64,000 bases of DNA from Lachnospiraceae bacterium NK4A179 (GTDB lineage Bacteria > Bacillota > Clostridia > Lachnospirales > Lachnospiraceae): NCBI GenBank assembly GCA_000421045.1, contig ATWC01000001.1:124001-188000 (forward strand), given 5' to 3'. A program made the translations under genes and the position numbers. This document shows, piece by piece, positions 1 through 64,000 of the stretch. Under the pieces are notes generated by a model, which worked only from the letters and a program-made list of their open reading frames with translations, was not told the origin of the DNA and ran no database searches. Every line of letters begins with the position of its first letter. Positions within the stretch are counted from its first letter, which is position 1.

Positions 1-517
1 CATATTCATATATTTTCTGCTTCAATCTTCCGGAGTTTGATACGGGTTTATCCAGGTATATAACGCCCTTCCCCGCATTTAATCTTTCCAGTGTCCTGAG
101 CAGCGCCTTGATTGCCAGATCTGTCTCCGGAATCAACCTGTATGTACCTCGGAGTCCGGCCAGATCTCTGATGGTTCCATCCATACAGGTAAAAAGCATT
201 GATCCTGAAAATGCTATTTCAAGCCCTATGATCACATTGAAGCCATCTATATAAATCGTTTCACCTTCTATATGCTTCACTTCTCTGCTTAGCCTTGAAC
301 ATATCTGTTTTTCCGGCGACACAGTTCTGGCAAGAGCCAGGCGCTGGCGTTCCGAGAACATATAATGGTCTCCAATGAATCTGGTTGCTCCTTTGACCGG
401 ATATCCATGATCCAGAAGATATAATACTTCTTCAGAAGCCTTGCGCAGCTTGGGTAATTCCTTCTCTCCAAACTCTCGTTCATCTGAAGGAACGAAGCCT
501 CTTTTTGCATCTTTCAT
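1..517 (-). CDS. DUF434/DUF5616-type conserved protein, 3' end beyond the window
   Basis: The frame is open from an ATG at 515-517 to the left edge, so the C-terminus is missing. An AGAGGA ribosome site lies 6 bases upstream of the ATG. About 172 residues are visible. An N-terminal part has the pattern LLDHGYP, then GDHYMFSERQRLALAR, and a second part begins YIDGFNVIIGLE and continues with MDGTIRDLAGLRGTY. These match my memory of the DUF434 family, whose function is unknown and which is found in archaea and clostridia. The family call is from recalled motifs, not a search. The next gene upstream (570-992) is 52 bp away on the same strand, with a GC-rich palindromic stretch between them. Confidence 0.7.
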   Translation of the reverse strand, partial: MKDAKRGFVPSDEREFGEKELPKLRKASEEVLYLLDHGYPVKGATRFIGDHYMFSERQRLALARTVSPEKQICSRLSREVKHIEGETIYIDGFNVIIGLEIAFSGSMLFTCMDGTIRDLAGLRGTYRLIPETDLAIKALLRTLERLNAGKGVIYLDKPVSNSGRLKQKIYEY

Positions 518-535
518 AATAATCCTCTTAAAAAA

Positions 536-559
536 TGGACCACTGACCCCGTCCCTGGG
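536..559. repeat. GC-rich palindromic stretch, possible REP-like element
   Basis: Between the two leftmost genes the sequence contains GACCCC and GGGGTT arms around GTCCCT, next to GGACCACT and a run of six A. Read on the minus strand it is a short GGGGTC hairpin followed by T6 after about 10 bases. It could be an imperfect terminator for the 570-992 gene or a REP-type repeat like those linked to IS200/RAYT transposases. No second copy was found in this window by eye. Confidence 0.35.
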
Positions 560-569
560 GTTCTATTCT

Positions 570-992
570 CTACAGCTTGGGATTTCCGTAGATCAAATCG
601 TTATACTCTTTATTCAGGCTGGCAAACCCGATCCATACATATTTTATATCAAAGCCCTTATTTCTCATGTACTCCATCATGCTGTTTCTAAGAGTATTCA
701 TGTACGGCGACTTTGCAAATTCGCTTAGTTTCATCTTTCCGGAAACTGCTCCGAATGTAGCGTGATAGCTTTCTATGGCAGCTTTTTGAGCAGCCTCTTC
801 ATCCGGCTTGCCGTTAAAATCAAAATCAGCTCTGACACAGAGTTTAACATCCATGTCCCTTTCCGGATCATGATAAGGCACCTCGTTACATTCGACGAAC
901 ATCTTGAAAGTCTCCGGTTTTTGTACTTCTTTCTCAGGTGCATTCGACTTTGATTTCTTTTCCTCTTTTTTCAGAAAATCAAATAATCCCAT
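570..992 (-). CDS. Hypothetical protein, 140 aa, soluble
   Basis: This is a complete small protein. It starts MGLFDFLKK, continues with a lysine-rich, likely disordered stretch of about 25 residues, and ends in a roughly 110-residue mixed domain rich in Phe, Tyr and Asp. There is no signal peptide or membrane segment. The start is supported by an AAGGAGG site 5 bases upstream. It lies 114 bp downstream of the lipoprotein gene; that gap is A-rich on the coding strand and contains a TGATATAAA that could be an extended -10. I do not recognise a family. The MGLFDFLKK opening occurs in many unrelated small Firmicutes proteins and is not diagnostic. Confidence 0.65.
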   Translation of the reverse strand: MGLFDFLKKEEKKSKSNAPEKEVQKPETFKMFVECNEVPYHDPERDMDVKLCVRADFDFNGKPDEEAAQKAAIESYHATFGAVSGKMKLSEFAKSPYMNTLRNSMMEYMRNKGFDIKYVWIGFASLNKEYNDLIYGNPKL

Positions 993-1106
993 ACTCCCTC
1001 CTTTTTTACTTTTTGTTTTATATCAGTTTTTTTGCATTAGTTTTCATTTTTTCACAATCTTTCGGATCATGTTTGTATCTTCTTCGCGAAACACCATAAG
1101 CCTGTG

Positions 1107-1691
1107 TTATTTTTGTATATATCTTGCCGGTATTGATTCCAATCTACTATCTGATTTATCTTCATTGTACAGATGGCCATCCTTGATCTCAAAGTAAGGA
1201 TTCGTATCATCCAACTCAATCTCATAAACAATATGACAATACGAGGTAGTTCCATCCGGATTTTCTGCCGTGTAATATATTTCTGCAGTACTCAGTATAA
1301 TATTTCTTATCTCAGGAGTAACAACCAATGTAAAAGTCACATCCTCTACATCGGCATCTTCAGGAATATTAGTATCATTTATATTTCCTTTTAAAGGAAG
1401 AACTGAAAACTGCATAGGAAGTCCTCTTCCATAAAATCCGCCATATTTGGTGACAGTACAGTTATCCAGTGTAGTTGCCTCTATTCTTTTCCCTTCTTCT
1501 GATCCATCCCAGTAGTAGATACTTACAAATGCACGGCTGTTTTTCCGATCCACTGCCCCTTCCCAGGCTCCCTCATCAACTATTTCGGCATAGTTAAAGC
1601 TTGAATCCACAGCTGATGTGCAAGCGGTAAAGACTATGCACATCAATACAGTTGCAAATAATGTAATAATTCTATTATTTAAACTTCTCAT
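1107..1691 (-). CDS. Predicted lipoprotein, 194 aa
   Basis: The N-terminus is a lipoprotein signal: MRSLNNR, a hydrophobic core of about 14 residues and the lipobox FTAC, putting the lipidated Cys near residue 24. The mature part of about 170 residues is acidic and probably beta-rich (repeated patterns such as FTLVVTPEIR and IVYEIELDD), so an extracytoplasmic lipid-anchored role is expected. No known domain is recognised. It follows the DUF3021 gene by 24 bp and is probably the fourth gene of the LytTR operon. Its role is unknown; an envelope-stress or transport accessory role would fit the context but is inference. Confidence 0.7.
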   Translation of the reverse strand: MRSLNNRIITLFATVLMCIVFTACTSAVDSSFNYAEIVDEGAWEGAVDRKNSRAFVSIYYWDGSEEGKRIEATTLDNCTVTKYGGFYGRGLPMQFSVLPLKGNINDTNIPEDADVEDVTFTLVVTPEIRNIILSTAEIYYTAENPDGTTSYCHIVYEIELDDTNPYFEIKDGHLYNEDKSDSRLESIPARYIQK

Positions 1692-1715
1692 ATCTTATTA
1701 CTCGAAATATCCTAC

Positions 1716-2144
1716 TCATTTAGACTGCTCAACCCCAAGTTCCGCCAGGATCCGGTTGGCCTTTCTTATCTGCATGAAGAAGCAGATATAATATACCAGA
1801 GCGCCTCCCAAAAACGGGATCGTTATTGAAATAAACATATCCCAATAAGCGGTCGGGGCATGTTCAGAAAACAATCCGTGTATAAATACCCCCAGGAACA
1901 CTATCCCGACCGTTAATACATACTGAGCGATAAATACGATCAGAAAAGGGAATTTCTGAAGGTAGAAATGAATTGACAATATCAGCGTTATAAGAACCGA
2001 GAACCCCAGAATAGTGAAAATGTTTTCGGTATAGTACCTGTCTGTAAAACCATAGGCCTTTTCTGCGAGGAGCTTTCCGCATGTGATCAGGGTAAAGAAA
2101 ATACAGACTATAGACACGAAATTTTTCCTGTTTATCAGCTTCAT
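1716..2144 (-). CDS. DUF3021-type four-helix membrane protein
   Basis: The protein has 142 residues and four hydrophobic segments (about residues 7-27, 42-62, 66-90 and 100-125), with a short charged C-terminus. Size, topology and position directly after a LytTR gene match the DUF3021 family, which in Firmicutes is routinely encoded next to LytTR regulators. Related small membrane proteins such as BrsM and HdrM in streptococci restrain their LytTR partner at the membrane; a similar anti-activator role is inferred here. The start codon overlaps the stop of the LytTR gene (ATGA type), so the two are translationally coupled. Confidence 0.75.
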   Translation of the reverse strand: MKLINRKNFVSIVCIFFTLITCGKLLAEKAYGFTDRYYTENIFTILGFSVLITLILSIHFYLQKFPFLIVFIAQYVLTVGIVFLGVFIHGLFSEHAPTAYWDMFISITIPFLGGALVYYICFFMQIRKANRILAELGVEQSK

Positions 2145-2599
2145 TTTGCCTTCCTCCCCTGCAGATCATTTAATCTCTCATAAAATTCATTCTTGTAGCT
2201 TCTGTTCATCACGAGCTTCTCATCATTCTTTAAGAAAATGATAACTCTCATATTGATATCCCCCTGAAGCTTTTTGATCTTGTAAATATTTACTATCGCT
2301 GATTTACTGATACGTACAAATCCGATCTTTGAATACTCTTCAAGAATATCCCTGAGCGCTTCTTTTATCTCAACACACATATCTTTGGTATAAGCAAAAG
2401 TCTTTCTGTCAACGGTTTCAATATAAAAGATATCCGTGAGTGCTATCGTAACCTTTTTATCTTCATACGTTCCTTCTATGTATCTGAGAGTATCTCTTAA
2501 TCGCTCCAAAACCGCAGTAGTCTCTTCATCAACAGTATCATAATGAAGTTCCAGATAGTTTTCTTTAAGATCCTTTTCTTTTGTCTTAATAAGCTTCAT
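2141..2599 (-). CDS. LytTR-type DNA-binding regulator without receiver domain
   Basis: The protein of 152 residues starts MKLIKTKEKDL and carries an approximately 100-residue LytTR domain (DIFYIETVDRKTFAYTKD, then FVRISKSAIVNIYKIKKL and LVMNRSYKNEF). No response-regulator receiver domain is present, so it belongs to the stand-alone LytTR class that works with a membrane partner rather than a histidine kinase. I chose the start at 2599 over an upstream one because AAGGGGC precedes it; it overlaps the end of the upstream membrane-protein gene by a few bases region. Two direct repeats in front of the operon (3399-3437) are candidate binding sites, suggesting autoregulation. Confidence 0.88.
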   Translation of the reverse strand: MKLIKTKEKDLKENYLELHYDTVDEETTAVLERLRDTLRYIEGTYEDKKVTIALTDIFYIETVDRKTFAYTKDMCVEIKEALRDILEEYSKIGFVRISKSAIVNIYKIKKLQGDINMRVIIFLKNDEKLVMNRSYKNEFYERLNDLQGRKAK

Positions 2600-2607
2600 A
2601 CAGCCCC

Positions 2608-3321
2608 TTATAAGATAAACATTATGCAAAGTAATATATATGACAGTTTGATATTTCTGTTGGTCAGAAGATAGGCGCTTCCGAAAACAAATCCGCCTAC
2701 TGCAGTATATAAACCTGCGCCTAATGAGCCCTTAGATAACCAATGGCCCAGCCCCCAGGTAAGCGCAACAAGGATCCCGCCAAAAGGAATTCTGTTGTTG
2801 TTAAACCACTTTTCAAATGCTGTCTGTCCGAAGATTATTATAAGCAAAACAAGCATAACTTCAAACAGATAATAGATATACTGGAATACAAAGAGAAGTG
2901 CACCACGGCTGTGAAACTCTGCTATAACCTTGCTTCCGTTCCAGTCGATCCAGGTTGAGACAAGGCAGAGAACGCAGCCTGTTACTATAAGCGCCCACTG
3001 CCATGCTTTTATTCTGTTTTCTTTATCAAAAAGCTGTTTTTTCTTTAAATTGTCGATAAGATCGAATCCCGTTTTTTCCCTGCACTCTTTTACTACAGCA
3101 TATGCACCAAGCCCCCAGACCGCGCATGTAACAACCCAATGTACTATCATCTGCCATGTGTTGAAATCATTTACGCCCCTATTGTATAAAAAGGGCTCAA
3201 CAACAAATCCCCAAAGCAGTTCAAATCCTATCACTCCGAATACTTCCAGGCCGAATAACAGGAATCTGAATCCTTCCATAAATCTGTTTGCTTTTTTAGT
3301 GTTTGTTATTGTCTTTTCCAT
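2608..3321 (-). CDS. Polytopic membrane protein, possibly CPBP-like
   Basis: About 237 residues with six predicted membrane segments. A C-terminal stretch (FGGILVALTWGLGHWL followed by AYLLTNRN) resembles the last helices of CPBP (Abi/CAAX-protease-like) proteins, but the EExxxR motif of active members is not seen, so peptidase function is doubtful. The start at 3321 (MEKTITN) is preferred over one 39 codons upstream: AAAGGAA lies upstream of it, and the longer version would run through the promoter and the direct repeats. First gene of the LytTR-DUF3021 operon, it may be a target or a partner of that regulator. An ordinary membrane protein of unknown function is equally possible. Confidence 0.6.
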   Translation of the reverse strand: MEKTITNTKKANRFMEGFRFLLFGLEVFGVIGFELLWGFVVEPFLYNRGVNDFNTWQMIVHWVVTCAVWGLGAYAVVKECREKTGFDLIDNLKKKQLFDKENRIKAWQWALIVTGCVLCLVSTWIDWNGSKVIAEFHSRGALLFVFQYIYYLFEVMLVLLIIIFGQTAFEKWFNNNRIPFGGILVALTWGLGHWLSKGSLGAGLYTAVGGFVFGSAYLLTNRNIKLSYILLCIMFIL

Positions 3322-3358
3322 TTCCGTGTTCCTTTCGTGTGTTTTATCTGATGAACAC

Positions 3359-3387
3359 ACTTTACCCCTGAAATACGGACAAAACAA
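3359..3387 (-). promoter_or_regulatory. Putative sigma-A promoter of the LytTR operon
   Basis: On the minus strand TTGTTT (3382-3387) and TAAAGT (3359-3364) are separated by 17 bp. The -35 lies 11 bp downstream of the inner direct repeat, a usual place for an activator site. Confidence 0.5.
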
Positions 3388-3398
3388 TAAAACCTGTG

Positions 3399-3437
3399 CT
3401 AAGTTGCAACCTGCAATGTCTAAGTTGCGAACCTGCA
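3399..3437 (-). promoter_or_regulatory. Two direct repeats, candidate LytTR binding sites
   Basis: The minus strand carries TGCAGGTTCGCAACTTAG (3420-3437) and TGCAGGTTGCAACTTAG (3399-3415), identical except for one inserted base. Their left ends on the plus strand are exactly 21 bp apart, two helical turns, as is typical for the paired sites of LytTR regulators. The rest of the 337-bp gap up to 3658 shows only a weak plus-strand promoter. Confidence 0.65.
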
Positions 3438-3606
3438 CAGATTATATAGTTTTTAAGACTTTATATTTGGTTATAAACGTTGGAAAACAGCCCCCCTTTA
3501 CAACCAGGATTGCTTATCAAAACGGCTGATAATAACACCATAGACACCGTTCAAAATGATTGCTATTTTCAAGTAATTCAAATATAATTGCAACTGCATC
3601 ACAAAA

Positions 3607-3636
3607 TTGACACTAAAAGATAACACTTGGCATATC
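3607..3636 (+). promoter_or_regulatory. Weak candidate promoter for the 3659 gene
   Basis: TTGACA (3607-3612) is a perfect -35, but 18 bp later only CATATC, preceded by TGG, can serve as -10. The initiation codon at 3659 follows about 20 bp later with no ribosome site. Confidence 0.3.
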
Positions 3637-3658
3637 ACATGTCAGAAATACATAAATT

Positions 3659-5653
3659 ATGAGTCATATTGATACAGTCTTTAATAAAATTACAGCTTTC
3701 ATATCAAAAAAATATTGCATTCTATTATTTATCTTAAGTTTTATCGCCACGATAAAAGACTATTTCAAACTAACTAATGGCGCTGAATCACCATTGGTCG
3801 TTTTAGATATACGTTTTTTAATATACATCCTTATTCTTTTATCCCCTGTTTTTTTGAAAATATTACTTAACCCTTACGAAAACAACCACGATATTATTCA
3901 TGCAAAAATAGCCTTTCTTATCTGTTTATCAGTTATTTTATTTAATTGGTATATTGCAGCTTTAAGCATTTCCTTATCTTTGATATATACGATCTTATTC
4001 CGTAAAAACACTTTTTTTTCATTAACTACAGCCTTTTGTCTCTCCTTACTTGGCGTTTATATCTCTAATGACTTCTTCTTTTTTATGAGCTTAGGTGGTA
4101 TCGTTATACTGTTACTATCTGTGAAGATGCGTCAACTCATTTTCCTTTCAGTTAATTCATTTTTTGTGGGAATCTATTCTTTTATCAAATATACTTCCGG
4201 TTTTAATTATAATCTTAATCCTGAAATTGCATTTTTACCTATTATATTAGCTTTCCTCGCAACATTTGTTTTTATTTCATTAAATGGTAATAAGCAAAAA
4301 ATATCATGCCTTCTGACATATTTGTTCGGATTTATTCTGCTTCTTACAATGATCTTCGTTACCCCCTCATTCAGATATATATGGGGTATAATACCTTTTG
4401 TGATAACTGCTTATACCTCCTCCGGGCAGCCAGGCTCGTGGGATAAAGTTTTAACAACGCATAGTCGTATATTTTTTTGTTCTCTTTTTCTTTTTTGGAT
4501 ATTACCTGTTATAGGACCGGCGATTCTCTATTATACTTCTATAAATAAGTCAAATTTTATAGATTACAACTTGCAATATCAGCTTATACAATACTATGTT
4601 TCCTGGACAGATCTCGGATTTGTTCAACGTGGATTACCCGGAGAGATAATAGAAAGATTATTTGGGTTTGTCATCCCTATAGACAACATGCTTCATATAG
4701 GTCTTATGATCCATATAGTTTTGACCATAGCTATAATCTGCTTATGTATTGTTTTATATCGTTTAATTCCTTCAAAGGACGGTATTTCCTGCCTGTTCAT
4801 TTTTATTTTTGTAGGAACAATTATACTTCCATACATTTTTACATTTACCCTGAGAACCGACTTATTTCTATCATTAATAACTCTGCTTTGTGTAATTTTA
4901 TGTGTAAAGAACAGTAATCTTATCTGGTTGATCCCAATACTATCCATAGTCGCTGTTCTGATACACCCCTCATATGGTTTTTTGATATTTTCCCCTGTAT
5001 TTATAGCAATGTGTTACAGAGCTTTTTTGAATCCGGGGAAACATCAAAGCCGAAATACCGTTATTCTTATTTCTTCAACAGCTATAGTTATCCTTCTTGT
5101 TTTCTTTTTCGTATTCTTTTCATACCGATTTGCAAAACTAAACGTATATGAGGGAGTACAGACTCTATTAGCACGCTCTGAAGGTTGGGTTGAGGAAAAA
5201 AATTGGATGTCCTACAATTCAGATACCGGATATAATCCGTTATTTTCCAGCGTTCTTTATGCTGATCCACACGCTCATACAAACGGCACATTTTATCCGG
5301 AAGCATTACATCAGATGCGAAAGATTTGCATTAATCGCCTTATAACACTCATACCTTTGATCCTATACTATTTCTATATATTCGCTCAATATTCGTGCCA
5401 ATATAAAGAACGCCATAAGCGCATTTTATGCCGCTTACTTCCTTTTGCCTTAGTAACTATGGCTCCATTGTATATATGGGAAATAGATTATGGCCGCTGG
5501 AATCTGCATCTTATTCTTTCTATGATCATTAACCTGCAAATTCCGGCCCTGATCGGTGACCAAAAGCTTAATCTGTCTAAAAAAGAGAACATGTTCGCTA
5601 CTTATGCATTCCTTATATGCGAATTAGGCCCCTTAATACGTTGGACCGGTTAA
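3659..5653 (+). CDS. Large polytopic membrane protein, possible GT-C-type glycosyltransferase
   Basis: 664 residues with about 13-15 hydrophobic segments through the whole length. Around residues 310-325 an extracytoplasmic loop reads SWTDLGFVQRGLPGE; similar D-x-G-F-V-x-RG-L motifs occur in uncharacterised polytopic proteins near surface-glycan genes, some of which are thought to have a GT-C fold. Its base composition is clearly more AT-rich than its neighbours, it is the only plus-strand gene, and the ATG lacks a Shine-Dalgarno sequence, all hinting at acquisition and low expression. It converges on the flavoprotein gene with only 6 bp between stops and no obvious terminator. The enzymatic assignment is inference. 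Confidence 0.6.
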   Translation: MSHIDTVFNKITAFISKKYCILLFILSFIATIKDYFKLTNGAESPLVVLDIRFLIYILILLSPVFLKILLNPYENNHDIIHAKIAFLICLSVILFNWYIAALSISLSLIYTILFRKNTFFSLTTAFCLSLLGVYISNDFFFFMSLGGIVILLLSVKMRQLIFLSVNSFFVGIYSFIKYTSGFNYNLNPEIAFLPIILAFLATFVFISLNGNKQKISCLLTYLFGFILLLTMIFVTPSFRYIWGIIPFVITAYTSSGQPGSWDKVLTTHSRIFFCSLFLFWILPVIGPAILYYTSINKSNFIDYNLQYQLIQYYVSWTDLGFVQRGLPGEIIERLFGFVIPIDNMLHIGLMIHIVLTIAIICLCIVLYRLIPSKDGISCLFIFIFVGTIILPYIFTFTLRTDLFLSLITLLCVILCVKNSNLIWLIPILSIVAVLIHPSYGFLIFSPVFIAMCYRAFLNPGKHQSRNTVILISSTAIVILLVFFFVFFSYRFAKLNVYEGVQTLLARSEGWVEEKNWMSYNSDTGYNPLFSSVLYADPHAHTNGTFYPEALHQMRKICINRLITLIPLILYYFYIFAQYSCQYKERHKRILCRLLPFALVTMAPLYIWEIDYGRWNLHLILSMIINLQIPALIGDQKLNLSKKENMFATYAFLICELGPLIRWTG

Positions 5654-5659
5654 ATAATC

Positions 5660-6865
5660 TTATTTTATTATTTTCTCGGCCAGCCTCATAGACAACTCAA
5701 CTGTTAGATCCGAATTATAGTGCTCGTGCTCCCCCCATCGTCCCAAACCGTATACTCTTTTTGTTTTGCACCAATCAAGGATCTCTGTAATAGCTTCTTT
5801 TTTTTCTATAGTATTTAGGGGATATGCGTATTCATTCATATACGCAAATAGACCGTCCCCTTTTGACAATACCCTATCTTTATTCGTTTCAGTCCAATAC
5901 CCTTTACTGTTATTACAGAAATTCGACCTAACCAGCACACGATGATAAGCCAGCTCCGGATCCGGGTAATACACCCAGTGCGCTGTAGTATCCTGATTTT
6001 CTCCAAAATACTCTACACATACAGAAGTGTGCAGCAGTTTATCTACCTGTGCTTTTATACTATCAGGCATCCCTTTAAGTTCTTTATACATTTTCCAAGG
6101 TATGGTTGTGATAATATTCTGCGCCTGATATTCTCCCTTGTCTGTTCTTATGCTCCTGTTGTCAAAATCAATATCAATAACGCTTTCACCAAGTCTTATA
6201 TTACTTCCCAGGACTAATGACATCCTTCTCCATAGTTCCCCATAACCATACTTTTTAGGATAATAGAATCTAGCATGTCCGGGCTGTTTAGCATAGGCCT
6301 TATGCACCAGACAAGATCTGAGCGTATCTTCAAAACTGACATCAGGTAATTTCTCCAGCCAATATGTCCCAAGTATATCCAGATTTTTTCCAAACATTTT
6401 TCTGTTATACGGGAGCATATAATCATCCGCTATCTTATCACCCAGCTTCCACCTTATCCAATCCGTAAATCTGTCCGGTTTGGGAGAACCAACATTACAC
6501 CCGGCACTCGCTATAGATTTAAGATAAGATATCTGTGATTCTATATCCATCTCCCATATATTTGCTTCGAGCGGATGATGGATCAACTGTCCCCTGATAT
6601 TGATCCTGCTGTCTCTTTCAAAAACATTCCATTCATTTTCCGGCATGAAAGAAAACAAAAACTTATTAACCTCAGGTCGACGAACATCCAGGAAATGACC
6701 TCCACCTATATCTAACGGGCTGCCGTCAACATCGACTGATCTGCAAAGCCCACCTGCTACATTCTCCTTCTCGATCAGTAAAAAATCATTTTCCCCCTTT
6801 TGTTTCAACATATTGGCAAATGTCAGGCCTGCCGGTCCCCCGCCAATTATCAAGAAATTCAACAT
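5660..6865 (-). CDS. FAD-dependent oxidoreductase, UDP-galactopyranose-mutase/amine-oxidase type
   Basis: About 401 residues. The N-terminus MLNFLIIGGGPAGL is a Rossmann FAD-binding motif, followed by IEKENVAGGLCRS and DIGGGHFLDV, as in NAD(P)-binding flavoproteins of the UDP-galactopyranose mutase / protoporphyrinogen-oxidase superfamily. Canonical mutase is roughly 370-390 aa, so the size fits, but substrate residues cannot be checked by eye. I chose the second ATG (6865), which places the FAD motif at the very N-terminus and has AGGATGG upstream; an alternative ATG at 6877 abuts the stop of the glycosyltransferase gene. Part of a four-gene sugar patch; conversion or desaturation of a nucleotide sugar or glycolipid is inferred. 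Confidence 0.72.
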   Translation of the reverse strand: MLNFLIIGGGPAGLTFANMLKQKGENDFLLIEKENVAGGLCRSVDVDGSPLDIGGGHFLDVRRPEVNKFLFSFMPENEWNVFERDSRINIRGQLIHHPLEANIWEMDIESQISYLKSIASAGCNVGSPKPDRFTDWIRWKLGDKIADDYMLPYNRKMFGKNLDILGTYWLEKLPDVSFEDTLRSCLVHKAYAKQPGHARFYYPKKYGYGELWRRMSLVLGSNIRLGESVIDIDFDNRSIRTDKGEYQAQNIITTIPWKMYKELKGMPDSIKAQVDKLLHTSVCVEYFGENQDTTAHWVYYPDPELAYHRVLVRSNFCNNSKGYWTETNKDRVLSKGDGLFAYMNEYAYPLNTIEKKEAITEILDWCKTKRVYGLGRWGEHEHYNSDLTVELSMRLAEKIIK

Positions 6866-6878
6866 ACTTCCGACCATC

Positions 6879-7616
6879 CTATAATATAATATGTTTTTTC
6901 ATCATCCATCTGATATGCCAGGCGGTTTTAAAATACTTGAAATTCGCAAAAAAAGAATTCTGAGAAGCTCCCTCTGATCTAGCAGTCCAGATTGCCGGAA
7001 TCTCAATAAATTTAACCCCCAGACGAAGCGGTTTAAGCGCAGTTTCCATAAAAAAAGGATGCTTTAATTCTTCCCATTTAATCCTTTTCATAAGCCTTGT
7101 GGGAAAAATCCTGTATGCATATGTAAGATCAGATAATCTCGTGCAGAAAAGAATAGCAATCATCTTTTCAAACAGATAATTACATATCAGTTTCACATTA
7201 TTATACCCCTTAAACCCCCCACCGGCTGCCCATCTGGAAGCAGTGATGATCCTGTTGGGATATCTTTTTGCATATGCAATGAATGTCTGCACTAAATAGG
7301 GATCCGTTTCAAGATCTGAAGACATCATTATCACGTGAGAGCCTTTTGCCAGATCAATACCTTCTCTTATAGCGCCTCCGACAAACGGCAACGTTTGATC
7401 ATGTATAAATACAGATAATCTTCCATCATATTTTTTTACCAATTCCTCTGCAGTATTCCGTGTCACTTCTGTAGTCCTGTCACATAACAAAAGAATTATC
7501 TCTGAAATATCCGCAGAATTGACGGTTTCAACGATAGTATCAACCGTTTGAACCAAAGAATATGTCTCATCCATCGCCGGGATCAGAATAGTTGTTCCTC
7601 TGTATCTATGTTTCAT
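6879..7616 (-). CDS. Family 2 glycosyltransferase
   Basis: 246 residues with a GT-A fold signature: TTILIPAMDETYSL at the N-terminus, then CDRTTEVTRNTAEELVKKY and, near residues 100-110, GSHVIMMSSDLETD, in which DLETD serves as the metal/nucleotide-sugar DXD element. There is no C-terminal membrane domain, unlike GtrB-type enzymes, so it is probably cytoplasmic or peripheral. Start 7616 follows an excellent AGGAGC site; a longer start would overlap the upstream reductase gene. It lies 8 bp after that gene and directly precedes the flavoprotein, so the three form an operon, expressed from the promoter at 8604-8632. Likely adds a sugar to a lipid or surface polymer. Confidence 0.85.
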   Translation of the reverse strand: MKHRYRGTTILIPAMDETYSLVQTVDTIVETVNSADISEIILLLCDRTTEVTRNTAEELVKKYDGRLSVFIHDQTLPFVGGAIREGIDLAKGSHVIMMSSDLETDPYLVQTFIAYAKRYPNRIITASRWAAGGGFKGYNNVKLICNYLFEKMIAILFCTRLSDLTYAYRIFPTRLMKRIKWEELKHPFFMETALKPLRLGVKFIEIPAIWTARSEGASQNSFFANFKYFKTAWHIRWMMKKHIIL

Positions 7617-7624
7617 GTAAGCTC

Positions 7625-8566
7625 CTATATCCTGTTCTCCCAATCATGGAAAACATCTTCCAAAGTTTTTCTTATACTATATTTTCTTTCATATCCTAAA
7701 GCTCTGATTTTAGAATTATCTCCAAGTAATAACGGTTCATCTGCCACTCTGAACAAACCCTTATCACTAACAACATTTACATCTATACCCGCTATTTCAA
7801 TCAGTATATTCAAGATCTCTTTGATCTGTACTGCCTCTGCATTACATATATTATACGGTTCTCCGGGATTTCCTTTTTCCAAAAGGATACGCATGGCTTG
7901 AACACCATCACGAACATCAATATAATCTCGGTATGTTTCAAGATTTCCAACATGAATCTCATTTTCCAGTTTTCCCGCTTTGATCAATGCTAATTGCCTT
8001 GCAAAATTCTGAATAGCTGTAGCCGGCGGATGTCCTGTTCCCACATGAATAAACATTCTTGGTAAGAATACTTTCATCCCGTAATTTAGAGCATACTGTC
8101 TTCCAAGGTTTTCTGTTCCGGCCTTAGATACACCATATGGGGTATGTGGTTTTAATAGTCTTTCTTCAACCAACGGACAATCCGCTTCGGTTATATTTCC
8201 GTATTCTGCACTCGAACACGCTAAAAGGATCTTTGCCTCCGGGACAACCTCACGCGCACAAAAAAGGACATTTAATGTTCCCATGTAATTTATCTGATGA
8301 GTAAGATACTCCAAATTCCATGAATCACCATTAAACGCCTGAGCCGCCATATGAATTATGATATCCGGCTTAATACGCTTCATAATTTTCATTAAAGCGT
8401 CTCTGTCCTGAATATCACTTCTGATAATATTCTCAGTCTGAACAGCCGACATTCTGCTGGATGCTGAATTGCGAGCCACCCCAAACACTTCATCGCCATC
8501 ATCTAAATATCGTTTCATAAAATGAGAACCTACCATCCCGGTCCCACCCAAAACTAACACCTTCAT
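7625..8566 (-). CDS. Extended SDR sugar-nucleotide reductase, Rmd/GDP-mannose dehydratase-like
   Basis: 313 residues. GGTGMVGSHF at residues 7-16 is the NAD(P) motif; HMAAQAFNGDSW, SSAEYG and YGVSK give the Ser-Tyr-Lys catalytic set of extended short-chain dehydrogenases. The stretch RMFIHVGTGHPP followed by NFARQLALIKAG closely resembles GDP-6-deoxy-4-keto-mannose reductase (Rmd), which makes GDP-D-rhamnose; a GDP-mannose 4,6-dehydratase or other epimerase remains possible. It is the first gene of the minus-strand sugar operon, with an AAAGGAGC site and a near-consensus promoter upstream. No partner dehydratase is in the window, so the substrate must be made elsewhere if the Rmd assignment is right. 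Confidence 0.82.
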   Translation of the reverse strand: MKVLVLGGTGMVGSHFMKRYLDDGDEVFGVARNSASSRMSAVQTENIIRSDIQDRDALMKIMKRIKPDIIIHMAAQAFNGDSWNLEYLTHQINYMGTLNVLFCAREVVPEAKILLACSSAEYGNITEADCPLVEERLLKPHTPYGVSKAGTENLGRQYALNYGMKVFLPRMFIHVGTGHPPATAIQNFARQLALIKAGKLENEIHVGNLETYRDYIDVRDGVQAMRILLEKGNPGEPYNICNAEAVQIKEILNILIEIAGIDVNVVSDKGLFRVADEPLLLGDNSKIRALGYERKYSIRKTLEDVFHDWENRI

Positions 8567-8603
8567 AAACTATGCTCCTTTAAACGATTTACTTCCTCAT
8601 TAG

Positions 8604-8632
8604 ATTATATCTTATTGGACCATTCGTTACAA
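8604..8632 (-). promoter_or_regulatory. Sigma-A promoter of the sugar operon
   Basis: Minus-strand TTGTAA (8627-8632), a 17-bp spacer and a perfect TATAAT (8604-8609), about 35 bp before the reductase start. Confidence 0.75.
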
Positions 8633-8663
8633 TTAAGCTATATCACAACATAGATTTGCAGTG

Positions 8664-8700
8664 ATAAAAAATATAGGGAGCCTGTAACAGACTCCCTATA
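8664..8700 (-). terminator. Rho-independent terminator of ppdK
   Basis: Arms TATAGGGAG / CTCCCTATA, with inner CTGT/ACAG pairing, followed on the minus strand by ATTTTTTATC. It lies 25 bp after the ppdK stop. Confidence 0.9.
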
Positions 8701-8725
8701 CCGGAAACAACTTATGTTAGATCAA

Positions 8726-11365
8726 TCATTTTTTCTGTGCGATAGCGGCCTGTGCTGCAGCAAGTCTTGCGATAGGCACACGGAAAGGTGAGCATGATAC
8801 ATAATCAAGACCAATCTTGTGGCAGAACTCTACGGATGAAGGATCGCCACCGTGCTCACCGCAGATACCTACGTGAAGCTTAGGATTAACCGGCTTGCCG
8901 AGCTTGATAGCCATTTCCATAAGCTTGCCTACACCAGTCTGGTCAAGCTTTGCAAACGGATCATTCTCGAAGATCTTTGCATCATAGTAAGCATTTAAGA
9001 ACTTACCTGCATCATCACGTGAGAAACCGTATGTCATCTGTGTAAGATCGTTTGTACCGAAGCAGAAGAAGTCAGCTTCCTTAGCGATCTCATCTGCTGT
9101 AAGAGCAGCTCTGGGGATCTCGATCATTGTACCAACTTCGTAATCAAGCTTAACGCCTGCTGCTGCGATCTCGGCATCAGCTGTAGCAACTACCACATCC
9201 TTAACGTACTTAAGCTCCTTGAGCTCACATACAAGAGGGATCATTATCTCGGGCTTAACGTTCCAGTCAGCGTGAGCCTTCTGAACTTCGATAGCGGCAC
9301 GGATAACTGCCTTGGTCTGCATCTTTGCGATAGAAGGATATGTAACCGCAAGACGACATCCTCTGTGACCCATCATAGGGTTGAACTCGTGGAGAGATTC
9401 ACAGATGTTTCTGATCTCTTCTACTGTCTTATTCTTAGCCTTTGCAAGCTTCTCGATATCTGCATCCTCAGTAGGAACGAACTCGTGAAGAGGCGGATCA
9501 AGGAATCTGATAGTAACAGGGCATCCCTCAAGAGCTTCATAGAGAGCCTTGAAATCGCTCTGCTGGTAAGGAAGGATCTTATCGAGAGCAACTTCTCTCT
9601 CTTCCTCTGTATCTGAGCAGATCATCTCACGGAAAGCTGCGATACGCTCAGGCTCGAAGAACATGTGCTCTGTACGGCAAAGACCGATACCTTCTGCACC
9701 AAGCTCTCTTGCCTTCTTTGCATCAGCAGGAGTATCTGCATTGGTTCTAACCTTAAGTGTTCTGAACTGATCAGCCCATTCCATAACACGGCCAAATTCA
9801 CCTGCGATCTGGGCGTCTACTGTAGGAATGATGCCTGCATAGATATTACCTGTTGTTCCGTCGATAGAGATCTCGGAACCTTCTGTAAATGTTGTGCCTG
9901 CGAGTGTGAACTTCTTGTTCTCCTCATCCATTGCGATATCACCGCATCCTGATACACAGCATGTTCCCATACCACGTGCAACAACGGCAGCGTGTGATGT
10001 CATACCGCCACGAACTGTAAGGATACCCTGAGCAGCCTTCATACCTGTGATATCTTCAGGAGATGTCTCAAGACGAACAAGAACTACCTTTTCGCCTCTT
10101 GCAGCCCAAGCTTCAGCATCATCTGCTGTAAATACTACCTTACCGCAAGCAGCACCCGGTGAAGCACCAAGGCCCTTGCCGAGAGGTGTTGCAGCCTTAA
10201 GAGCTGCAGCTTCGAACTGAGGATGAAGAAGTGTGTCAAGGTTACGAGGCTCGATCATCGCAACTGCTTCTTCGGGAGTCTTGTGTCCCTCGTCTACGAG
10301 GTCGCAAGCGATCTTGAGAGCTGCGGGAGCTGTTCTCTTACCGTTACGGCACTGAAGCATGTAAAGCTTCTTATTCTCAACGGTGAACTCCATATCCTGC
10401 ATATCATGGTAGTGATTCTCGAGAGTCTCACAAACCTTGATGAATTCTGCATAAGCCTCAGGGAACTCCTTCTCCATCTGAGCGATAGGCATAGGAGTAC
10501 GAACACCTGCAACCACGTCCTCGCCCTGTGCATTGATGAGGAACTCACCCATGAGCTTGTTCTCACCTGTAGCCGGATCACGTGTGAATGCAACACCTGT
10601 ACCGGACTCATTATTTAAGTTACCGAATACCATGGGCATTACGTTAACAGCTGTTCCCCATGAATAAGGGATATCATTATCTCTTCTGTAAACATTTGCA
10701 CGAGGGTTATCCCATGAACGGAATACAGCCTCGATAGCAAGCTTTAACTGCTCTACGGGATCTGAAGGGAAATCAGAACCGAGCTGCTTCTTATACTCAG
10801 CCTTGAACTGCTCAGCGAGCTCCTTAAGATCTGCTGCGGTAAGATCAACGTCGAACTTAACGCCCTTCTTCTCCTTCATTGCATCGATGAGCTGCTCGAA
10901 ATACTTCTTACCAACTTCCATAACTACATCCGAGAACATCTGGATGAAACGACGGTATGAGTCATATACGAAACGCTCGAAAGCCGGATCGGGATTACCT
11001 GCGATCATAGCTGCTACTACTTCGTCATTGAGACCAAGGTTAAGAATGGTATCCATCATACCGGGCATGGAAGCACGTGCACCGGAACGAACTGAAACGA
11101 GAAGAGGATTCTTAAGATCTCCGAACTTCTTGCCATTAAGTTCTTCCATTTTCTTAACGCCGTCCATGGCCTGAGCCATGATCTCGTCATTTATCTTTTT
11201 TCCGTCTTCGTAGTACTGTGTGCAGGCTTCTGTTGTGATCGTAAAGCCCTGAGGCACAGGAAGACCGATCTTAGTCATTTCTGCAAGGTTTGCACCTTTT
11301 CCTCCAAGCAGCTCACGCATGTCAGCTGCGCCCTCACTGAATAAATAAACCCATTTTTTTGCCAT
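8726..11365 (-). CDS. ppdK: Pyruvate, phosphate dikinase
   Basis: Interconverts pyruvate, ATP and phosphate with phosphoenolpyruvate, AMP and pyrophosphate in the cytoplasm; in clostridia it supports pyrophosphate-dependent glycolysis. The 879-residue length matches the family (about 874). Visible are the ATP-grasp N-terminus (FSEGAADMRELLGGKGANLAEM), the phosphohistidine swivelling domain (GGMTSHAAVVARGMG, His near residue 455) and the C-terminal PEP-binding barrel ending in GICGEHGGDP with its catalytic Cys near 833. It is a single-gene unit: promoter at 11422-11450, AAGGAGA ribosome site, terminator at 8664-8700. The codon use (CTT, AAG, regular third positions) looks optimised, consistent with high expression. 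Confidence 0.98.
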   Translation of the reverse strand: MAKKWVYLFSEGAADMRELLGGKGANLAEMTKIGLPVPQGFTITTEACTQYYEDGKKINDEIMAQAMDGVKKMEELNGKKFGDLKNPLLVSVRSGARASMPGMMDTILNLGLNDEVVAAMIAGNPDPAFERFVYDSYRRFIQMFSDVVMEVGKKYFEQLIDAMKEKKGVKFDVDLTAADLKELAEQFKAEYKKQLGSDFPSDPVEQLKLAIEAVFRSWDNPRANVYRRDNDIPYSWGTAVNVMPMVFGNLNNESGTGVAFTRDPATGENKLMGEFLINAQGEDVVAGVRTPMPIAQMEKEFPEAYAEFIKVCETLENHYHDMQDMEFTVENKKLYMLQCRNGKRTAPAALKIACDLVDEGHKTPEEAVAMIEPRNLDTLLHPQFEAAALKAATPLGKGLGASPGAACGKVVFTADDAEAWAARGEKVVLVRLETSPEDITGMKAAQGILTVRGGMTSHAAVVARGMGTCCVSGCGDIAMDEENKKFTLAGTTFTEGSEISIDGTTGNIYAGIIPTVDAQIAGEFGRVMEWADQFRTLKVRTNADTPADAKKARELGAEGIGLCRTEHMFFEPERIAAFREMICSDTEEEREVALDKILPYQQSDFKALYEALEGCPVTIRFLDPPLHEFVPTEDADIEKLAKAKNKTVEEIRNICESLHEFNPMMGHRGCRLAVTYPSIAKMQTKAVIRAAIEVQKAHADWNVKPEIMIPLVCELKELKYVKDVVVATADAEIAAAGVKLDYEVGTMIEIPRAALTADEIAKEADFFCFGTNDLTQMTYGFSRDDAGKFLNAYYDAKIFENDPFAKLDQTGVGKLMEMAIKLGKPVNPKLHVGICGEHGGDPSSVEFCHKIGLDYVSCSPFRVPIARLAAAQAAIAQKK

Positions 11366-11421
11366 TCGTTAAATCTCCTTCTAATAAGATTATTTGTTTG
11401 CCCTTTAAACGTTGCGCGAGT

Positions 11422-11450
11422 ATTTTACCACATAAGCCTCAGAATTTGAA
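11422..11450 (-). promoter_or_regulatory. Promoter of ppdK
   Basis: Minus-strand TTCAAA (11445-11450), 17 bp, TAAAAT (11422-11427) with an extended TGG before it. The leader is about 50 nt. Confidence 0.62.
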
Positions 11451-11456
11451 TTATTA

Positions 11457-13433
11457 TTAATTGCCTTGTTTATGTCTGTTCATGCTCTCAAGCCATATCA
11501 AAAGTACATTTACATCGGCCGGACTTACTCCACTGATGCGTGACGCCTGGCCCAGATTCTCGGGTCTGATCTCTTTTAGCTTCTGTCTTGCCTCTATTCG
11601 AAGGCTTCCTATCTCGTCGTAATCCGTGCCTTCGGGAATACGTCTGGTCTCCATTTTCTTAAAATGCTCGACCTGTACTCTCTGACGTTCTATATAACCT
11701 TTGTATTTAACACATATATTGATCTGAACGGTCGTTTCATTAATGAAACGCTTTTCCTTATCGGAAGGGATTATCCCCTGCGCCCTGTATTCACTGTAAG
11801 CTTCATCACGCCCCTCGTCGAGAGGCTTTATCTTTTCGTAATCAAGCTCCGGCCTGCAGATAAGTTCAAAAAGTGAAGTGTTTTTCTTGACCGGAACAGA
11901 ACCTATCTCCTCCAGAATGTGACAGACTCTTTCAGATGCGCCGATATAACATTCAGAAAGCCTCTGCTCCTCTGAAGCGATCATCTTCTCCTTAGCCTCT
12001 GTCCATCTGAGTTTTTCCTCAGAAACAAGCCCTGCCTCATATCCGTATTTTCTGAGCCTCAGGTCTGCATTGTCCTGCCTGAGCAGCAAACGGTACTCAG
12101 CTCTTGAAGTCATCATCCTGTATGGCTCACGGTTTTCTTTAGTTACCAGATCATCTATAAGAACACCGATATAAGCTTCCGATCTGTCAAGTATAAGCGC
12201 ATCCCTGCCCTTTATCTCATTGGCAGCATTGATGCCTGCAATTAGGCCCTGGGCCGCAGCCTCCTCATAACCGGAACTGCCGTTGAACTGACCGGCACAG
12301 AATATGCCCTTAATATCCTTAAGCTCAAGTGAAAGCGAGAGCTGGCCCGGAGCAAGGCAGTCATATTCTATGGCATAGGCATTCTTTACTATGCGAGCAT
12401 GTCTGAGCCCTTTAACAGACCTATACATTTCAAGCTGCACATCTTCAGGCAGAGACGAACTCATGCCTCCGATATACATTTCATCTGTATAAGCACCTTC
12501 CGGCTCAACAAATACCTGGTGCCTGTCCTTTTCCGCAAACTTGACAACCTTATCTTCTATGGAAGGACAGTATCTCGGGCCTGTGCCTTCAATGACTCCC
12601 GCATATATAGGTGATCTGTCCAGATTGGCCCTGATTATCTTATGTGTTTCCTCGTTTGTATATGTCAGATAGCAGAGCGCCTGCTCCTTTTGTATCTCAT
12701 CGGGATCGGTATCAAAAGAAAAAGGAACTATCCGCTCATCACCATACTGAGGTTCCATCTCATCAAAATCAATGGAACTGCCGGCGATCCTGGCAGGGGT
12801 GCCGGTCTTGAAACGTCTGAGCCTTACACCGTTATCAATTAAAGACTGTGAAAGATGGTTTGCAGCTTTAAGTCCGTTAGGACCTGTATAGTCAATGGAT
12901 TCACCTGTAAGGCACCTTGCCTTTAAATATGTACCGCTGCATATGATCAGAGCCTTGCATTCATAAAATGCTCCGGTCTGAGTCCTGATACCCTTTATAC
13001 ACTTTCTTCCGTCGTGCAGCTCTGTCTCTATCTCGCATACTTCAGCCTGCTTGACCACCAGATGCTCCTGTCTTTCAAGAGTAAGGCGCATAGCATCTGT
13101 ATAGGCCTGCTTATCAGCCTGTGCTCGAAGTGAATGAACAGCGGGGCCTTTGGATACATTAAGCATCTTGGACTGGATAAACGTCTTATCTGTATTTCTG
13201 CCCATTTCGCCTCCAAGGGCATCCAGTTCCCTTACCAGATGGCCTTTAGAGGATCCGCCTATATTCGGATTGCACGGCATAAGAGCTATCGAATCCACGC
13301 TTACAGTAAAGATAACTGTCTCCAGTCCCAGTCTCGCACATGCCAATGCGGCTTCGCAGCCGGCGTGTCCGGCGCCCACAACACATACATCTTTAACTTC
13401 ATGTATCCGGTTTTTCAAAAGCTTCTCATCCAT
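11457..13433 (-). CDS. mnmG: tRNA U34 carboxymethylaminomethyl-modification flavoenzyme MnmG (GidA)
   Basis: With MnmE it installs the cmnm5 group on the wobble uridine of several tRNAs, using FAD and methylene-tetrahydrofolate. The sequence has [21 protein letters not shown] (FAD motif) near residues 17-37, [15 protein letters not shown] (signature 1), and [21 protein letters not shown] around 400; the C-terminal helical domain ends normally. At 658 residues it is slightly longer than the usual 620-635. It is the last gene of a three-gene run: the start overlaps the stop of the Lgt-like gene by 8 bp. mnmE is not in the window, so the usual mnmE-mnmG-rsmG cluster is split here. Confidence 0.97.
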
Positions 13434-15021
13434 TTTTATCTGCCTGTCTGTCTTTAATGACCTTACTTGAAAATACTATATAACTGCGTTTTCTGAATCT
13501 TCCGAGTTTCTTTGTCTTATGCTTGACCGGGCCATTATATACATAAACCTTGGGCCTCGGCACTTTTTTCTTATCTTTCTGTACTGTCTCTTTCGCAGGA
13601 ATTTGCTGTTTTGCTTCCGGCACTTCTTGAGTAGATTCTACCGGCTGTGTTGCCGGTATTGGGTGTGCTGCCGGTACTTCCTGTACCGCTTGTATTGCCT
13701 GTATCTCCTGCGTTTCTTGTACTTCCGGTATTTCAGATTCTTCCTGTGTTTTTTGAGTAGCCTGAGCAACTATAGCTTCCTGTACTTCCTGTGCCGTCTG
13801 AGCTTCCTGCTCTTCTCGGAGCTCCTGTTTCGTCGTCTCTGTACTTACATCTTTATTTTCAGCCGTATGCTTAGTTATACGCTTTAAGCTGTTTACATCA
13901 GCCTCCGTCATGGCTTCCATTTCAGCAGGAGCTGCAGGTGCAAGATTTATCGAAGGATCTTTTTTCATGATAGCATTTATTTCAGAAGATATATTCTTTT
14001 CAGATCTGCCAAGAGTCTTCTCCGTCTTATCCTTCTTTTTAAGCCCCGCATGATAAAGCCCATAAATGCATAAGAATATGATAAAAAGTGAAGCTGCCAT
14101 CAATCCGTAATTCTCAATAAACATGCTTCCAAAACGCTGCGACCTGTATTCGGCAAGCACGGTAATGCCTATACCGGCAGCACACAGAAGCCACAGGAAA
14201 ACATATATTCCCCTAAAGCCGGTTCCCTTCATAGCCCTGATACTGAAATATACTGCATCAAAAATAAAGAAAAGAGCGGATACTATCTGGATTATACTTA
14301 CAAAACCATTGCTCCTTAAATATGATGCGTCATATCTCATACTGTCGCATATGACAAATACGGCACCGTAGAGCGCCAGAAAAATAAAGAATACATTTCC
14401 GGCAGTACTTCCTTTTAACATCTCATTCTTCTTTGTATGGGTATAAAACACAAGAAGGAATGCTCCTGCAAGTGTCATCAGTATAAATATACAGAAATAG
14501 ACTGCTAGTCTTACGGTAACATTATCCGCATCCGTCACAAAAAACGGAGTGCAGGTTAATGTGATGTCAGAAAAAGTAAAGCTGCTCCTGCAGTTTTCAT
14601 TGAAGCGGTCAGATAAAAAAAGCAGACCTGTAAGAAAAGCCGTTCCCGGGGAGGCTGCATCTAGGATCCTGAGTGTACCCCCGGAGCCCTTCATGCGTCC
14701 TGCAAGAAGTGCAGCAAACACAACACCTGCAAGTATACCCAGGGCTTCAAATCCCCCCTGTATCTTCTGTACATCCGTAAGTGAATAAACCGCTTTTTCA
14801 ACGCTTTCATACATTTCATAATGAGAATACCAATGAAGCAGTCTTGCGAATACCAGTGATGAAACCAATGCCAGCGGGAACATAACGGGCATAACTAAAG
14901 TCTTTCCCTTTCCACAGTAAAGCGAAAATGATATAAAAAACCACGCAAAAACAGCAGGCAAAATTACAAATACTGCCCAGCTCACCTTCATGCTTCCTAT
15001 GTATACTGCTGTAGGATCCAT
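13426..15021 (-). CDS. Lgt-like polytopic membrane protein with long Gln/Glu-rich tail
   Basis: 531 residues. The first about 335 form 8-9 membrane segments. The part around residues 88-145 ([11 protein letters not shown], then [12 protein letters not shown] and DRFNEN) resembles prolipoprotein diacylglyceryl transferase (Lgt), where the corresponding stretches are GGLSFYGG and GRIGNFINGE. Several catalytic positions differ, so it may be a divergent or non-enzymatic relative. Residues 404-486 are a low-complexity Gln/Glu/Thr/Ala/Val segment, and the last 45 are strongly basic ([13 protein letters not shown]) and probably cytoplasmic. An AGGGGAATC ribosome site supports the start. It lies between a glycosidase-like membrane protein and mnmG; no function is assigned. 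Confidence 0.6.
13564..13812. repeat. Degenerate tandem repeat encoding a Gln/Glu-rich linker
   Basis: Imperfect repeats of about 9-15 bp (plus strand variants of CTTCCTGTAC and TTGCCTGTAT) encode the Q/E/T/V/A-rich part of the Lgt-like protein. Length variation between strains is likely. Confidence 0.6.
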
Positions 15022-15035
15022 AAGATTCCCCTAAA

Positions 15036-16796
15036 TCAATCAGCCGGTACGGCCGTTGCAAAATAAATGATATCACTGACCATACGTTCATTGCTCCAGT
15101 CAACCGGATTAGCTGCCGCGCCGTTCATAACTATCTCGGCAGTCTGCCCTCCGTCAAGCGCGTAGGCCTTCTTACAGCCGAAATCATACATGATCTGGGC
15201 GGAATCCTTTATACGACCACCGGACGGATTTGCCCTTGTATGATTTATGGTCATGCAGAAATAATGCAGTTCATCGATCTGTCCTATGGAAGATCTGGAA
15301 TATCCTTCATTAACCTGGCCGAGCAGATAATTTCCTGCTTTCTGTATTTCTCCGTTGTCTATGAGTATCGGTCCGAAAGAGACTCCGAACAGGATGTCAT
15401 TGTCATCGACAAATTTCTGTACGTCTTCCTTTTTTTCAAACTGTCTCTGTCTTGAAAATATAAGATCACCCTTGCCATCAACATAACAGGTATCGGTTGT
15501 CCTGAGCTCGGCCCTGCATACTTTTCTCTGATAAACACATATACCGTTTGGTCTGTATTTATAATAATCGCCGTTGCATGCAAGCACCGCATTCGCTTCA
15601 TTTGCAAGTGCGGTAGCAGTCTTTTCGACAGGTGAACCGAAGGTATCCATGCAGAGTTTTCTTCTGATCTGCGAAGGATCGGCTATCTTCACTTCAGAGC
15701 AGGTGCAGTATTCCCCATTGATGCGCTGTCTCCATGTGATAGCAAGTATGGTCTCATCACAATAGCATTTTATCTTTGTTCCGCTTATGGGTTTGATGGC
15801 TGTATTCCATGCCATACGCTGATCTCCGAGCAGTGCCCATGCTCCGTCCACAACTTCCTGCACCTTGGCGGGATCATCAGTTTCAAAATAGCATGACTGA
15901 TCAGGCTTGTTTCCCTCAAGCACATTTTCATCCAGCACATAAAGCTTGGGTATATAAGTAACATCGCTCAAAGCATCACTCTTTATATTCGAGAGCAGAC
16001 TCTTAAGATTATCACAGCCTCCGTTAAGCGCCTGTCTCAATTCGTCCGACATCTTAAGTTTCCATATGCCTTCATCATAATAAAGCTCGGCCTTTATTAT
16101 GACCGTATCATAGAAATCATCATTGCCTCCGTCCACAACATTATACAGCGCCATTCTGTATGCATCATCGGTGATACCCGGAAGATACTGATCATTCTCA
16201 TCATATATTTCATCTCTCGAATGGATCTGCACTATCTTATCCAGATCCTTCATCGTCTCATCCTTCAACAGTTCCGTGGTCTTTTCCGGTGCGAAATATC
16301 TGAATCTGACATTCTGTACCGCATACAGTCCGTTGATCTCAGGCTTTCCTATGAGCTTATAGGAATAACCGTTTGATATCTTTTCCATATACAGATGCTC
16401 TGTCTCATTAACCGATGCATCGATAGAATTTGCGGAAGCATCAGCAAAACTAAACACAAAGGAGCTGTCAGTAAGACATGATGAAGCCCTCTTAACATCG
16501 CCTGCGCAGACAGCAGAAAAAAAACTGTCGGCAACAAGAGCAGGATCCCCGTCCGGCTTAATGAGGATCATTCCCGCATGCGGAGCTATAAGAAACAGGA
16601 AAATAGATACACCTGCACAGATGACAGATAAGAGCATGCCTGTGAAGTTTCTGAGTTTTCGAACTGTGCAGTATATACCGAAGCATATACTTATAACTAT
16701 AACAACGCCCAGGATCTCCATACACAGCATGGATATCTCATCCAGATTCCTGAAAGCATCATAGATTTTAAGGATTGCATCTGCTATAAGACTCAT
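15036..16796 (-). CDS. Membrane-anchored phosphodiester glycosidase (NAGPA/DUF2233) family protein
   Basis: 586 residues. Two hydrophobic N-terminal segments (about 25-46 and 52-75) anchor it, followed by a roughly 280-residue extracytoplasmic region without a recognised domain and a C-terminal NAGPA-type domain: LACNGDYYKYRPNG, then FGPILIDNGE, and finally KKAYALDGGQTAEIVMNG. This domain cleaves N-acetylglucosamine-1-phosphodiester bonds in mammals; bacterial substrates are mostly unknown, possibly wall polymers. The first ATG lies only 9 bp from a TATAAT and has no ribosome site, so translation may begin downstream, for example at Met23. It is followed after 14 bp by the Lgt-like gene, forming an operon with it and mnmG. 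Confidence 0.78.
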   Translation of the reverse strand: MSLIADAILKIYDAFRNLDEISMLCMEILGVVIVISICFGIYCTVRKLRNFTGMLLSVICAGVSIFLFLIAPHAGMILIKPDGDPALVADSFFSAVCAGDVKRASSCLTDSSFVFSFADASANSIDASVNETEHLYMEKISNGYSYKLIGKPEINGLYAVQNVRFRYFAPEKTTELLKDETMKDLDKIVQIHSRDEIYDENDQYLPGITDDAYRMALYNVVDGGNDDFYDTVIIKAELYYDEGIWKLKMSDELRQALNGGCDNLKSLLSNIKSDALSDVTYIPKLYVLDENVLEGNKPDQSCYFETDDPAKVQEVVDGAWALLGDQRMAWNTAIKPISGTKIKCYCDETILAITWRQRINGEYCTCSEVKIADPSQIRRKLCMDTFGSPVEKTATALANEANAVLACNGDYYKYRPNGICVYQRKVCRAELRTTDTCYVDGKGDLIFSRQRQFEKKEDVQKFVDDNDILFGVSFGPILIDNGEIQKAGNYLLGQVNEGYSRSSIGQIDELHYFCMTINHTRANPSGGRIKDSAQIMYDFGCKKAYALDGGQTAEIVMNGAAANPVDWSNERMVSDIIYFATAVPAD

Positions 16797-16804
16797 AACG
16801 CTTT

Positions 16805-16810
16805 ATTATA
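16805..16810 (-). promoter_or_regulatory. TATAAT -10 element in front of the NAGPA-like gene
   Basis: A perfect minus-strand TATAAT with only a poor -35. It ends 8 bp from the first possible start codon, implying a leaderless mRNA or a later start. Confidence 0.4.
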
Positions 16811-16834
16811 CTTACTATTGCGCAATATTTCCAC

Positions 16835-16863
16835 AAAAAAAGGACAGGCAATATCGCCTGTCC
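16835..16863 (-). terminator. Rho-independent terminator after the DHH phosphoesterase gene
   Basis: GGACAGGC (16842-16849) pairs perfectly with GCCTGTCC (16856-16863), a 6-nt loop, and T7 follows on the minus strand. Confidence 0.92.
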
Positions 16864-16879
16864 CTGAAGAATTCCTTAT

Positions 16880-17815
16880 TCAGACCGGTGTATTTCCGTT
16901 CAGTTTATCAATGATCACAGGAAGCTCAGCATCAACCTGATCATTCGGAAGCTGGCAAGTGCCGGCGTTTGCATGTCCGCCGCCGCCATATGATAAGCAC
17001 AGTTCACCGATATTTACCTTGGAAGCCTTATTTATGATGGACTTGCCTATCATAACAGCAGTGTTCTGCTTTCTGAAGCCCCATGCAACATGAACGCTCA
17101 TCTCAACCTCGGGCCACATTGCATATACCATGAATCGGTTTCCTGTATAGATAGGATCCTCTTCTCTGAGATCCACTACCGCAACCCTGTCATGTATCTT
17201 TGTAACTTTGTTCAGCTGTGCCTTAAAAAGCTCCTGCTGTTCAAAATACATATCAACTCTTTCTTTAACATCCGGAAGAGCAAGCACATCCTCAATACCG
17301 TGGTCAACACAATAATCTATGAGTTCCATCATAAGATCGTAATTGGAGATCCTGAAATCATGGAATCTGCCGAGGCCTGTCCTCGCATCCATAAGGAAGT
17401 TCATGAGAACCCAGCCTGTGGGATTAAGTATCTCATCCTTGGTAAAGTCAGCACTGTCGCCCTTGTCAACAGCTTCCATTATCTCATCGGAAACACGGGT
17501 GAACTTTTCCTTACCGCCGTAATAGTCATAAACCACACGTGCAGCAGATTTAGCGTTTCCGTCTATGATAAAACGTCCCTGCCAGTTCTTATCCTTGCAT
17601 CTTTCAAGCTCTGACTCATGATGGTCAAATGCAATACCCACGCGATCATCAAAGGGAAGGTTTGTGGTGATATCATTCGATGTGATATCGATCTTTCCAT
17701 CCTGTACATCTTTAGGATGTACAAACTTGATCTCATCAATAAGATCAAGCTCCTTGAGAAGCATTGCACATACAAGTCCGTCAAAATCACTTCTTGTGAC
17801 AAGTCTGTTTTTCAT
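16880..17815 (-). CDS. DHH/DHHA1 family phosphoesterase (exopolyphosphatase-like)
   Basis: 311 residues. RSDFDGLVCAML (residues 8-19) and AFDHHES are the first and third metal-binding DHH motifs; the C-terminal DHHA1 domain ends in GGGGHANAGTCQL, the substrate-binding GGGH motif. Family members hydrolyse polyphosphate, nanoRNA or cyclic dinucleotide products; the substrate here is open, and the usual database name is exopolyphosphatase. A CGGAGGAT ribosome site precedes ATG. It is flanked by its own promoter (17889-17917, with the -35 inside the end of engB) and terminator, so it is a single-gene unit despite following the lon-engB pair. Confidence 0.88.
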   Translation of the reverse strand: MKNRLVTRSDFDGLVCAMLLKELDLIDEIKFVHPKDVQDGKIDITSNDITTNLPFDDRVGIAFDHHESELERCKDKNWQGRFIIDGNAKSAARVVYDYYGGKEKFTRVSDEIMEAVDKGDSADFTKDEILNPTGWVLMNFLMDARTGLGRFHDFRISNYDLMMELIDYCVDHGIEDVLALPDVKERVDMYFEQQELFKAQLNKVTKIHDRVAVVDLREEDPIYTGNRFMVYAMWPEVEMSVHVAWGFRKQNTAVMIGKSIINKASKVNIGELCLSYGGGGHANAGTCQLPNDQVDAELPVIIDKLNGNTPV

Positions 17816-17888
17816 TAATATCCTCCGTTCCGGGTAACTCCCTGCGCATCAAAAAGCCTTTGAAAACAGGCCCGCGCTATCATCTAGA

Positions 17889-17917
17889 ATTTTATCAGAC
17901 ATTATATTCAATCGCAA
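17889..17917 (-). promoter_or_regulatory. Promoter of the DHH phosphoesterase gene
   Basis: Minus-strand TTGCGA (17912-17917), 17 bp, TAAAAT (17889-17894) with TGA before it (extended -10). The -35 sits in the last codons of engB. Confidence 0.6.
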
Positions 17918-18486
17918 GATTCAAACAGAGCATAAATTTCTTCAAGCCCCTGTTTGGTCTTGGCTGAAAACGGTATCATAAGCGCATCTTTGCAGCCGAG
18001 AGTAGTTCTTAACAGCTTTAACTGCTTTTGCGTCTGGCTTCTGTTTATCTTATCAAGCTTTGTGGCTATTATCACAGGTTCAAATCCCTGTGCCTCTATC
18101 CATTCATACATCTGACAGTCATTTGCACCGGGCGCATGCCTTATATCCACCAGAAGAAAAACCTGCTTCAGGACCTTCGATCCGTGCAGGTAACGCTCAA
18201 CCATGCGTCCCCATGAAGCAGCCTCTTCCTTACCGGCCTTGGAATATCCATATCCGGGAAGATCGACAAGATACAATGCATCATTCACATTATAGTAATT
18301 AATGGTCCTGGTCTTACCCGGTTCCGAGCTGGTACGCGCAAGCGACTTGCGCTGCATTATCGCATTAATCAGAGAAGATTTGCCCACATTGCTTTTTCCG
18401 GCAAAAGCAAACTCCGGAAGCTCATGGACCGGTATCTCACTTCTCGTTCCTATAACGGTTTCAAGCAGGGCTTTTTTTATGATCAT
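17908..18486 (-). CDS. engB: Ribosome biogenesis GTPase EngB (YsxC/YihA)
   Basis: A 192-residue TRAFAC GTPase needed for large-subunit assembly. G1 is FAGKSNVGKSSLINA (about residues 28-42), G3 is LVDLPGYG, G4 is ATKLDKI and G5 is PFSAKTKQGL, all intact. The start overlaps the lon stop (ATGA), with AGGAAAAA just before, so engB is translationally coupled to lon, as in Bacillus subtilis where ysxC follows lonA. The N-terminus (MIIKKALLETVIGTRSEIPVHELPE) is typical of the family. Confidence 0.97.
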   Translation of the reverse strand: MIIKKALLETVIGTRSEIPVHELPEFAFAGKSNVGKSSLINAIMQRKSLARTSSEPGKTRTINYYNVNDALYLVDLPGYGYSKAGKEEAASWGRMVERYLHGSKVLKQVFLLVDIRHAPGANDCQMYEWIEAQGFEPVIIATKLDKINRSQTQKQLKLLRTTLGCKDALMIPFSAKTKQGLEEIYALFESCD

Positions 18487-20864
18487 TTTTTCCTGCCCCT
18501 TACAAATGCTCGTTCTAAGACTTCATCCATATGTTTTACAAAAACAAGTTCGATACCACGCTTTATCTCGGCATCTATTTCTTCTACATTTGTTCTGTTC
18601 TCTTCGGGAAGGAGCACGGTCTCGACACCGATCGTCTTTGCCGCAAGTATCTTTTCCTTAAGTCCGCCGACAGGCATTACATTTCCCCTTAAGGATATCT
18701 CACCTGTCATTGCTATTTTCCTGTCGATCTTTATGCCGCTCACAGCTGAAAGGATCGCTGTAGCCATGGTAATACCGGCACTGGGTCCATCCTTGGGAAC
18801 AGCACCTTCGGGAAGGTGTACATGTATGTCATGATTCTGGAAGAAATCATTCTTTACATCATAGCGGTCAGCAACGCTTCTTACATAAGTAAGCGCAGCC
18901 ATGGCAGATTCCTTCATCACATCGCCAAGCTGTCCGGTCAGAGAAAGCTCTCCCTTACCCGGCATGATATTTACTTCAACCATAAGTGTAGTGCCGCCGA
19001 CCGAAGTCCATGCAAGACCTCTGGCTATACCCACTTCATTCTTCCTTCCGAGTTTTTCGGGAGGGAATTTGATCTTGCCAAGATATGTTTCCAGATTATC
19101 TTCCCTGACCTTTATAGGCCCACGGTTCTTTGAACGGCCTTTGCGGCCAAGTATCTCAACTGCAGCCTTTCTGCAGAGTCTGGAAAGCTCTCTCTCAAGT
19201 TCCCTGACTCCGGATTCCCTGCAGTAGCAGTCAATGATCTTTCTTATAGCTCCATCGCTTATCGTAAGCATCTTTGAATCGATACCGTTCTTCTCAAAGG
19301 TCTTTTTAAGCAAATGCTCCTTGGCTATATGGAATTTCTCATTTGATGTGTAACCTGCTATCTCTATCATTTCCATACGGTCAAGAAGAGGTCTGGGAAT
19401 ATTCTCCCAGTCATTAGCCGTTGCAATGAAAAGAACCTCTGAAAGATCCTGTGGAAGCTCTATGTAATGATCCCTGAAATTCTTATTCTGCTCGGGGTCA
19501 AGGACTTCAAGCATAGCCGAAGCTATATCGCCTCTGTAATCCTGGCCCATCTTGTCTATTTCATCAAGAAGGATGAGCGGATCACGTACCTTTGCCTGCT
19601 TTAATGCGGCACTTACACGTCCGGGCATTGCTCCGACATAGGTCTTTCTGTGTCCTCTTATCTCTGCCTCATCCCTTACACCGCCAAGGCATATCCTTGT
19701 ATATGGCTTGCCTGTTGCTTCAGCAACAGACTTTGCAATGGAAGTCTTTCCTGTTCCCGGAGGGCCCACAAGACAAAGGATAGCTGCATCAGACCTGCCA
19801 GTAAGTGTTCTTACCGCAAGATACTCAACAACTCTCTCCTTCACATCCTTAAGACCGTAGTGATCTCTGTCAAGGATATCCTTGGCAAGCTTGATATCTA
19901 TGGGCTTGTCATGATTCTCCGAAACATTATTCCACGGAAGTTCAAGTACTGTCTCTATATACGAACGCTCTACAGAACCTTCCTGTGCAGGAGAAGCCAG
20001 TTCGAGATGGCGTATCTCTTTCTTAAGTTTCTCCTTCACTTCATCGGGGGCATTAAGAGTCTTTACCGCCTCCTTAAACTGCTCAGTCTCTGAAGGGCCT
20101 TCTTCATCATCACCGAGCTCCTGCTGGATATAGCTAAGCTGTTCCCTGAGTATATATTCCTTCTGATGCTCATCAACCTGACCGGCTATCTTGGCAGAAA
20201 TATCCTTTCTGGCTCTGGCGATATTCTTTTCTTTATTCAGAACTTCAAGAAGCTTATTAACACGCTTCCCTGCATCTGCGGAAATGAGCAGCTCCAGCTT
20301 ATCTTCATAATCAAAGGGAACATTTGCACATATATAATCCGCAAGCTTTACAACATCCTTTATCCTGCCGAAACGAGTCAGTATCTCCTTAGCCGGAGTC
20401 TGTGAGATCTCGGACAGATATGCAGCCGCTTCTGAAAGAAGCTCACGTTTCAGAGCCTCCTTAACTGCAGCAGGACCTGTAAGATCTTCTGAAACAGCAG
20501 AGATATTGGCGGTATCATACGGTGATGAAACCTCATCAACGGAAAGCACGCAAGCCCTGTAAAGGCCTGTACCCTGAAGTTTGATAATACCGTTATCAAG
20601 CTTCAGCATCTGTGAAACTTTAACGGCAATACCCACTTCATCCTTATCAGTCTTTTCACTGTCAGCCTTATCTTTTTTGTATCTGAAAAAAATGATGCCG
20701 TCAGAAAGCATTGCAGCCTCAGCTGCATTCACCGATCTCCTGTCATCAATATCGAACTGTACAGTGCTTTCGGGAAAGATAACCATATCCTTTAAAAAGG
20801 CACATGGTATATCCCTCTTAAGAATCCCCGTTCTGTCTGTATTTTTTTTCTTTTTCTCTGCCAT
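18483..20864 (-). CDS. lon: ATP-dependent protease Lon
   Basis: 793 residues from MAEKKKKNTDR. Order: N-terminal substrate-binding domain (about 10-200), helical region, AAA+ module with GPPGTGKTSIAKS and LILLDEIDKM, and a C-terminal protease domain with the Ser-Lys dyad in KDGPSAGITMATA and GGLKEKILAAKTIG. I rejected a longer GTG start at 20894 because it lies inside the clpX terminator hairpin. The ribosome site before 20864 is poor (GAATAGAAAA). It lies 57 bp after clpX in a proteolysis block and is coupled to engB. Lon degrades misfolded and short-lived regulatory proteins. Confidence 0.97.
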   Translation of the reverse strand: MAEKKKKNTDRTGILKRDIPCAFLKDMVIFPESTVQFDIDDRRSVNAAEAAMLSDGIIFFRYKKDKADSEKTDKDEVGIAVKVSQMLKLDNGIIKLQGTGLYRACVLSVDEVSSPYDTANISAVSEDLTGPAAVKEALKRELLSEAAAYLSEISQTPAKEILTRFGRIKDVVKLADYICANVPFDYEDKLELLISADAGKRVNKLLEVLNKEKNIARARKDISAKIAGQVDEHQKEYILREQLSYIQQELGDDEEGPSETEQFKEAVKTLNAPDEVKEKLKKEIRHLELASPAQEGSVERSYIETVLELPWNNVSENHDKPIDIKLAKDILDRDHYGLKDVKERVVEYLAVRTLTGRSDAAILCLVGPPGTGKTSIAKSVAEATGKPYTRICLGGVRDEAEIRGHRKTYVGAMPGRVSAALKQAKVRDPLILLDEIDKMGQDYRGDIASAMLEVLDPEQNKNFRDHYIELPQDLSEVLFIATANDWENIPRPLLDRMEMIEIAGYTSNEKFHIAKEHLLKKTFEKNGIDSKMLTISDGAIRKIIDCYCRESGVRELERELSRLCRKAAVEILGRKGRSKNRGPIKVREDNLETYLGKIKFPPEKLGRKNEVGIARGLAWTSVGGTTLMVEVNIMPGKGELSLTGQLGDVMKESAMAALTYVRSVADRYDVKNDFFQNHDIHVHLPEGAVPKDGPSAGITMATAILSAVSGIKIDRKIAMTGEISLRGNVMPVGGLKEKILAAKTIGVETVLLPEENRTNVEEIDAEIKRGIELVFVKHMDEVLERAFVRGRKK

Positions 20865-20880
20865 AGTTTTTCTATTCAAG

Positions 20881-20907
20881 AAAAGGCCGCACACACGGCC
20901 TTTTTTT
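20881..20907 (-). terminator. Hairpin between clpX and lon (terminator or attenuator)
   Basis: AAAAGGCCG and CGGCCTTTT arms around CACACA. On the minus strand the tail is TTTTCTTG, weaker than the plus-strand T7. With no separate lon promoter visible, partial read-through is likely. Confidence 0.75.
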
Positions 20908-20921
20908 GATCATCCTCGTTT

Positions 20922-22223
20922 TCAGTTATCTGCTGTCTTTTTAAGGTTACGGCGACTTTCCTTTTTTTCCTTGTGAGAAACAAGAGGAGCCCCGGTTCCT
21001 TCTGCCGCAGCCTTGTTGATCACACACTTTTCAATAGTTGGATCCGAAGGTATACGGTACATGACATCCATCATTATATCTTCCATTATGGAACGGAGAC
21101 CTCTGGCACCGATCTTTAACTGAAGTGCCTTATCGGCTATAGCCTCAAGAGCCTCATCCTCGAAGGTAAGCTCTACGCCGTCCATTTCAAACAGTCTTTT
21201 GTACTGTTTAACAAGTGCATTCTTCGGCTTTCTAAGAATTTCCAGAAGAGTGTCTTTAGCAAGACCTTTTAATGAAACCGTGATGGGCACTCGTCCGATA
21301 AACTCGGGGATTATGCCGTACTTCACAAGATCCTCAGGTCTTACATCTGCAAACAGCTCCGTGGGATCGGTATCAATGTTTGACTTTATATCAGCTTTGA
21401 AACCGATAGACTTTCTGTTAAGTCTGTCTCCGATGATCTTTTCAAGACCGTCAAAAGCACCGCCGCAAATGAAAAGAATATTTGTTGTGTCGATCTGTAT
21501 AAGCTCCTGATGAGGATGCTTTCTTCCTCCCTGAGGAGGAACAGAAGCTACCGTTCCCTCGACGATCTTAAGAAGTGCCTGCTGAACGCCTTCACCCGAA
21601 ACATCTCTCGTGATCGAAACATTCTCGCTCTTCTTGGTTATCTTATCGATCTCGTCGATATAAACGATACCCATCTGGGCTTTTTCTATATCATAGTCTG
21701 CAGCCTGTATGAGTTTCAGAAGTATGTTCTCTACGTCCTCACCCACATAACCTGCTTCGGTAAGCGTTGTAGCATCAGCTATCGCAAAAGGAACACCTAT
21801 GATCTTGGCCAGGGTCTGCGCAAGATATGTCTTACCTGAACCGGTGGGACCGATCATAAGGATATTGCTCTTCTGAAGCTCTGCATCTTCTTTTGTCGGA
21901 GGCGCAAGTACACGCTTATAATGATTGTAAACAGAAACCGCCAGGACCTTCTTTGCAGCTTCCTGACCTATTACATAGTCGTCAAGGAAATTCTTGATCT
22001 CTTCAGGCTTAAGAAGATTGAATTCAAGCTCCTTCTCATCTTTCTCATCGACTGATGCTGAAGGATACTCTTCATCATCGCCGATAATACCTGCACAGAT
22101 TTCAACGCATTCATCACAGATATAGATTCCCTCGGGTCCGGCAATGAGTCTGTTTACCTGTGACTGGCTCTTTCCGCAGAAAGAGCATCTCACACGTCTG
22201 GGATCCATAGTCTTTCCAGCCAT
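20922..22223 (-). CDS. clpX: ATP-dependent Clp protease ATP-binding subunit ClpX
   Basis: 433 residues. The N-terminal zinc-binding domain has CSFCGK and CDECVEIC (Cys near 13, 16, 35, 38); the AAA+ module has [24 protein letters not shown] and sensor-2 GARGLRS. The IGF-type loop for ClpP docking falls in the expected region (about 270-285, [13 protein letters not shown]). ClpX unfolds tagged substrates and feeds ClpP. ATG follows the clpP stop directly, so the two are coupled. Length and order tig-clpP-clpX-lon-engB are as expected for Firmicutes. Confidence 0.98.
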
Positions 22224-22853
22224 TTATTTCTTTTTCTCCTTATCATCTGAGCCGGGGCGCTTCTCGATAACTTCATCGATAAGACCGTAAGCCTTAGCCT
22301 CTTCAGCTGACTTCCAGTTATCTCTGTCAGTATCGTTTACAAGATCCTCATACTTGCGTCCGCAGTTTTCTGCAAGGATCCTGTTCAGTTTTTCCTTTGT
22401 ATTAAGGATGTGCTTTGCAGCTATCTCGATCTCTGTAGCCTGTCCCTGTGTTCCGCCTGAAGGCTGATGTATCATGATCTCTGCATTGGGAAGAGCATAA
22501 CGCTTGCCCTTTGCACCGCCAGCAAGAAGGAATGCACCCATGCTTGCAGCCATTCCGATGCAGTTTGTAGAAACATCACACTTGATAAAATGCATCGTGT
22601 CATATATAGCCATACCTGCGGTAACTGAACCGCCCGGGCTGTTTATATAAAGCTGTATATCCTTGTCAGGATCCTCAGCCTCAAGGAAAAGAAGCTGGGC
22701 CACAACAAGATTGGCGGTAATATCATTTACCTCACTTCCAAGGAAGATAATCCTGTCCTTTAAAAGTCTTGAATATATATCATATGAACGCTCGCCTCTG
22801 CTCGTCTGTTCAACGACCATAGGGACAAGTTCATTTACAATATCACTTGTCAT
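22224..22853 (-). CDS. clpP: ATP-dependent Clp protease proteolytic subunit ClpP
   Basis: 209 residues from ATG 22853, which has GGAGGTG five bases upstream (a GTG two codons earlier would overlap that site). The catalytic triad is visible: Ser104 in [10 protein letters not shown], His129 in MIHQPSGG and Asp178 in DTDRDNW. The short N-terminal propeptide-like stretch precedes SYDIYSRLL. Forms the tetradecameric degradation chamber used by ClpX. It lies 24 bp after tig. Confidence 0.98.
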
Positions 22854-22877
22854 AAACACCTCCGGTTACTAAATTTC

Positions 22878-24158
22878 TTATTTTTCAACAGCATTCTCGA
22901 GAACAAAATCGAGAGCCTTCTTTATCTTGATATCTTTCATCATTGCCTTCTTATCCTGAGGTCTCATAAGCTCGGCAACATCTTCCTTCTTCATGTTGTA
23001 GGATTTAGCCATATCCTCAACTTCCTTCTCGTAATCTTCCTCAGTTGCCTCGATGCCCTCAGCATTTGCAACAGCTTCCATTACAAGCCTGCACTTGATG
23101 CGGCGGAGTGCCTGCGGCTTTGACTGCTCGATCATAGCCTGCTCGTTAAGACCTGTATACTGATAGTACTGCTGGATGCTCATACCCTGCATCATAAGCT
23201 GCTGATTGAACTGATCAAGAGAACGTCTTGCTCCTGTCTCAACCATAGCATCAGGGATATCCATCTTTGCATCTTCGATAAGCTTGTCGAGAACTGCTGT
23301 CTCCTTCTTATCCTTAGCTTCTGCAGCCTTTCTTTCTTCAAGCTTCTTCTTTACATCAGCCTTGTATGCGTCAACTGAATCGAAACCTGCATCATCTGCA
23401 AAATCCTCATCAAGAGCGGGAACCTCTTTCTCCTTAACTTCATGAAGTCTGCACTTGAATACAGCGGGCTTGCCTTTTAAATGCTCTGCATGATAATCCT
23501 CAGGGAAGGTAACGTTTACATCAAACTCATCGCCTGCCTTGTGACCTTCAACCTGCTCCTCAAAACCGGGGATAAAGCTGCCTGATCCAAGTGTAAGAGC
23601 ATGGTTCTCACCCTTTCCGCCTTCAAATGCAACATCATCGATAAAGCCCTCAAAATCAATGATAGCCTGATCGCCGTTCTTTGCTTCTCTGTCTACTGCG
23701 ATCATTCTTGACTGCTCTTCGCGTTCCTTATCGATCTGCTTATTAACATCTTCATCGGTTACTTCAGTATCGATCTTATCTATCTCAACACCCTTATACT
23801 TGCCGATCTCGGCTACAGGATTGAGTGCAACCTCAGCAGTGAAGATAAAAGGCTTGCCTGCTTCGATCTGCTTGATGTCGATCTTAGGTGAGGAAACGAT
23901 TTCCTCTTCACACTCGTCATATGCCTTTTCCCATGCATCGGGAACACAGATATTTGCTGCATCCTCGAAGAATACCTCTTTGCCGTACATCTTTTCTATA
24001 AGCTGCCTGGGAACCTTTCCTTTTCTGAACCCGGGAACACTGATGCTCTTTTTATTTCTCTGATATGCTTTCTCAACAGCTTTTTCGAATTCCTCTGCAG
24101 GAACCTCAACTGTGATGACTGCCATATTATGTTCTTTTTTTTCTACCGTCTGACTCAT
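22878..24158 (-). CDS. tig: Trigger factor (ribosome-associated chaperone, peptidyl-prolyl isomerase)
   Basis: 426 residues from MSQTVEKKEHN; a longer start at 24206 is rejected because an AGGAGGAAA site sits just before 24158. The N-terminal ribosome-binding domain holds the FRKGKVPR signature (GFRKGKVPRQLIEKMYG, about residues 44-60); the FKBP-type domain begins near GDQAIIDFEGFIDD (residue 157 onward), followed by the helical C-terminal chaperone arms. First gene of the tig-clpP-clpX-lon-engB run; promoter at 24216-24245. Confidence 0.97.
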   Translation of the reverse strand: MSQTVEKKEHNMAVITVEVPAEEFEKAVEKAYQRNKKSISVPGFRKGKVPRQLIEKMYGKEVFFEDAANICVPDAWEKAYDECEEEIVSSPKIDIKQIEAGKPFIFTAEVALNPVAEIGKYKGVEIDKIDTEVTDEDVNKQIDKEREEQSRMIAVDREAKNGDQAIIDFEGFIDDVAFEGGKGENHALTLGSGSFIPGFEEQVEGHKAGDEFDVNVTFPEDYHAEHLKGKPAVFKCRLHEVKEKEVPALDEDFADDAGFDSVDAYKADVKKKLEERKAAEAKDKKETAVLDKLIEDAKMDIPDAMVETGARRSLDQFNQQLMMQGMSIQQYYQYTGLNEQAMIEQSKPQALRRIKCRLVMEAVANAEGIEATEEDYEKEVEDMAKSYNMKKEDVAELMRPQDKKAMMKDIKIKKALDFVLENAVEK

Positions 24159-24215
24159 TTCAATTTCCTCCTGGATTATAACCGGGCTCTCTCCTCCCGT
24201 ATGCAAACTTCAAAG

Positions 24216-24245
24216 ATTATACCATACTATGTAAACAATTGTCTA
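24216..24245 (-). promoter_or_regulatory. Promoter of the tig-clpP-clpX operon
   Basis: Minus-strand TAGACA (24240-24245), 18 bp, TATAAT (24216-24221) with the extended TGG. No CtsR-type operator repeat is visible. Confidence 0.65.
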
Positions 24246-24246
24246 T

Positions 24247-24284
24247 AAAAAAGAAGACGCCCGAAACATCTTCCGAGCGCCTCT
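24247..24284 (-). terminator. Terminator after the bactofilin gene
   Basis: The imperfect stem AGAGGCGCTCGG / CGGGCGTCTTCT around AAGATGTTT, with G-U pairs, is followed by T6 on the minus strand. It abuts the tig promoter. Confidence 0.55.
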
Positions 24285-24328
24285 GTAAATAATTCATTCT
24301 TCTTATCAGGTGGTGTGTCTGTACAGTG

Positions 24329-24826
24329 TCATTCCTCTGTCTGACGACTGCTCATATACTCATCAAAGAAAGCCGCTGCCCTGTCATCGGAATAGCCTCT
24401 CTTCAGGTCTATGTCGCAGACAGCACCCAGATCAACGTTGATGGTACCGGTATTGACCTCACCACGGATAACCGCTGTGGGACCTACCGACATATTTTCC
24501 TCAACATCGATAGAACCAAGTACCGCACCGCTCACATCCGCATTCTTTGCCTTGATGTTTCCGATAACGGTAACACCTGAATCTATGCTGATATAATCCA
24601 GGCACTCAATATTACTCTCGATCGTGCCCTCTGTAAGTTCCACGCGTCCTACTTTGAGATCCTTGCCCTTTACCGTTCCGTTAAGTTCAAGTGTTCCATC
24701 TATATCAACATTTCCCATCACCTCGCCGGAAAGCTTAAGATCTCCGTCACTTTCCACATCGCCTATGATGGTCATTCCCTTTGGAATATAACTCTTTCCG
24801 TTTGCTTCGCCTGAAAAACCGTCCAT
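24329..24826 (-). CDS. Bactofilin (polymer-forming cytoskeletal protein)
   Basis: 165 residues. After a short unstructured N-terminus comes KSYIPKGMTIIGDVESDGDLKLSGEVMGNVDIDGTLEL, the regular hexapeptide-like pattern of a right-handed beta-helix, continuing to about residue 135. Bactofilins polymerise without nucleotide and scaffold wall enzymes or chromosome proteins at membranes. The C-terminal 30 residues are acidic and not part of the helix. Its gene is the last of an apparent operon with a PPP-type phosphatase (26 bp upstream) and a Ser/Thr kinase, which may indicate phosphorylation control; that link is inference. AGAGGTG supports the start. Confidence 0.9.
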   Translation of the reverse strand: MDGFSGEANGKSYIPKGMTIIGDVESDGDLKLSGEVMGNVDIDGTLELNGTVKGKDLKVGRVELTEGTIESNIECLDYISIDSGVTVIGNIKAKNADVSGAVLGSIDVEENMSVGPTAVIRGEVNTGTINVDLGAVCDIDLKRGYSDDRAAAFFDEYMSSRQTEE

Positions 24827-24852
24827 TTTACACCTCTAATATACAAGATCTG

Positions 24853-25653
24853 TCAGGTATCCATCAGATCTATGTAGAATTCTTCTCCTGTATTCAGTGA
24901 TATGCACCCAAGTCTGCTTGACTTTGAATTGAGTGCCATGCCGCAGTCGATATCCATCACCTTATAACCTCTGTAGTTATCGGATTTGAATATCCTTCCC
25001 TTGCCTCTTTCATCAAGATAATTGAAACGCTGTGTGAACACATGGCCGACAATATATGTATCGCCGGAATATGCAAAGGGCTTGGGCTGACCTTCGGCCT
25101 CAGGATCACCGTACTTGTCAAAAAGACTCTCCCATACTATCATCTCTGCCTGCTTTTTGGTAGCCTGCTTGTAATAAACTTCAGTACCGAATTCCTTCTG
25201 GAGAGAGAATGAATGTGAAAGATGATATGTCACATCACCAAATTTAAGTCTTCTGATAAGCCTGAGAGAACGCAGATATTTTTCTATCTCGTCCTGCTTC
25301 TTCTTGTTCATCCTATAGAATGCTCTGGAAGTTGCAAGACCTCCGTTGGCTGAATGAACCCAGAGCTCATAAGGTGTGAGTCTTTCATCCGTCGGATCTT
25401 CCCTGATAAGCCCCTGATCCTTCTTCCTCACGTAATCAATGGTATTGAGCATCATAAGCTCATGATTGCCAAGGAAAAGCTCCATGTTACGTCTTTCCAT
25501 GATATCCAGGATCAGCTGAAGTCCATCCGGGCCTCTGTCTATGACATCTCCTAAGATGTACATGAAATCATTGCTCGAGAAATTTATCTTCTCAAGCATC
25601 TTTTTGAAAACATCATAATGTCCGTGTATGTCGCTTAAAACGTATATATTCAT
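24853..25653 (-). CDS. PPP-family metallophosphoesterase (Ser/Thr phosphatase or Ap4A hydrolase-like)
   Basis: 266 residues with calcineurin-type metal motifs: SDIHGH (residues 7-12), GDVIDRGPD (35-43) and GNHELM (62-67), plus a later GHVFTQR and the C-terminal DIDCGMA. The GDVIDRG form is that of the PPP protein phosphatases and symmetrical Ap4A hydrolases rather than generic nucleases. It starts 10 bp after the kinase stop, so it is probably the opposing phosphatase; the alternative is a dinucleoside polyphosphatase. No membrane segment is present. Confidence 0.85.
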   Translation of the reverse strand: MNIYVLSDIHGHYDVFKKMLEKINFSSNDFMYILGDVIDRGPDGLQLILDIMERRNMELFLGNHELMMLNTIDYVRKKDQGLIREDPTDERLTPYELWVHSANGGLATSRAFYRMNKKKQDEIEKYLRSLRLIRRLKFGDVTYHLSHSFSLQKEFGTEVYYKQATKKQAEMIVWESLFDKYGDPEAEGQPKPFAYSGDTYIVGHVFTQRFNYLDERGKGRIFKSDNYRGYKVMDIDCGMALNSKSSRLGCISLNTGEEFYIDLMDT

Positions 25654-25663
25654 ATGCGGCGCC

Positions 25664-27547
25664 TCACGTCATCATCTCATGTATATCATCTGCATTTACA
25701 CAGATGATAGGCCGGATGCCCATTCCCGAATTGAGTTTCCATTCGGAAAGCCTGTTGTCGATCAGCGCGTGTCCTTCGTAGTTCTCAGCGCATTTGTAGG
25801 AATCATCTATATCGATATGACCTCTTGAACGGAGACCGTAGCTCGAATGTGAGAATTTTCCGTCTGCAAGAGCTGCCACATACTGTGAGCATGGTGCCAT
25901 ATCAAGTTCAGCGCGTTCCTTTCTTGTTCCTCTCGTAAGAGAAAGTTCGATATCAAAACCGTATTTTATCTCCTCGATCGAAGGAAGATAAACCTTATCA
26001 TAAGTCGTTCTGTCAGAAAGAGCCGATACAGGCGTCGAAACTTTTGTTACCTGAAGCAATTCACGATCACCTTCCGAAAAGGCTCTGCGTACAAATACCG
26101 AATTGAGCCACTCCCTGACTTTGCTCTTCTCCCAGTAGATGCCTGTCTTGATCCTTGAGACTTCTTTGTCGTTCATCTTAAGGTATTTCTGCTGGTCGAA
26201 AGGCTTGTAATCAATGATATATTCACTTTCAAGAGTGATACGTTCACCTCTTTCGGCAACTATCCTCCAGGAAAGCATATTGAACTTAAAGTACCTGAAA
26301 CCGGTGATCTCGCTTTCCTGCTTGGTTCCGCGCATCATGCTGAACAGATCCATTTCACCGGAATTATTTCTGATAATGGGCATACGAAGATATCTCTCCC
26401 CTCCGATAGTTGCCACATCATCCTTATCGTATTCGGCATAGATCAGATCGCTTGTGATACCTGCCCCGGTGATCTCGTTCATCGGGTACTCACCGAACCA
26501 TATCCTGCCGTTCCTGTCTTTTAATATATGATTTCCTTCAGTCTTGTTCTGTTCCCTGACATTTTTCTCATCAGGATAGACACCGTACAGATCATGATAG
26601 AGTTCTTCAATGCTCTGCTGACGATCCTGGGGCCTCATTGAAAGTCCCTTCATTATAGCAGCTGCGACCTTCTTATCTATCTGTATGGTGTAATCGGCGA
26701 TATCGATCAGCTCATCCTTTTCGTTACGTTCAAAGGACGACTGAGGTATGTCTCCGGTCATCATGCAGTAAAGTGTCGCGCATATTCCGTATATATCCGT
26801 CCACGGTCCCTGTTCGGAAAGTTTGGAAAGCATCTGCTCAAGAGGAGCAAATCCCCACTTGCCGAGGAAAACCTGCTGGTTAGCAAAACCTATCTTTCTG
26901 GAACCGCCAAAATCGATCAATTTGATGGAACCGTCTTCATCAAGCATTATGTTATCGGGGCTTATGTCGCGATGGATAAGGCCTGACTTATGAAGCCTTC
27001 CGAGTATGCTGATAACAGGCTCCATCTTTGAAAGAGCCTCATCAACAGGAAGCCAGCCACCGTGCGCATCGATATACTTGCGCAGGTTGCCGCTCTCAAG
27101 ATATTCCATTATCAGATAGCCGGTATTATTCTGATAGAAAAGATCTTTGACCGCAACAATACCGGGGAACTTTGAAAATTCCGCCAGTATCCTTGCTTCT
27201 CGAAGATATGCCTTTGTTTCTTTGTCGTACTCGTCTTTATTGACCGCATCAAGAACAAGAACCGTGTGCCCGTCCTCTGCACGGTCGACCATTTCGTCAG
27301 GGAAGAATTCCTTGACTGCAACCTTATACTCAAGCAACATGTCATAACCGATGTAGGTTATTCCGTAACCGCCTTTTCCGAGTATGTTGCCTATTAATAT
27401 TTTTTGATTAAGGATAGTCCCCGGCTCCAAAGCCTTTGACCAGGTCTGCTGACCCTTCTTTTCTCTGCCGCAATAAGGACAGATAACAGGATCATCACTG
27501 ACCATCATACATCTGAGACAGATCCGTTTGATTTCCGACTGCTCCAT
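25664..27547 (-). CDS. Ser/Thr protein kinase with N-terminal zinc ribbon and C-terminal DUF6273-like domain
   Basis: 627 residues from MEQSEIKR (GGGGGAAA upstream). A zinc ribbon uses Cys10, 13, 23 and 26. The kinase domain (about 50-320) keeps GKGGYGITY (57-65), VAVKEFF with Lys79, HRDISPDN (192-199) and DFG (212-214). The C-terminal half (about 360-627: WLNSVFVRRAF, SIEEIKYGF, YGLRSRG, GMGIRPIICV) looks like a DUF6273 module, often joined to surface proteins in Lachnospiraceae but here fused to a soluble kinase. There is no membrane segment or PASTA repeat, so it is not PrkC. The longer ORF start at 27628 overlaps the -10, which supports the shorter one. Confidence 0.88.
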   Translation of the reverse strand: MEQSEIKRICLRCMMVSDDPVICPYCGREKKGQQTWSKALEPGTILNQKILIGNILGKGGYGITYIGYDMLLEYKVAVKEFFPDEMVDRAEDGHTVLVLDAVNKDEYDKETKAYLREARILAEFSKFPGIVAVKDLFYQNNTGYLIMEYLESGNLRKYIDAHGGWLPVDEALSKMEPVISILGRLHKSGLIHRDISPDNIMLDEDGSIKLIDFGGSRKIGFANQQVFLGKWGFAPLEQMLSKLSEQGPWTDIYGICATLYCMMTGDIPQSSFERNEKDELIDIADYTIQIDKKVAAAIMKGLSMRPQDRQQSIEELYHDLYGVYPDEKNVREQNKTEGNHILKDRNGRIWFGEYPMNEITGAGITSDLIYAEYDKDDVATIGGERYLRMPIIRNNSGEMDLFSMMRGTKQESEITGFRYFKFNMLSWRIVAERGERITLESEYIIDYKPFDQQKYLKMNDKEVSRIKTGIYWEKSKVREWLNSVFVRRAFSEGDRELLQVTKVSTPVSALSDRTTYDKVYLPSIEEIKYGFDIELSLTRGTRKERAELDMAPCSQYVAALADGKFSHSSYGLRSRGHIDIDDSYKCAENYEGHALIDNRLSEWKLNSGMGIRPIICVNADDIHEMMT

Positions 27548-27626
27548 TTTTCCCCCGGCAAGCTCCCGAATGTAAAGAACATCACATCCGTTTTTGCTTT
27601 TGATTAGGCCCGAATGAGCCAAGACC

Positions 27627-27655
27627 ATTATAAACTTATTTAGAGCGTTTTACTA
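27627..27655 (-). promoter_or_regulatory. Candidate promoter of the kinase-phosphatase-bactofilin operon
   Basis: Minus-strand TAGTAA (27650-27655), 17 bp, perfect TATAAT (27627-27632). The -35 is weak. Confidence 0.48.
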
Positions 27656-27680
27656 CCCATATTTATGACATTTTTATTGC

Positions 27681-29069
27681 TTATTCGGCTCTGATCGCCG
27701 CAAGAGGCGAAAGCTTCATTGCACGCAGCGAAGGCAGGAATCCGGCAGCCATAGCTATAAAAACAGCAAATACGACTGCAGCAAATGCCAGCCATGGCGG
27801 CACAACCGAAAGTTTCATGCCTGCTTCAAATCCCATCTCCTGTCCTAAAGACGACGATGAGACCAGATAATTCAAGGCTGCTGAAAGCAGGTAGGAAAAG
27901 AAGATGCCGACCGTTCCGCCAATAAAACCGATATACCCGGCCTCGATAAGGAATAAGGCCTGTATATCTCTTATACGGCATCCTATTACCTTCATGATAC
28001 CGATCTCTTTGGTACGCTCATATATAGACATCATCATGGTATTGGTGATACCGATAGCTGCTACAAAAAGCGCAACCGCACCTATGCCGCCAAGCACAGC
28101 CTGTATAATGTTCATCGATTTCATTTCGGATTGTATCCACTCCGCATCGGCATACGCCCTGTAGCCCCTGCTCTGGATCTCCTGCTGAACGAGCGTCACA
28201 TTTTCCATATTATCTACATCAATGATGATCTGATTATAGAATATCTGCTTATACGGCTTTCCGTTCTTTTTGGTCGGCTGATCCGGGATCGCACTGTTCT
28301 TGAATTCTTTTTTCAAAACCCTTTTCAGGGCATCGAGATCAGTATAAACATAATACGCATACAGATTATAATCTTCAGGACCGCCTTCGGTATAGGCCGC
28401 AGTAGGTATTATATATTTCTTCGGAGCCTTGACCGGCTTGCCGTTTTCATCAACAGATCCGTTCTTGGCCGAAAAATAATTATCAACATCAAAGATAACA
28501 AACATGGTATCTTTCATATAATCCACATCCGGCACTTGACCCGTATCCCAGTATCCACCCGCATTAGTCTTCTCGTTGCTGAACTGGGTGATCATCATAT
28601 TACCGTATATCAGTGAAAGCTCGCCCTCCTTTGGGTAATCACCTTCCGCAAGTTTCATGCCGCTTTTGACCAGGACATCATGAGGCATGCCTTTGATCTC
28701 GGCCCAGGTATAATACTTTCCGGTCTTTATTATGGCTGATGAAGTCAATACAGGATACACATCCACAACATGGGGTATCTCTTTGAAATCCTGTATCAGC
28801 TCATCCGAAAGATACAGCTTTTCCATCTCGGCTTCGGATTTTTCCTTACCGTCATCGGAATACCTGTCAGGCTGCTCCACCGTCACCTGTGTAAGAGAGC
28901 TGTAGGAGCTCATGCTGTCCATCATGGATTTCTTCATGCCTATTCCAAGAGAGATCATGACCACGATAGAAAGAGTTCCTACAACAACGCCAAGGCAGGT
29001 AAGTATCGTGCGGGCTTTTCTTTTGAACAGACTTGATAAGCTCATTCCGAGCAGATCAGTTATCTTCAA
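27681..29069 (-). CDS. MacB-like ABC transporter permease
   Basis: 462 residues with the FtsX/MacB layout: TM1 near 20-43 (LTCLGVVVGTLSIVVMISLGIG), a large extracytoplasmic domain (about 45-320) and three C-terminal membrane helices; the FtsX domain includes TNTMMMSIYERTKEIGIMKVIGC (about 345-367). Such permeases do not make a channel but transmit mechanical force to periplasmic or surface partners. It is the third gene of a unit with an ABC ATPase and a CARDB-type protein, 15 bp after the latter. Substrate unknown. Confidence 0.9.
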   Translation of the reverse strand: MKITDLLGMSLSSLFKRKARTILTCLGVVVGTLSIVVMISLGIGMKKSMMDSMSSYSSLTQVTVEQPDRYSDDGKEKSEAEMEKLYLSDELIQDFKEIPHVVDVYPVLTSSAIIKTGKYYTWAEIKGMPHDVLVKSGMKLAEGDYPKEGELSLIYGNMMITQFSNEKTNAGGYWDTGQVPDVDYMKDTMFVIFDVDNYFSAKNGSVDENGKPVKAPKKYIIPTAAYTEGGPEDYNLYAYYVYTDLDALKRVLKKEFKNSAIPDQPTKKNGKPYKQIFYNQIIIDVDNMENVTLVQQEIQSRGYRAYADAEWIQSEMKSMNIIQAVLGGIGAVALFVAAIGITNTMMMSIYERTKEIGIMKVIGCRIRDIQALFLIEAGYIGFIGGTVGIFFSYLLSAALNYLVSSSSLGQEMGFEAGMKLSVVPPWLAFAAVVFAVFIAMAAGFLPSLRAMKLSPLAAIRAE

Positions 29070-29084
29070 CTCTCAAGCCCTCCA

Positions 29085-30860
29085 TCAGGTCTCATCATCA
29101 ATAGCTGCTAACTCTGCCTCAAGCTTCTTCTTTTTCTTCTTTCTGAGGATCACTATCACAACTATGAGAACTATAACGAATATGATAACAACGGGAACCA
29201 CGACCATCCATGCCTTAAATCCCGAACTCTGCTGTTCGTAATATTCATCTATGACACCATCACCGTCATAATCAGCGCCGTCGAATATCCCGTCACCGTC
29301 AAGATCAAGCTCATTCATGCCGCCCATATCTTCAAACTCATTATCAAAGACCGGTATATATATTTCTTTTTCAAGAACGGTAACATGACCGGCATCGTCT
29401 TCGTATGAAATTTCAGCGATCACAAGACCGGTTTCATCTTCCGAAGGTGCCACGCAATTGACCATTGAATCTACATTACCTGTAGCGCCGGGTTCAAGCT
29501 GACCTAAAAACGTATTTCCGCCTTCAAGTGAAGGTGAGTTAAATGAAACGGATACATTGTAAAGAGTAGTCTTACCCTTGTTATATACAGGGAACATTAC
29601 ATTTACTTGATCTCCGACATTTGCCGGTGAGGGTGAAACTTCAGCATCACCTGTATCAACCCTTGCCTCCTGATGAACAGGAATGGAGACATTACTCTGA
29701 GCCTTGTACGGATTGTGTTTGTAATCTTCATATTCCATGTTGAGCGTTACCACATAAGGCTTCTGGGTAAGATCCGCCCTTGCGGTCATCTCTATCTCAA
29801 TATCCGTGCTGTCGCCCGCAGAGATAGAAGGTACATAAACAGTCGATGAACCTGATGTCGGAAGAAATGCCTCATAGGTATTTTCCTCTTTCTCGCCTTC
29901 CTTTGCTGCTTCCAGGTCAAACTGTATATTTGAAACGGAAGTGGTGCGAGATGTATTCTCCACGTTGATCGTAAGCAGGAATGTATCGCCTGCATAAACA
30001 TTCTCAGGTACTGTTTTGAATCCTGTTACGATTATCCTCGGTGTGGATGCAGGCAGTTCCTTTCCTTCCTCTCCTTCTTCAGCAAGTTGTCCGCTTGATG
30101 CTTTTCCCTTTATCTTTATATAAGTCTTCAGATCGGCTTCCTCAACAGCACCGCCTCTGTAATATCTTGCATGGAAAGTAAGCGGATATACGCCTGACTT
30201 TGCATCAGACGCAACTATAAAATTCCATGTAGCTTTCTGCGCAAGTCCGACAGACTGTTCGATCGAAGCTGCAGGAAGAAGTTTCTTGATCATCCTGGCA
30301 TCAGATGCTGTGGTAATCTCAAAAGGCCATTTTGATCTTGAAGTATCGACCACAGGATTTATAACGATATCACTGATCTCGGTCTGACCAAGATTCACTA
30401 TCGAAAGAGTTATGGTTGTAGGTTTTGAATATGATGCACTTGTAATAAGCGAAGTGTTGTCTATGAAAAGGAACTGGCCGGCATTAGGCAAATTACCTGA
30501 CGCAACTTCAGTGAGCCTTGCCTCAACAGTCGCAACATAAGAACCAAGCTGTTCCACTGTCATTTCCGTATTGGCAATATAGACATTCGCATCATACATG
30601 ATCTCATCAAGCTTTGCCTTTTGCGCAGCTGAAAGATCACGCCTCTTTAATGCCTTTATATGCTCCTGAAGGATCACATATGCGCCTTCCCTGTCCTTGT
30701 TCTTTATCATGCCGTTTTCATCACCGTTCATACTGATAGTTACGGCACTTACCGTCTGAACTTCGGAAGGCAAATTGAATGCTGTAAGTGCAGCAGCCGT
30801 TGCAAGCGCTGCAGTGCATAAAGCCTTTAATACATAGCTTATCCCTTTGTTATACTTCAT
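29085..30860 (-). CDS. Surface CARDB-type (COG1361-like) protein with EF-hand-like stalk and C-terminal anchor
   Basis: 591 residues from MKYNKGISY, preceded by AAGGAGACAGG; a start 40 codons earlier runs far into the ATPase gene. Signal peptide of about 38 residues (ALATAAALTAF, then VQTVSA). The body contains several Ig-like/CARDB beta domains, e.g. FLLTINVENTSRTTSVSNI and MFPVYNKGKTTLYNVSVSF. Residues about 518-540 hold two DxDGDG loops (DLDGDGIFDG, DYDGDGVIDE) that resemble calcium-binding EF-hand/dockerin loops, then one transmembrane helix (about 552-572) and KKKKKK. Encoded between the ATPase and the permease, it probably acts as the outer partner of that transporter. Confidence 0.78.
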   Translation of the reverse strand: MKYNKGISYVLKALCTAALATAAALTAFNLPSEVQTVSAVTISMNGDENGMIKNKDREGAYVILQEHIKALKRRDLSAAQKAKLDEIMYDANVYIANTEMTVEQLGSYVATVEARLTEVASGNLPNAGQFLFIDNTSLITSASYSKPTTITLSIVNLGQTEISDIVINPVVDTSRSKWPFEITTASDARMIKKLLPAASIEQSVGLAQKATWNFIVASDAKSGVYPLTFHARYYRGGAVEEADLKTYIKIKGKASSGQLAEEGEEGKELPASTPRIIVTGFKTVPENVYAGDTFLLTINVENTSRTTSVSNIQFDLEAAKEGEKEENTYEAFLPTSGSSTVYVPSISAGDSTDIEIEMTARADLTQKPYVVTLNMEYEDYKHNPYKAQSNVSIPVHQEARVDTGDAEVSPSPANVGDQVNVMFPVYNKGKTTLYNVSVSFNSPSLEGGNTFLGQLEPGATGNVDSMVNCVAPSEDETGLVIAEISYEDDAGHVTVLEKEIYIPVFDNEFEDMGGMNELDLDGDGIFDGADYDGDGVIDEYYEQQSSGFKAWMVVVPVVIIFVIVLIVVIVILRKKKKKKLEAELAAIDDET

Positions 30861-31755
30861 TTCCTGTCTCCTTTGTATAATCCTGAACATATTCCTGTGC
30901 ATATCCCGTAGTATCTGCATCCTGAGGCGCCGCATATCCCGCTGTGTCCATCCCCTGCGGAGGGGCATATCCCTGAACACCTGTATCCGGTACCGTAGCA
31001 GCTTCCGGAGGAGCTAAAGTTCCGCCTACCTCTATGCCCATAGCGGCATTCATTGCGGCATTAGCCCTGTTATCCTCTATTGCTATTATCTTTCCGTCAC
31101 TTATCCTGATTATCTTGTCACCGTAGGCAGCAAGGTTATTGTCATGTGTAACCATCACAACAGTCTGGCCTTTTTCATGGACAATGGACTGGATCAGTTT
31201 CAGCACTTCCATAGTTGTCGCGGAATCCAGGTTTCCTGTAGGCTCGTCCGCAAATATGATATCCGGATCGACTACAAGCGCTCTGGCAATACCAACTCTC
31301 TGCTGCTGTCCGCCTGACATCTGTCCCGGCCTGTGATTTTCATACTTCTGCAGCCCAACAAGCTTTAGCATTTTCCTTGCCTTTGCCAATCGGATAGTTT
31401 TATCCATCCCTCTGAAAGTCAGAGGCATGGCCACATTTTCAAGTGCTGTCATATTGGGGAGCAGATTATAAGACTGAAAAACGAAACCCACATGAGCCTG
31501 TCTGAATAATACAAGCGCTGATTCGTTTTTTCTTTCGATGTGTTCACCACCTATAACTATAGAACCTTTTGTCGGCGGCTCAAGTCCGGCCATCATATTG
31601 AGCAGTGTCGATTTTCCCGAACCGGATGTTCCTACTATGCAGCAGAATTCACCTTTCTCAATCTTGAAACTGACACCGTTTAACGCACGGACCTTATTTG
31701 TTCCTATCCTGTAAATTTTGTAAAGATCGTTTACTTCGATCGCAATATTAGACAT
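30850..31755 (-). CDS. ABC transporter ATP-binding protein, LolD/MacB type, with repetitive C-terminal tail
   Basis: 301 residues. Walker A GTSGSGKST (42-50), Q-loop FVFQSYNLLP, signature MSGGQQQR (146-153), Walker B IIFADEP (166-172) and His204 are all intact. After residue 240 a non-conserved tail follows with GYAPPQ / GYAAPQ / GYAQ repeats at about 11-residue spacing. Pairs with the permease at 27681-29069. AGAGGAA lies upstream but at a long spacing. The stop overlaps the start of the CARDB gene by 11 bp. Confidence 0.93.
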   Translation of the reverse strand: MSNIAIEVNDLYKIYRIGTNKVRALNGVSFKIEKGEFCCIVGTSGSGKSTLLNMMAGLEPPTKGSIVIGGEHIERKNESALVLFRQAHVGFVFQSYNLLPNMTALENVAMPLTFRGMDKTIRLAKARKMLKLVGLQKYENHRPGQMSGGQQQRVGIARALVVDPDIIFADEPTGNLDSATTMEVLKLIQSIVHEKGQTVVMVTHDNNLAAYGDKIIRISDGKIIAIEDNRANAAMNAAMGIEVGGTLAPPEAATVPDTGVQGYAPPQGMDTAGYAAPQDADTTGYAQEYVQDYTKETGNEV

Positions 31756-31835
31756 TCCTGATGATAATTCCTCTGATAAGTTTACATAAATCTCACATTT
31801 GTAAATCTTATCACAGATTCATTTGATTTTAAAGA

Positions 31836-31863
31836 CCGAGTAGGGATTCTTTTCCCTACTCGG
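31836..31863. other. Perfect 10-bp stem-loop upstream of the ABC ATPase gene
   Basis: CCGAGTAGGG (31836-31845) pairs with CCCTACTCGG (31854-31863). Neither side has a convincing T-run directly after it. It may end transcription from the tRNA-Gly side or be a leader structure of the ABC operon. Confidence 0.5.
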
Positions 31864-31873
31864 TTGCCGCGTT

Positions 31874-31920
31874 GGCCGTCAAATGTGCGCTCATGCAAAC
31901 ATGGCGCCCGCTTGACGGCC
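31874..31920. other. Two-tier 47-bp hairpin next to tRNA-Gly
   Basis: Outer arms GGCCGTCAA (31874-31882) / TTGACGGCC (31912-31920); inner arms GCGCTCATG / CATGGCGC with one bulged T and a CAAA loop; a 4+4 internal loop separates them. No coding frame or T-tail goes with it. It could be a non-coding RNA domain, a protein-binding palindrome or a mobile-element relic. Confidence 0.55.
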
Positions 31921-31929
31921 TTATCGCGC

Positions 31930-31953
31930 AAAAAAATCCGCCTTTCAGCGGAC
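31930..31953 (-). terminator. Terminator after tRNA-Gly
   Basis: TCCGC (31937-31941) pairs with GCGGA (31948-31952) and T7 follows on the minus strand, 13 bp after the tRNA 3' end. Confidence 0.75.
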
Positions 31954-31965
31954 TTGATTTTTATA

Positions 31966-32036
31966 AGCGGGTGAGGGGAATCGGACCCCCGTATTCAGCT
32001 TGGAAGGCTGACATTCTACCATTGAACTACACCCGC
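31966..32036 (-). tRNA. tRNA-Gly (anticodon TCC)
   Basis: 71 nt. Acceptor arms GCGGGTG / CACCCGC, D-loop TTCAATGGTAGAA, anticodon loop CTTCCAA within CCT/AGG-type pairing, T-arm GGGGTCCGATTCCCC. Discriminator T; CCA is not encoded. Confidence 0.96.
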
Positions 32037-32194
32037 ATCTGCGTATGTTTTTCACAGAACTTTTTCATAATACATTTTATTTCGTTCGTTGTCAAGAAGG
32101 ATTTTAATTTTTTTCAAATAACATTTTCCGATACATCGAATGATAGATAATCGATCAAACCCGCCAAAGGATTTTTCATCAGAACCATAAACGC

Positions 32195-32232
32195 AAAAAT
32201 GCCGTATGAAAGTATAATACCCCATACGGCAT
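32195..32232 (-). terminator. Rho-independent terminator downstream of tRNA-Pro
   Basis: A perfect 10-bp stem ATGCCGTATG (32199-32208) / CATACGGCAT (32223-32232) with a 14-nt loop, followed on the minus strand by TTTTTGCG. It lies about 105 nt after the tRNA end, leaving room for a trailer. Confidence 0.82.
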
Positions 32233-32337
32233 CTGCATGATATAACCCCTACCCCTTGCACTTCACGCCTTCTCTTTCAACGTAGAAGCTAGTGCATAAA
32301 ATAATATCCGGATAAAAAGAACACTTTACTTTCAAAG

Positions 32338-32411
32338 TCGAGGTGACAGGATTCGAACCTGCGGCCTCCTGGTCCCAAACCAGGCGCTCCACCAAACTGA
32401 GCCACACCTCG
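32338..32411 (-). tRNA. tRNA-Pro (anticodon TGG)
   Basis: 74 nt. Acceptor arms CGAGGTG / CACCTCG, D-loop CAGTTTGGTGG, anticodon stem CCTGG/CCAGG with loop TTTGGGA, T-arm GCAGGTTCGAATCCTGT. CCA is not encoded. It begins 8 bp after the rdgB stop and may be co-transcribed with it. Confidence 0.96.
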
Positions 32412-32419
32412 TATAAATA

Positions 32420-33064
32420 CTATTTTTTCTCAAGTATGCCTTCCTTCAGAAGAAGCTTTCCGATAGCAGTCACAGCTTTTCCTCTGTGACTGATAAGATT
32501 CTTCTGTTCAGGAGTCATCTGAGCGGTTGTACAGCCGAATTCGGGAACATAGAAAAACGGATCATAACCAAAGCCGTTTTCTCCACAGATCTCATGCGCC
32601 ACCATACCTTCAACAGTCTCCTGCACAGTATGTTCCTTCCAGATCTTTTCATCCGGATCATAAACAAGAGATACTATCGCGCATACGAAACGGGCACTCC
32701 GCTCCTCCTCGGGTATACCCTCCAGCTCATTTATGATATCTTCCATTGCCTGTTTGTAAGAGCGGTCACCAAGCCATCTGTGAGACTGTACACCGGGCAT
32801 CTTGCCCATAGCATCGATCTCAAGGCCGGAATCATCAGCCATTACAACACAATCAAGAAATTCAGGTTTCTTTACAAGTATATGATCTGCAGCAGCCTTA
32901 GCCTTGATAGCGGCATTTTCTTTAAAAGTGGTGCCTGTCTCATCAACATCCGTATCAAAATCTATATCAGATAAAAGCAGAAGTTCTATATCGTAATCGG
33001 AGAGTATCTCCTTTATCTCAGCCACCTTACCTTTATTGGTCGTTGCAAATAATACTCGTTTCAT
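32420..33064 (-). CDS. rdgB: Non-canonical purine NTP pyrophosphatase (XTP/dITP diphosphatase, RdgB/HAM1)
   Basis: 214 residues. SATTNKGK-type N-terminus (FATTNKGKVAEIKEIL), then VMADDSGLEIDAMGKMPGVQSHRW, CENGFGYDPFFYVPE-like stretch and QKNLISHRGKA, all typical ITPase motifs. It removes ITP, dITP and XTP from the nucleotide pool. Start has AAGGATTAACT in front. It is 30 bp after the RlmL-type gene and ahead of tRNA-Pro. Confidence 0.96.
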   Translation of the reverse strand: MKRVLFATTNKGKVAEIKEILSDYDIELLLLSDIDFDTDVDETGTTFKENAAIKAKAAADHILVKKPEFLDCVVMADDSGLEIDAMGKMPGVQSHRWLGDRSYKQAMEDIINELEGIPEEERSARFVCAIVSLVYDPDEKIWKEHTVQETVEGMVAHEICGENGFGYDPFFYVPEFGCTTAQMTPEQKNLISHRGKAVTAIGKLLLKEGILEKK

Positions 33065-33094
33065 AGTTAATCCTTAACACATTGTAATATTATA

Positions 33095-34240
33095 TCATTT
33101 TTGTCTCTTCGGAGGTCTGGGCCCCATAAACTGATAGAAGTAGGTTTTAAGCATTCCGTTATATATCTTACGATTCCTGTCAGCTTTTCTGCCTATATAC
33201 TTTTCGGCATCCTCATATGATGTGATCATATAAAGAGACCAGGAGTCAAGCGCTTTGAATCTCTCGCCAAGAGTGCCATACAGCAAAGGAAGATCCTTTT
33301 TATCCTCAAGTCTCTCCCCGTAAGGAGGATTGGTGATCATAAAACCGTATTTCTTGGCATGTGACAACTCTGATACCGGACGAACCTGAAAATGGATCAG
33401 ATCTTCCACACCGGCAAGCTTTGCATTGGCTCTTGCGACCTCTATAACCGAAGGATCAATATCATATCCCTGTATGTCGGTATCCGACGGAACAATTATT
33501 TCATCCTCCGCTTCTTCCCTTGCATCTTTCCATACCGAAGCAGGAAGAGTGCTCCACTTCTCAGCGGTAAAGTTCCTGTAAAGTCCGGGAGCCCTGTTGC
33601 ATGCCATAAGTGCAGCCTCTATCGGGAATGTCCCCGAACCACAGAAAGGATCTACCAGTATCCTGTCATGATGCCAGGGTGTCAGCATAATGAGTGCTGC
33701 TGCAAGGTTCTCTGCGATGGGCGCCTTTGCCGTAAGCTTTCGATAGCCTCTCTTGTGAAGCGACTCACCCGTGGTATCAAGACCTACGGTAACCTCGTCC
33801 TTTTTTATAAAAACTCGGAACGGATAATCCGCACCATCTTCTTCAAACCATTTGATGCCATATATGCCGCTCAGGCGGTCCACCATGGCTTTCTTCATTA
33901 TGCTCTGTATATCTGAAGGCGAGAAGAGCTTAGACTTGACGCTAGCCGCCTTAGCCACATAAAATCGACCGTCCTTAGGTATCCAGTCCTCAACAGGAAG
34001 CGCTTTTGTTCCCTGAAAGAGGTCTTCAAAACTCTCCGCATGAAAGGATCCCAGTTTGATTAGTACCCTTTCCGCAGTCCTTGAGCATATATTTACTCTG
34101 GCTACAGCTTCTGCGTCACCTACAAAGGTGACTCTGCCGTCTTCTACGGCACTCACCTCATAGCCCAGATCCGTTATCTCTCTTTTAAGGACAGATTCAA
34201 GCCCGAAATGGCAGGGCGTGATCAGTTCAAACGTCTTCAT
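33095..34240 (-). CDS. THUMP-domain class I SAM RNA methyltransferase (RlmL N-terminal/YpsC type)
   Basis: 381 residues. N-terminal ferredoxin-like/THUMP region (1-155; LITPCHFGLESVLKREI at the start) and a Rossmann methyltransferase domain with VDPFCGSGTFPIEAAL (SAM motif I) and TNPPYGERL (N6/N2-amine NPPY motif). Family members methylate N2 of guanine in 23S rRNA (G2445 in E. coli RlmL). The C-terminal RlmK half of the enterobacterial fusion is absent, as usual in Firmicutes. It lies 6 bp after the DUF1858 gene. Confidence 0.9.
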   Translation of the reverse strand: MKTFELITPCHFGLESVLKREITDLGYEVSAVEDGRVTFVGDAEAVARVNICSRTAERVLIKLGSFHAESFEDLFQGTKALPVEDWIPKDGRFYVAKAASVKSKLFSPSDIQSIMKKAMVDRLSGIYGIKWFEEDGADYPFRVFIKKDEVTVGLDTTGESLHKRGYRKLTAKAPIAENLAAALIMLTPWHHDRILVDPFCGSGTFPIEAALMACNRAPGLYRNFTAEKWSTLPASVWKDAREEAEDEIIVPSDTDIQGYDIDPSVIEVARANAKLAGVEDLIHFQVRPVSELSHAKKYGFMITNPPYGERLEDKKDLPLLYGTLGERFKALDSWSLYMITSYEDAEKYIGRKADRNRKIYNGMLKTYFYQFMGPRPPKRQK

Positions 34241-34246
34241 GGATAT

Positions 34247-34516
34247 TTATTCCACACCTGCAGCTTTTCTGGCCTCAGCATCATTTTCAGCTGCATATTT
34301 TTCCTGCTGTTCAAGGAAGTCATTGATATCAGCTACCATAACATCCACATCGGGAGCAGAGAAGCCATGTACGTACATAGCCTCTTCAAGAGTCTCGCCT
34401 GATGCCGCAAAGCAGCTTATGCAATGCATTCCCTGTCCCATAAGTATCCCGGATATATAAGGATCCACCGCAAGCACATCAGGGATCAGCATATCCTTTG
34501 TTATCTTTTTAGCCAT
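34247..34516 (-). CDS. DUF1858 domain protein
   Basis: 89 residues. ITKDMLIPDVLAVDPYISGILMGQGMHCISCFAASGETLEEA is the DUF1858 pattern, with the conserved CxxC (Cys33, Cys36) in HCISC. The domain is common in clostridia, often near redox or hybrid-cluster proteins; its function is unknown, possibly metal or disulfide chemistry. The acidic C-terminus (about residues 65-89) is not part of the domain. Between pheT and the RlmL-type gene, and probably co-transcribed with both. Confidence 0.88.
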   Translation of the reverse strand: MAKKITKDMLIPDVLAVDPYISGILMGQGMHCISCFAASGETLEEAMYVHGFSAPDVDVMVADINDFLEQQEKYAAENDAEARKAAGVE

Positions 34517-34543
34517 AATTCATTTCCTTCCGTATTGCTTATA

Positions 34544-36967
34544 TCAGCTTCTGAGTTCTATATCCATGCTCTGAAGACCATTGAGTATCTTCTTCATTGC
34601 AGCGCCCACTTCATCATCAGAAAGCGTCTTATTCATATCTCTGAATGAAAGCGCGTAAGCTATTGACTTATAGCCTTCCTTCACCTGGTCACCTTCATAG
34701 ATATCGAAGAGTGTAACTTTCTCAAGTATCTTTCCGCCGCGCTGCTTTATCATCTTCTCGATATCGCCGGCCTGTATCTCCTTCTTAGCGACCATGGAGA
34801 TATCCCTTGTAACTGCAGGGAACTTTGCGATACCGGTATACTTCTTATCGAAGCTTGTGAAAGGATATATTTCCGGCATATCAAGAACCGCGATATAAGC
34901 CCTGTCTTTTATTCCATATGCCTTTGCAACTGCCGGATGCACTTCACCAAGGTAGCCTACCTGCTTTCCGTCATAAATAACAGCTGCTTTTCTTCCGGGG
35001 TGAAGGAATGAAAGATCTATATCTGCCTTGTATTCCGGAGCCTCCTTCATGCCTACTGCCCTAAAGAATGTCTCAACCGTACCCTTAAGTGTATAGAAAT
35101 CTCCCTCACCATAGAACCCTAATGTGAACTGCATTCTCTCATCCGGAAGTTCCGTAATAGGAAGAGCCTTGGGAATGTAAACATTGCCAAATTCATAAAG
35201 TCTTACATTCTTGTTTCTCCTGCTGAAATTAAGAGCAAGAGCTCCGAGCATGCCGTTAACCGACTGAGTACGCATGATCGAGAAATCCTCACCGAGAGGA
35301 TTTGAAATGGTGATAGCCTTTCTCATGGGAGAATCTGCAGGAAGAAGAAGCTTGTCAAAAACCTTGGGACCTTCAAAGGAATAAAGATATCCCTGTGAGA
35401 ATCCGCAGCTTTCTGCGACATCTCTTCCCTTTGCATCTATGTACATTGAATATGAAAGCCTGCCCTCCATGCCTTCCCCGCTGGGAAGAGTAACAGGTAT
35501 CCTGTCATATCCATAGAATCTTGCAACCTCTTCAGCAATATCAGCCTGACCAAGAAGGTCCTGTCTGAATGAAGGAATGATGAGCATATTCGTCTTCTCA
35601 TCATACTTTATATCGATCTTCTCTAAGTACTTAAGCATCTCTTCTGCGGAAATATCCGTACCAAGAAGCTTATTGTATTTATCCGGCTTGAATTCGATCT
35701 GAACCTCATCCTTTAAGGGAAGACCTTCATCGATCATGCCGCCTACAACCTCGCCGGCTCCGAGCTCCTCGATAAGAGCACATGCTCTGTTGATAGCATC
35801 TTCAGCATTCCTCGGATCAAGTCCTTTTTCAAATTTGCCGGATGCATCGGTACGAAGTCCCAGACGCTTTGCAGACTTTCTGATATTGGGACCGTTGAAG
35901 GCAGCTGCTTCAAACAGCATGGTCTTCACATCATCTGTGATCTTTGAATTCTCTCCGCCCATGATACCTGCAATACCGATCTCTTTCTCAGCATCGCATA
36001 TCATAAGCACATCCTTATCAAGTGTTCTTTCTTCACCATCAAGCGTAACGAACTTGTCACCATCGGAAGCACGTTTAACAATTATCTTCTTTCCTGCGAC
36101 CTTATCAAGATCGAAGGCATGCATGGGCTGACCGAATTCTTCCATCACGTAATTGGTGATATCAACAATATTGTTGATAGGTCTGATGCCCGATGCAGCA
36201 AGTCTGTGACGGAGCCATGCAGGTGAAGGTGCAAGCTTTATGTTCTTTACTACTCTTGCGCAGTATCTGCTGCACAGATCCGTATCTTTTACTTCAACGG
36301 ATACATATGAGTTCACGTCTTCCGAATTGCCTGTCTTCTTGATCTCGGGAGGAACAAACTCTTTTCCGAATGTGGCAGCTGCCTCTCTTGCAATACCAAG
36401 TATCGCATAGCAGTCTACACGGTTTGAAGTGATCTCATATTCAAATACTGTATCATGAAGACCGAGCAGCTCTATCGCATCATCGCCGGGCTTTGCAGAA
36501 TCCTTATCAAAAATATAGATGCCGTATTCAGGTGCCTCGGGATAATAATTCCTGTCTGAACCAAGCTCCTCGATCGAGCACATCATGCCATAAGAATCAA
36601 TACCTCTGAGCTTACCGTTCTTTATAACGATACCGTCTTCGGGAAGCGGGCCGCCATCATGGCCGCCTGCAACCTTTCCTCCGTCAAGCACCACAGGTAC
36701 CAGATCACCAACAGAAACATTGGGTGCACCCGTAACGATCTGAAGATTCTCAGTGCCTACATTTACCTGACAGATTATGAGCTTATCGGCATCGGGATGC
36801 TTCTCGATGGAGAGAATCTCGCCGACTACGATCTTTTCAAGATTTTTATCAAGTCTTTCAAAGCCTTCAACTTTTGTTCCGGAAAGTGTCATCCTGTCGA
36901 AATATTCCTGGTCCGTGCACTCAAGTCCGGGAACATATGCTTTTATCCAGTTTAAAGAAGAATTCAT
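34544..36967 (-). CDS. pheT: Phenylalanine-tRNA ligase beta subunit
   Basis: 807 residues from MNSSLNWIKAY, with GGAGGTAACC in front (a longer start would cover that site). Domains: tRNA-binding EMAP-like (about 40-150), B3/B4 editing domain (about 210-390, including TNYVMEEFGQPMHAFD), B5 and the C-terminal anticodon-binding ferredoxin-like domain (YTGIAKFPAVTRDISMV, about 710-807). The heterotetramer with PheS charges tRNA-Phe and edits Tyr mischarging. 21 bp after pheS. Confidence 0.98.
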   Translation of the reverse strand: MNSSLNWIKAYVPGLECTDQEYFDRMTLSGTKVEGFERLDKNLEKIVVGEILSIEKHPDADKLIICQVNVGTENLQIVTGAPNVSVGDLVPVVLDGGKVAGGHDGGPLPEDGIVIKNGKLRGIDSYGMMCSIEELGSDRNYYPEAPEYGIYIFDKDSAKPGDDAIELLGLHDTVFEYEITSNRVDCYAILGIAREAAATFGKEFVPPEIKKTGNSEDVNSYVSVEVKDTDLCSRYCARVVKNIKLAPSPAWLRHRLAASGIRPINNIVDITNYVMEEFGQPMHAFDLDKVAGKKIIVKRASDGDKFVTLDGEERTLDKDVLMICDAEKEIGIAGIMGGENSKITDDVKTMLFEAAAFNGPNIRKSAKRLGLRTDASGKFEKGLDPRNAEDAINRACALIEELGAGEVVGGMIDEGLPLKDEVQIEFKPDKYNKLLGTDISAEEMLKYLEKIDIKYDEKTNMLIIPSFRQDLLGQADIAEEVARFYGYDRIPVTLPSGEGMEGRLSYSMYIDAKGRDVAESCGFSQGYLYSFEGPKVFDKLLLPADSPMRKAITISNPLGEDFSIMRTQSVNGMLGALALNFSRRNKNVRLYEFGNVYIPKALPITELPDERMQFTLGFYGEGDFYTLKGTVETFFRAVGMKEAPEYKADIDLSFLHPGRKAAVIYDGKQVGYLGEVHPAVAKAYGIKDRAYIAVLDMPEIYPFTSFDKKYTGIAKFPAVTRDISMVAKKEIQAGDIEKMIKQRGGKILEKVTLFDIYEGDQVKEGYKSIAYALSFRDMNKTLSDDEVGAAMKKILNGLQSMDIELRS

Positions 36968-36988
36968 GGTTACCTCCAAATATTAATA

Positions 36989-38008
36989 TCAGAACTGAGA
37001 TAAGAATCTCTCATCGTTTTCATACATAAGACGCATATCATCGATCTCATACTTGAGAAGCGCGATACGCTCAAGGCCCACACCGAATGCAAAGCCCACA
37101 TATTCTTCAGGATCGATGCCTCTCATCTCAAGAACGTGAGGATGTACCATGCCGCAGCCAAGTATCTCGATCCATCCGGATCCTTTACAGAAGCGGCATC
37201 CCTTTCCGCCGCACTTAAAGCAGCTCACATCCATCTCGGCAGACGGCTCTGTGAACGGGAAGTGATGAGGTCTGAACTTGCACTTTGTATCCTCTCCGAA
37301 AAGCTGACGTGCAAAGGAATCAAGAGTTCCCTTAAGATCAGCAAAAGTTACATTCTTATCTATCACAAGTCCTTCAACCTGATGGAAGCAGGGGGAATGT
37401 GTGGCATCCACTTCATCTGAACGGAAAACTCTTCCGGGGGAGATCATCCTTATGGGAAGTCTGCCCTTTTCCATCTCATGAACCTGAACCGATGAAGTCT
37501 GGGTACGAAGAAGAATGTCGCTGTTGATATAAAATGTATCCTGCTCATCCTTTGCGGGATGATCGGCAGGTATATTAAGAGCCTCAAAGTTGTAATAGTC
37601 CTTCTCTACTTCCGGACCGCTTACCACTTCGTATCCGAGACCTGTAAATATTCTCTCTACCTCTTCGAGAGCAATGGTATTCGGATGTCTGTGCCCCATT
37701 CTGGGAGCCTTTCCCGGAAGTGTCACATCTATTACTTCTCTTTTAAGCTTTTCTTCAAGTGCAGCATTTTCAAACTTCTGTCTGCATTCCTCAAGCATTG
37801 TCTCAATCTGTTCGCGTGCTTCATTAACCATCTGACCGACCTTAGGTCTGTCTTCAGCTGCCACGTCTTTCATAGACTTGAGAACCGCGGTGAGTTCACC
37901 CTTCTTTCCAAGGTAAGCCACCTTTATATCATTAAGCTTATCGACAGTATCGCTTTCCTTGATACGTCTGAACGCTTCTTCTTTGATCTTTTCAAGCTGT
38001 TCCTTCAT
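36989..38008 (-). CDS. pheS: Phenylalanine-tRNA ligase alpha subunit
   Basis: 339 residues from MKEQLEKIKEE, preceded by AAAGGAAAG; the longest frame would extend 49 codons into yihY and through the promoter. N-terminal coiled coil (1-85), then class II motifs: HPNTIALEEVERIF, motif 2 RMISPGRVFRSDEVDATHSP, motif 3 FAFGVGLERIALLKYEI. FRPHHFPFTEPS matches the Phe-binding region. It heads the pheS-pheT unit. No T-box leader is visible; the promoter is only about 40 bp upstream. Confidence 0.98.
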   Translation of the reverse strand: MKEQLEKIKEEAFRRIKESDTVDKLNDIKVAYLGKKGELTAVLKSMKDVAAEDRPKVGQMVNEAREQIETMLEECRQKFENAALEEKLKREVIDVTLPGKAPRMGHRHPNTIALEEVERIFTGLGYEVVSGPEVEKDYYNFEALNIPADHPAKDEQDTFYINSDILLRTQTSSVQVHEMEKGRLPIRMISPGRVFRSDEVDATHSPCFHQVEGLVIDKNVTFADLKGTLDSFARQLFGEDTKCKFRPHHFPFTEPSAEMDVSCFKCGGKGCRFCKGSGWIEILGCGMVHPHVLEMRGIDPEEYVGFAFGVGLERIALLKYEIDDMRLMYENDERFLSQF

Positions 38009-38051
38009 GACACTTTCCTTTCCTGCTTTATTGATAATTTCACGAACAGTT

Positions 38052-38081
38052 ATTGTATCATCTATTTCTTTTGTCTTGCAA
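38052..38081 (-). promoter_or_regulatory. Promoter of pheS-pheT inside the end of yihY
   Basis: Minus-strand TTGCAA (38076-38081), 18 bp, TACAAT (38052-38057) with an extended TGA. Confidence 0.58.
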
Positions 38082-38892
38082 GACTTACAAGACTTTTTGT
38101 ATATACATTTATTGCCGCCCCGATAAAAAGCACATACATGCTCAGGTAAAGCCACACGAGTGCCATCACCACGGTTGTAAGCGAACCGTAGAACGCAAAG
38201 CCGTCAAAACGTTCGATATACAGCGAATATCCCCATGAAAGCAAAGACCAGCACACTGCCGAAAAAAGTGCTCCGACAAACTGTTCCCTGTATTTTAATT
38301 TCACTCCGGGCAGAAATGTATACACACTCTGGAATACAAACACAAGAAAAGCCCACACAAAGATAAAGCGGAAATTCAAAAAGAAATTCACGGCAATGTT
38401 TAGATCAGGCACCAGTTTAAGCAGCATGTCCTGCACGGAACCGCCCATGACAAGTATCGTGAATGAAAATATCAGAAGTAAGATAAAGATAAAAGTATAT
38501 ATGCTGCCCCTGAGTCTGATAGTAACAAAGTTTCTTTTCTCCGTGAATCCGTGAACCGCATCAAGGCCGTAGATCAATGACTGCACGCCCTTTCCTGCAA
38601 GCCAGAGCGTGATCAGGGCCGATACCGAAATAGCTGCTACAGACCTGTCTGAGAATTCCCCCGCCATTTCAGCGATAAAAGCAACTATATCATGGGGAAG
38701 CAATGAATCCCCTACAGTAAAGATCATCTCAGGAGATATTGACGTGTACTGGAGTATGCTGCCGGTCAGTATGACAATGGGAATGATCGAAAGGAACATA
38801 AAAAAAGCCGCGGCAGCAGCAAATGACGTGGTATTATTATCCTTCAGCGTTCTTGAAAAATCTCTGATTATGATGTAGAGCTGTTTGATCAT
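38062..38892 (-). CDS. YihY/BrkB family membrane protein
   Basis: About 276 residues with six membrane segments. The family signature is visible: SFAAAAAFFMFLSIIPIVILTGSI near the N-terminus and AAVCWSLLSWGYSLYIERF and YGSLTTVVMALVWLYLSMYVLFIGAAINVY near the end. The function is unproven; older names (RNase BN) are wrong. ATG 38892 is chosen over a TTG in the ncRNA tail at 38907. It begins about 12 bp downstream of the 6S-like RNA terminator stem, so read-through from that RNA promoter may contribute to its expression. Confidence 0.9.
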   Translation of the reverse strand: MIKQLYIIIRDFSRTLKDNNTTSFAAAAAFFMFLSIIPIVILTGSILQYTSISPEMIFTVGDSLLPHDIVAFIAEMAGEFSDRSVAAISVSALITLWLAGKGVQSLIYGLDAVHGFTEKRNFVTIRLRGSIYTFIFILLLIFSFTILVMGGSVQDMLLKLVPDLNIAVNFFLNFRFIFVWAFLVFVFQSVYTFLPGVKLKYREQFVGALFSAVCWSLLSWGYSLYIERFDGFAFYGSLTTVVMALVWLYLSMYVLFIGAAINVYTKSLVSLARQKK

Positions 38893-38903
38893 ATCCCGTG
38901 TAA

Positions 38904-39084
38904 CCAAAAACCGGATGTCCGAACCCCTCTCTTTGACTCCTAGCTATGCTAGGTGGGCAACCGCAGCCTTGACATCTGCCTTCCCAAAAATACTTGCTTG
39001 GGCATGACATCCGACCGGCAATATAGGAATCCCGTTTAAAGTGCTGTAGGCTCAAAAACAAGGGGCCTTAAATTGACATCCGGT
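38904..39084 (-). ncRNA. ssrS: Probable 6S RNA
   Basis: A gene-free 180-nt transcript unit. Its ends pair perfectly (CCGGATGTC 39083-39075 with GACATCCGG 38919-38911), then CCCCT pairs with AGGGG, an internal unpaired region follows, and the apical part closes with CCCAA/TTGGG. A small hairpin CCTAGC-ATA-GCTAGG (38939-38953) lies on the 3' side of the bubble, as in many 6S RNAs. The 5' bubble contains GTTTTTGAGCCTAC (39046-39059), like the product-RNA template GTTTTGACCGAAC of B. subtilis 6S-1. A near-perfect promoter ends 7 bp upstream and T5 follows the closing stem. Identification rests on structure and memory, not a covariance search. Confidence 0.75.
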
Positions 39085-39090
39085 AAGTAT

Positions 39091-39119
39091 ATTATATTAA
39101 AAATACTGCATTTTTTCAA
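39091..39119 (-). promoter_or_regulatory. Strong sigma-A promoter of the 6S-like RNA
   Basis: Minus-strand TTGAAA (39114-39119), 17 bp, perfect TATAAT (39091-39096); expected +1 at about 39084. Confidence 0.82.
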
Positions 39120-39122
39120 TCA

Positions 39123-39731
39123 TCACTCATGATGCATTTTGTTTATCGTATCAGTAAGTTCGCCCAATGTAGCCGATATACTCTTGCTCGTAGCGCTCAT
39201 ACTGACAGCCAATCCCTGCACCTCTTCGGCAACTACGGAGAAGCCTCTTCCGTGCTCTCCGGCTCTGGCCGCCTCGATCGAAGCATTCAGTGCAAGTATC
39301 TTCTGCTTGTTACAAAATGTGCCTATCTGACCGGTATCCTTATTGGCCTGAACGATAAGCTTTGCAGCTTTGTCTATGCCTTCCTTCAGATCCTCAAATG
39401 CGATCTTATTCTTAAATTCTTCATAGGATGTGTGCACAAACAGATCCAGTACATCCCTTAACAATCCGGATCCCGCTTTCATGATCTCTTCAGAAGGTTC
39501 GGGACCGTCCGCAGCCCCTCCTACAACTCTTCCGATCACCTGTCCGTCTTCAAGCACAAGTTGGAACTCAAAATCTCTCAGTTTCTTTGCGGTTTCTCTG
39601 TCCATACCGCATACCACGAGCATGTCACCTTCAGCTGATATGACCGCTGCCGCAAAACCGGTTGCACCGGCCCAGTTACTTACATAACCTTCAAGCTTAT
39701 GCAGATCGCAGAAATCCTTTATCCTAACCAT
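39123..39731 (-). CDS. Small soluble chemoreceptor-like protein (PocR-like sensor plus short MCP segment)
   Basis: 202 residues without membrane segments. The N-terminus (KLEGYVSNWAGATGFAAAVISAEGDML) resembles PocR/diguanylate-type ligand-binding domains; residues about 140-200 contain KILALNASIEAARAGEHGRGFSVVAEEV, the conserved stretch of the MCP signalling domain. A normal MCP signalling domain is about 250 residues, so this one is severely shortened and lacks the full coiled-coil hairpin. AAAGGGGCG supports the start. It may be a cytoplasmic sensor or a decoy; methylation sites were not identified. Confidence 0.75.
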   Translation of the reverse strand: MVRIKDFCDLHKLEGYVSNWAGATGFAAAVISAEGDMLVVCGMDRETAKKLRDFEFQLVLEDGQVIGRVVGGAADGPEPSEEIMKAGSGLLRDVLDLFVHTSYEEFKNKIAFEDLKEGIDKAAKLIVQANKDTGQIGTFCNKQKILALNASIEAARAGEHGRGFSVVAEEVQGLAVSMSATSKSISATLGELTDTINKMHHE

Positions 39732-39821
39732 TGTAACCCGCCCCTTTGCTATATATTCTACCGCACTGAAAGCATGTCTCTATGTGTATAATTATACCGC
39801 AAAAAACATCAACTGTATAGC

Positions 39822-39850
39822 AAAAAAGGACAGCACATAAAGTGCTGTCC
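39822..39850 (-). terminator. Terminator of the SHOCT-repeat gene
   Basis: GGACAGCAC (39828-39836) / GTGCTGTCC (39842-39850), 5-nt loop, T6 after it on the minus strand. Confidence 0.93.
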
Positions 39851-39863
39851 CTTTTGATCTTTA

Positions 39864-41573
39864 TCAGATTCCAAGAAGCTTTTCCTTGTAGTTATCGTAT
39901 TCTTCCTGTGATATGATATTGGCTTCACTGATGCTCTTAAGCAGATCTGCCTTTGCCTTGAATTCGTCCATGCTGCTGTAAGGAGCAAATATATCGCGGA
40001 TGACTTCCTGCTTCTTTGTCTCGAACTCCTCGTCTGTTGAAAGCTTGCAATCTCTTGCAACCATAAGGAGTTTCATACGCTGTACAACATCCGGCATCTC
40101 GATGATAGCCTTTAATATCTCGAGCTTCTTGCCATGGTAATCCATCTCTGAAAGCCATGTCTTATCCTTAAGCATTACAACGCGCTCGATCTTTGCCTTG
40201 AGTGAAGGCTCGTCGCCTGCAGGAAGAGCCATTACCTGACCGATGAAGCTATCCTGCTTTGTCTTATACTCTTCAGGAGAAGCAGCTCCGGCTGCAACCA
40301 TTGCCGGCCATCTTGAGAGCTTCATCTCGAGGAGATCAAGATCATCGCCGATGCTGGGATCGAGAAGGCTCTTGAGTTCTCTCATATCTGATTCATATTC
40401 TTCTCTTGATACGAGTTCTGCATCAATGAGGATAGGCAGCTTCTGAAGTTTTAATGTGAAGTCCTCGTTGCTGTCGTTAGGATCATATGTAACGCTGTCA
40501 AGGAGCGTAGCTTTTCCGGCATCAAATTCTGCCTCAGATACTATACCGCTTATCTGGATGATAGGAAGCTTAGCGGTATTGCTTCTGAATGTAGGAAGAT
40601 CTCTGATCGTAGGATCGAAAGCTTCGCTTACAAGTGTATTCTTGCTGCTCTCATATTCAGCATCGCTTAAGATACCTGACTCATGTGTAACGATAACACG
40701 GCTGATCTTGTCGTAGTATTCTGTCATGCCGCGCTCTTCGCAGATGAGCTTTAATGTCTTGTCCTTATACTCAGTTTCAGAGATCATGCCTGACTCATGA
40801 AGGATCTCAAGCTTCTGTCTCTTAGCTGCATAATCTTCCTTCTTCTGAGGTGAAGGGATCGTGCCCTTTGCTGCTGCAGAATTTACAGCTGCTGCAACTG
40901 CGGTACGTGAAGGTGTGTAAGAAGGTACTGCAGGCTGTGCAGGTGCTGCTGCAGGTGCGGGAGCCTGTGCCTGTGCTGCAGGAGCGGGAGCAGGTGCCTG
41001 TGCCTGAGCTGCAGGAGCAGGTGCAGGCGCTGCTGCGGGAGCAGGTGCTGCCTGCGCCTGTGCTGCCTGTGCCTGTGCACGAGCTGCTGTCGGACGAGGT
41101 GCAGGTGCAGGCTTTGCCTGAGCTGCAGGCTTGGGAGCAGGTGCGGGTGCAGGTGCAGGCGCTGCTGCAGGCTTTGCGGGTGCTGCTGCTCCGGGTGCAT
41201 CTCCTGAAAGACCACCGGCTGCCTTTGATATCTCTGTGAGGCGCTCGATAGCTTTGTTCATATCTTTAAGTCCGGGAAGGATCGTCTGTGTCTTCTTTGC
41301 ACCGTAAAGGGTCTGAAGCTTTGTAACGATGATAAGAGCATCTGAGCCCTGGAACTCACCCTTCTTGACGTCCCTGATATCCTTTGCGGGATAATCATAC
41401 TGGGAGACATATTCATTCTTTCCATCTTCATTACAGATATAACCCTTACCGGTAACCTTTACTCCATCCGGCTTGGTGTCATCGATCTGCAGGAAAAGCT
41501 TTTCCTGGCTCTTCGCTGAAAGAAAACTCTTGAGGGAACTTCCCCAGTTGCACTGAAATACTTCTACTGCCAT
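39864..41573 (-). CDS. Protein with eight SHOCT-like repeats behind an Ala/Pro/Gln linker
   Basis: 569 residues, no signal or membrane segment. Residues 1-120 form a compact N-terminal domain (VFQCNWGSSLKSF, VTGKGYICNEDGKNEY) of PH/GRAM-like appearance. Residues 126-217 are a pure Ala/Pro/Gln linker. Residues 250-569 hold eight units of about 43 residues, each with hydrophobic helix, turn such as SGMIS, and EEY-type motif; the conserved Tyr/Phe are at 269, 307, 350, 393, 436, 479, 517 and 559. The unit resembles SHOCT domains (short C-terminal, often oligomerising), normally present once. Own promoter, AGGAGGAT site and terminator. Function unknown; probably a cytoplasmic scaffold. Confidence 0.8.
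   Translation of the reverse strand: MAVEVFQCNWGSSLKSFLSAKSQEKLFLQIDDTKPDGVKVTGKGYICNEDGKNEYVSQYDYPAKDIRDVKKGEFQGSDALIIVTKLQTLYGAKKTQTILPGLKDMNKAIERLTEISKAAGGLSGDAPGAAAPAKPAAAPAPAPAPAPKPAAQAKPAPAPRPTAARAQAQAAQAQAAPAPAAAPAPAPAAQAQAPAPAPAAQAQAPAPAAAPAQPAVPSYTPSRTAVAAAVNSAAAKGTIPSPQKKEDYAAKRQKLEILHESGMISETEYKDKTLKLICEERGMTEYYDKISRVIVTHESGILSDAEYESSKNTLVSEAFDPTIRDLPTFRSNTAKLPIIQISGIVSEAEFDAGKATLLDSVTYDPNDSNEDFTLKLQKLPILIDAELVSREEYESDMRELKSLLDPSIGDDLDLLEMKLSRWPAMVAAGAASPEEYKTKQDSFIGQVMALPAGDEPSLKAKIERVVMLKDKTWLSEMDYHGKKLEILKAIIEMPDVVQRMKLLMVARDCKLSTDEEFETKKQEVIRDIFAPYSSMDEFKAKADLLKSISEANIISQEEYDNYKEKLLGI
40923..41198. repeat. GC-rich Ala/Pro/Gln-coding low-complexity tract
   Basis: GCTGCAGGAGCAGGTG-type degenerate repeats encode the linker at residues 126-217 and create long spurious frames on both strands. 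Prone to slippage. Confidence 0.8.
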
Positions 41574-41662
41574 TGCGATAATCCTCCTGTGATCATTTAT
41601 GAACCGCTAAAAGAATATTCCCCCCAGACATATTCCTAAATCGATTTAACTTTACAGTTTTT

Positions 41663-41691
41663 ACTATAACAGCAGGATATTAATATTACAA
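41663..41691 (-). promoter_or_regulatory. Promoter of the SHOCT-repeat gene
   Basis: Minus-strand TTGTAA (41686-41691), 17 bp, TATAGT (41663-41668) with an extended TGT; leader about 85 nt. Confidence 0.72.
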
Positions 41692-41779
41692 ATCCCGAAA
41701 GCCGCATAAAATAAGGATTCCGCGATTTGCTGTCATATTTTTTTAATATTTATGTGATTTTAGGGTTGAATTTTTGAGT

Positions 41780-42817
41780 TTAGATCAATATATTGCTATC
41801 CAGAAAGGTTCTGAACTCGGAAAACTTACGTCCGGATCGGGGTCTTGAAACCTCTGCAATACCTAATTTTGTTATATCTTCAGCCACTGCACGGGTCCCC
41901 AGACGGTCAAGCTCCTCCTGCAGAAACGCAAGCAATATTGTTTCACTTTCAGCATCTTTCATGTTCACAAAATCAATAAGTATGATGCCGGAAATCCCAC
42001 GACACAAAATCTGGTATGCCGTCTCGGTTGCTGCCTCCTTGTTAAGCTTAAGGAGCGATGCTTCGGGATCACCTTTATCATTCACAAAAGATGCACTGTT
42101 CACGTCAACTACGTTCATGGCTTCAGTTTCATCAAATACAAGTTCCCCTCCGCACGGAAGGTTCACTTTTCTGGAAAGCACTCTTTTCACTGCATTTCTT
42201 AAATCAAAAAGAGTCTTTAACGATATGCGCTCATCATCATAAAGCAATATCCTGTCATTCTTACCGCCGGTAAGCTTCACTGCTTCCTCATAGAGAGTCT
42301 GATCCTCGGTATACCATCTGGCATCAGTCTCTTCAAGCACATTGCGGATACTCTTTTCAAGAGCCTTCCTCCCGCTTCTTAACATACATGGTGCATTTTT
42401 GTGTATATAGCTGTCCTTTTCGATCTCGGGAGCCGGGATGACTCTCGCTTTCTTCCCTGCCTTGGGAAGTGCCCTTACTTTTACTGCAAGCACATCCCCG
42501 GGCCGCAGCTTTCCGTCATATTCCCTGTCTGCCAGGATGATATTCTTCCTGTTTTTTATATCCAGAAAGACCTTATCCTTATATCCCGCATCAAGGTAGG
42601 CTGCGCCTATATCAGGCAGAGTATTTGATACTCTGGCAAGGCATATATCGCCCACGGCAGGGCCTGCCTCATCTTCTATATCAAAGCACATCAGTCTTTT
42701 ATTGCGCAGATAAAAAAACGCAAGCCTCCCGTCCGTCCTGAATGCCAGTACTCTGAGAGACTCCGTCTTCATTTCTTCCTTAAGCTGTTTTTCTTTTTCT
42801 ATAAGAGCCGGTATCAT
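41780..42817 (-). CDS. Compact ribonuclease E/G family protein
   Basis: 345 residues. S1 domain (about 55-115, DICLARVSNTLPDIGAAYLDAG) and the catalytic RNase H-like/DNase I-like core with MNVVDVNSASF (Asp238) and IILIDFVNMKD (Asp282), equivalent to the two metal-binding Asp of RNase E. The usual Zn-link CxxCxGxG and the small domain after it are missing: the protein stops shortly after LGIAEVSRPR, about 100 residues short of standard RNase G. Start overlaps the DUF2344 stop (ATGA). The ribosomal rplU-rpmA cluster that often follows this trio in clostridia is not here. Confidence 0.88.
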   Translation of the reverse strand: MIPALIEKEKQLKEEMKTESLRVLAFRTDGRLAFFYLRNKRLMCFDIEDEAGPAVGDICLARVSNTLPDIGAAYLDAGYKDKVFLDIKNRKNIILADREYDGKLRPGDVLAVKVRALPKAGKKARVIPAPEIEKDSYIHKNAPCMLRSGRKALEKSIRNVLEETDARWYTEDQTLYEEAVKLTGGKNDRILLYDDERISLKTLFDLRNAVKRVLSRKVNLPCGGELVFDETEAMNVVDVNSASFVNDKGDPEASLLKLNKEAATETAYQILCRGISGIILIDFVNMKDAESETILLAFLQEELDRLGTRAVAEDITKLGIAEVSRPRSGRKFSEFRTFLDSNILI

Positions 42818-43473
42818 TTAGCCACACCGCATTTGATAAGAGGAGTAAGCTTTCCGTCTTCACTCCCATATATCTCAAGTCTTTTGATCATTCTTAAAGA
42901 AAGTGTTTCATCACATTTCCGTATCGCCGCAAAAACATCTGCAGGCCTTACATTAAGTTTTGACCCGCTCGAAAGCTTTAAGAAAACTGCATTTCCATCA
43001 TCTGAAACATACGCTTCATATATGCCTTCCCTGATATTCTTACCGGATTTTTCCGCAGCGATTTCCTTCATATCAAGCATCAACGAAACAGCCTTTTTGA
43101 GCTTTTCGGGATCGCCGTCTATATAAAGCAGATAATCTGCAGCCTCTACAGACGCCATGGCATTGAGTGCAGTATCCGAAAGGACTGAAACCTCTTTAAT
43201 ATATGTCCCTTCATGCATGACAGAGTTGAGCGCTTCCATAAGACCTTCGGGATCACAGTCCTCTGTCATCTCGAGATCCATATAATCTCCGTCCGTCTCC
43301 ATTCCAACGCCAAGAGGATAAGCAAATGACATTATCTGGTGAGGATGATAGCCCTCTGAATATGCTGCTTTTATGCCCGATTTCATTACAGCCTTCTGAA
43401 AATATCTCATCATATCCAGATGACCGATGAATCGCATCGGTCCTGATCTTGTAAATTTGAATCTTATCTTCAT
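42814..43473 (-). CDS. DUF2344 family protein (TIGR03936)
   Basis: 219 residues from MKIRFKFTRSG, with GGAGAAACGCT in front. The N-terminal pattern RFKFTRSGPMRFIGHLDMMRYFQKAVMKSGIKAAYSEGYHPHQIMSFAYPLGVGMET is characteristic; the family is almost always encoded next to or fused to TIGR03960 radical-SAM proteins. Function is unknown, perhaps a tRNA- or RNA-related modification partner. Coupled by overlapping ATGA to both neighbours. Confidence 0.92.
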   Translation of the reverse strand: MKIRFKFTRSGPMRFIGHLDMMRYFQKAVMKSGIKAAYSEGYHPHQIMSFAYPLGVGMETDGDYMDLEMTEDCDPEGLMEALNSVMHEGTYIKEVSVLSDTALNAMASVEAADYLLYIDGDPEKLKKAVSLMLDMKEIAAEKSGKNIREGIYEAYVSDDGNAVFLKLSSGSKLNVRPADVFAAIRKCDETLSLRMIKRLEIYGSEDGKLTPLIKCGVAK

Positions 43474-45350
43474 GAGCGTTTCTCCGTGCACACTCCGCAT
43501 CCGTATACGGCACAGCCGCAGCCTGCGCATTTCTCCCTGCAGTTTGGAGTTACGGAAGCCTCAGCCGCTCTCTTCCATTCATTCAGGAGGTATTCCTTCC
43601 TTACGCCGCAGTCAATGAAATCCCAGGGGAAGGCTTCATCATCGTCTCTTACCCTGTAGATGTAATCTTCATAATCCACACTTGTTTCTTTAAATGCGGT
43701 CATCCATCCTTCATAGGAAAAACTCTCTGTCCACGCATCGAATACGGCACCGTGGTTGTAAGCATATTCTATCGATGCAGAAAGCTTCCTGTCACCTCTT
43801 GCAAAAATACCTTCTATTATCGTGGTACCGCAGTCATGATAATGATATGATATGCGCTTCTGATTAAGCTCATTCCTGACTGCCTGTTTTGTGATCTTAG
43901 CCTTAGCTATAAATTCATCAGGAGTATTCATCCTTGCCCACTGAAAAGCAGTGAACGGCTTGGGCACGAAGAAAGACGAACTTGCCGTGATCTGGACAGA
44001 ACCATGCCGCTCTTCCTTCGGCACCGTATCAAAATAAACCTTTGCAACCTCATTGCAAAGATCTGCAATTGCTACTGCATCCTCCTCCCGCTCAAACGGG
44101 AGTCCCAGCATGAAATAAAGCTTTACCTTATTCCAGCCACCTTTGAATGCCAGTCGCGATCCGTTTAATATATCATCAATGGTCAAGCCCTTGTTTATGA
44201 CATTTCTCATTCTCTGCGAACCTGCCTCTGGTGCAAAAGTAAGAGAGCTTTTCTTCACATCCTGAACCTTATCCATAACATCAAGCGAGAAGGCATCTAT
44301 ACGGAGTGACGGAAGTGAGATATTGACCTTATTCTCATTGCAATATCCTATGAGCGTTTCAAGAAGGACTTTCAGTTCTCTGTGATCGCTCGTAGATAAA
44401 GACGAAAGAGAGAGTTCTTCATAACCGGTATTCTTAAGTATGGTCTGCGCCTGCTTAAGAAGATTCTCGGCACTGCGTTCGCGCACAGGCTTGTAGATCT
44501 GTCCTGCCTGGCAGAATCTGCATCCTCTTATGCATCCTCTCTGAACTTCTATGACAGCCCTGTCCTGAGTGGCACGTATAAACGGGACCACGGGATTAGT
44601 CTGATAGAATGCCTCATTCATATCCTTCACGAGCTGCTTTTCGACCCTGGCAGGAACATCCTCATACTTAGGAGTCATGCCGGTGAATCTTCCGTTTTTA
44701 TCATAACTCACATCATAAAGTGAAGGCACATAGATGCCCGGCACATGCGAAGCGGCTCTTAAAAAGTCTTCACGTGACAGTCCCTTTTCCTTATGTTCCT
44801 CATAAAGATCCATCAGTTCCCTGTAGCGCACTTCGCCCTCACCGATATAAAACATATCAAAAAAGTCGGCTATGGGTTCGGGATTATATACGCAGGGGCC
44901 TCCTCCGATAACTATCGGATCTGCCTCTGTCCTGTCTTTTGAATAAAAAGGGATTTTGGAAAGATCAAGTATCTGAAGGATATTTGTGTAACACATCTCA
45001 TACTGAAGCGTAAAGCCAAGGAAATCCGCATCCTTTACGGGCTTTCCGCTTTCCAGCGAAAAAAGCGGGATGTTTTCATCCCGCATTATCTTATCCAGAT
45101 CGCTCCACGGTGAGAAAAGTCTTTCGCACCAGATATCCTCATAGGAATTGAACATTCCGTAAAGTATCTGCATGCCTATATGACTCATGCCTATCTCATA
45201 TACATCCGGAAAGCACATAACGAAACGGACTTTAACATCCTTTTCATCCTTCATAACGCTTCCCGGCTCACCGCCAATGTAGCGCGCCGGCTTATCCACC
45301 CGCATAAGAACATCTGCGGGAAGAGCCGTGGTTCTGTCTTCAAATTTCAT
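43470..45350 (-). CDS. TIGR03960 family B12-binding-like radical SAM protein
   Basis: 626 residues. N-terminal B12-binding-like region (VRFVMCFPDVYEIGMSHIGMQILYG), then the radical-SAM core with the cluster motif RGCIRGCRFCQAG (CxxxCxxC, about residues 269-277) and SLSSLSTSDHREL. The C-terminal stretch ends in a Cys-rich tail (NCREKCAGCGCAVYGCGVC), probably a second metal site. Family function unresolved; its conserved link with DUF2344 and RNase G suggests RNA metabolism. It lies 24 bp after hisIE. Confidence 0.93.
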   Translation of the reverse strand: MKFEDRTTALPADVLMRVDKPARYIGGEPGSVMKDEKDVKVRFVMCFPDVYEIGMSHIGMQILYGMFNSYEDIWCERLFSPWSDLDKIMRDENIPLFSLESGKPVKDADFLGFTLQYEMCYTNILQILDLSKIPFYSKDRTEADPIVIGGGPCVYNPEPIADFFDMFYIGEGEVRYRELMDLYEEHKEKGLSREDFLRAASHVPGIYVPSLYDVSYDKNGRFTGMTPKYEDVPARVEKQLVKDMNEAFYQTNPVVPFIRATQDRAVIEVQRGCIRGCRFCQAGQIYKPVRERSAENLLKQAQTILKNTGYEELSLSSLSTSDHRELKVLLETLIGYCNENKVNISLPSLRIDAFSLDVMDKVQDVKKSSLTFAPEAGSQRMRNVINKGLTIDDILNGSRLAFKGGWNKVKLYFMLGLPFEREEDAVAIADLCNEVAKVYFDTVPKEERHGSVQITASSSFFVPKPFTAFQWARMNTPDEFIAKAKITKQAVRNELNQKRISYHYHDCGTTIIEGIFARGDRKLSASIEYAYNHGAVFDAWTESFSYEGWMTAFKETSVDYEDYIYRVRDDDEAFPWDFIDCGVRKEYLLNEWKRAAEASVTPNCREKCAGCGCAVYGCGVCTEKRS

Positions 45351-45374
45351 TGAAACCGTTTACTCCGTATGATT

Positions 45375-46676
45375 TTATCTGGAGGCCAGATCGCTCATGA
45401 TCTCTTCCCAGGTCACTCCTTTTTCGACCATAAGGACCATGCAATGATAAAGGAAATCAGAGATCTCGTATCTTATTTCCTCATTATCGGGATTCTTGGC
45501 AGCTATGACTATCTCGGTAGCTTCCTCACCGACCTTCTTAAGTATCTTGTCTATGCCCTTGTCAAAAAGGTAGTTGGTATATGAACCTTCCTTAGGATGT
45601 TCTTTTCTGTCAAGAATGACATTGTAAACATCCTCAAGAACCTTTCTGGGATCCTTGTCAATATAATCTTTCTTCACAACTTCGTTGAAGAAGCAGCTGT
45701 AATTGCCTGTGTGGCAGGCCACGCCCACCTGACTTACCTTTGCAAGCAGGGTATCCTTGTCGCAGTCAGCCGTGAGACTCTTTACATACTGGAAGTGTCC
45801 GCTTGTCTCCCCCTTTACCCACTTACTCTTTCTGCTCCTTGAATAATAAGTCATGCGTCCGGTCTTTATGGTTGAATTGAAAGCCTCTTCATCCATATAA
45901 GCGACCATCAGCACTTCCTTATTCCTGTACTCCTGGACAACAACCGGCACAAGCCCGTTTGCATCAGTCTTTAGATCAGAGAACTTAAGCTTTGCATCGA
46001 ACCCGTTCACCTCAACTCCCGACTCGGAAAGAAAGCTCTTTATACCCATGATGCTTTCAGCCGTAACATTGAGTTTCGGTCCGAACACACCGCATACATT
46101 TTCTTTCTTTAGCACGTCAGCGATATAAGACGGAACAGCATCCGGCATGGGAAGTATCACCGGAACCGGGCTGCTTTTAAGCATTTCATCAGCAGTCTGT
46201 GAATCGAATTCATCCGCAGCATTCACTGCAATGGCAAGTGATGCATACTTATCGATTATCTCTGCATTATCCTTAAACTCTGCGGCACTTGATACACAGA
46301 CCATTATCTTTTCTCTGCCAAAGCGCTTTGACACTTCTTCGAGTATATCGATATTGGACTGCTTGCTGAAATTAAGTCCGGCATACATGCAGCCGGTATA
46401 TATGATCTTCTTTATATCTTCAAAACGCTTTACGTTTCCGCAACCATAAACCGGTATCTCTGCAGCAGAAGCGATAGCCTTCATGATCTCAAGGTTCTCT
46501 TCATGCTCTCTGTCGGTTTCGGAAAGATCAAATACGATCATTGCATCCGCATTATTATCCGAATAATGTATGGCAAGCTCAACGGGATCCTCCGAGATAA
46601 GTCTTCTTTCTCTTCTGTCGGAAACCGCTTTTCCCTTGTAAAGATATATCGATGTGAAAAATCTCTTCTCTGCCAT
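45375..46676 (-). CDS. hisIE: HisIE fusion with an N-terminal degenerate HisA/HisF-like barrel
   Basis: 433 residues. Residues about 229-335 are HisI (phosphoribosyl-AMP cyclohydrolase: MTYYSRSRKSKWVKGETSGH, metal-binding DCDKD, Cys321 and Cys328); 344-433 are HisE (phosphoribosyl-ATP pyrophosphatase: VGEEATEIVIAAK). The first about 220 residues look like a HisF/HisA TIM barrel (EDPVELAIHYSDNNADAMIVFDLSE), but the catalytic Asp expected in the first strand (CLDV in HisF) is replaced (SIYLYKG), so this part is probably non-catalytic. It starts 3 bp after hisB. hisA, hisF, hisH and hisC are not in the window. Confidence 0.92.
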   Translation of the reverse strand: MAEKRFFTSIYLYKGKAVSDRRERRLISEDPVELAIHYSDNNADAMIVFDLSETDREHEENLEIMKAIASAAEIPVYGCGNVKRFEDIKKIIYTGCMYAGLNFSKQSNIDILEEVSKRFGREKIMVCVSSAAEFKDNAEIIDKYASLAIAVNAADEFDSQTADEMLKSSPVPVILPMPDAVPSYIADVLKKENVCGVFGPKLNVTAESIMGIKSFLSESGVEVNGFDAKLKFSDLKTDANGLVPVVVQEYRNKEVLMVAYMDEEAFNSTIKTGRMTYYSRSRKSKWVKGETSGHFQYVKSLTADCDKDTLLAKVSQVGVACHTGNYSCFFNEVVKKDYIDKDPRKVLEDVYNVILDRKEHPKEGSYTNYLFDKGIDKILKKVGEEATEIVIAAKNPDNEEIRYEISDFLYHCMVLMVEKGVTWEEIMSDLASR

Positions 46677-46679
46677 TGC

Positions 46680-47264
46680 TTATAAACTTCCCTTCGTACT
46701 TAAAACTCCGTCAACTCTTTCGTCTATGGATGTTGCCATATCACACGCTTTAGCAAATGCTTTGAAAGCAGCCTCAAGGATGTGATGTGTATTCTCTCCG
46801 TCAAGCTCCTTTAAGTGCAGATTGATCCCTGCAGAATATGAAAAAGCATAAAAGAATTCACGTGCAAGTTCTGTTTCAAAATCTCCGACCTTTGCTGTAG
46901 GTAACTTCAGATCATAATTGAAATACGGTCTTCCGCAGAAATCAACAGATGAAAGCATAAGTGCATCATCCATCGGAAGTATGAAGTAACCGAAACGCTT
47001 CATGCCTGCCTTATCTCCTACAGCCTCTTTGAAAGCAGTGCCCAGCGCAATACCCGTATCTTCAACAGTATGATGGCCGTCAACATAAAGATCGCCTTTA
47101 ACCTTTATCTTAAGATCAAAGAAACCGTGTTTAGCAAAGCCTTCAAGCATGTGATCGAAGAAACCGATACCCGTGCTAATCTCAGACTTTCCTGTTCCGT
47201 CAAGGTTAAGACTGATCTCTATATCAGTCTCCTTAGTCTTTCTTTTTACCTCTGCATCTCTCAT
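46680..47264 (-). CDS. hisB: Imidazoleglycerol-phosphate dehydratase
   Basis: 194 residues, the monofunctional form. The manganese-binding motifs are present: IGFFDHMLEGFAKHGFFD, DGHHTVEDTGIALG and ENTHHILEAAFKAFAKA, each with paired His. Catalyses the sixth step of histidine synthesis. An excellent GGAGGGG site precedes ATG, 21 bp after hisD. Confidence 0.98.
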   Translation of the reverse strand: MRDAEVKRKTKETDIEISLNLDGTGKSEISTGIGFFDHMLEGFAKHGFFDLKIKVKGDLYVDGHHTVEDTGIALGTAFKEAVGDKAGMKRFGYFILPMDDALMLSSVDFCGRPYFNYDLKLPTAKVGDFETELAREFFYAFSYSAGINLHLKELDGENTHHILEAAFKAFAKACDMATSIDERVDGVLSTKGSL

Positions 47265-47285
47265 GTCGCGTACCCCTCCATAAGG

Positions 47286-48581
47286 TCAGTCATTTTCAAA
47301 TCTTACGGCTATAGAATTGGCATGAGCCGTAAGGCCTTCCTTTCTAGCAAAATACATGATATCTTCACTGTCTCGCTTAAGTGCATCCCTTGAATATGAT
47401 ATGATGCTCGTCTTCTTTAAGAAATCATCAACGTTAAGCGGTGAGAAGAACTTAGCGGTTCCGTTTGTGGGAAGGATGTGATCCGGTCCCGCAAAATAAT
47501 CTCCGAGCGGCTCTGATGAATAAGAACCAAGGAAGATAGCTCCCGCATTTTTTACTTTTGTCATCGTTTCATAAGGATTTGCCGTGATTATCTCAAGATG
47601 CTCGGAAGCGATATCGTTTACCGCATTTATTGCAGTATCCATATCATCGGCAACAAATATAAAGCCAAAATTTTCAAGTGACTTTTCTATTATCTCTTTT
47701 CTCTCAAGCTTCGGAACAAATCCTTCTATCTCTTTCTTCACATCCTCTGCAAGTCTGCGGGATGTGGTAACAAGTATGGAAGAAGCCATCTCGTCATGCT
47801 CGGCCTGGCTCAAAAGATCGGCCGCTACAAATCTTGCATCAGCGGTGTCATCGGCAAGTACCATGATCTCGCTGGGGCCTGCAACGGAATCTATGCTTAC
47901 CTGACCGTAAACGGCCTTCTTAGCCATTGCTACAAAGATATTACCGGGGCCGCATATCTTGTAAACCCTGGGAATGCTCTCTGTTCCGTAAGCCATGGCA
48001 GCAATAGCCTGCGCACCGCCTACTCTGTAAGCTTCCGTTACGCCTGCTATACGGGCTGCGGCAAGAGTCGACTTGGATACCTTTCCGTCTTTGCCGGGAG
48101 GCGTAAGCATTACTATACGTTCAACGCCGGCAACTTTGGCAGGCACTACATTCATAAGAAGGCTGGACGGATATGCGGCCTTACCGCCCGGCACATAAAC
48201 ACCGGCGATCTCGATCGGTGTAAAGCGCTGTCCGAGTATAGTTCCGTCCGGCTTCATATCGATCCATGTCTGTCTGAGCTGTTTCTCATGGAACGCCTTT
48301 ATGTTCTCTACTGCCCTTTCAAGTACGCCCCTGAATTCAGGCTCTGTTTCTGAAAGAGCTTCATCCATCTCTTCTGTTGTGATACGGATGTTATCCGCAT
48401 TAAGATCAAAATGATCAAACTGCTTTGAAAAATCAAAAAGTGCGGCATCACCTCTCTCGCGCACTTCTGAGATTATGCCTGACACCTTATCTTCAATATC
48501 TTTAAAACCGGATGTGGAACGCTTCTTTAAAGTTTCCTCCAGTTCTTTCTTGTTCTGTTCATTAAGTTCTATGATCTTCAT
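47286..48581 (-). CDS. hisD: Histidinol dehydrogenase
   Basis: 431 residues. Contains YVPGGKAAYPSSLLMN, KICGPGNIFVAMAKK, VDSVAGPSEIMVLADD-like and AEHDEMASSILVT, with EHLEI and the late His of the zinc/catalytic set in DHILPTNGTAKF. Oxidises L-histidinol to histidine with two NAD. Only 3 bp separate it from hisG. Confidence 0.98.
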   Translation of the reverse strand: MKIIELNEQNKKELEETLKKRSTSGFKDIEDKVSGIISEVRERGDAALFDFSKQFDHFDLNADNIRITTEEMDEALSETEPEFRGVLERAVENIKAFHEKQLRQTWIDMKPDGTILGQRFTPIEIAGVYVPGGKAAYPSSLLMNVVPAKVAGVERIVMLTPPGKDGKVSKSTLAAARIAGVTEAYRVGGAQAIAAMAYGTESIPRVYKICGPGNIFVAMAKKAVYGQVSIDSVAGPSEIMVLADDTADARFVAADLLSQAEHDEMASSILVTTSRRLAEDVKKEIEGFVPKLERKEIIEKSLENFGFIFVADDMDTAINAVNDIASEHLEIITANPYETMTKVKNAGAIFLGSYSSEPLGDYFAGPDHILPTNGTAKFFSPLNVDDFLKKTSIISYSRDALKRDSEDIMYFARKEGLTAHANSIAVRFEND

Positions 48582-48584
48582 CTC

Positions 48585-49232
48585 TTATAAAGCCTCCCTG
48601 AGTCCCGTGATGAGCTTTCTGATCCTTTCGTTCTCCATTCTCATGGATACCTGATTCACGATCACCCTGGCCGAAAGCGGACATACCTCTTCAAGCACCA
48701 CAAGCCCGTTTTCCTTAAGTGTCGAACCTGTTTCTACGATATCGACTATCACATCCGACAGTCCCACTATAGGGCCGAGCTCCACAGAACCGTTAAGTTT
48801 GATTATATCTACCGTCTGACCTTTCCTGTTGTAGAAATAGTCTCTTGCAATGTTAGGATACTTGCTTGCAACTTTTATCATCTCATGATGGGCAAGTTTT
48901 TCTCTTGCGGATTCCGGCCCGCAGACACACATCCTGCACTTTCCGAAGCCCAGATCAAGGACCTCAAAGCACCTTCTGCCTTCCTCCATTATCGTATCCC
49001 TGCCCACAACACCGATATCAGCGGTGCCGTATTCTACATAGGTCGGAACATCAGGTCCTTTTGATAAAAAGAACCTGACCTTCAGCTCTTCATTTGTAAA
49101 TATCAGTTTTCTCGTATTCTTATCACGCATCTCATCACAGGAGATCCCAACCTTCTCAAGAAGGTCGAGTGTTTTTTCCGCAAGCCTTCCCTTTGTGAGT
49201 GCAAATGTAAGATATCTGTCGTCGTTTAACAT
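48585..49232 (-). CDS. hisG: ATP phosphoribosyltransferase, short catalytic subunit
   Basis: 216 residues, the short form lacking the C-terminal regulatory domain, so it needs HisZ. FALTKGRLAEKTLDLLEKVG opens the protein and IVDIVETGSTLKENGL is the PRPP-binding loop. I place the start at 49232: AAGGGA lies 6 bases before it, whereas the ATG two codons earlier is too close to that site. It overlaps the hisZ stop region. Confidence 0.97.
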   Translation of the reverse strand: MLNDDRYLTFALTKGRLAEKTLDLLEKVGISCDEMRDKNTRKLIFTNEELKVRFFLSKGPDVPTYVEYGTADIGVVGRDTIMEEGRRCFEVLDLGFGKCRMCVCGPESAREKLAHHEMIKVASKYPNIARDYFYNRKGQTVDIIKLNGSVELGPIVGLSDVIVDIVETGSTLKENGLVVLEEVCPLSARVIVNQVSMRMENERIRKLITGLREAL

Positions 49233-49234
49233 AT

Positions 49235-50335
49235 TCATCCCTTATAAATTCCGTATGCGGCTCTGCCTTCCAAACGCAGCGCATTTATTTTTTCAAGTGC
49301 CTCTTTCCTGTCTTTATCCGTATATGTGATCACGACAGGTTCATTATCTTCTGTCTTGATATCCTCAAGTGCTCCCATAAGATCATCAAGAAGGAATACA
49401 CAACCTACAGCCGGCGCATCCTTGCCGAATTTCTGTAAAAGCCCGTCGTAACGGCCGCCCTTAACGATCGCATCGCCAGCGCCGTAAACATAGGCCTTGA
49501 AGATAAGTCCGGTATAATAGTTGAATTTGCTGAGCATTCCAAGGTCTATGGAAATATAATCCGCAAAGCCTCTTTCCTGCATCAGCGAATATATCTTGAT
49601 AAGGCGTTCTATTGCCTTCTTTGATTTATCATTAGAGCATTTTTCAAGTATGGATCCGAGATCATCGGCAGATATAACATCGCCTGAATTAATGATCAGA
49701 TCCGTGATCTCTTTCTTAACGTTTCGGTGCTCAAGCATCTCTGCAGCACCATAATAATTCTTGATCGAAATCTGCTCCCTGAGCTTTAAAACACTTTCAT
49801 CGGAAAGCGCTGCTTCCTCGCATAAGCCCTTAAAGAAATCAACCTCTCCTATGCTTAAAGTAAAATCCTTAAAGCCTGTGTTCTTAAGTGTTTCGATCAC
49901 CATCGAGAGGATATCCGCATCGGCATAGGCATCGCCCTCGCCGATAAACTCAGCACCGATCTGAGTGGTCTCCTTAAGCTTTCCCTGAAGATTGCTTGTA
50001 TTAGCAAAAGCATCCCCGTGATAAGAAAGCCTTATGGAATCTGATGACTCAAGGAAATACTTAACCGCACATCTTGCTGCTGACGGAGTGAAATCCGGCC
50101 TGAGCACAAGTGTATCGCCCTCTTTGTCAAAGAACTTGTACAGTTCTCTTGAAGGTGTGGTCCCTATCTCGTTTGAAAAGATATCAAAGTATTCAAATGT
50201 CGGTGTCTTGATCTCTCTGCAGCCGTAAAGACGGAAGGTTTCAAGTATCTTCTCTCCTGTCTTCTTCCTTGCGGAAAGCTCAGAACCGTATATATCTCTT
50301 ACGCCTTCGGGCGTATGTATAAGCTTCTGTTCCAT
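49235..50335 (-). CDS. hisZ: ATP phosphoribosyltransferase regulatory subunit (HisRS-like)
   Basis: 366 residues resembling class II histidyl-tRNA synthetase: HTPEGVRDIYGSELSARKK, IKTPTFEYFDIF and LRPDFTPSAARCAV in place of motif 2, and FNYYTGLIFKAYVYGAGDAIVKGGRYDGLL later. It lacks the anticodon-binding domain of real HisRS, and serves as the allosteric half of the HisG complex. First gene of hisZGDB-IE; promoter at 50362-50391. Confidence 0.95.
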   Translation of the reverse strand: MEQKLIHTPEGVRDIYGSELSARKKTGEKILETFRLYGCREIKTPTFEYFDIFSNEIGTTPSRELYKFFDKEGDTLVLRPDFTPSAARCAVKYFLESSDSIRLSYHGDAFANTSNLQGKLKETTQIGAEFIGEGDAYADADILSMVIETLKNTGFKDFTLSIGEVDFFKGLCEEAALSDESVLKLREQISIKNYYGAAEMLEHRNVKKEITDLIINSGDVISADDLGSILEKCSNDKSKKAIERLIKIYSLMQERGFADYISIDLGMLSKFNYYTGLIFKAYVYGAGDAIVKGGRYDGLLQKFGKDAPAVGCVFLLDDLMGALEDIKTEDNEPVVITYTDKDRKEALEKINALRLEGRAAYGIYKG

Positions 50336-50361
50336 AATCTACCTCATTTCCGTGACATATA

Positions 50362-50391
50362 AGTATAACGTATTACAGAATGTTATGTCAA
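50362..50391 (-). promoter_or_regulatory. Strong promoter of the his operon, flanked by an inverted repeat
   Basis: Minus-strand TTGACA (50386-50391), 18 bp, TATACT (50362-50367). The arms TGACATA (50353-50359) and TATGTCA (50384-50390) are perfectly inverted around the -10 and may be an operator. No T-box or His-codon leader is visible. Confidence 0.78.
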
Positions 50392-50401
50392 TCAAAGCCG
50401 G

Positions 50402-52108
50402 TCATGCCGGGACAAAGAATATATAGGCCGTATACCTTAGCAGATTGGCAGCTTCAACAAGTATCCCCGGATTGGCTTCATATACTGCCTCTGCCTTTGC
50501 CTCATCAAACGTAATATACACGGTCCCTTTCTTTGTGATGCCTTTTAACAGATCCGCCTCTTCTGCCTTTGTTTCTTCCGTAAGACTTGTATCCCCGCGG
50601 CTCGCAACCGTATAGGAAATATGCATCCCCGCCTTCATAGCACAGACTGCCAGATCACGTCCCTGATAAACATCCTGTTCGTCGATAACGACCATTCTGT
50701 CATAACCCGTAAACTGTTCTGTAAGAGAGCTTAAGTCTACCTGCTTAAGCTGCTCTTCCGTAAGAACCCTGCCGGGTGCTATGCCCTTCTCATGCGCGGC
50801 ATCAGATATATCTGCAAGTTGGACTACAAGAAGCAATGCCATGATGATCACTGCAGGAATATCATTCTTCATCTTCTTAAAGAGTCCTTTTTCCTTCAGA
50901 TACTCCGCCGCATCGAGGATCATATAATCCGCATATATAAACAGCGAATAATAGATGAGCCAGAAAAATCTCTGACTTGATCTGAATATTGAAAGCAGAC
51001 TTTCAAGTGCAGGGAAAAGCTTTATCCCGAACAAAAGCTTATCCCCGAATGTGACATTCACAGAGATGGCGATCAGCGTCACAAAGATCATCGCTATGAT
51101 ATATACGGGATATGCTTTGATATTCTTTATCAAATGCTTACGGCCATCCTTGTTGATAGCCCAAACTGCTATGATCGTCAGTAATGCGGCAAGTATTCCC
51201 AAGCCCGCATATTCAAATGTCTCTTCTCCCTGAAGTCCCCACAGAGGAAGCTTGGGAAGCACAAGTGACCAGTCGGTATCATATGTCGATACGGGATTAA
51301 ACAGCGAGTTAAGATTTATCCCGTATAGTCCCAGACCGAAGCCTTCGGCATTCACTCCTTTACCCACAAGTCCAAGCAGTACACATCCTGCCGACATAAG
51401 CAGAATATTCACTCCAAGGTACATCAGCCATTTCAACACCTTTCGGGTTTTGAATGCTCCCTCTATGAAGAGGATAACATCCATGCAGAGCACGAAAGGC
51501 ATAAAATACGGACTGATCCACAGGCATAAGGCCGAAAGCACATACATCATGATCGGAAATCGCGAATATGCATTGTCCCTGCATTTCAGATAAAGGTATA
51601 TCGCAAGCAGGATGATAAAATGCGAAGACAGGGATGTATGTCTGAAAGATCTTTCAAGCATCACCGGAGAACAGGTAAACAGGATCTCGGTAAGGAAGAT
51701 AAAAGCCTTGTTCTCCGTGCGTCTGCCTGCTATAAAACCGGCCGTTACAGCCTGAAGGCAATAAACAGTAAGCGTATACCATCCGAAATACTGGAATATG
51801 CCGCTGTAACCGGTAAGTCTGAAAAGACATTTGAAAATAACTGCAACTAATGGAATACAGTCAGCATAAACCGCATAACTGCCTTCACTCATTCCATCAA
51901 TATGACCTATCGGAAAGGATATCGCAGAGTTTCTGTAACCAAGCCATCCGGCGTAATGCTGAATGATATCATTATTCTCATAACCAAGCATTATCCAGGA
52001 GTCATGTGTAACATCAAGCGTAAACAGGCCATATATCAAAAGAAATACAGTAGTCCCTGTCAGTATCCCCGATAGCCATATAAATATCTTGTTTTTGTCG
52101 ATCTTCAT
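50402..52108 (-). CDS. DUF6311-like polytopic membrane protein
   Basis: 568 residues from MKIDKNKIF, about 12 membrane segments, and a C-terminal soluble domain of about 130 residues (from about 440) rich in acidic residues. The N-terminal loop contains NNDIIQHYAGWLGYRNS and YAVYADCIPLVAVIFK, matching my recollection of the DUF6311 family of putative GT-C-like glycosyltransferases, whose motifs are HYxGWxxFR and DSIPL. Substrate unknown; surface glycan or lipid-linked sugar transfer is inferred. It starts 16 bp after the RluA gene and shares its operon. Confidence 0.72.
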   Translation of the reverse strand: MKIDKNKIFIWLSGILTGTTVFLLIYGLFTLDVTHDSWIMLGYENNDIIQHYAGWLGYRNSAISFPIGHIDGMSEGSYAVYADCIPLVAVIFKCLFRLTGYSGIFQYFGWYTLTVYCLQAVTAGFIAGRRTENKAFIFLTEILFTCSPVMLERSFRHTSLSSHFIILLAIYLYLKCRDNAYSRFPIMMYVLSALCLWISPYFMPFVLCMDVILFIEGAFKTRKVLKWLMYLGVNILLMSAGCVLLGLVGKGVNAEGFGLGLYGINLNSLFNPVSTYDTDWSLVLPKLPLWGLQGEETFEYAGLGILAALLTIIAVWAINKDGRKHLIKNIKAYPVYIIAMIFVTLIAISVNVTFGDKLLFGIKLFPALESLLSIFRSSQRFFWLIYYSLFIYADYMILDAAEYLKEKGLFKKMKNDIPAVIIMALLLVVQLADISDAAHEKGIAPGRVLTEEQLKQVDLSSLTEQFTGYDRMVVIDEQDVYQGRDLAVCAMKAGMHISYTVASRGDTSLTEETKAEEADLLKGITKKGTVYITFDEAKAEAVYEANPGILVEAANLLRYTAYIFFVPA

Positions 52109-52124
52109 TTCAGTCACCAACCAT

Positions 52125-53048
52125 TCAGCCTTTAATACTAACCTTGCCGTCAGGATATTTATTTAACAGCCTTTCTAGTATCTCTTTCTGGCTTTCATTA
52201 AAAGCCTCAGGAACACTTTCCGGAAACTCAAGTCGCACTGCACGGAGCAGCTGCGTATGTTTTCCTTTATACGGATGCCCGCCGTATTTCTTATCCCCTG
52301 CAATGGGATGTCCGATAGAAGACAGATGAGCTCTGATCTGATGCGATTTGCCGCTTATGATCTCTACTTCCAGTTCGGTATAGCCCTGCAGTTCCTTAAC
52401 CGGCCGGTAAACTGTTTTGATAAAATGAGCTTCATCTCCGGACCGTTTAATGCTTACCTTATTTGTCACTTCATCCTTATACAGATAGCCCTCAAGCGTT
52501 CCGGGCTTATCGATCCTTCCTTCACAGACAGCACTGTAGAATTTCCTGACACAATGTTTCTTTATGCATTCATCAAAAAATCTGCTTCCTGCATAGGTCT
52601 TCGCGCACATGATGAGACCGGACGTGTTACGGTCAAGACGGTTGCATACGGAAGGCTTATATACGCCTGAATCACCATATAAACTCCTCAGACAGTCATT
52701 GACCGAAGCGTCTCCGCTCCCATCACTCTGGCTGAGCATTCCGGACGGTTTATCAAGTATGAGTATATCATCGTCTTCATAAACAACAGGTAGACGCTTA
52801 ACACTTTCATTTACAGCTTTTTCCCGTCCTGCCGTCATCGCAGCATAGGTCTCATCCGAAAAGAATATCTTTATCACATCGCCTTCGCCAAGCAGTTCGC
52901 TGCCTTCTGCCTTTTTGCCGTTAAGGACGATATTCTTTTTTCTGAGCATCTTATAAATAAAGCCCGAAGACGCAGCCGGCATAAGTTTTTTCAGATACTT
53001 ATCCAGGCGTCCGCAGGCATCGCTTTTGTTTATCGTTATCTCTTTCAT
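52125..53048 (-). CDS. RluA-family pseudouridine synthase with S4 domain
   Basis: 307 residues from MKEITINKSD. S4 RNA-binding domain (about 12-62) and catalytic motif VCNRLDRNTSGLIMCAK with Asp139, followed by SGKSHQIRAHLSSIGHPIAGDKKYGG. This is the RluC/RluD type acting on large-subunit rRNA; the target position cannot be told. The longer start at 53096 would overlap the upstream gene by 42 bp and is less likely. Codes directly before the DUF6311-like protein. Confidence 0.93.
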   Translation of the reverse strand: MKEITINKSDACGRLDKYLKKLMPAASSGFIYKMLRKKNIVLNGKKAEGSELLGEGDVIKIFFSDETYAAMTAGREKAVNESVKRLPVVYEDDDILILDKPSGMLSQSDGSGDASVNDCLRSLYGDSGVYKPSVCNRLDRNTSGLIMCAKTYAGSRFFDECIKKHCVRKFYSAVCEGRIDKPGTLEGYLYKDEVTNKVSIKRSGDEAHFIKTVYRPVKELQGYTELEVEIISGKSHQIRAHLSSIGHPIAGDKKYGGHPYKGKHTQLLRAVRLEFPESVPEAFNESQKEILERLLNKYPDGKVSIKG

Positions 53049-53053
53049 GATCT

Positions 53054-53602
53054 TTACAGTGAAATATCCAAAAGAAGATTCATAAGTTCCGAGCACCTGC
53101 CGCCTTCATTATGATCTTCATGATTTTCTGCCGCACGGAGAAACTTATCATCCTCTTTAAAAAATTTTATGCTCATATCCGAAAGTCCGGCCTGCTTCAT
53201 CTGCTTCATAACATGTTCTTCAGCAAGCTTCACATCGGATTTCTGATCGTTCAAAAATATGACTGCTCCTTTGTCGGATACAACAGCCGCTCCAACAGGA
53301 AACGATCTGTCATATCCGGTAAAATACAGATCAAAAAGTACATCATTCCTGTCTTTTAATTTTTCCACTATTTTGTTGCTGCAGCTGAATTTCACCGCCT
53401 TTGAAAAAACTATCGATGAAGTGAGATATCTTACGGCGGGAAGCATTCCCAGCACAGCTGCAACGGTAAGCACATTATACTTAGAACCGTTTATGATAAG
53501 CCCTGCAAGCAGTATCCCAAACGATATGGCAAAAAGAACGAAAGTAATGATATACTCACGCCTGCATCTGTATTTAAGATTTCCTGCTTCACCTTTTTTC
53601 AA
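53054..53602 (-). CDS. Hypothetical protein with two membrane helices, TTG start
   Basis: 182 residues. After a basic N-terminus two adjacent helices (about 15-34 and 41-60) form a hairpin; residues 65-182 form a cytoplasmic alpha/beta domain with FDLYFTGYDRSFPVGAAVVSDKGAVIFLN. No family recognised. The start codon is TTG with AAGG five bases and AGGAGA further upstream. Its stop is 5 bp before the chosen RluA start, so the genes are coupled. Confidence 0.65.
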   Translation of the reverse strand: MKKGEAGNLKYRCRREYIITFVLFAISFGILLAGLIINGSKYNVLTVAAVLGMLPAVRYLTSSIVFSKAVKFSCSNKIVEKLKDRNDVLFDLYFTGYDRSFPVGAAVVSDKGAVIFLNDQKSDVKLAEEHVMKQMKQAGLSDMSIKFFKEDDKFLRAAENHEDHNEGGRCSELMNLLLDISL

Positions 53603-53639
53603 AACAACCTTATCTCCTATCGGCAGCTCTTTGCATGAA

Positions 53640-53671
53640 ACAGGCAGGGAACTTAAAAATCCCCTGCCTGT
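53640..53671 (-). terminator. Stem-loop between the coiled-coil gene and the TTG-start gene
   Basis: Perfect 10-bp arms ACAGGCAGGG / CCCTGCCTGT with a 12-nt loop; the minus-strand tail is only TTCATG, so it is a weak terminator or a processing site. Confidence 0.5.
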
Positions 53672-53700
53672 CAGAATTATTGTTTATGAACTAAATACTG

Positions 53701-54375
53701 TTATTCCTGCTCTTCCACAGGTGCTTCTGCTTCCTGCGGTATTTCAGGCTCAGCCTCTTCGGCTGTGTTATTAACAGAGTCAAGATTCATCCTGATCTCT
53801 TCGGCAGATTTATTGAGAGACTCAAGCAGATGATTTGAATTTCTGGTAGTCTCATTCACACAATCTGCAATGATATTCTGAAGATTTGAAAGAGTCTCTG
53901 TAAGATATGCCTGAAAACCCGAATAAGCCTGATCCTCATATGCATAAGCCTGTGCATATATTTCTTCAGCTTCCTTCTGGGCATCAGCAATAATACGCTC
54001 TGCATGGACTCTTGCATCATTGATGAGAGCTTCGGCATTCTCATTTGCTCTCTGACTGATCTCGGATTCCGAGAGCATTTCATTCATCTTCTGAGCAAGT
54101 TCCTCGCGCATCTCCTGACTCTCTTCAAGAGCTTCCTTACGGATCTTTGCTGCTTCGTCCCTTGCGTCACTTAATATTTCATCCTTCTTGGCATATACTT
54201 CAGCATATCCCTTAACTTCCTCAGGAGTATTCTTTCTAAGATCCTGAACAAGATCCATAAGTTCATCCCTGTCAACCTTGATCAGTTCGGGGTGTATAAT
54301 GCCGGCTTTCGATGAATTGACAAGCTCCTCAATGTCATCGATGGTCTTCATTATCTTAAGTTTAGGCTTTGCCAT
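53701..54375 (-). CDS. Coiled-coil protein encoded with coaD
   Basis: 224 residues. After IDDIEELVNSSKAGIIHPELIKVDRDELMDLVQDL (DivIVA-like in spacing, but not clearly that family), residues about 60-150 are continuous heptad-rich coiled coil with many Glu/Ala/Lys, then a helical part and a very acidic tail (AEEAEPEIPQEAEAPVEEQ). No membrane segment. The start overlaps the coaD end by 14 bp, with GGAGCC in front. Small coiled-coil genes follow coaD in other Lachnospiraceae; a division-site or envelope scaffold is a guess. Confidence 0.7.
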   Translation of the reverse strand: MAKPKLKIMKTIDDIEELVNSSKAGIIHPELIKVDRDELMDLVQDLRKNTPEEVKGYAEVYAKKDEILSDARDEAAKIRKEALEESQEMREELAQKMNEMLSESEISQRANENAEALINDARVHAERIIADAQKEAEEIYAQAYAYEDQAYSGFQAYLTETLSNLQNIIADCVNETTRNSNHLLESLNKSAEEIRMNLDSVNNTAEEAEPEIPQEAEAPVEEQE

Positions 54376-54862
54376 GAAAGGCTCCTTTCATCTTCTCCCT
54401 GATGAGCGGTATCTCAAACTCAGGTACAAACTGAGAGAGATCACCGTCAAAAGCGGCGATTTCTTTTACAGATGAAGAACTCAGGTAAGAGTACGCAAGA
54501 CTTGTAGTAAGAAAGACGGTATCTACATCGTCATTCGAAAGCTTTCTGTTGGTCTGCGCAGTCTGAAGCTCATACTCAAAATCAGTAATGGCACGCAGCC
54601 CTCTGATAATGACATGAACGCCCTGCTCTCTGCAATAATCAACGAGCAGACCGTTAAAAGAATCGATCTTTACATTCTTAAGTCCCCCCGTTGCTTCGGT
54701 AAGTATTTTAACACGTTCATCTGTTGAAAACAACGGAGATTTTGCAGTGTTGTCAAGTACACTGACTGTAAGTTCATCAAACATCCTTGCTGCTCTTTTG
54801 ATCACATCAAGATGTCCGAAAGTCATGGGATCAAAACTCCCCGGATAAATTGCCCTTTTCAC
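54362..54862 (-). CDS. coaD: Phosphopantetheine adenylyltransferase
   Basis: 166 residues. YPGSFDPMTFGHLDVI carries the TxGH motif (Thr14, His17), and the second signature SSSSVKE is present. Transfers AMP to 4'-phosphopantetheine in coenzyme A synthesis. It follows rsmD by 30 bp, the usual pairing in Firmicutes. Confidence 0.98.
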   Translation of the reverse strand: MKRAIYPGSFDPMTFGHLDVIKRAARMFDELTVSVLDNTAKSPLFSTDERVKILTEATGGLKNVKIDSFNGLLVDYCREQGVHVIIRGLRAITDFEYELQTAQTNRKLSNDDVDTVFLTTSLAYSYLSSSSVKEIAAFDGDLSQFVPEFEIPLIREKMKGAFHGKA

Positions 54863-54892
54863 GATAAAGCCTTTCTTTGATACTAAGCCTGT

Positions 54893-55444
54893 TTAACTAT
54901 GCTTTTTTAGAAAAACATGTTTGTTGGTCTTGTAAACTTTCTCCTTGATGATAACAAATCCAAGGTCTGTTGCAAAGGAAAAATCCCGGTTCTTTTCTTC
55001 TTCTATAACGATCAGAGTATCTGCAGTCACAGCTTTAGACTTTGCAGCTGCCGCAAGTATCTGTTCATCTGTTCCTTTTCCATACGGCGGATCTGCAAAG
55101 ATGATATCGGCAGCTTCTCTAATGCCGTAGCTTACTGCTGTGACAGCATCCTGCTTAAGCACCACGCTCTTATCAAGAAAGCCTGTATGTTTCAGATTAT
55201 CTTCAACACACTTTACCGCCGATGCATCATTCTCAATGAAATAGGCTTTATCTGCACCACGGCTTAATGCCTCTATCCCTATCTGTCCGCTGCCTGCGCA
55301 AAGATCTACAAATACAGCACCCGGCACATCATTCTGAAGGACATTGAATAATGTTTCCTTTATACGATCCGTGGTGGGCCTGGTATTCATCCCGGCAGGA
55401 GTCTTTAACAATAAGCTTCTGGCACTTCCGGCAATAACTCGCAT
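54893..55444 (-). CDS. rsmD: 16S rRNA (guanine966-N2)-methyltransferase RsmD
   Basis: 183 residues. N-terminal RVIAGSARSLLLKTPAG and RPTTDRIKETLFNVL, SAM motif VDLCAGSGQIGIEALSRGA and catalytic FADPPYGKGT are all present. Methylates G966 of 16S rRNA during 30S assembly. Starts 3 bp after the parC-like gene. Confidence 0.97.
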   Translation of the reverse strand: MRVIAGSARSLLLKTPAGMNTRPTTDRIKETLFNVLQNDVPGAVFVDLCAGSGQIGIEALSRGADKAYFIENDASAVKCVEDNLKHTGFLDKSVVLKQDAVTAVSYGIREAADIIFADPPYGKGTDEQILAAAAKSKAVTADTLIVIEEEKNRDFSFATDLGFVIIKEKVYKTNKHVFLKKHS

Positions 55445-55447
55445 GTT

Positions 55448-57691
55448 TTATTTTATCCTTGATCCTTTCCCGTCACGTCCGGCTTCCTTGAGACTGTGAA
55501 GATCTATATGTCTGTCGTGGAATTCAACTATGTGCTTTTCCTCTGATGCATTACCAAAAAAGGCTGCTTCAAGCTCATCGCCTGCGCCAAGTTTCATCCC
55601 GCGCACTCCGACTGCCGCCTTCTTCTTCTCGGGTATCTCGCCTGCAGCGATCTTTAACAGGAAGCCCTTCTTTGATCCCATGGCAAGATATGTGCCCTCA
55701 CCGAGGACTGATACAGCTATAAGTTTATCACCATCATTCAGTTTTGTGGCTGCAACAGTTCTCTTTGCCACATCGAATTCGGAACCGTCCACCAGCTTGA
55801 TCATACTCTGCGTCGAAACAAAGATCAGTTTCTTTGAAACGATTTCATCCCTGTTCATGACGGCAACTACAGCTTCATCCTTTGAATCAAAACCGCTTAT
55901 GTTATCGATAGGCTGTCCCTTATCACGGAATTTGCCGTAAGGAAGATCCATAACTCTGAATGAGTGCAGATTTCCCTTGTCGGAGAAAACACAGAGTCTG
56001 CCTGTATTCACACAGGGAACTATCCATTCATTCTCAGTTTCTGCAGCTTCTCTGTTTCTCTCAAAGGTAGGAACATCTATCACGCGGCAGTATCCGAAGC
56101 GGTCCATAAGGAATACCATTTCCATTTCCTCGATCGGCTTCTCTACAACGACTGCTTCTTCAACATTATCAATCTCGGTACGACGTTTCCTGGAGAACTG
56201 TTTCTTTATATCATCAAGTTCCCTAACGATCTCGGCCGCCATCGAATCCTTGTTATCAAGAAGATCCTCATACCTGTAGATATTGGCCGTTGTCTGTTCG
56301 TACTGCTTCTGCAGTGCCTCTATCTCAAGGCCGATGAGTCTGTACAGGCGAAGCTCAAGTATGGCATCTGCCTGACGCTCGGTGAAATGCAGCATTTCGG
56401 CCATTATCTTTGATTCCCTGGCCTTGAACTTTATACCATCTGTTTTACCTTCAACAAGGCAGGCCTTGGCCTGTGCGCGATCACGTGATCCTCTCAGTAT
56501 CTCTATTATAAGGTCAATGACATTGCATGCCTTTATCAGACCTTCCTGAACTTCTTTCTTTTCTTTTTCCTTACGCAGGAGTGTTGTAAACTTTCTTCTG
56601 TTGGTCTCAAAAACAAAATCAACATTGTATTTGATCGCCTGCTTAAGGGAAAGTGTTTCCGGTCTTCCGTCCGCGATGGCGAGCATGTTTACGCCGAAAG
56701 TATCTTCAAGCCTCGTCTTTTTGTAAAGAAGATTTTTAAAATTCTCAACATCCGCATCCTTCTTAAGCTCAATGACAATGCGTATGCCTTCCTTCGAAGA
56801 CTGATTGGAGATATCGACTATATCAGTTGTTTTTCTTGTTTCCTGAAGAGCGGCAACGTCCGTAAGGAACTTGGCTATACCGGCTCCTATCATCGTATAG
56901 GGGATCTCGGTTATGACAATGAGCTTGTGTCCGCCCTTTGCATCCTCAACTTCTACTTTTCCGCGGATCTTTACTTTACCAACACCGCTTTTATAGATTT
57001 CCGGAAGCTCATCTTTATTTGTGATGATGCCTCCAGTCGGGAAATCAGGCCCTTTGATATACTTCATAAGGCCTTCGTCTGTTATGTTGTTATTCTTGAT
57101 ATATGCCTTTGTTGCATCCACTACCTCGCCAAGATTATGAGGCGGGATATTGGTAGCCATACCTACGGCTATACCTTCAGAACCGTTAACAAGAAGGTTT
57201 GAGAATTTGGCCGGAAGAACCGACGGCTCTTTTTCGGTCTCATCAAAGTTTGGAATAAAATCAACAACATCTTTGTCCAGATCGGCAAGCAGATCCTCTT
57301 CAGCGATCTTGGTAAGCCTTGCCTCCGTATATCGCATCGCAGCAGCACCGTCACCTTCGATATTTCCGAAGTTTCCGTGGCCGTCAACCAATGCAAGCCC
57401 TTTCTTGAAATCCTGGCTCATTACTACCAGTGCATCATAGATGGATGAATCTCCGTGGGGATGATATTTACCCATGGTATCACCGACTATCCTGGCACTC
57501 TTTCTGTAAGCACCGTCATAATGGATACCCAGCTCATGCATATCATATAAGGTTCTGCGCTGGACAGGCTTAAGTCCGTCGCGCACATCCGGAAGAGCTC
57601 TTGATACTATAACGCTCATCGCATAGTCGATATACGACTTCTGCATCACGTCAGAATAATATGTATTTATAATTCGTTCCTGCTGTTTCAT
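55448..57691 (-). CDS. parC: Type IIA topoisomerase subunit A (ParC-like)
   Basis: 747 residues. Active-site Tyr121 in AAAMRYTEARL, QRDR with Ser82 and Asp86 (HPHGDSSIYD) in the drug-sensitive form. The C-terminal beta-pinwheel lacks a recognisable GyrA box (QRRGGKG) and the protein is about 100 residues shorter than GyrA, both favouring topoisomerase IV. The call between parC and gyrA remains inferential. AGGAGCAG precedes ATG. Pairs with parE 38 bp upstream. Confidence 0.88.
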   Translation of the reverse strand: MKQQERIINTYYSDVMQKSYIDYAMSVIVSRALPDVRDGLKPVQRRTLYDMHELGIHYDGAYRKSARIVGDTMGKYHPHGDSSIYDALVVMSQDFKKGLALVDGHGNFGNIEGDGAAAMRYTEARLTKIAEEDLLADLDKDVVDFIPNFDETEKEPSVLPAKFSNLLVNGSEGIAVGMATNIPPHNLGEVVDATKAYIKNNNITDEGLMKYIKGPDFPTGGIITNKDELPEIYKSGVGKVKIRGKVEVEDAKGGHKLIVITEIPYTMIGAGIAKFLTDVAALQETRKTTDIVDISNQSSKEGIRIVIELKKDADVENFKNLLYKKTRLEDTFGVNMLAIADGRPETLSLKQAIKYNVDFVFETNRRKFTTLLRKEKEKKEVQEGLIKACNVIDLIIEILRGSRDRAQAKACLVEGKTDGIKFKARESKIMAEMLHFTERQADAILELRLYRLIGLEIEALQKQYEQTTANIYRYEDLLDNKDSMAAEIVRELDDIKKQFSRKRRTEIDNVEEAVVVEKPIEEMEMVFLMDRFGYCRVIDVPTFERNREAAETENEWIVPCVNTGRLCVFSDKGNLHSFRVMDLPYGKFRDKGQPIDNISGFDSKDEAVVAVMNRDEIVSKKLIFVSTQSMIKLVDGSEFDVAKRTVAATKLNDGDKLIAVSVLGEGTYLAMGSKKGFLLKIAAGEIPEKKKAAVGVRGMKLGAGDELEAAFFGNASEEKHIVEFHDRHIDLHSLKEAGRDGKGSRIK

Positions 57692-57729
57692 AAACTGCTC
57701 CTGTATATCATTCCTGTCTGCGATGCCTT

Positions 57730-59661
57730 TCAGACATCAAGCAGAGCATCCTTTGCATTTTCGTGAATAAACTCACGGCGGGGTGCAACATCCGTGCCCA
57801 TAAGAAGTTCCGTTGTGCTTGATGCGATCATGGGATCATCGATGCTGACCGCTTTAAGCATCCTGCGTTCCGGATCGAGAGTCGTTTCCCAGAGCTGCTC
57901 GGGATCCATCTCACCAAGACCTTTATATCGCTGCAATGTAAAAGGTCCCTTGTGCTCCTTACGGTAACGGGCAAGCGCCGCATCATCGTAAAGGTATTCT
58001 TCCTTACCCTTTGAAGGCATTGCCTTGTAAAGCGGAGGCATTGCTATATATACATGCCCCTCGCTTATCAGTTCAGGCATGAAGCGGTAGAACAAAGTAA
58101 GAAGCAGTGTGCATATATGAGCACCGTCCACATCGGCATCGGCCATGATGATTATCTTGTCATAACGAAGCTTTGTAATATCAAAATCATTGCCATACCC
58201 TTCAGAGAATCCGCAGCCGAAAGCATTTATCATGGTCTTTATCTCGGCATTTGCAAGCACCTTATCGATCGAAGCCTTCTCGACATTAAGAATCTTACCT
58301 CTGATTGGAAGTATAGCCTGGAATTCCCTGTTTCTTGCTGTCTTTGCAGATCCGCCCGCAGAATCACCTTCGACTATGAAGATCTCACATTTGGAAGCAT
58401 CCTTCGAGCCGCAGTTGGCAAGCTTTCCGTTGGAATCAAAAGAGTATTTCTGCTTTGTAAGAAGATTGGTCTTGGCCTTTTCTTCTGTTTTCCTGATCTT
58501 TGCTGCCTTTTCCGCACAGCCTATCACGGCCTTCAGTGCATCAAGGTTTCTGTCGAAGTAATGGACCGCCTCATCGCCGGTAACCTTGCTGACAGCCTTT
58601 GCCGCATCCTGGTTATCAAGCTTTGTCTTGGTCTGACCTTCAAAACGCGGGTCATGATGCTTGATGCTGACCACTGCGGTCATGCCGTTCCTGACATCAG
58701 GGCCGGTAAAATTCGAATCTTTATCCTTCAGTATTCCCAGCTGCCTTGCATAACTGTTAATTACAGTTGTGAACATGGTCTTGAAACCGGTTATGTGAGT
58801 ACCGCCTTCGGAGTTGTAGATATTATTACAGAAGCCAAGGACCGTTTCGCGGAATTCGTTCACATACTGAAAAGCAACCTCAACCTCCACATCTTCAGCT
58901 TCGCCTTTGTAATAGACCACTTCATGCACAGTCTCGGCACCGTTATTCAAAGCCTTTACAAAACCTATGATCCCCTCAGGCTCATGAAAAACGACCTGAT
59001 CAGGCTCTTCACCGCGCAGATCGCAGAATTCTATGGTAAGCTCAGGATTCAGGTAAGCTGTCTCATGAAGCCTGGTCTTTACATCTTCAGCCTTGAATAC
59101 GGTCTTTTCAAATATTGTGCCATCAGGAATGAAATTAACCTTTGTACCGGTCTGGCGTGTGTTGCCAACCTCAGGGAGTAGGCCGCCTACAAGTTTGGTT
59201 ATCGGCTTTCCCCTTTCATACTCATCCTCATATATATGGCCGTTCCTTTTGATGGTCACTTTCATATGATCGGAAAGTGCATTGACTACCGAGGAACCTA
59301 CACCATGAAGACCTCCGCTCGTCTTATATGCTGAATTATCAAACTTACCGCCGGCATGGAGAGTCGTAAAAATAACACGCTCGGCAGATACACCCTTCGC
59401 ATGCATCTCAACAGGCATACCACGGCCGTTATCTTCAACAGTCGCCGATCCGTCCTTTTCAAGTGTAACCTTAATATGATCGCAGCAGCCGGCAAGATGC
59501 TCATCCACAGAGTTATCAACTATCTCATAGATCAGATGGTTGAGACCCTTTGTACTGGTTGAACCGATATACATTCCCGGTCGTTCACGAACCGGCTCGA
59601 GACCTTCAAGTACTACTATATTTTCCGCTCCATAATCCTGAGCATTATCAGCTGGTGACAT
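57730..59661 (-). CDS. parE: Type IIA topoisomerase subunit B (ParE-like)
   Basis: 643 residues from MSPADNAQDYG, with GGAGGTTTAT in front (a longer frame start at 59694 runs over that site). GHKL ATPase motifs EIVDNSVDEHLAG and DNGRGMPVEMH, GLHGVGSSVVNAL; TOPRIM EGDSAGGSAKTARNREFQAILPIRGK and DADVDGAHI; C-terminal QRYKGLGEMDPEQLWETT. With the ParC-like subunit it forms a decatenating topoisomerase. Confidence 0.9.
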   Translation of the reverse strand: MSPADNAQDYGAENIVVLEGLEPVRERPGMYIGSTSTKGLNHLIYEIVDNSVDEHLAGCCDHIKVTLEKDGSATVEDNGRGMPVEMHAKGVSAERVIFTTLHAGGKFDNSAYKTSGGLHGVGSSVVNALSDHMKVTIKRNGHIYEDEYERGKPITKLVGGLLPEVGNTRQTGTKVNFIPDGTIFEKTVFKAEDVKTRLHETAYLNPELTIEFCDLRGEEPDQVVFHEPEGIIGFVKALNNGAETVHEVVYYKGEAEDVEVEVAFQYVNEFRETVLGFCNNIYNSEGGTHITGFKTMFTTVINSYARQLGILKDKDSNFTGPDVRNGMTAVVSIKHHDPRFEGQTKTKLDNQDAAKAVSKVTGDEAVHYFDRNLDALKAVIGCAEKAAKIRKTEEKAKTNLLTKQKYSFDSNGKLANCGSKDASKCEIFIVEGDSAGGSAKTARNREFQAILPIRGKILNVEKASIDKVLANAEIKTMINAFGCGFSEGYGNDFDITKLRYDKIIIMADADVDGAHICTLLLTLFYRFMPELISEGHVYIAMPPLYKAMPSKGKEEYLYDDAALARYRKEHKGPFTLQRYKGLGEMDPEQLWETTLDPERRMLKAVSIDDPMIASSTTELLMGTDVAPRREFIHENAKDALLDV

Positions 59662-59730
59662 ATAAACCTCCAAAAAACTAATAGAACTTAACATAAGAAA
59701 ATTACGTCTACCTGCCCGCAGACAGGCGTC

Positions 59731-59760
59731 ATTATAACATCAAATCTGCATAAAAAACAA
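59731..59760 (-). promoter_or_regulatory. Candidate promoter of parE-parC
   Basis: Minus-strand TTGTTT (59755-59760), 18 bp, perfect TATAAT (59731-59736). The -35 overlaps the T-tail of the recG terminator. Confidence 0.52.
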
Positions 59761-59800
59761 GATGCAGAGCTGCGGCATAAGGTGCAGTACTGCATCTTGT
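59752..59800 (-). terminator. Two-tier terminator after recG
   Basis: Outer arms ACAAGATGCAG / CTGCATCTTGT (59757-59767, 59790-59800), inner CTGC/GCAG, and T6 following on the minus strand, 75 bp past the recG stop. Confidence 0.87.
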
Positions 59801-59874
59801 GAACCCAAGACGATTATAGAACATTTGTTCTGTGATTTCAAGTGTGATCTACACACAAAATCTACAGGCAAAAT

Positions 59875-61995
59875 TTACAGACAGATTCCATGAAAATCCG
59901 TAAAGCTCAGATCTTCTTTTTGCTTAAGTGCCTCTTTCAGATCATTAAGAGCCTCAGGATCGTCATTAAGAATATGTTCAAGAACCGATCTGGTTCTCTT
60001 TAAAAGTTCGGCATCTTCATAGATATCGGCGATCTTGAAATACGGAAGGCCGGACTGTCTGAGGCCGAAGAAGTCACCCGGGCCTCTGAGCTTCAGATCC
60101 TCTTCAGCTATTTTGAATCCGTCATTTGTTGTTTTTAAGACATTCAATCGTTCCTTCGAATGCTTGCTCATATCATTCATTGGTGCACCTGTCATAAAAA
60201 TACAATATGACTGTTTACTGCCTCTGCCAATACGCCCGCGAAGCTGATGAAGCGCTGAAAGCCCAAATCTTTCAGCATTTTCGATGAGCATTATAGTTGC
60301 ATTAGGTACATTCACTCCCACCTCGACAACTGTTGTTGATACAAGCACATCCGTTTCATGAGCCGCAAAACGCTCCATTATCTCATTCTTTTCTTTTGGC
60401 TTCATACGACCATGCAGCGCCTCTATCCTTATATCCGAAGGAAGCTTCTCTTTAAGTTCCTCCGTATAATCAGTCACATTCTGAAGAATGGTTTCAGCGC
60501 CTGGATTACCGCTTTGCTGCAGATCAAAAAAAGCATCCTCATCGTTGCTCTCTACCATAGGACAGATGATATAGGCCTGTTCGCCGTCCCTGACATGCTT
60601 TACTATCATCTGATATGCCTTTTGGCGATAAGTAGGATCAACAACTGCATTTTTTCGCTCGATACGGTCTCCCGGAAGCTCATCGATAACAGAAACATCC
60701 ATATCACCATATAATATAAGTCCGAGTGTCCTGGGTATAGGAGTGGCGCTCATGACAAATGTGTGTGGTGACGATCCCTTGGTTACGGCTTTCATTCTCT
60801 GACCTACACCGAAACGGTGCTGCTCATCAGTTACGACCAGAGCCAGTTTCTTAAATTCCACGTCATCCTGTATAAGCGCATGTGTGCCTATTATAAGATT
60901 AATATCCCCTGAAGCAAGCCCTGCCTTAACTTTCTTTTTTTCCGAAGCTTTAAGCGAACCGGTAAGAAGCCCCGGTCTGAATGGAAGAGAATATGCTTCC
61001 GTCATCTGTACTATATCCTTATAATGCTGGGCGGCAAGTACTTCAGTAGGAGCCATTATAAGAGCCTGATAACCGTTAGAAACAGCAGCAAGAGCCGCGG
61101 CAAAAGCTATAACTGTCTTGCCGCTGCCCACGTCTCCCTGTATCAGCCTGTTGGCTGCATAGCCTGAAGTGATATCCCGTTCAATATCAGATAATGCCCT
61201 GCTCTGGGCACCTGTAAGTTCGTAAGGAAGTTTACCTATAAAGCGGTCTACAGCCCCGTCATCCTTGAAAGAATACTCAGAAGTTTCCTTTTCTGTCCCA
61301 TTCTTTAAAAAATGCATTCTTGAGAAAAACAGGAAAAACTCATCAAAAGCCAGTCGTTTTCTCGCTGAATAAACGTCCTCCATGGAATCGGGCATATGCA
61401 TCTTATATATAGCTTCGGAAACAGCGATAAGTCTCTCACTTTTTTTTGTTTCCTCCGGAAGATAATCCTTAAGATCATACGTGAGCGGAAGCACTGCATG
61501 TACCGCCTTTTCAACCACGCTTCCCGGAAGATCCCTGTTTACCGGATATACCGCATTTATTTTTCCTTTTAAACATTCATAATCCTCTTTTGACAGGACT
61601 TTAGGCTGGCTCATCATGAGCTCACTGCCCCGTTTTGTTACATTCCCTTTCAGGATCACATGTCTGCCCTGTGGAAAATTCTTTTTAAGATATGGCATCC
61701 CGAATATATAAACCCTGATGCGTCCTGTGGTATCACCTGCATAAAATGAAAGAAATGATCGGCCGCTCTTTCTAAATACATTCGGAGCACCAAGTACTGT
61801 CACATCCACAACCGCTATACCGTTATGAGCAGATTCCTTAAGTGCTGAAATCCTGCTTATTTCAGGCATCACTGAATAAGACCTGGGAAAATAATGCAGC
61901 AGATCATTAGCATTATATATCCCGGTCTTATTAAACTTTTCGGCGGTCTTTTCTCCGATTCCTTTGATTTTCTCTATGGGATCAAATAAATTCAT
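59875..61995 (-). CDS. recG: ATP-dependent DNA helicase RecG
   Basis: 706 residues. N-terminal wedge/OB domain (about 1-170), superfamily 2 helicase with GDVGSGKT (287-294), DEQH (390-393) in VVTDEQHRFGVGQRM, MSATPIPRTL, VSTTVVEVGVNVPNATIM and QLRGRIGRGSKQSYCIF, plus the C-terminal TRG region. It regresses stalled forks and processes Holliday junctions. It lacks an obvious ribosome site: only TAAGTC precedes the ATG. Its start follows the pilin-operon terminator by 17 bp with no clear own promoter. Confidence 0.97.
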   Translation of the reverse strand: MNLFDPIEKIKGIGEKTAEKFNKTGIYNANDLLHYFPRSYSVMPEISRISALKESAHNGIAVVDVTVLGAPNVFRKSGRSFLSFYAGDTTGRIRVYIFGMPYLKKNFPQGRHVILKGNVTKRGSELMMSQPKVLSKEDYECLKGKINAVYPVNRDLPGSVVEKAVHAVLPLTYDLKDYLPEETKKSERLIAVSEAIYKMHMPDSMEDVYSARKRLAFDEFFLFFSRMHFLKNGTEKETSEYSFKDDGAVDRFIGKLPYELTGAQSRALSDIERDITSGYAANRLIQGDVGSGKTVIAFAAALAAVSNGYQALIMAPTEVLAAQHYKDIVQMTEAYSLPFRPGLLTGSLKASEKKKVKAGLASGDINLIIGTHALIQDDVEFKKLALVVTDEQHRFGVGQRMKAVTKGSSPHTFVMSATPIPRTLGLILYGDMDVSVIDELPGDRIERKNAVVDPTYRQKAYQMIVKHVRDGEQAYIICPMVESNDEDAFFDLQQSGNPGAETILQNVTDYTEELKEKLPSDIRIEALHGRMKPKEKNEIMERFAAHETDVLVSTTVVEVGVNVPNATIMLIENAERFGLSALHQLRGRIGRGSKQSYCIFMTGAPMNDMSKHSKERLNVLKTTNDGFKIAEEDLKLRGPGDFFGLRQSGLPYFKIADIYEDAELLKRTRSVLEHILNDDPEALNDLKEALKQKEDLSFTDFHGICL

Positions 61996-62012
61996 GACTT
62001 AAAGTATTTCAT

Positions 62013-62042
62013 AAAAACAGCCTCCTGTAAACAGGAGGCTGT
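62013..62042 (-). terminator. Terminator after the pilin-like genes
   Basis: Perfect 11-bp arms ACAGCCTCCTG / CAGGAGGCTGT with a 4-nt loop; T5 follows on the minus strand, then recG begins 17 bp later. Confidence 0.85.
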
Positions 62043-62065
62043 TATAAAACAATTACTATATTTAT

Positions 62066-62560
62066 TTAATCTGTGACATAGTCCCCTGTAGGATTGGGAA
62101 ACATCCTTTGTCCAGTTCCAAGCGAAACACCTGATGAATCACCTGCATATACAAATACCCCTGTATCACCTATCGCAACCACCCATGTTTCACAACCATT
62201 CTTTGTATATTTGATTTCCGGAGCTTTATTGTTAAGATGCTGATTAAGCGTTCCAACAAACAGAGATGAATCCCCGGGACCGGCTACGCCCGGAAATGCA
62301 TGAAAAGGCTGCCCCGGCGGAGCCCATACTATAAACCCAGTTGCCATATGAGATGCACATTCATTCTTAATCTCAGTCTCATTAAGAGCTGTCTGTACAG
62401 CCGCGGCTATTGTACTGGCATTGGATACATCTGCTTCTTTCCTGGATCGCTGAATAAACCTGAAAAGGGATACGGATATCACAGTCACAACAATAGAAAT
62501 AATAGCAACAACTATGATAAGCTCTACAACCGAAAGTCCCTTGTTATTATGTTTTTTCAA
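62066..62560 (-). CDS. Type IV pilin-like protein, TTG start
   Basis: 164 residues. MKKHNNKG|LSVVELIIVVAIISIVVTVISVSL is a class III signal: prepilin peptidase would cut after Gly8, leaving Leu1 and Glu5, then a hydrophobic helix of about 20 residues. The C-terminal part is a globular pilin head with two Cys (about 63 and 113) that could form the D-loop disulfide. The start codon is TTG, with AAAGGGGG at 7 bases. Downstream of a larger pilin-like gene. Confidence 0.88.
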   Translation of the reverse strand: MKKHNNKGLSVVELIIVVAIISIVVTVISVSLFRFIQRSRKEADVSNASTIAAAVQTALNETEIKNECASHMATGFIVWAPPGQPFHAFPGVAGPGDSSLFVGTLNQHLNNKAPEIKYTKNGCETWVVAIGDTGVFVYAGDSSGVSLGTGQRMFPNPTGDYVTD

Positions 62561-62587
62561 AAATATACCCCCTTTCGGTACAAAAGA

Positions 62588-64000
62588 TCAATAACTCTTA
62601 ATAATAGGATTAGCCCATCTATAAGCAATGCCTCTTGCAGCATCAGTATCTGCATCTGTTCCTATAAAAAGACCATAAATAGGAAAGCTTAAATTATGAG
62701 AAAACGGGAACTCAATATCAGCATAACCATAAAATTTCTCATTAGCATTATCAAAATTTGCGACTTGAACATCAGTCCAGTGACCACTATTAAATGTACA
62801 GAATGTATTCTGATCACCATCCATATATACATACTGAGCTCCACAAAGATTTGAATAGGGACCAGAACCGGCATTGTCCGGATAAACTGGAAATTTATTT
62901 CCACCACTAGTACCATCACCTATAAGTCTGGCAGCAAAAACCGGATGAGCAGAAACAGGGTAATTACGGTTTTCACTGTTAGGAGTCGAAAGTATTGTAT
63001 CTATTGTAGAGTTTGTTTTGTTAACATTAATAGACTGTATCTGGGTTCCATCACCTTTTTCAAGAACTGTCCCTCGAACGGTATTAGTAATATTGGCACC
63101 TTTATTTGCATATTCCATGTAATAATTTGCCTTAACAGCGCTGTTTACATCTATACCATAAACCTGTGTCTGACAAACCGCATCGATCGAAGAAGCCTGA
63201 TACCAGTTAAAATATGCAATACTTTTAGTTTCATCTGTTATTCCACAGCCTACAGGATCTGTTTTAACCTGTATAACACAATGCTTGCTGGGATTAGATA
63301 CTGATGTAGCGGCATCCTTATATCCCCATACTCTTGCAGAGCCTGTAAGGGACCAGTCAGTATTTATTGTAGTACCACATTTAAGTTCCTTATTAGCGGT
63401 TAAATAATATGTAACCGAAGGATCCTGCATATTTGTTGTAAATGATGAACCTGATGCATCTTCCCATACAAAATATGTGCATGCTTCTCCGTCGCATTCA
63501 AAATTCATATCCGAAAGATCATAATCTCCTACTTTATATCTGAGTGCAAGAAGATCATAATCAAAATCGTTTGAAGGAGCACCACCACCGCCATTACCGG
63601 TACCAAGCTTGTTTCTTAAAAATACTTCCTTGGATGCACCATATGTATATGTTCCATTATTCATTTTTAATGATAAAACTACAGAATCACCTGAGTGAGT
63701 TGAAATCTGTGAGGTATCAACATAAAAATACTGTACATAATCACTTAAAGGCATCGCAGTACCGGTTGAACCGGCAGTATTATGCTGATACGTAAGAGTG
63801 CCATATCCAAGTGCAGACCTCTTTGCATCAGTAACATACTTAATTATATAAGTATCATCATGATTAACAATTGTTAATGTACCATTCTCTGATACTGAAC
63901 CGCTCTGTGGGGTATATATAATATCAGAATTAACATCGATTATCAGATCCTCAAGCTCAAGGATCGTCTGCTGAGCCTCAGTCTGGAGAGCCACATCAAC
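62588..64000 (-). CDS. Large prepilin-type surface protein, 5' end beyond the window
   Basis: 471 residues are visible; the frame is open to the right edge. The first residues VDVALQTEAQQTILELEDLIIDVNSDI look like the part right after the N-terminal helix of PilW-type minor pilins. The rest (about 440 residues) is an extended beta-rich Asn/Thr/Ser/Tyr-rich domain, with scattered Cys and a Gly-Gly-Gly-Gly hinge (GTGNGGGGAPSND, about residue 135). No enzymatic motif. Together with the pilin-like gene 28 bp downstream it probably belongs to a type IV pilus or pseudopilus cluster that continues past the window. Confidence 0.75.
   Translation of the reverse strand, partial: VDVALQTEAQQTILELEDLIIDVNSDIIYTPQSGSVSENGTLTIVNHDDTYIIKYVTDAKRSALGYGTLTYQHNTAGSTGTAMPLSDYVQYFYVDTSQISTHSGDSVVLSLKMNNGTYTYGASKEVFLRNKLGTGNGGGGAPSNDFDYDLLALRYKVGDYDLSDMNFECDGEACTYFVWEDASGSSFTTNMQDPSVTYYLTANKELKCGTTINTDWSLTGSARVWGYKDAATSVSNPSKHCVIQVKTDPVGCGITDETKSIAYFNWYQASSIDAVCQTQVYGIDVNSAVKANYYMEYANKGANITNTVRGTVLEKGDGTQIQSINVNKTNSTIDTILSTPNSENRNYPVSAHPVFAARLIGDGTSGGNKFPVYPDNAGSGPYSNLCGAQYVYMDGDQNTFCTFNSGHWTDVQVANFDNANEKFYGYADIEFPFSHNLSFPIYGLFIGTDADTDAARGIAYRWANPIIKSY

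Follow-up and report, generated by a model that had tools for sequence, protein, structure and literature searches.

The C-terminal part of a protein from Lachnospiraceae bacterium NK4A179 is an array of eight SHOCT units that is frozen in length over four genera; such an array, bacterial and joined to a head that is predicted to adopt a PH-type fold, is newly found. The gene, an open reading frame of 569 residues with an ATG start (39864-41573, minus strand), is located in what we call the window, namely, the whole stretch of 64,000 nucleotides that was analysed, and its features are included in Table 1. We give about an even chance to a reading in which its product is an abundant cytosolic scaffold, expanded from a single-SHOCT ancestor, as follows. 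First, the eight SHOCT helical hairpins of the C-terminal 326 residues would be packed into one continuous alpha-solenoid of fixed length, whose position-specific surfaces would bind partner proteins. Second, a long and flexible Ala/Pro/Gln tether would link this solenoid to the PH-fold head, which may dock on one target, be it a membrane-associated protein, a phosphoprotein or a lipid. Third, a PH-linker-SHOCT protein, of a layout that other Lachnospiraceae still have, would have seen its one C-terminal SHOCT multiplied to eight, and the array then frozen.

Table 1. Coordinates, within the window, of the array gene, its signals and domains, and two possible partner genes.
Feature	Coordinates	Strand	Remarks
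PH-fold/Ala-Pro linker/eight-SHOCT protein, CDS	39867..41573	-	569 aa, ATG start; stop 39864-39866
Shine-Dalgarno AGGAGG	41583..41588	-	9 nt before ATG; from sequence
Promoter-like TTGTAA-N17-TATAGT, TG before -10 (extended -10)	41663..41691	-	pattern scan
Intrinsic terminator (stem of 9 bp, with T6 behind it on minus strand)	39822..39850	-	from sequence
N-terminal domain, predicted PH-type fold	41217..41573	-	residues 1-119; AlphaFold2 and structural matches
Disordered Ala/Pro/Gln linker	40845..41216	-	residues 120-243; pLDDT mostly below 50; composition
SHOCT unit 1	40728..40844	-	residues 244-282; profile match 98.5%
SHOCT unit 2	40614..40730	-	residues 282-320; 97.5%
SHOCT unit 3	40485..40601	-	residues 325-363; 97.2%
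SHOCT unit 4	40356..40472	-	residues 368-406; 97.6%; single-sequence Pfam match absent
SHOCT unit 5	40227..40343	-	residues 411-449; 97.5%; single-sequence Pfam match absent
SHOCT unit 6, most divergent	40098..40214	-	residues 454-492; 96.7%; single-sequence Pfam match absent
SHOCT unit 7	39984..40100	-	residues 492-530; 97.4%
SHOCT unit 8, C-terminal	39867..39974	-	residues 534-569; 98.5%
Ser/Thr protein kinase, C-terminal DUF6273	25664..27628	-	possible partner; zinc-ribbon-like N-terminal cysteines by eye
Calcineurin-like phosphoesterase adjoining kinase	24853..25653	-	possible partner

Eight SHOCT-like units had been described in an initial annotation of the window, and both their number and their spacing proved exact, since the anchors E-[YF] (D-Y in unit 6) follow each other at 38, 43, 43, 43, 43, 38 and 42 residues. 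The Pfam SHOCT model (PF09851) matches the whole protein with an E value of 9.2e-8 and 32 bits (curated cut-off, 27), and at E<=1 it matches 28 of the 28 arrays of the genus, that of the window included, the best of them at 4.9e-19. Scanned one by one, five of the eight units (1, 2, 3, 7 and 8) gave weak SHOCT matches, with E values from 0.0025 to 0.055, and units 4-6 gave none with single sequences. The SHOCT identity of all eight was obtained by comparison of unit profiles, built from 18 homologues, with a profile made from the ends of 23 single-SHOCT proteins: the matches were of 96.7-98.5%, ungapped and in register over 34-36 columns, with a reference set that had been found using the array profile and is therefore not independent of the array. 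Column-shuffled controls were as good in 0/60 cases for any unit, and reversed profiles reached 3.6% at most, which rules out chance resemblance. Pfam scans of eight members of the reference set placed five over the SHOCT cut-off and two below it, the remaining one giving a weak SHOCT_2 match only. When the unit profiles were compared among themselves in 56 directed pairs, 48 gave matches of 55-97%, and the other eight, seven of which involve unit 6, of 0.1-55%. Gas vesicle protein G (GvpG, PF05120) also matches 28 of 28 arrays, at the N-terminal unit (best, 5.2e-10); these matches probably reflect SHOCT-like helices, and GvpG and SHOCT may have the hairpin in common.

As expected for SHOCT, the units are predicted to consist of two helices, and indels are absent from helices and loop, except that in one of 18 relatives (L027) the turn of unit 6 is longer by one residue. 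According to the paper describing the domain (PMC3581485), most SHOCT proteins have a single copy, usually near the C-terminus, and multi-copy proteins also exist; the eight copies reported here depart from this habit, which is usual rather than defining. The same description includes a protein of Naegleria gruberi, D2VS68, which like ours has eight two-helix SHOCT repeats, and thus eight copies are not unheard of. When compared with D2VS68 and with SHOCT proteins as described there, our protein differs in being bacterial, in having an array whose length is frozen over four genera, and in its PH-fold head and Ala/Pro linker. A bacterial multi-SHOCT array is named in no title or abstract opening found by a full-text search of the SHOCT literature.

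In each of 38 full-length homologues, which represent four Lachnospiraceae genera (32 proteins from the genus of the window and six from three others), the array measures 323-328 residues, whereas the linker of the same proteins ranges from 55 to 196 residues. These 38 distinct proteins come from 39 rows, one of which was dropped as a partial version of the window's own copy, and the whole eight-unit profile is present in every one of them. The units inside one protein are only 15-27% identical, and between genera the same-position units are the closest in eight of eight rows (27-43% versus 15-26%, 12 by 6 proteins). It follows that the units can no longer be interchanged and that the duplication predates these genera, or at least the copy of their common ancestor. 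Taken together, divergent units, same-position closeness and a length fixed in 38/38 proteins make the array look like one continuous domain, or one fixed scaffold, rather than loose beads. Indeed, indels should be as acceptable in beads on flexible joints as they are in the linker, but not in a packed solenoid. A variable array under recent expansion is ruled out by the fixed length and positional orthology. The initial annotation was right in that the units do match SHOCT, and it is nonetheless as one continuous domain that they behave, an outcome that it had counted in part against itself; its array of equivalent modules is not upheld.

These observations bear on the idea that the protein is a multivalent former of oligomers or condensates, whose eight similar hairpins self-associate, as would suit the repeat number and the low-complexity linker. 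However, the units are diverged and the array is frozen, and in the published work (PMC3581485) a fusion of one isolated SHOCT remained monomeric and did not support oligomerisation, contrary to the link between SHOCT and oligomerisation from which the initial annotation had started. We consider this the least probable of the readings discussed here. Protein or nucleic-acid binding, or localisation, are the hypotheses on SHOCT function put forward in the same text (PMC3581485). SHOCT is widespread, and a natural array of eight copies and fixed length, in a protein that seems to be abundant, is a good object for studying hairpin packing and binding.

The solenoid is deduced from one AlphaFold2 model of the whole protein, based on 28 fairly similar sequences and with a pTM of 0.50 for the model as a whole, which predicts the helical array, the disordered linker and the PH-type head. 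The array has 17 predicted helical segments rather than the 16 expected, since unit 3 has its first helix broken in two, with pLDDT values of 79-96 (10-residue means, residue 251 onward), inter-unit turns included. With Foldseek, the array gave weak matches to HEAT/ARM-type solenoids, namely, VPS35, importins, CAND1 and PP2A (E 0.1-0.4, probability 0.2-0.6), and the whole model gave no match reaching an E value of 0.001. Likeness to these alpha-solenoids lies in the predicted stack of helical hairpins; in contrast, the unit is here a SHOCT, no sequence relation was found, and the structural similarity is weak. Should the solenoid prove true, it would be a new repeat class among alpha-solenoids. 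The sequence searches of solved structures gave no convincing relative of the protein. The Ala/Pro/Gln linker, which had been noticed initially, comprises 124 residues between the domains, including 55 Ala, 29 Pro and 11 Gln.

For the head, the AlphaFold2 model has seven strands and a C-terminal helix (pLDDT 84.5, pTM 0.79), with low confidence at residues 13-22. Its structural alignments, in the 50 matches listed, are by title nearly all to PH, PTB, FERM-F3 or PRU domains, with Z values of 7.0-8.3 and rmsd of 2.8-5.7 over 73-97 residues; these Z values are middling, and nine of 999 chains reach Z>=8. Foldseek gave nothing at E <= 0.001 for the head, and its top row was SsgB, which is not a PH domain. 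The window's head matches no Pfam family, PH models included, and the heads of other members only weakly match unrelated families; designed TIM barrels, which appeared as matches of the head profile, were dropped as they had no passing stretch. Thus, the PH-like N-terminus proposed initially holds at the level of the predicted fold, on which the listed structural rows agree strongly, but not at that of Pfam families.

A head of this predicted fold would also suit a membrane or envelope sensor, in which the protein is kept at the inner leaflet by its SHOCT units or by its head, as has been proposed for SHOCT-like domains in phage-shock-type systems, but PH-type folds bind many things, proteins included. 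Moreover, GRAVY is negative for head, linker and array alike, the array is acidic (pI 4.75, charge about -20), and a Pfam scan of eight window neighbours showed no phage-shock component. The proposal of anchoring to the inner leaflet by SHOCT-like domains comes from a phage-shock paper (PMC11237479), and on balance we regard this sensor as distinctly unlikely.

The layout of head, linker and SHOCT is found in other Lachnospiraceae, in proteins where an Ala/Pro or other stretch is followed by one C-terminal SHOCT. From 26 loci (L111-L136), 23 single-SHOCT ends were kept as reference, two of them identical; L117 and L130 were dropped because the reading frame taken there did not give a SHOCT. 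The motif search missed the SHOCT-like end that is visible in L126, which was left out for this reason. The head profile of the array protein matched those of the single-SHOCT proteins as follows: 94.2% for a zinc-ribbon group, 89.3% for the group of L119, L122 and L126, 85.6% for L116 and 93.7% for L116 with L131, with only 45.6% for L131 alone, which is a single sequence. Shuffled profiles were as good in 0/60 cases for each of the four best of these five profiles. The single-SHOCT head profiles match each other poorly in places, namely, zinc-ribbon against L119 group at 9% and against L116 at 6%, and L119 group against L116 at 0.6%, and therefore the head family is loosely held together.

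Among the closest known proteins is the zinc-ribbon group (L112-L115, L118, L120, L121 and L123), with zinc-ribbon-like CxxC motifs, a PH-like domain and an Ala/Pro-rich linker: it shares with the array protein the head profile (94%, with seven of its eight members used), the low-complexity linker and the C-terminal SHOCT, and differs from it in having one SHOCT rather than eight, extra N-terminal CxxC motifs and other neighbours. A gene starting near MRGI[DE]TxVRKxRxRxFKE is a neighbour in seven of these eight zinc-ribbon-like/PH loci (L112, L113, L114, L115, L118, L120 and L123; not L121). Bacterial proteins with a PH domain and a C-terminal SHOCT, such as L125 (22.3 bits against bPH_3, cut-off 23), also share the PH-type fold plus SHOCT, and here the difference is that the head of the array protein matches no Pfam PH model. 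Most simply, the eight-unit protein would be an expanded member of the PH-linker-SHOCT layout, one copy presumably having given rise to eight. The single-copy relatives allow a comparison of what the expansion changed.

The array itself is narrowly distributed, its carriers being some gut and rumen bacteria. Homologues are present in 31 of the 35 genomes of the genus, the window's own included, and in 22 of the 23 good ones; in the other four (G007, G008, G021 and G034), of which three are less than 90% complete, none was found, also when searching with the array profile. A second copy of the whole gene stands in tandem in four genomes (G012, G015, G019 and G030), while G013 has only the end of such a copy. 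Outside the genus, the array was found in G149, in G153 and in four genomes of genus g22, an array match being absent from the fifth, G055. Profile searches detected the full array in six of 397 genomes of the family sample; among the 398 genomes of the phylum sample, that of the window was the sole carrier. These samples contain one genome per species, and the 30 loci obtained from named records, which are titled Lachnospiraceae (29) or Bacillota (1) and in ten cases name a rumen or omasum sample, largely repeat the species of the genus genomes; homologues are present in records of Lachnospiraceae bacterium XPB1003, AB2028 and NC2008. A plain protein search matched 24 of 250 family genomes, of which only G000, G002, G153 and G149 carry the array; two further matches, in G180 and G210, stem from single-SHOCT relatives, and the others lie mainly over the Ala/Pro linker, which is why head profiles (A2, A5) and array profiles (A3, A4) were used. 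An order-level match in G558 (E 1.6e-4) was dropped, as it appears to be a different, membrane protein.

A survey of 196 genomes of the order with PF09851 showed no frame with several SHOCT copies among the matches listed, judged by their coordinates, at a limit of 0.1 that is insensitive, given that the array's own units score E 0.175 or worse; one contig (G430:C70) has two matches 37 bases apart, in different frames. Translated searches with the array (tblastn, E 0.01) covered 50,697 records of phages and 72,556 of plasmids without a match, on which ground a phage or plasmid origin was rejected, and of 100 pattern matches in viral contigs none was confirmed.

Regarding expression, the gene does have a promoter-like element and a terminator, as stated in the initial annotation. 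The promoter-like element has its TTG-N17-TGnTAnnnT columns invariant in seven of seven aligned sequences, namely, the window and its six closest relatives. Just past the stop of the gene, the minus strand reads a stem, GGACAGCAC/GTGCTGTCC, and then six T; the pattern scan had reported this stem on the plus strand only, the T6 of the minus strand being read from the sequence, and a GC-rich stem-loop is seen by eye at this position in five of six aligned relatives. With its own promoter and terminator, the array gene is probably transcribed alone. Its codon adaptation is 0.79, ranking third among 51 window ORFs of at least 120 residues, a rank that does not change when Ala, Pro and Gln codons are omitted, and above the mean of 0.72 of the reference, i.e. 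24 minus-strand ORFs from the region of the genome's own ribosomal operon, of which, by eye, two are spurious and a few are not ribosomal. Codon usage at the level of the ribosomal operon, together with the conserved promoter, suggests that the protein is probably abundant, as first supposed, although high codon bias can also mark metabolic enzymes. A long antisense frame over the Ala/Pro linker (40850-41239, plus strand) is probably a product of the repetitive GC-rich codons of the linker and not a gene.

The gene next upstream is rng, encoding RNase E/G, in all 26 loci of the genus with enough upstream DNA (30 were examined, and four end too soon), and also in G153. In five of 30 loci rplU follows at a distance of up to 300 bases, and in G153 of up to 460. 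This arrangement, near the rplU-prp-rpmA-obg cluster, might suggest a factor of RNA decay or ribosome assembly. However, the array gene has signals of its own, about 8 kb of sequence showed no rng in any of the four loci from g22 or in that of G149 (genus g116), the array is acidic, and gene position may simply be inherited; such a role thus appears very improbable to us. The genes downstream of the array gene vary between loci. Just downstream, the window has a 202-residue protein (39123-39731) with a fragment of the MCP signalling domain (PF00015), which is beside the array gene in five of 30 loci of relatives.

More suggestive is a pair formed by a Ser/Thr kinase with DUF6273 and a calcineurin-like phosphoesterase, which in the window are consecutive with a bactofilin on one strand (24329-27628). 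The two are adjacent in 20 of 20 genomes of the genus searched. In G149, their orthologues (56% identity for the kinase and 54% for the phosphatase) follow the array gene on the same strand, after a gap of 35 nt. The pair, defined by a full-length kinase that scores over 600 bits and an adjoining phosphatase that scores over 190, was looked for in 60 hand-picked genomes: 21 of the 25 with the array have it, as does one of the 35 without a detected array. The protein could accordingly be imagined to belong to a Hanks-type Ser/Thr kinase-phosphatase pathway, either as its substrate or as an adaptor, with its head or solenoid presenting clients to the window pair. However, the four g22 genomes have the array without the pair and G008 has the pair without the array, all 60 genomes have weaker kinase matches, and the genes adjoin in one genome only, the distance being about 12 kb in the window and about 100 kb in G001, with separate contigs in G153. 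The co-occurrence may, moreover, only mirror the shared ancestry of genera g1, g116 and g120. Given these exceptions and this possible ancestry, we take the association as a lead only, and the role of adaptor or substrate as unlikely. We are somewhat more doubtful still of a bolder proposal, in which the SHOCT solenoid would be an unrecognised repeat class and the protein the central scaffold of such a pathway, as abundant as ribosomal proteins and with a head that reads phosphorylation or membrane state. As a last observation on these loci, in L064 (from 3761 and 5487) and L089 (from 3616 and 5463) two additional genes separate DUF2344 from rng, and those of L064 look by eye GGDEF/EAL-like and NUDIX-like.
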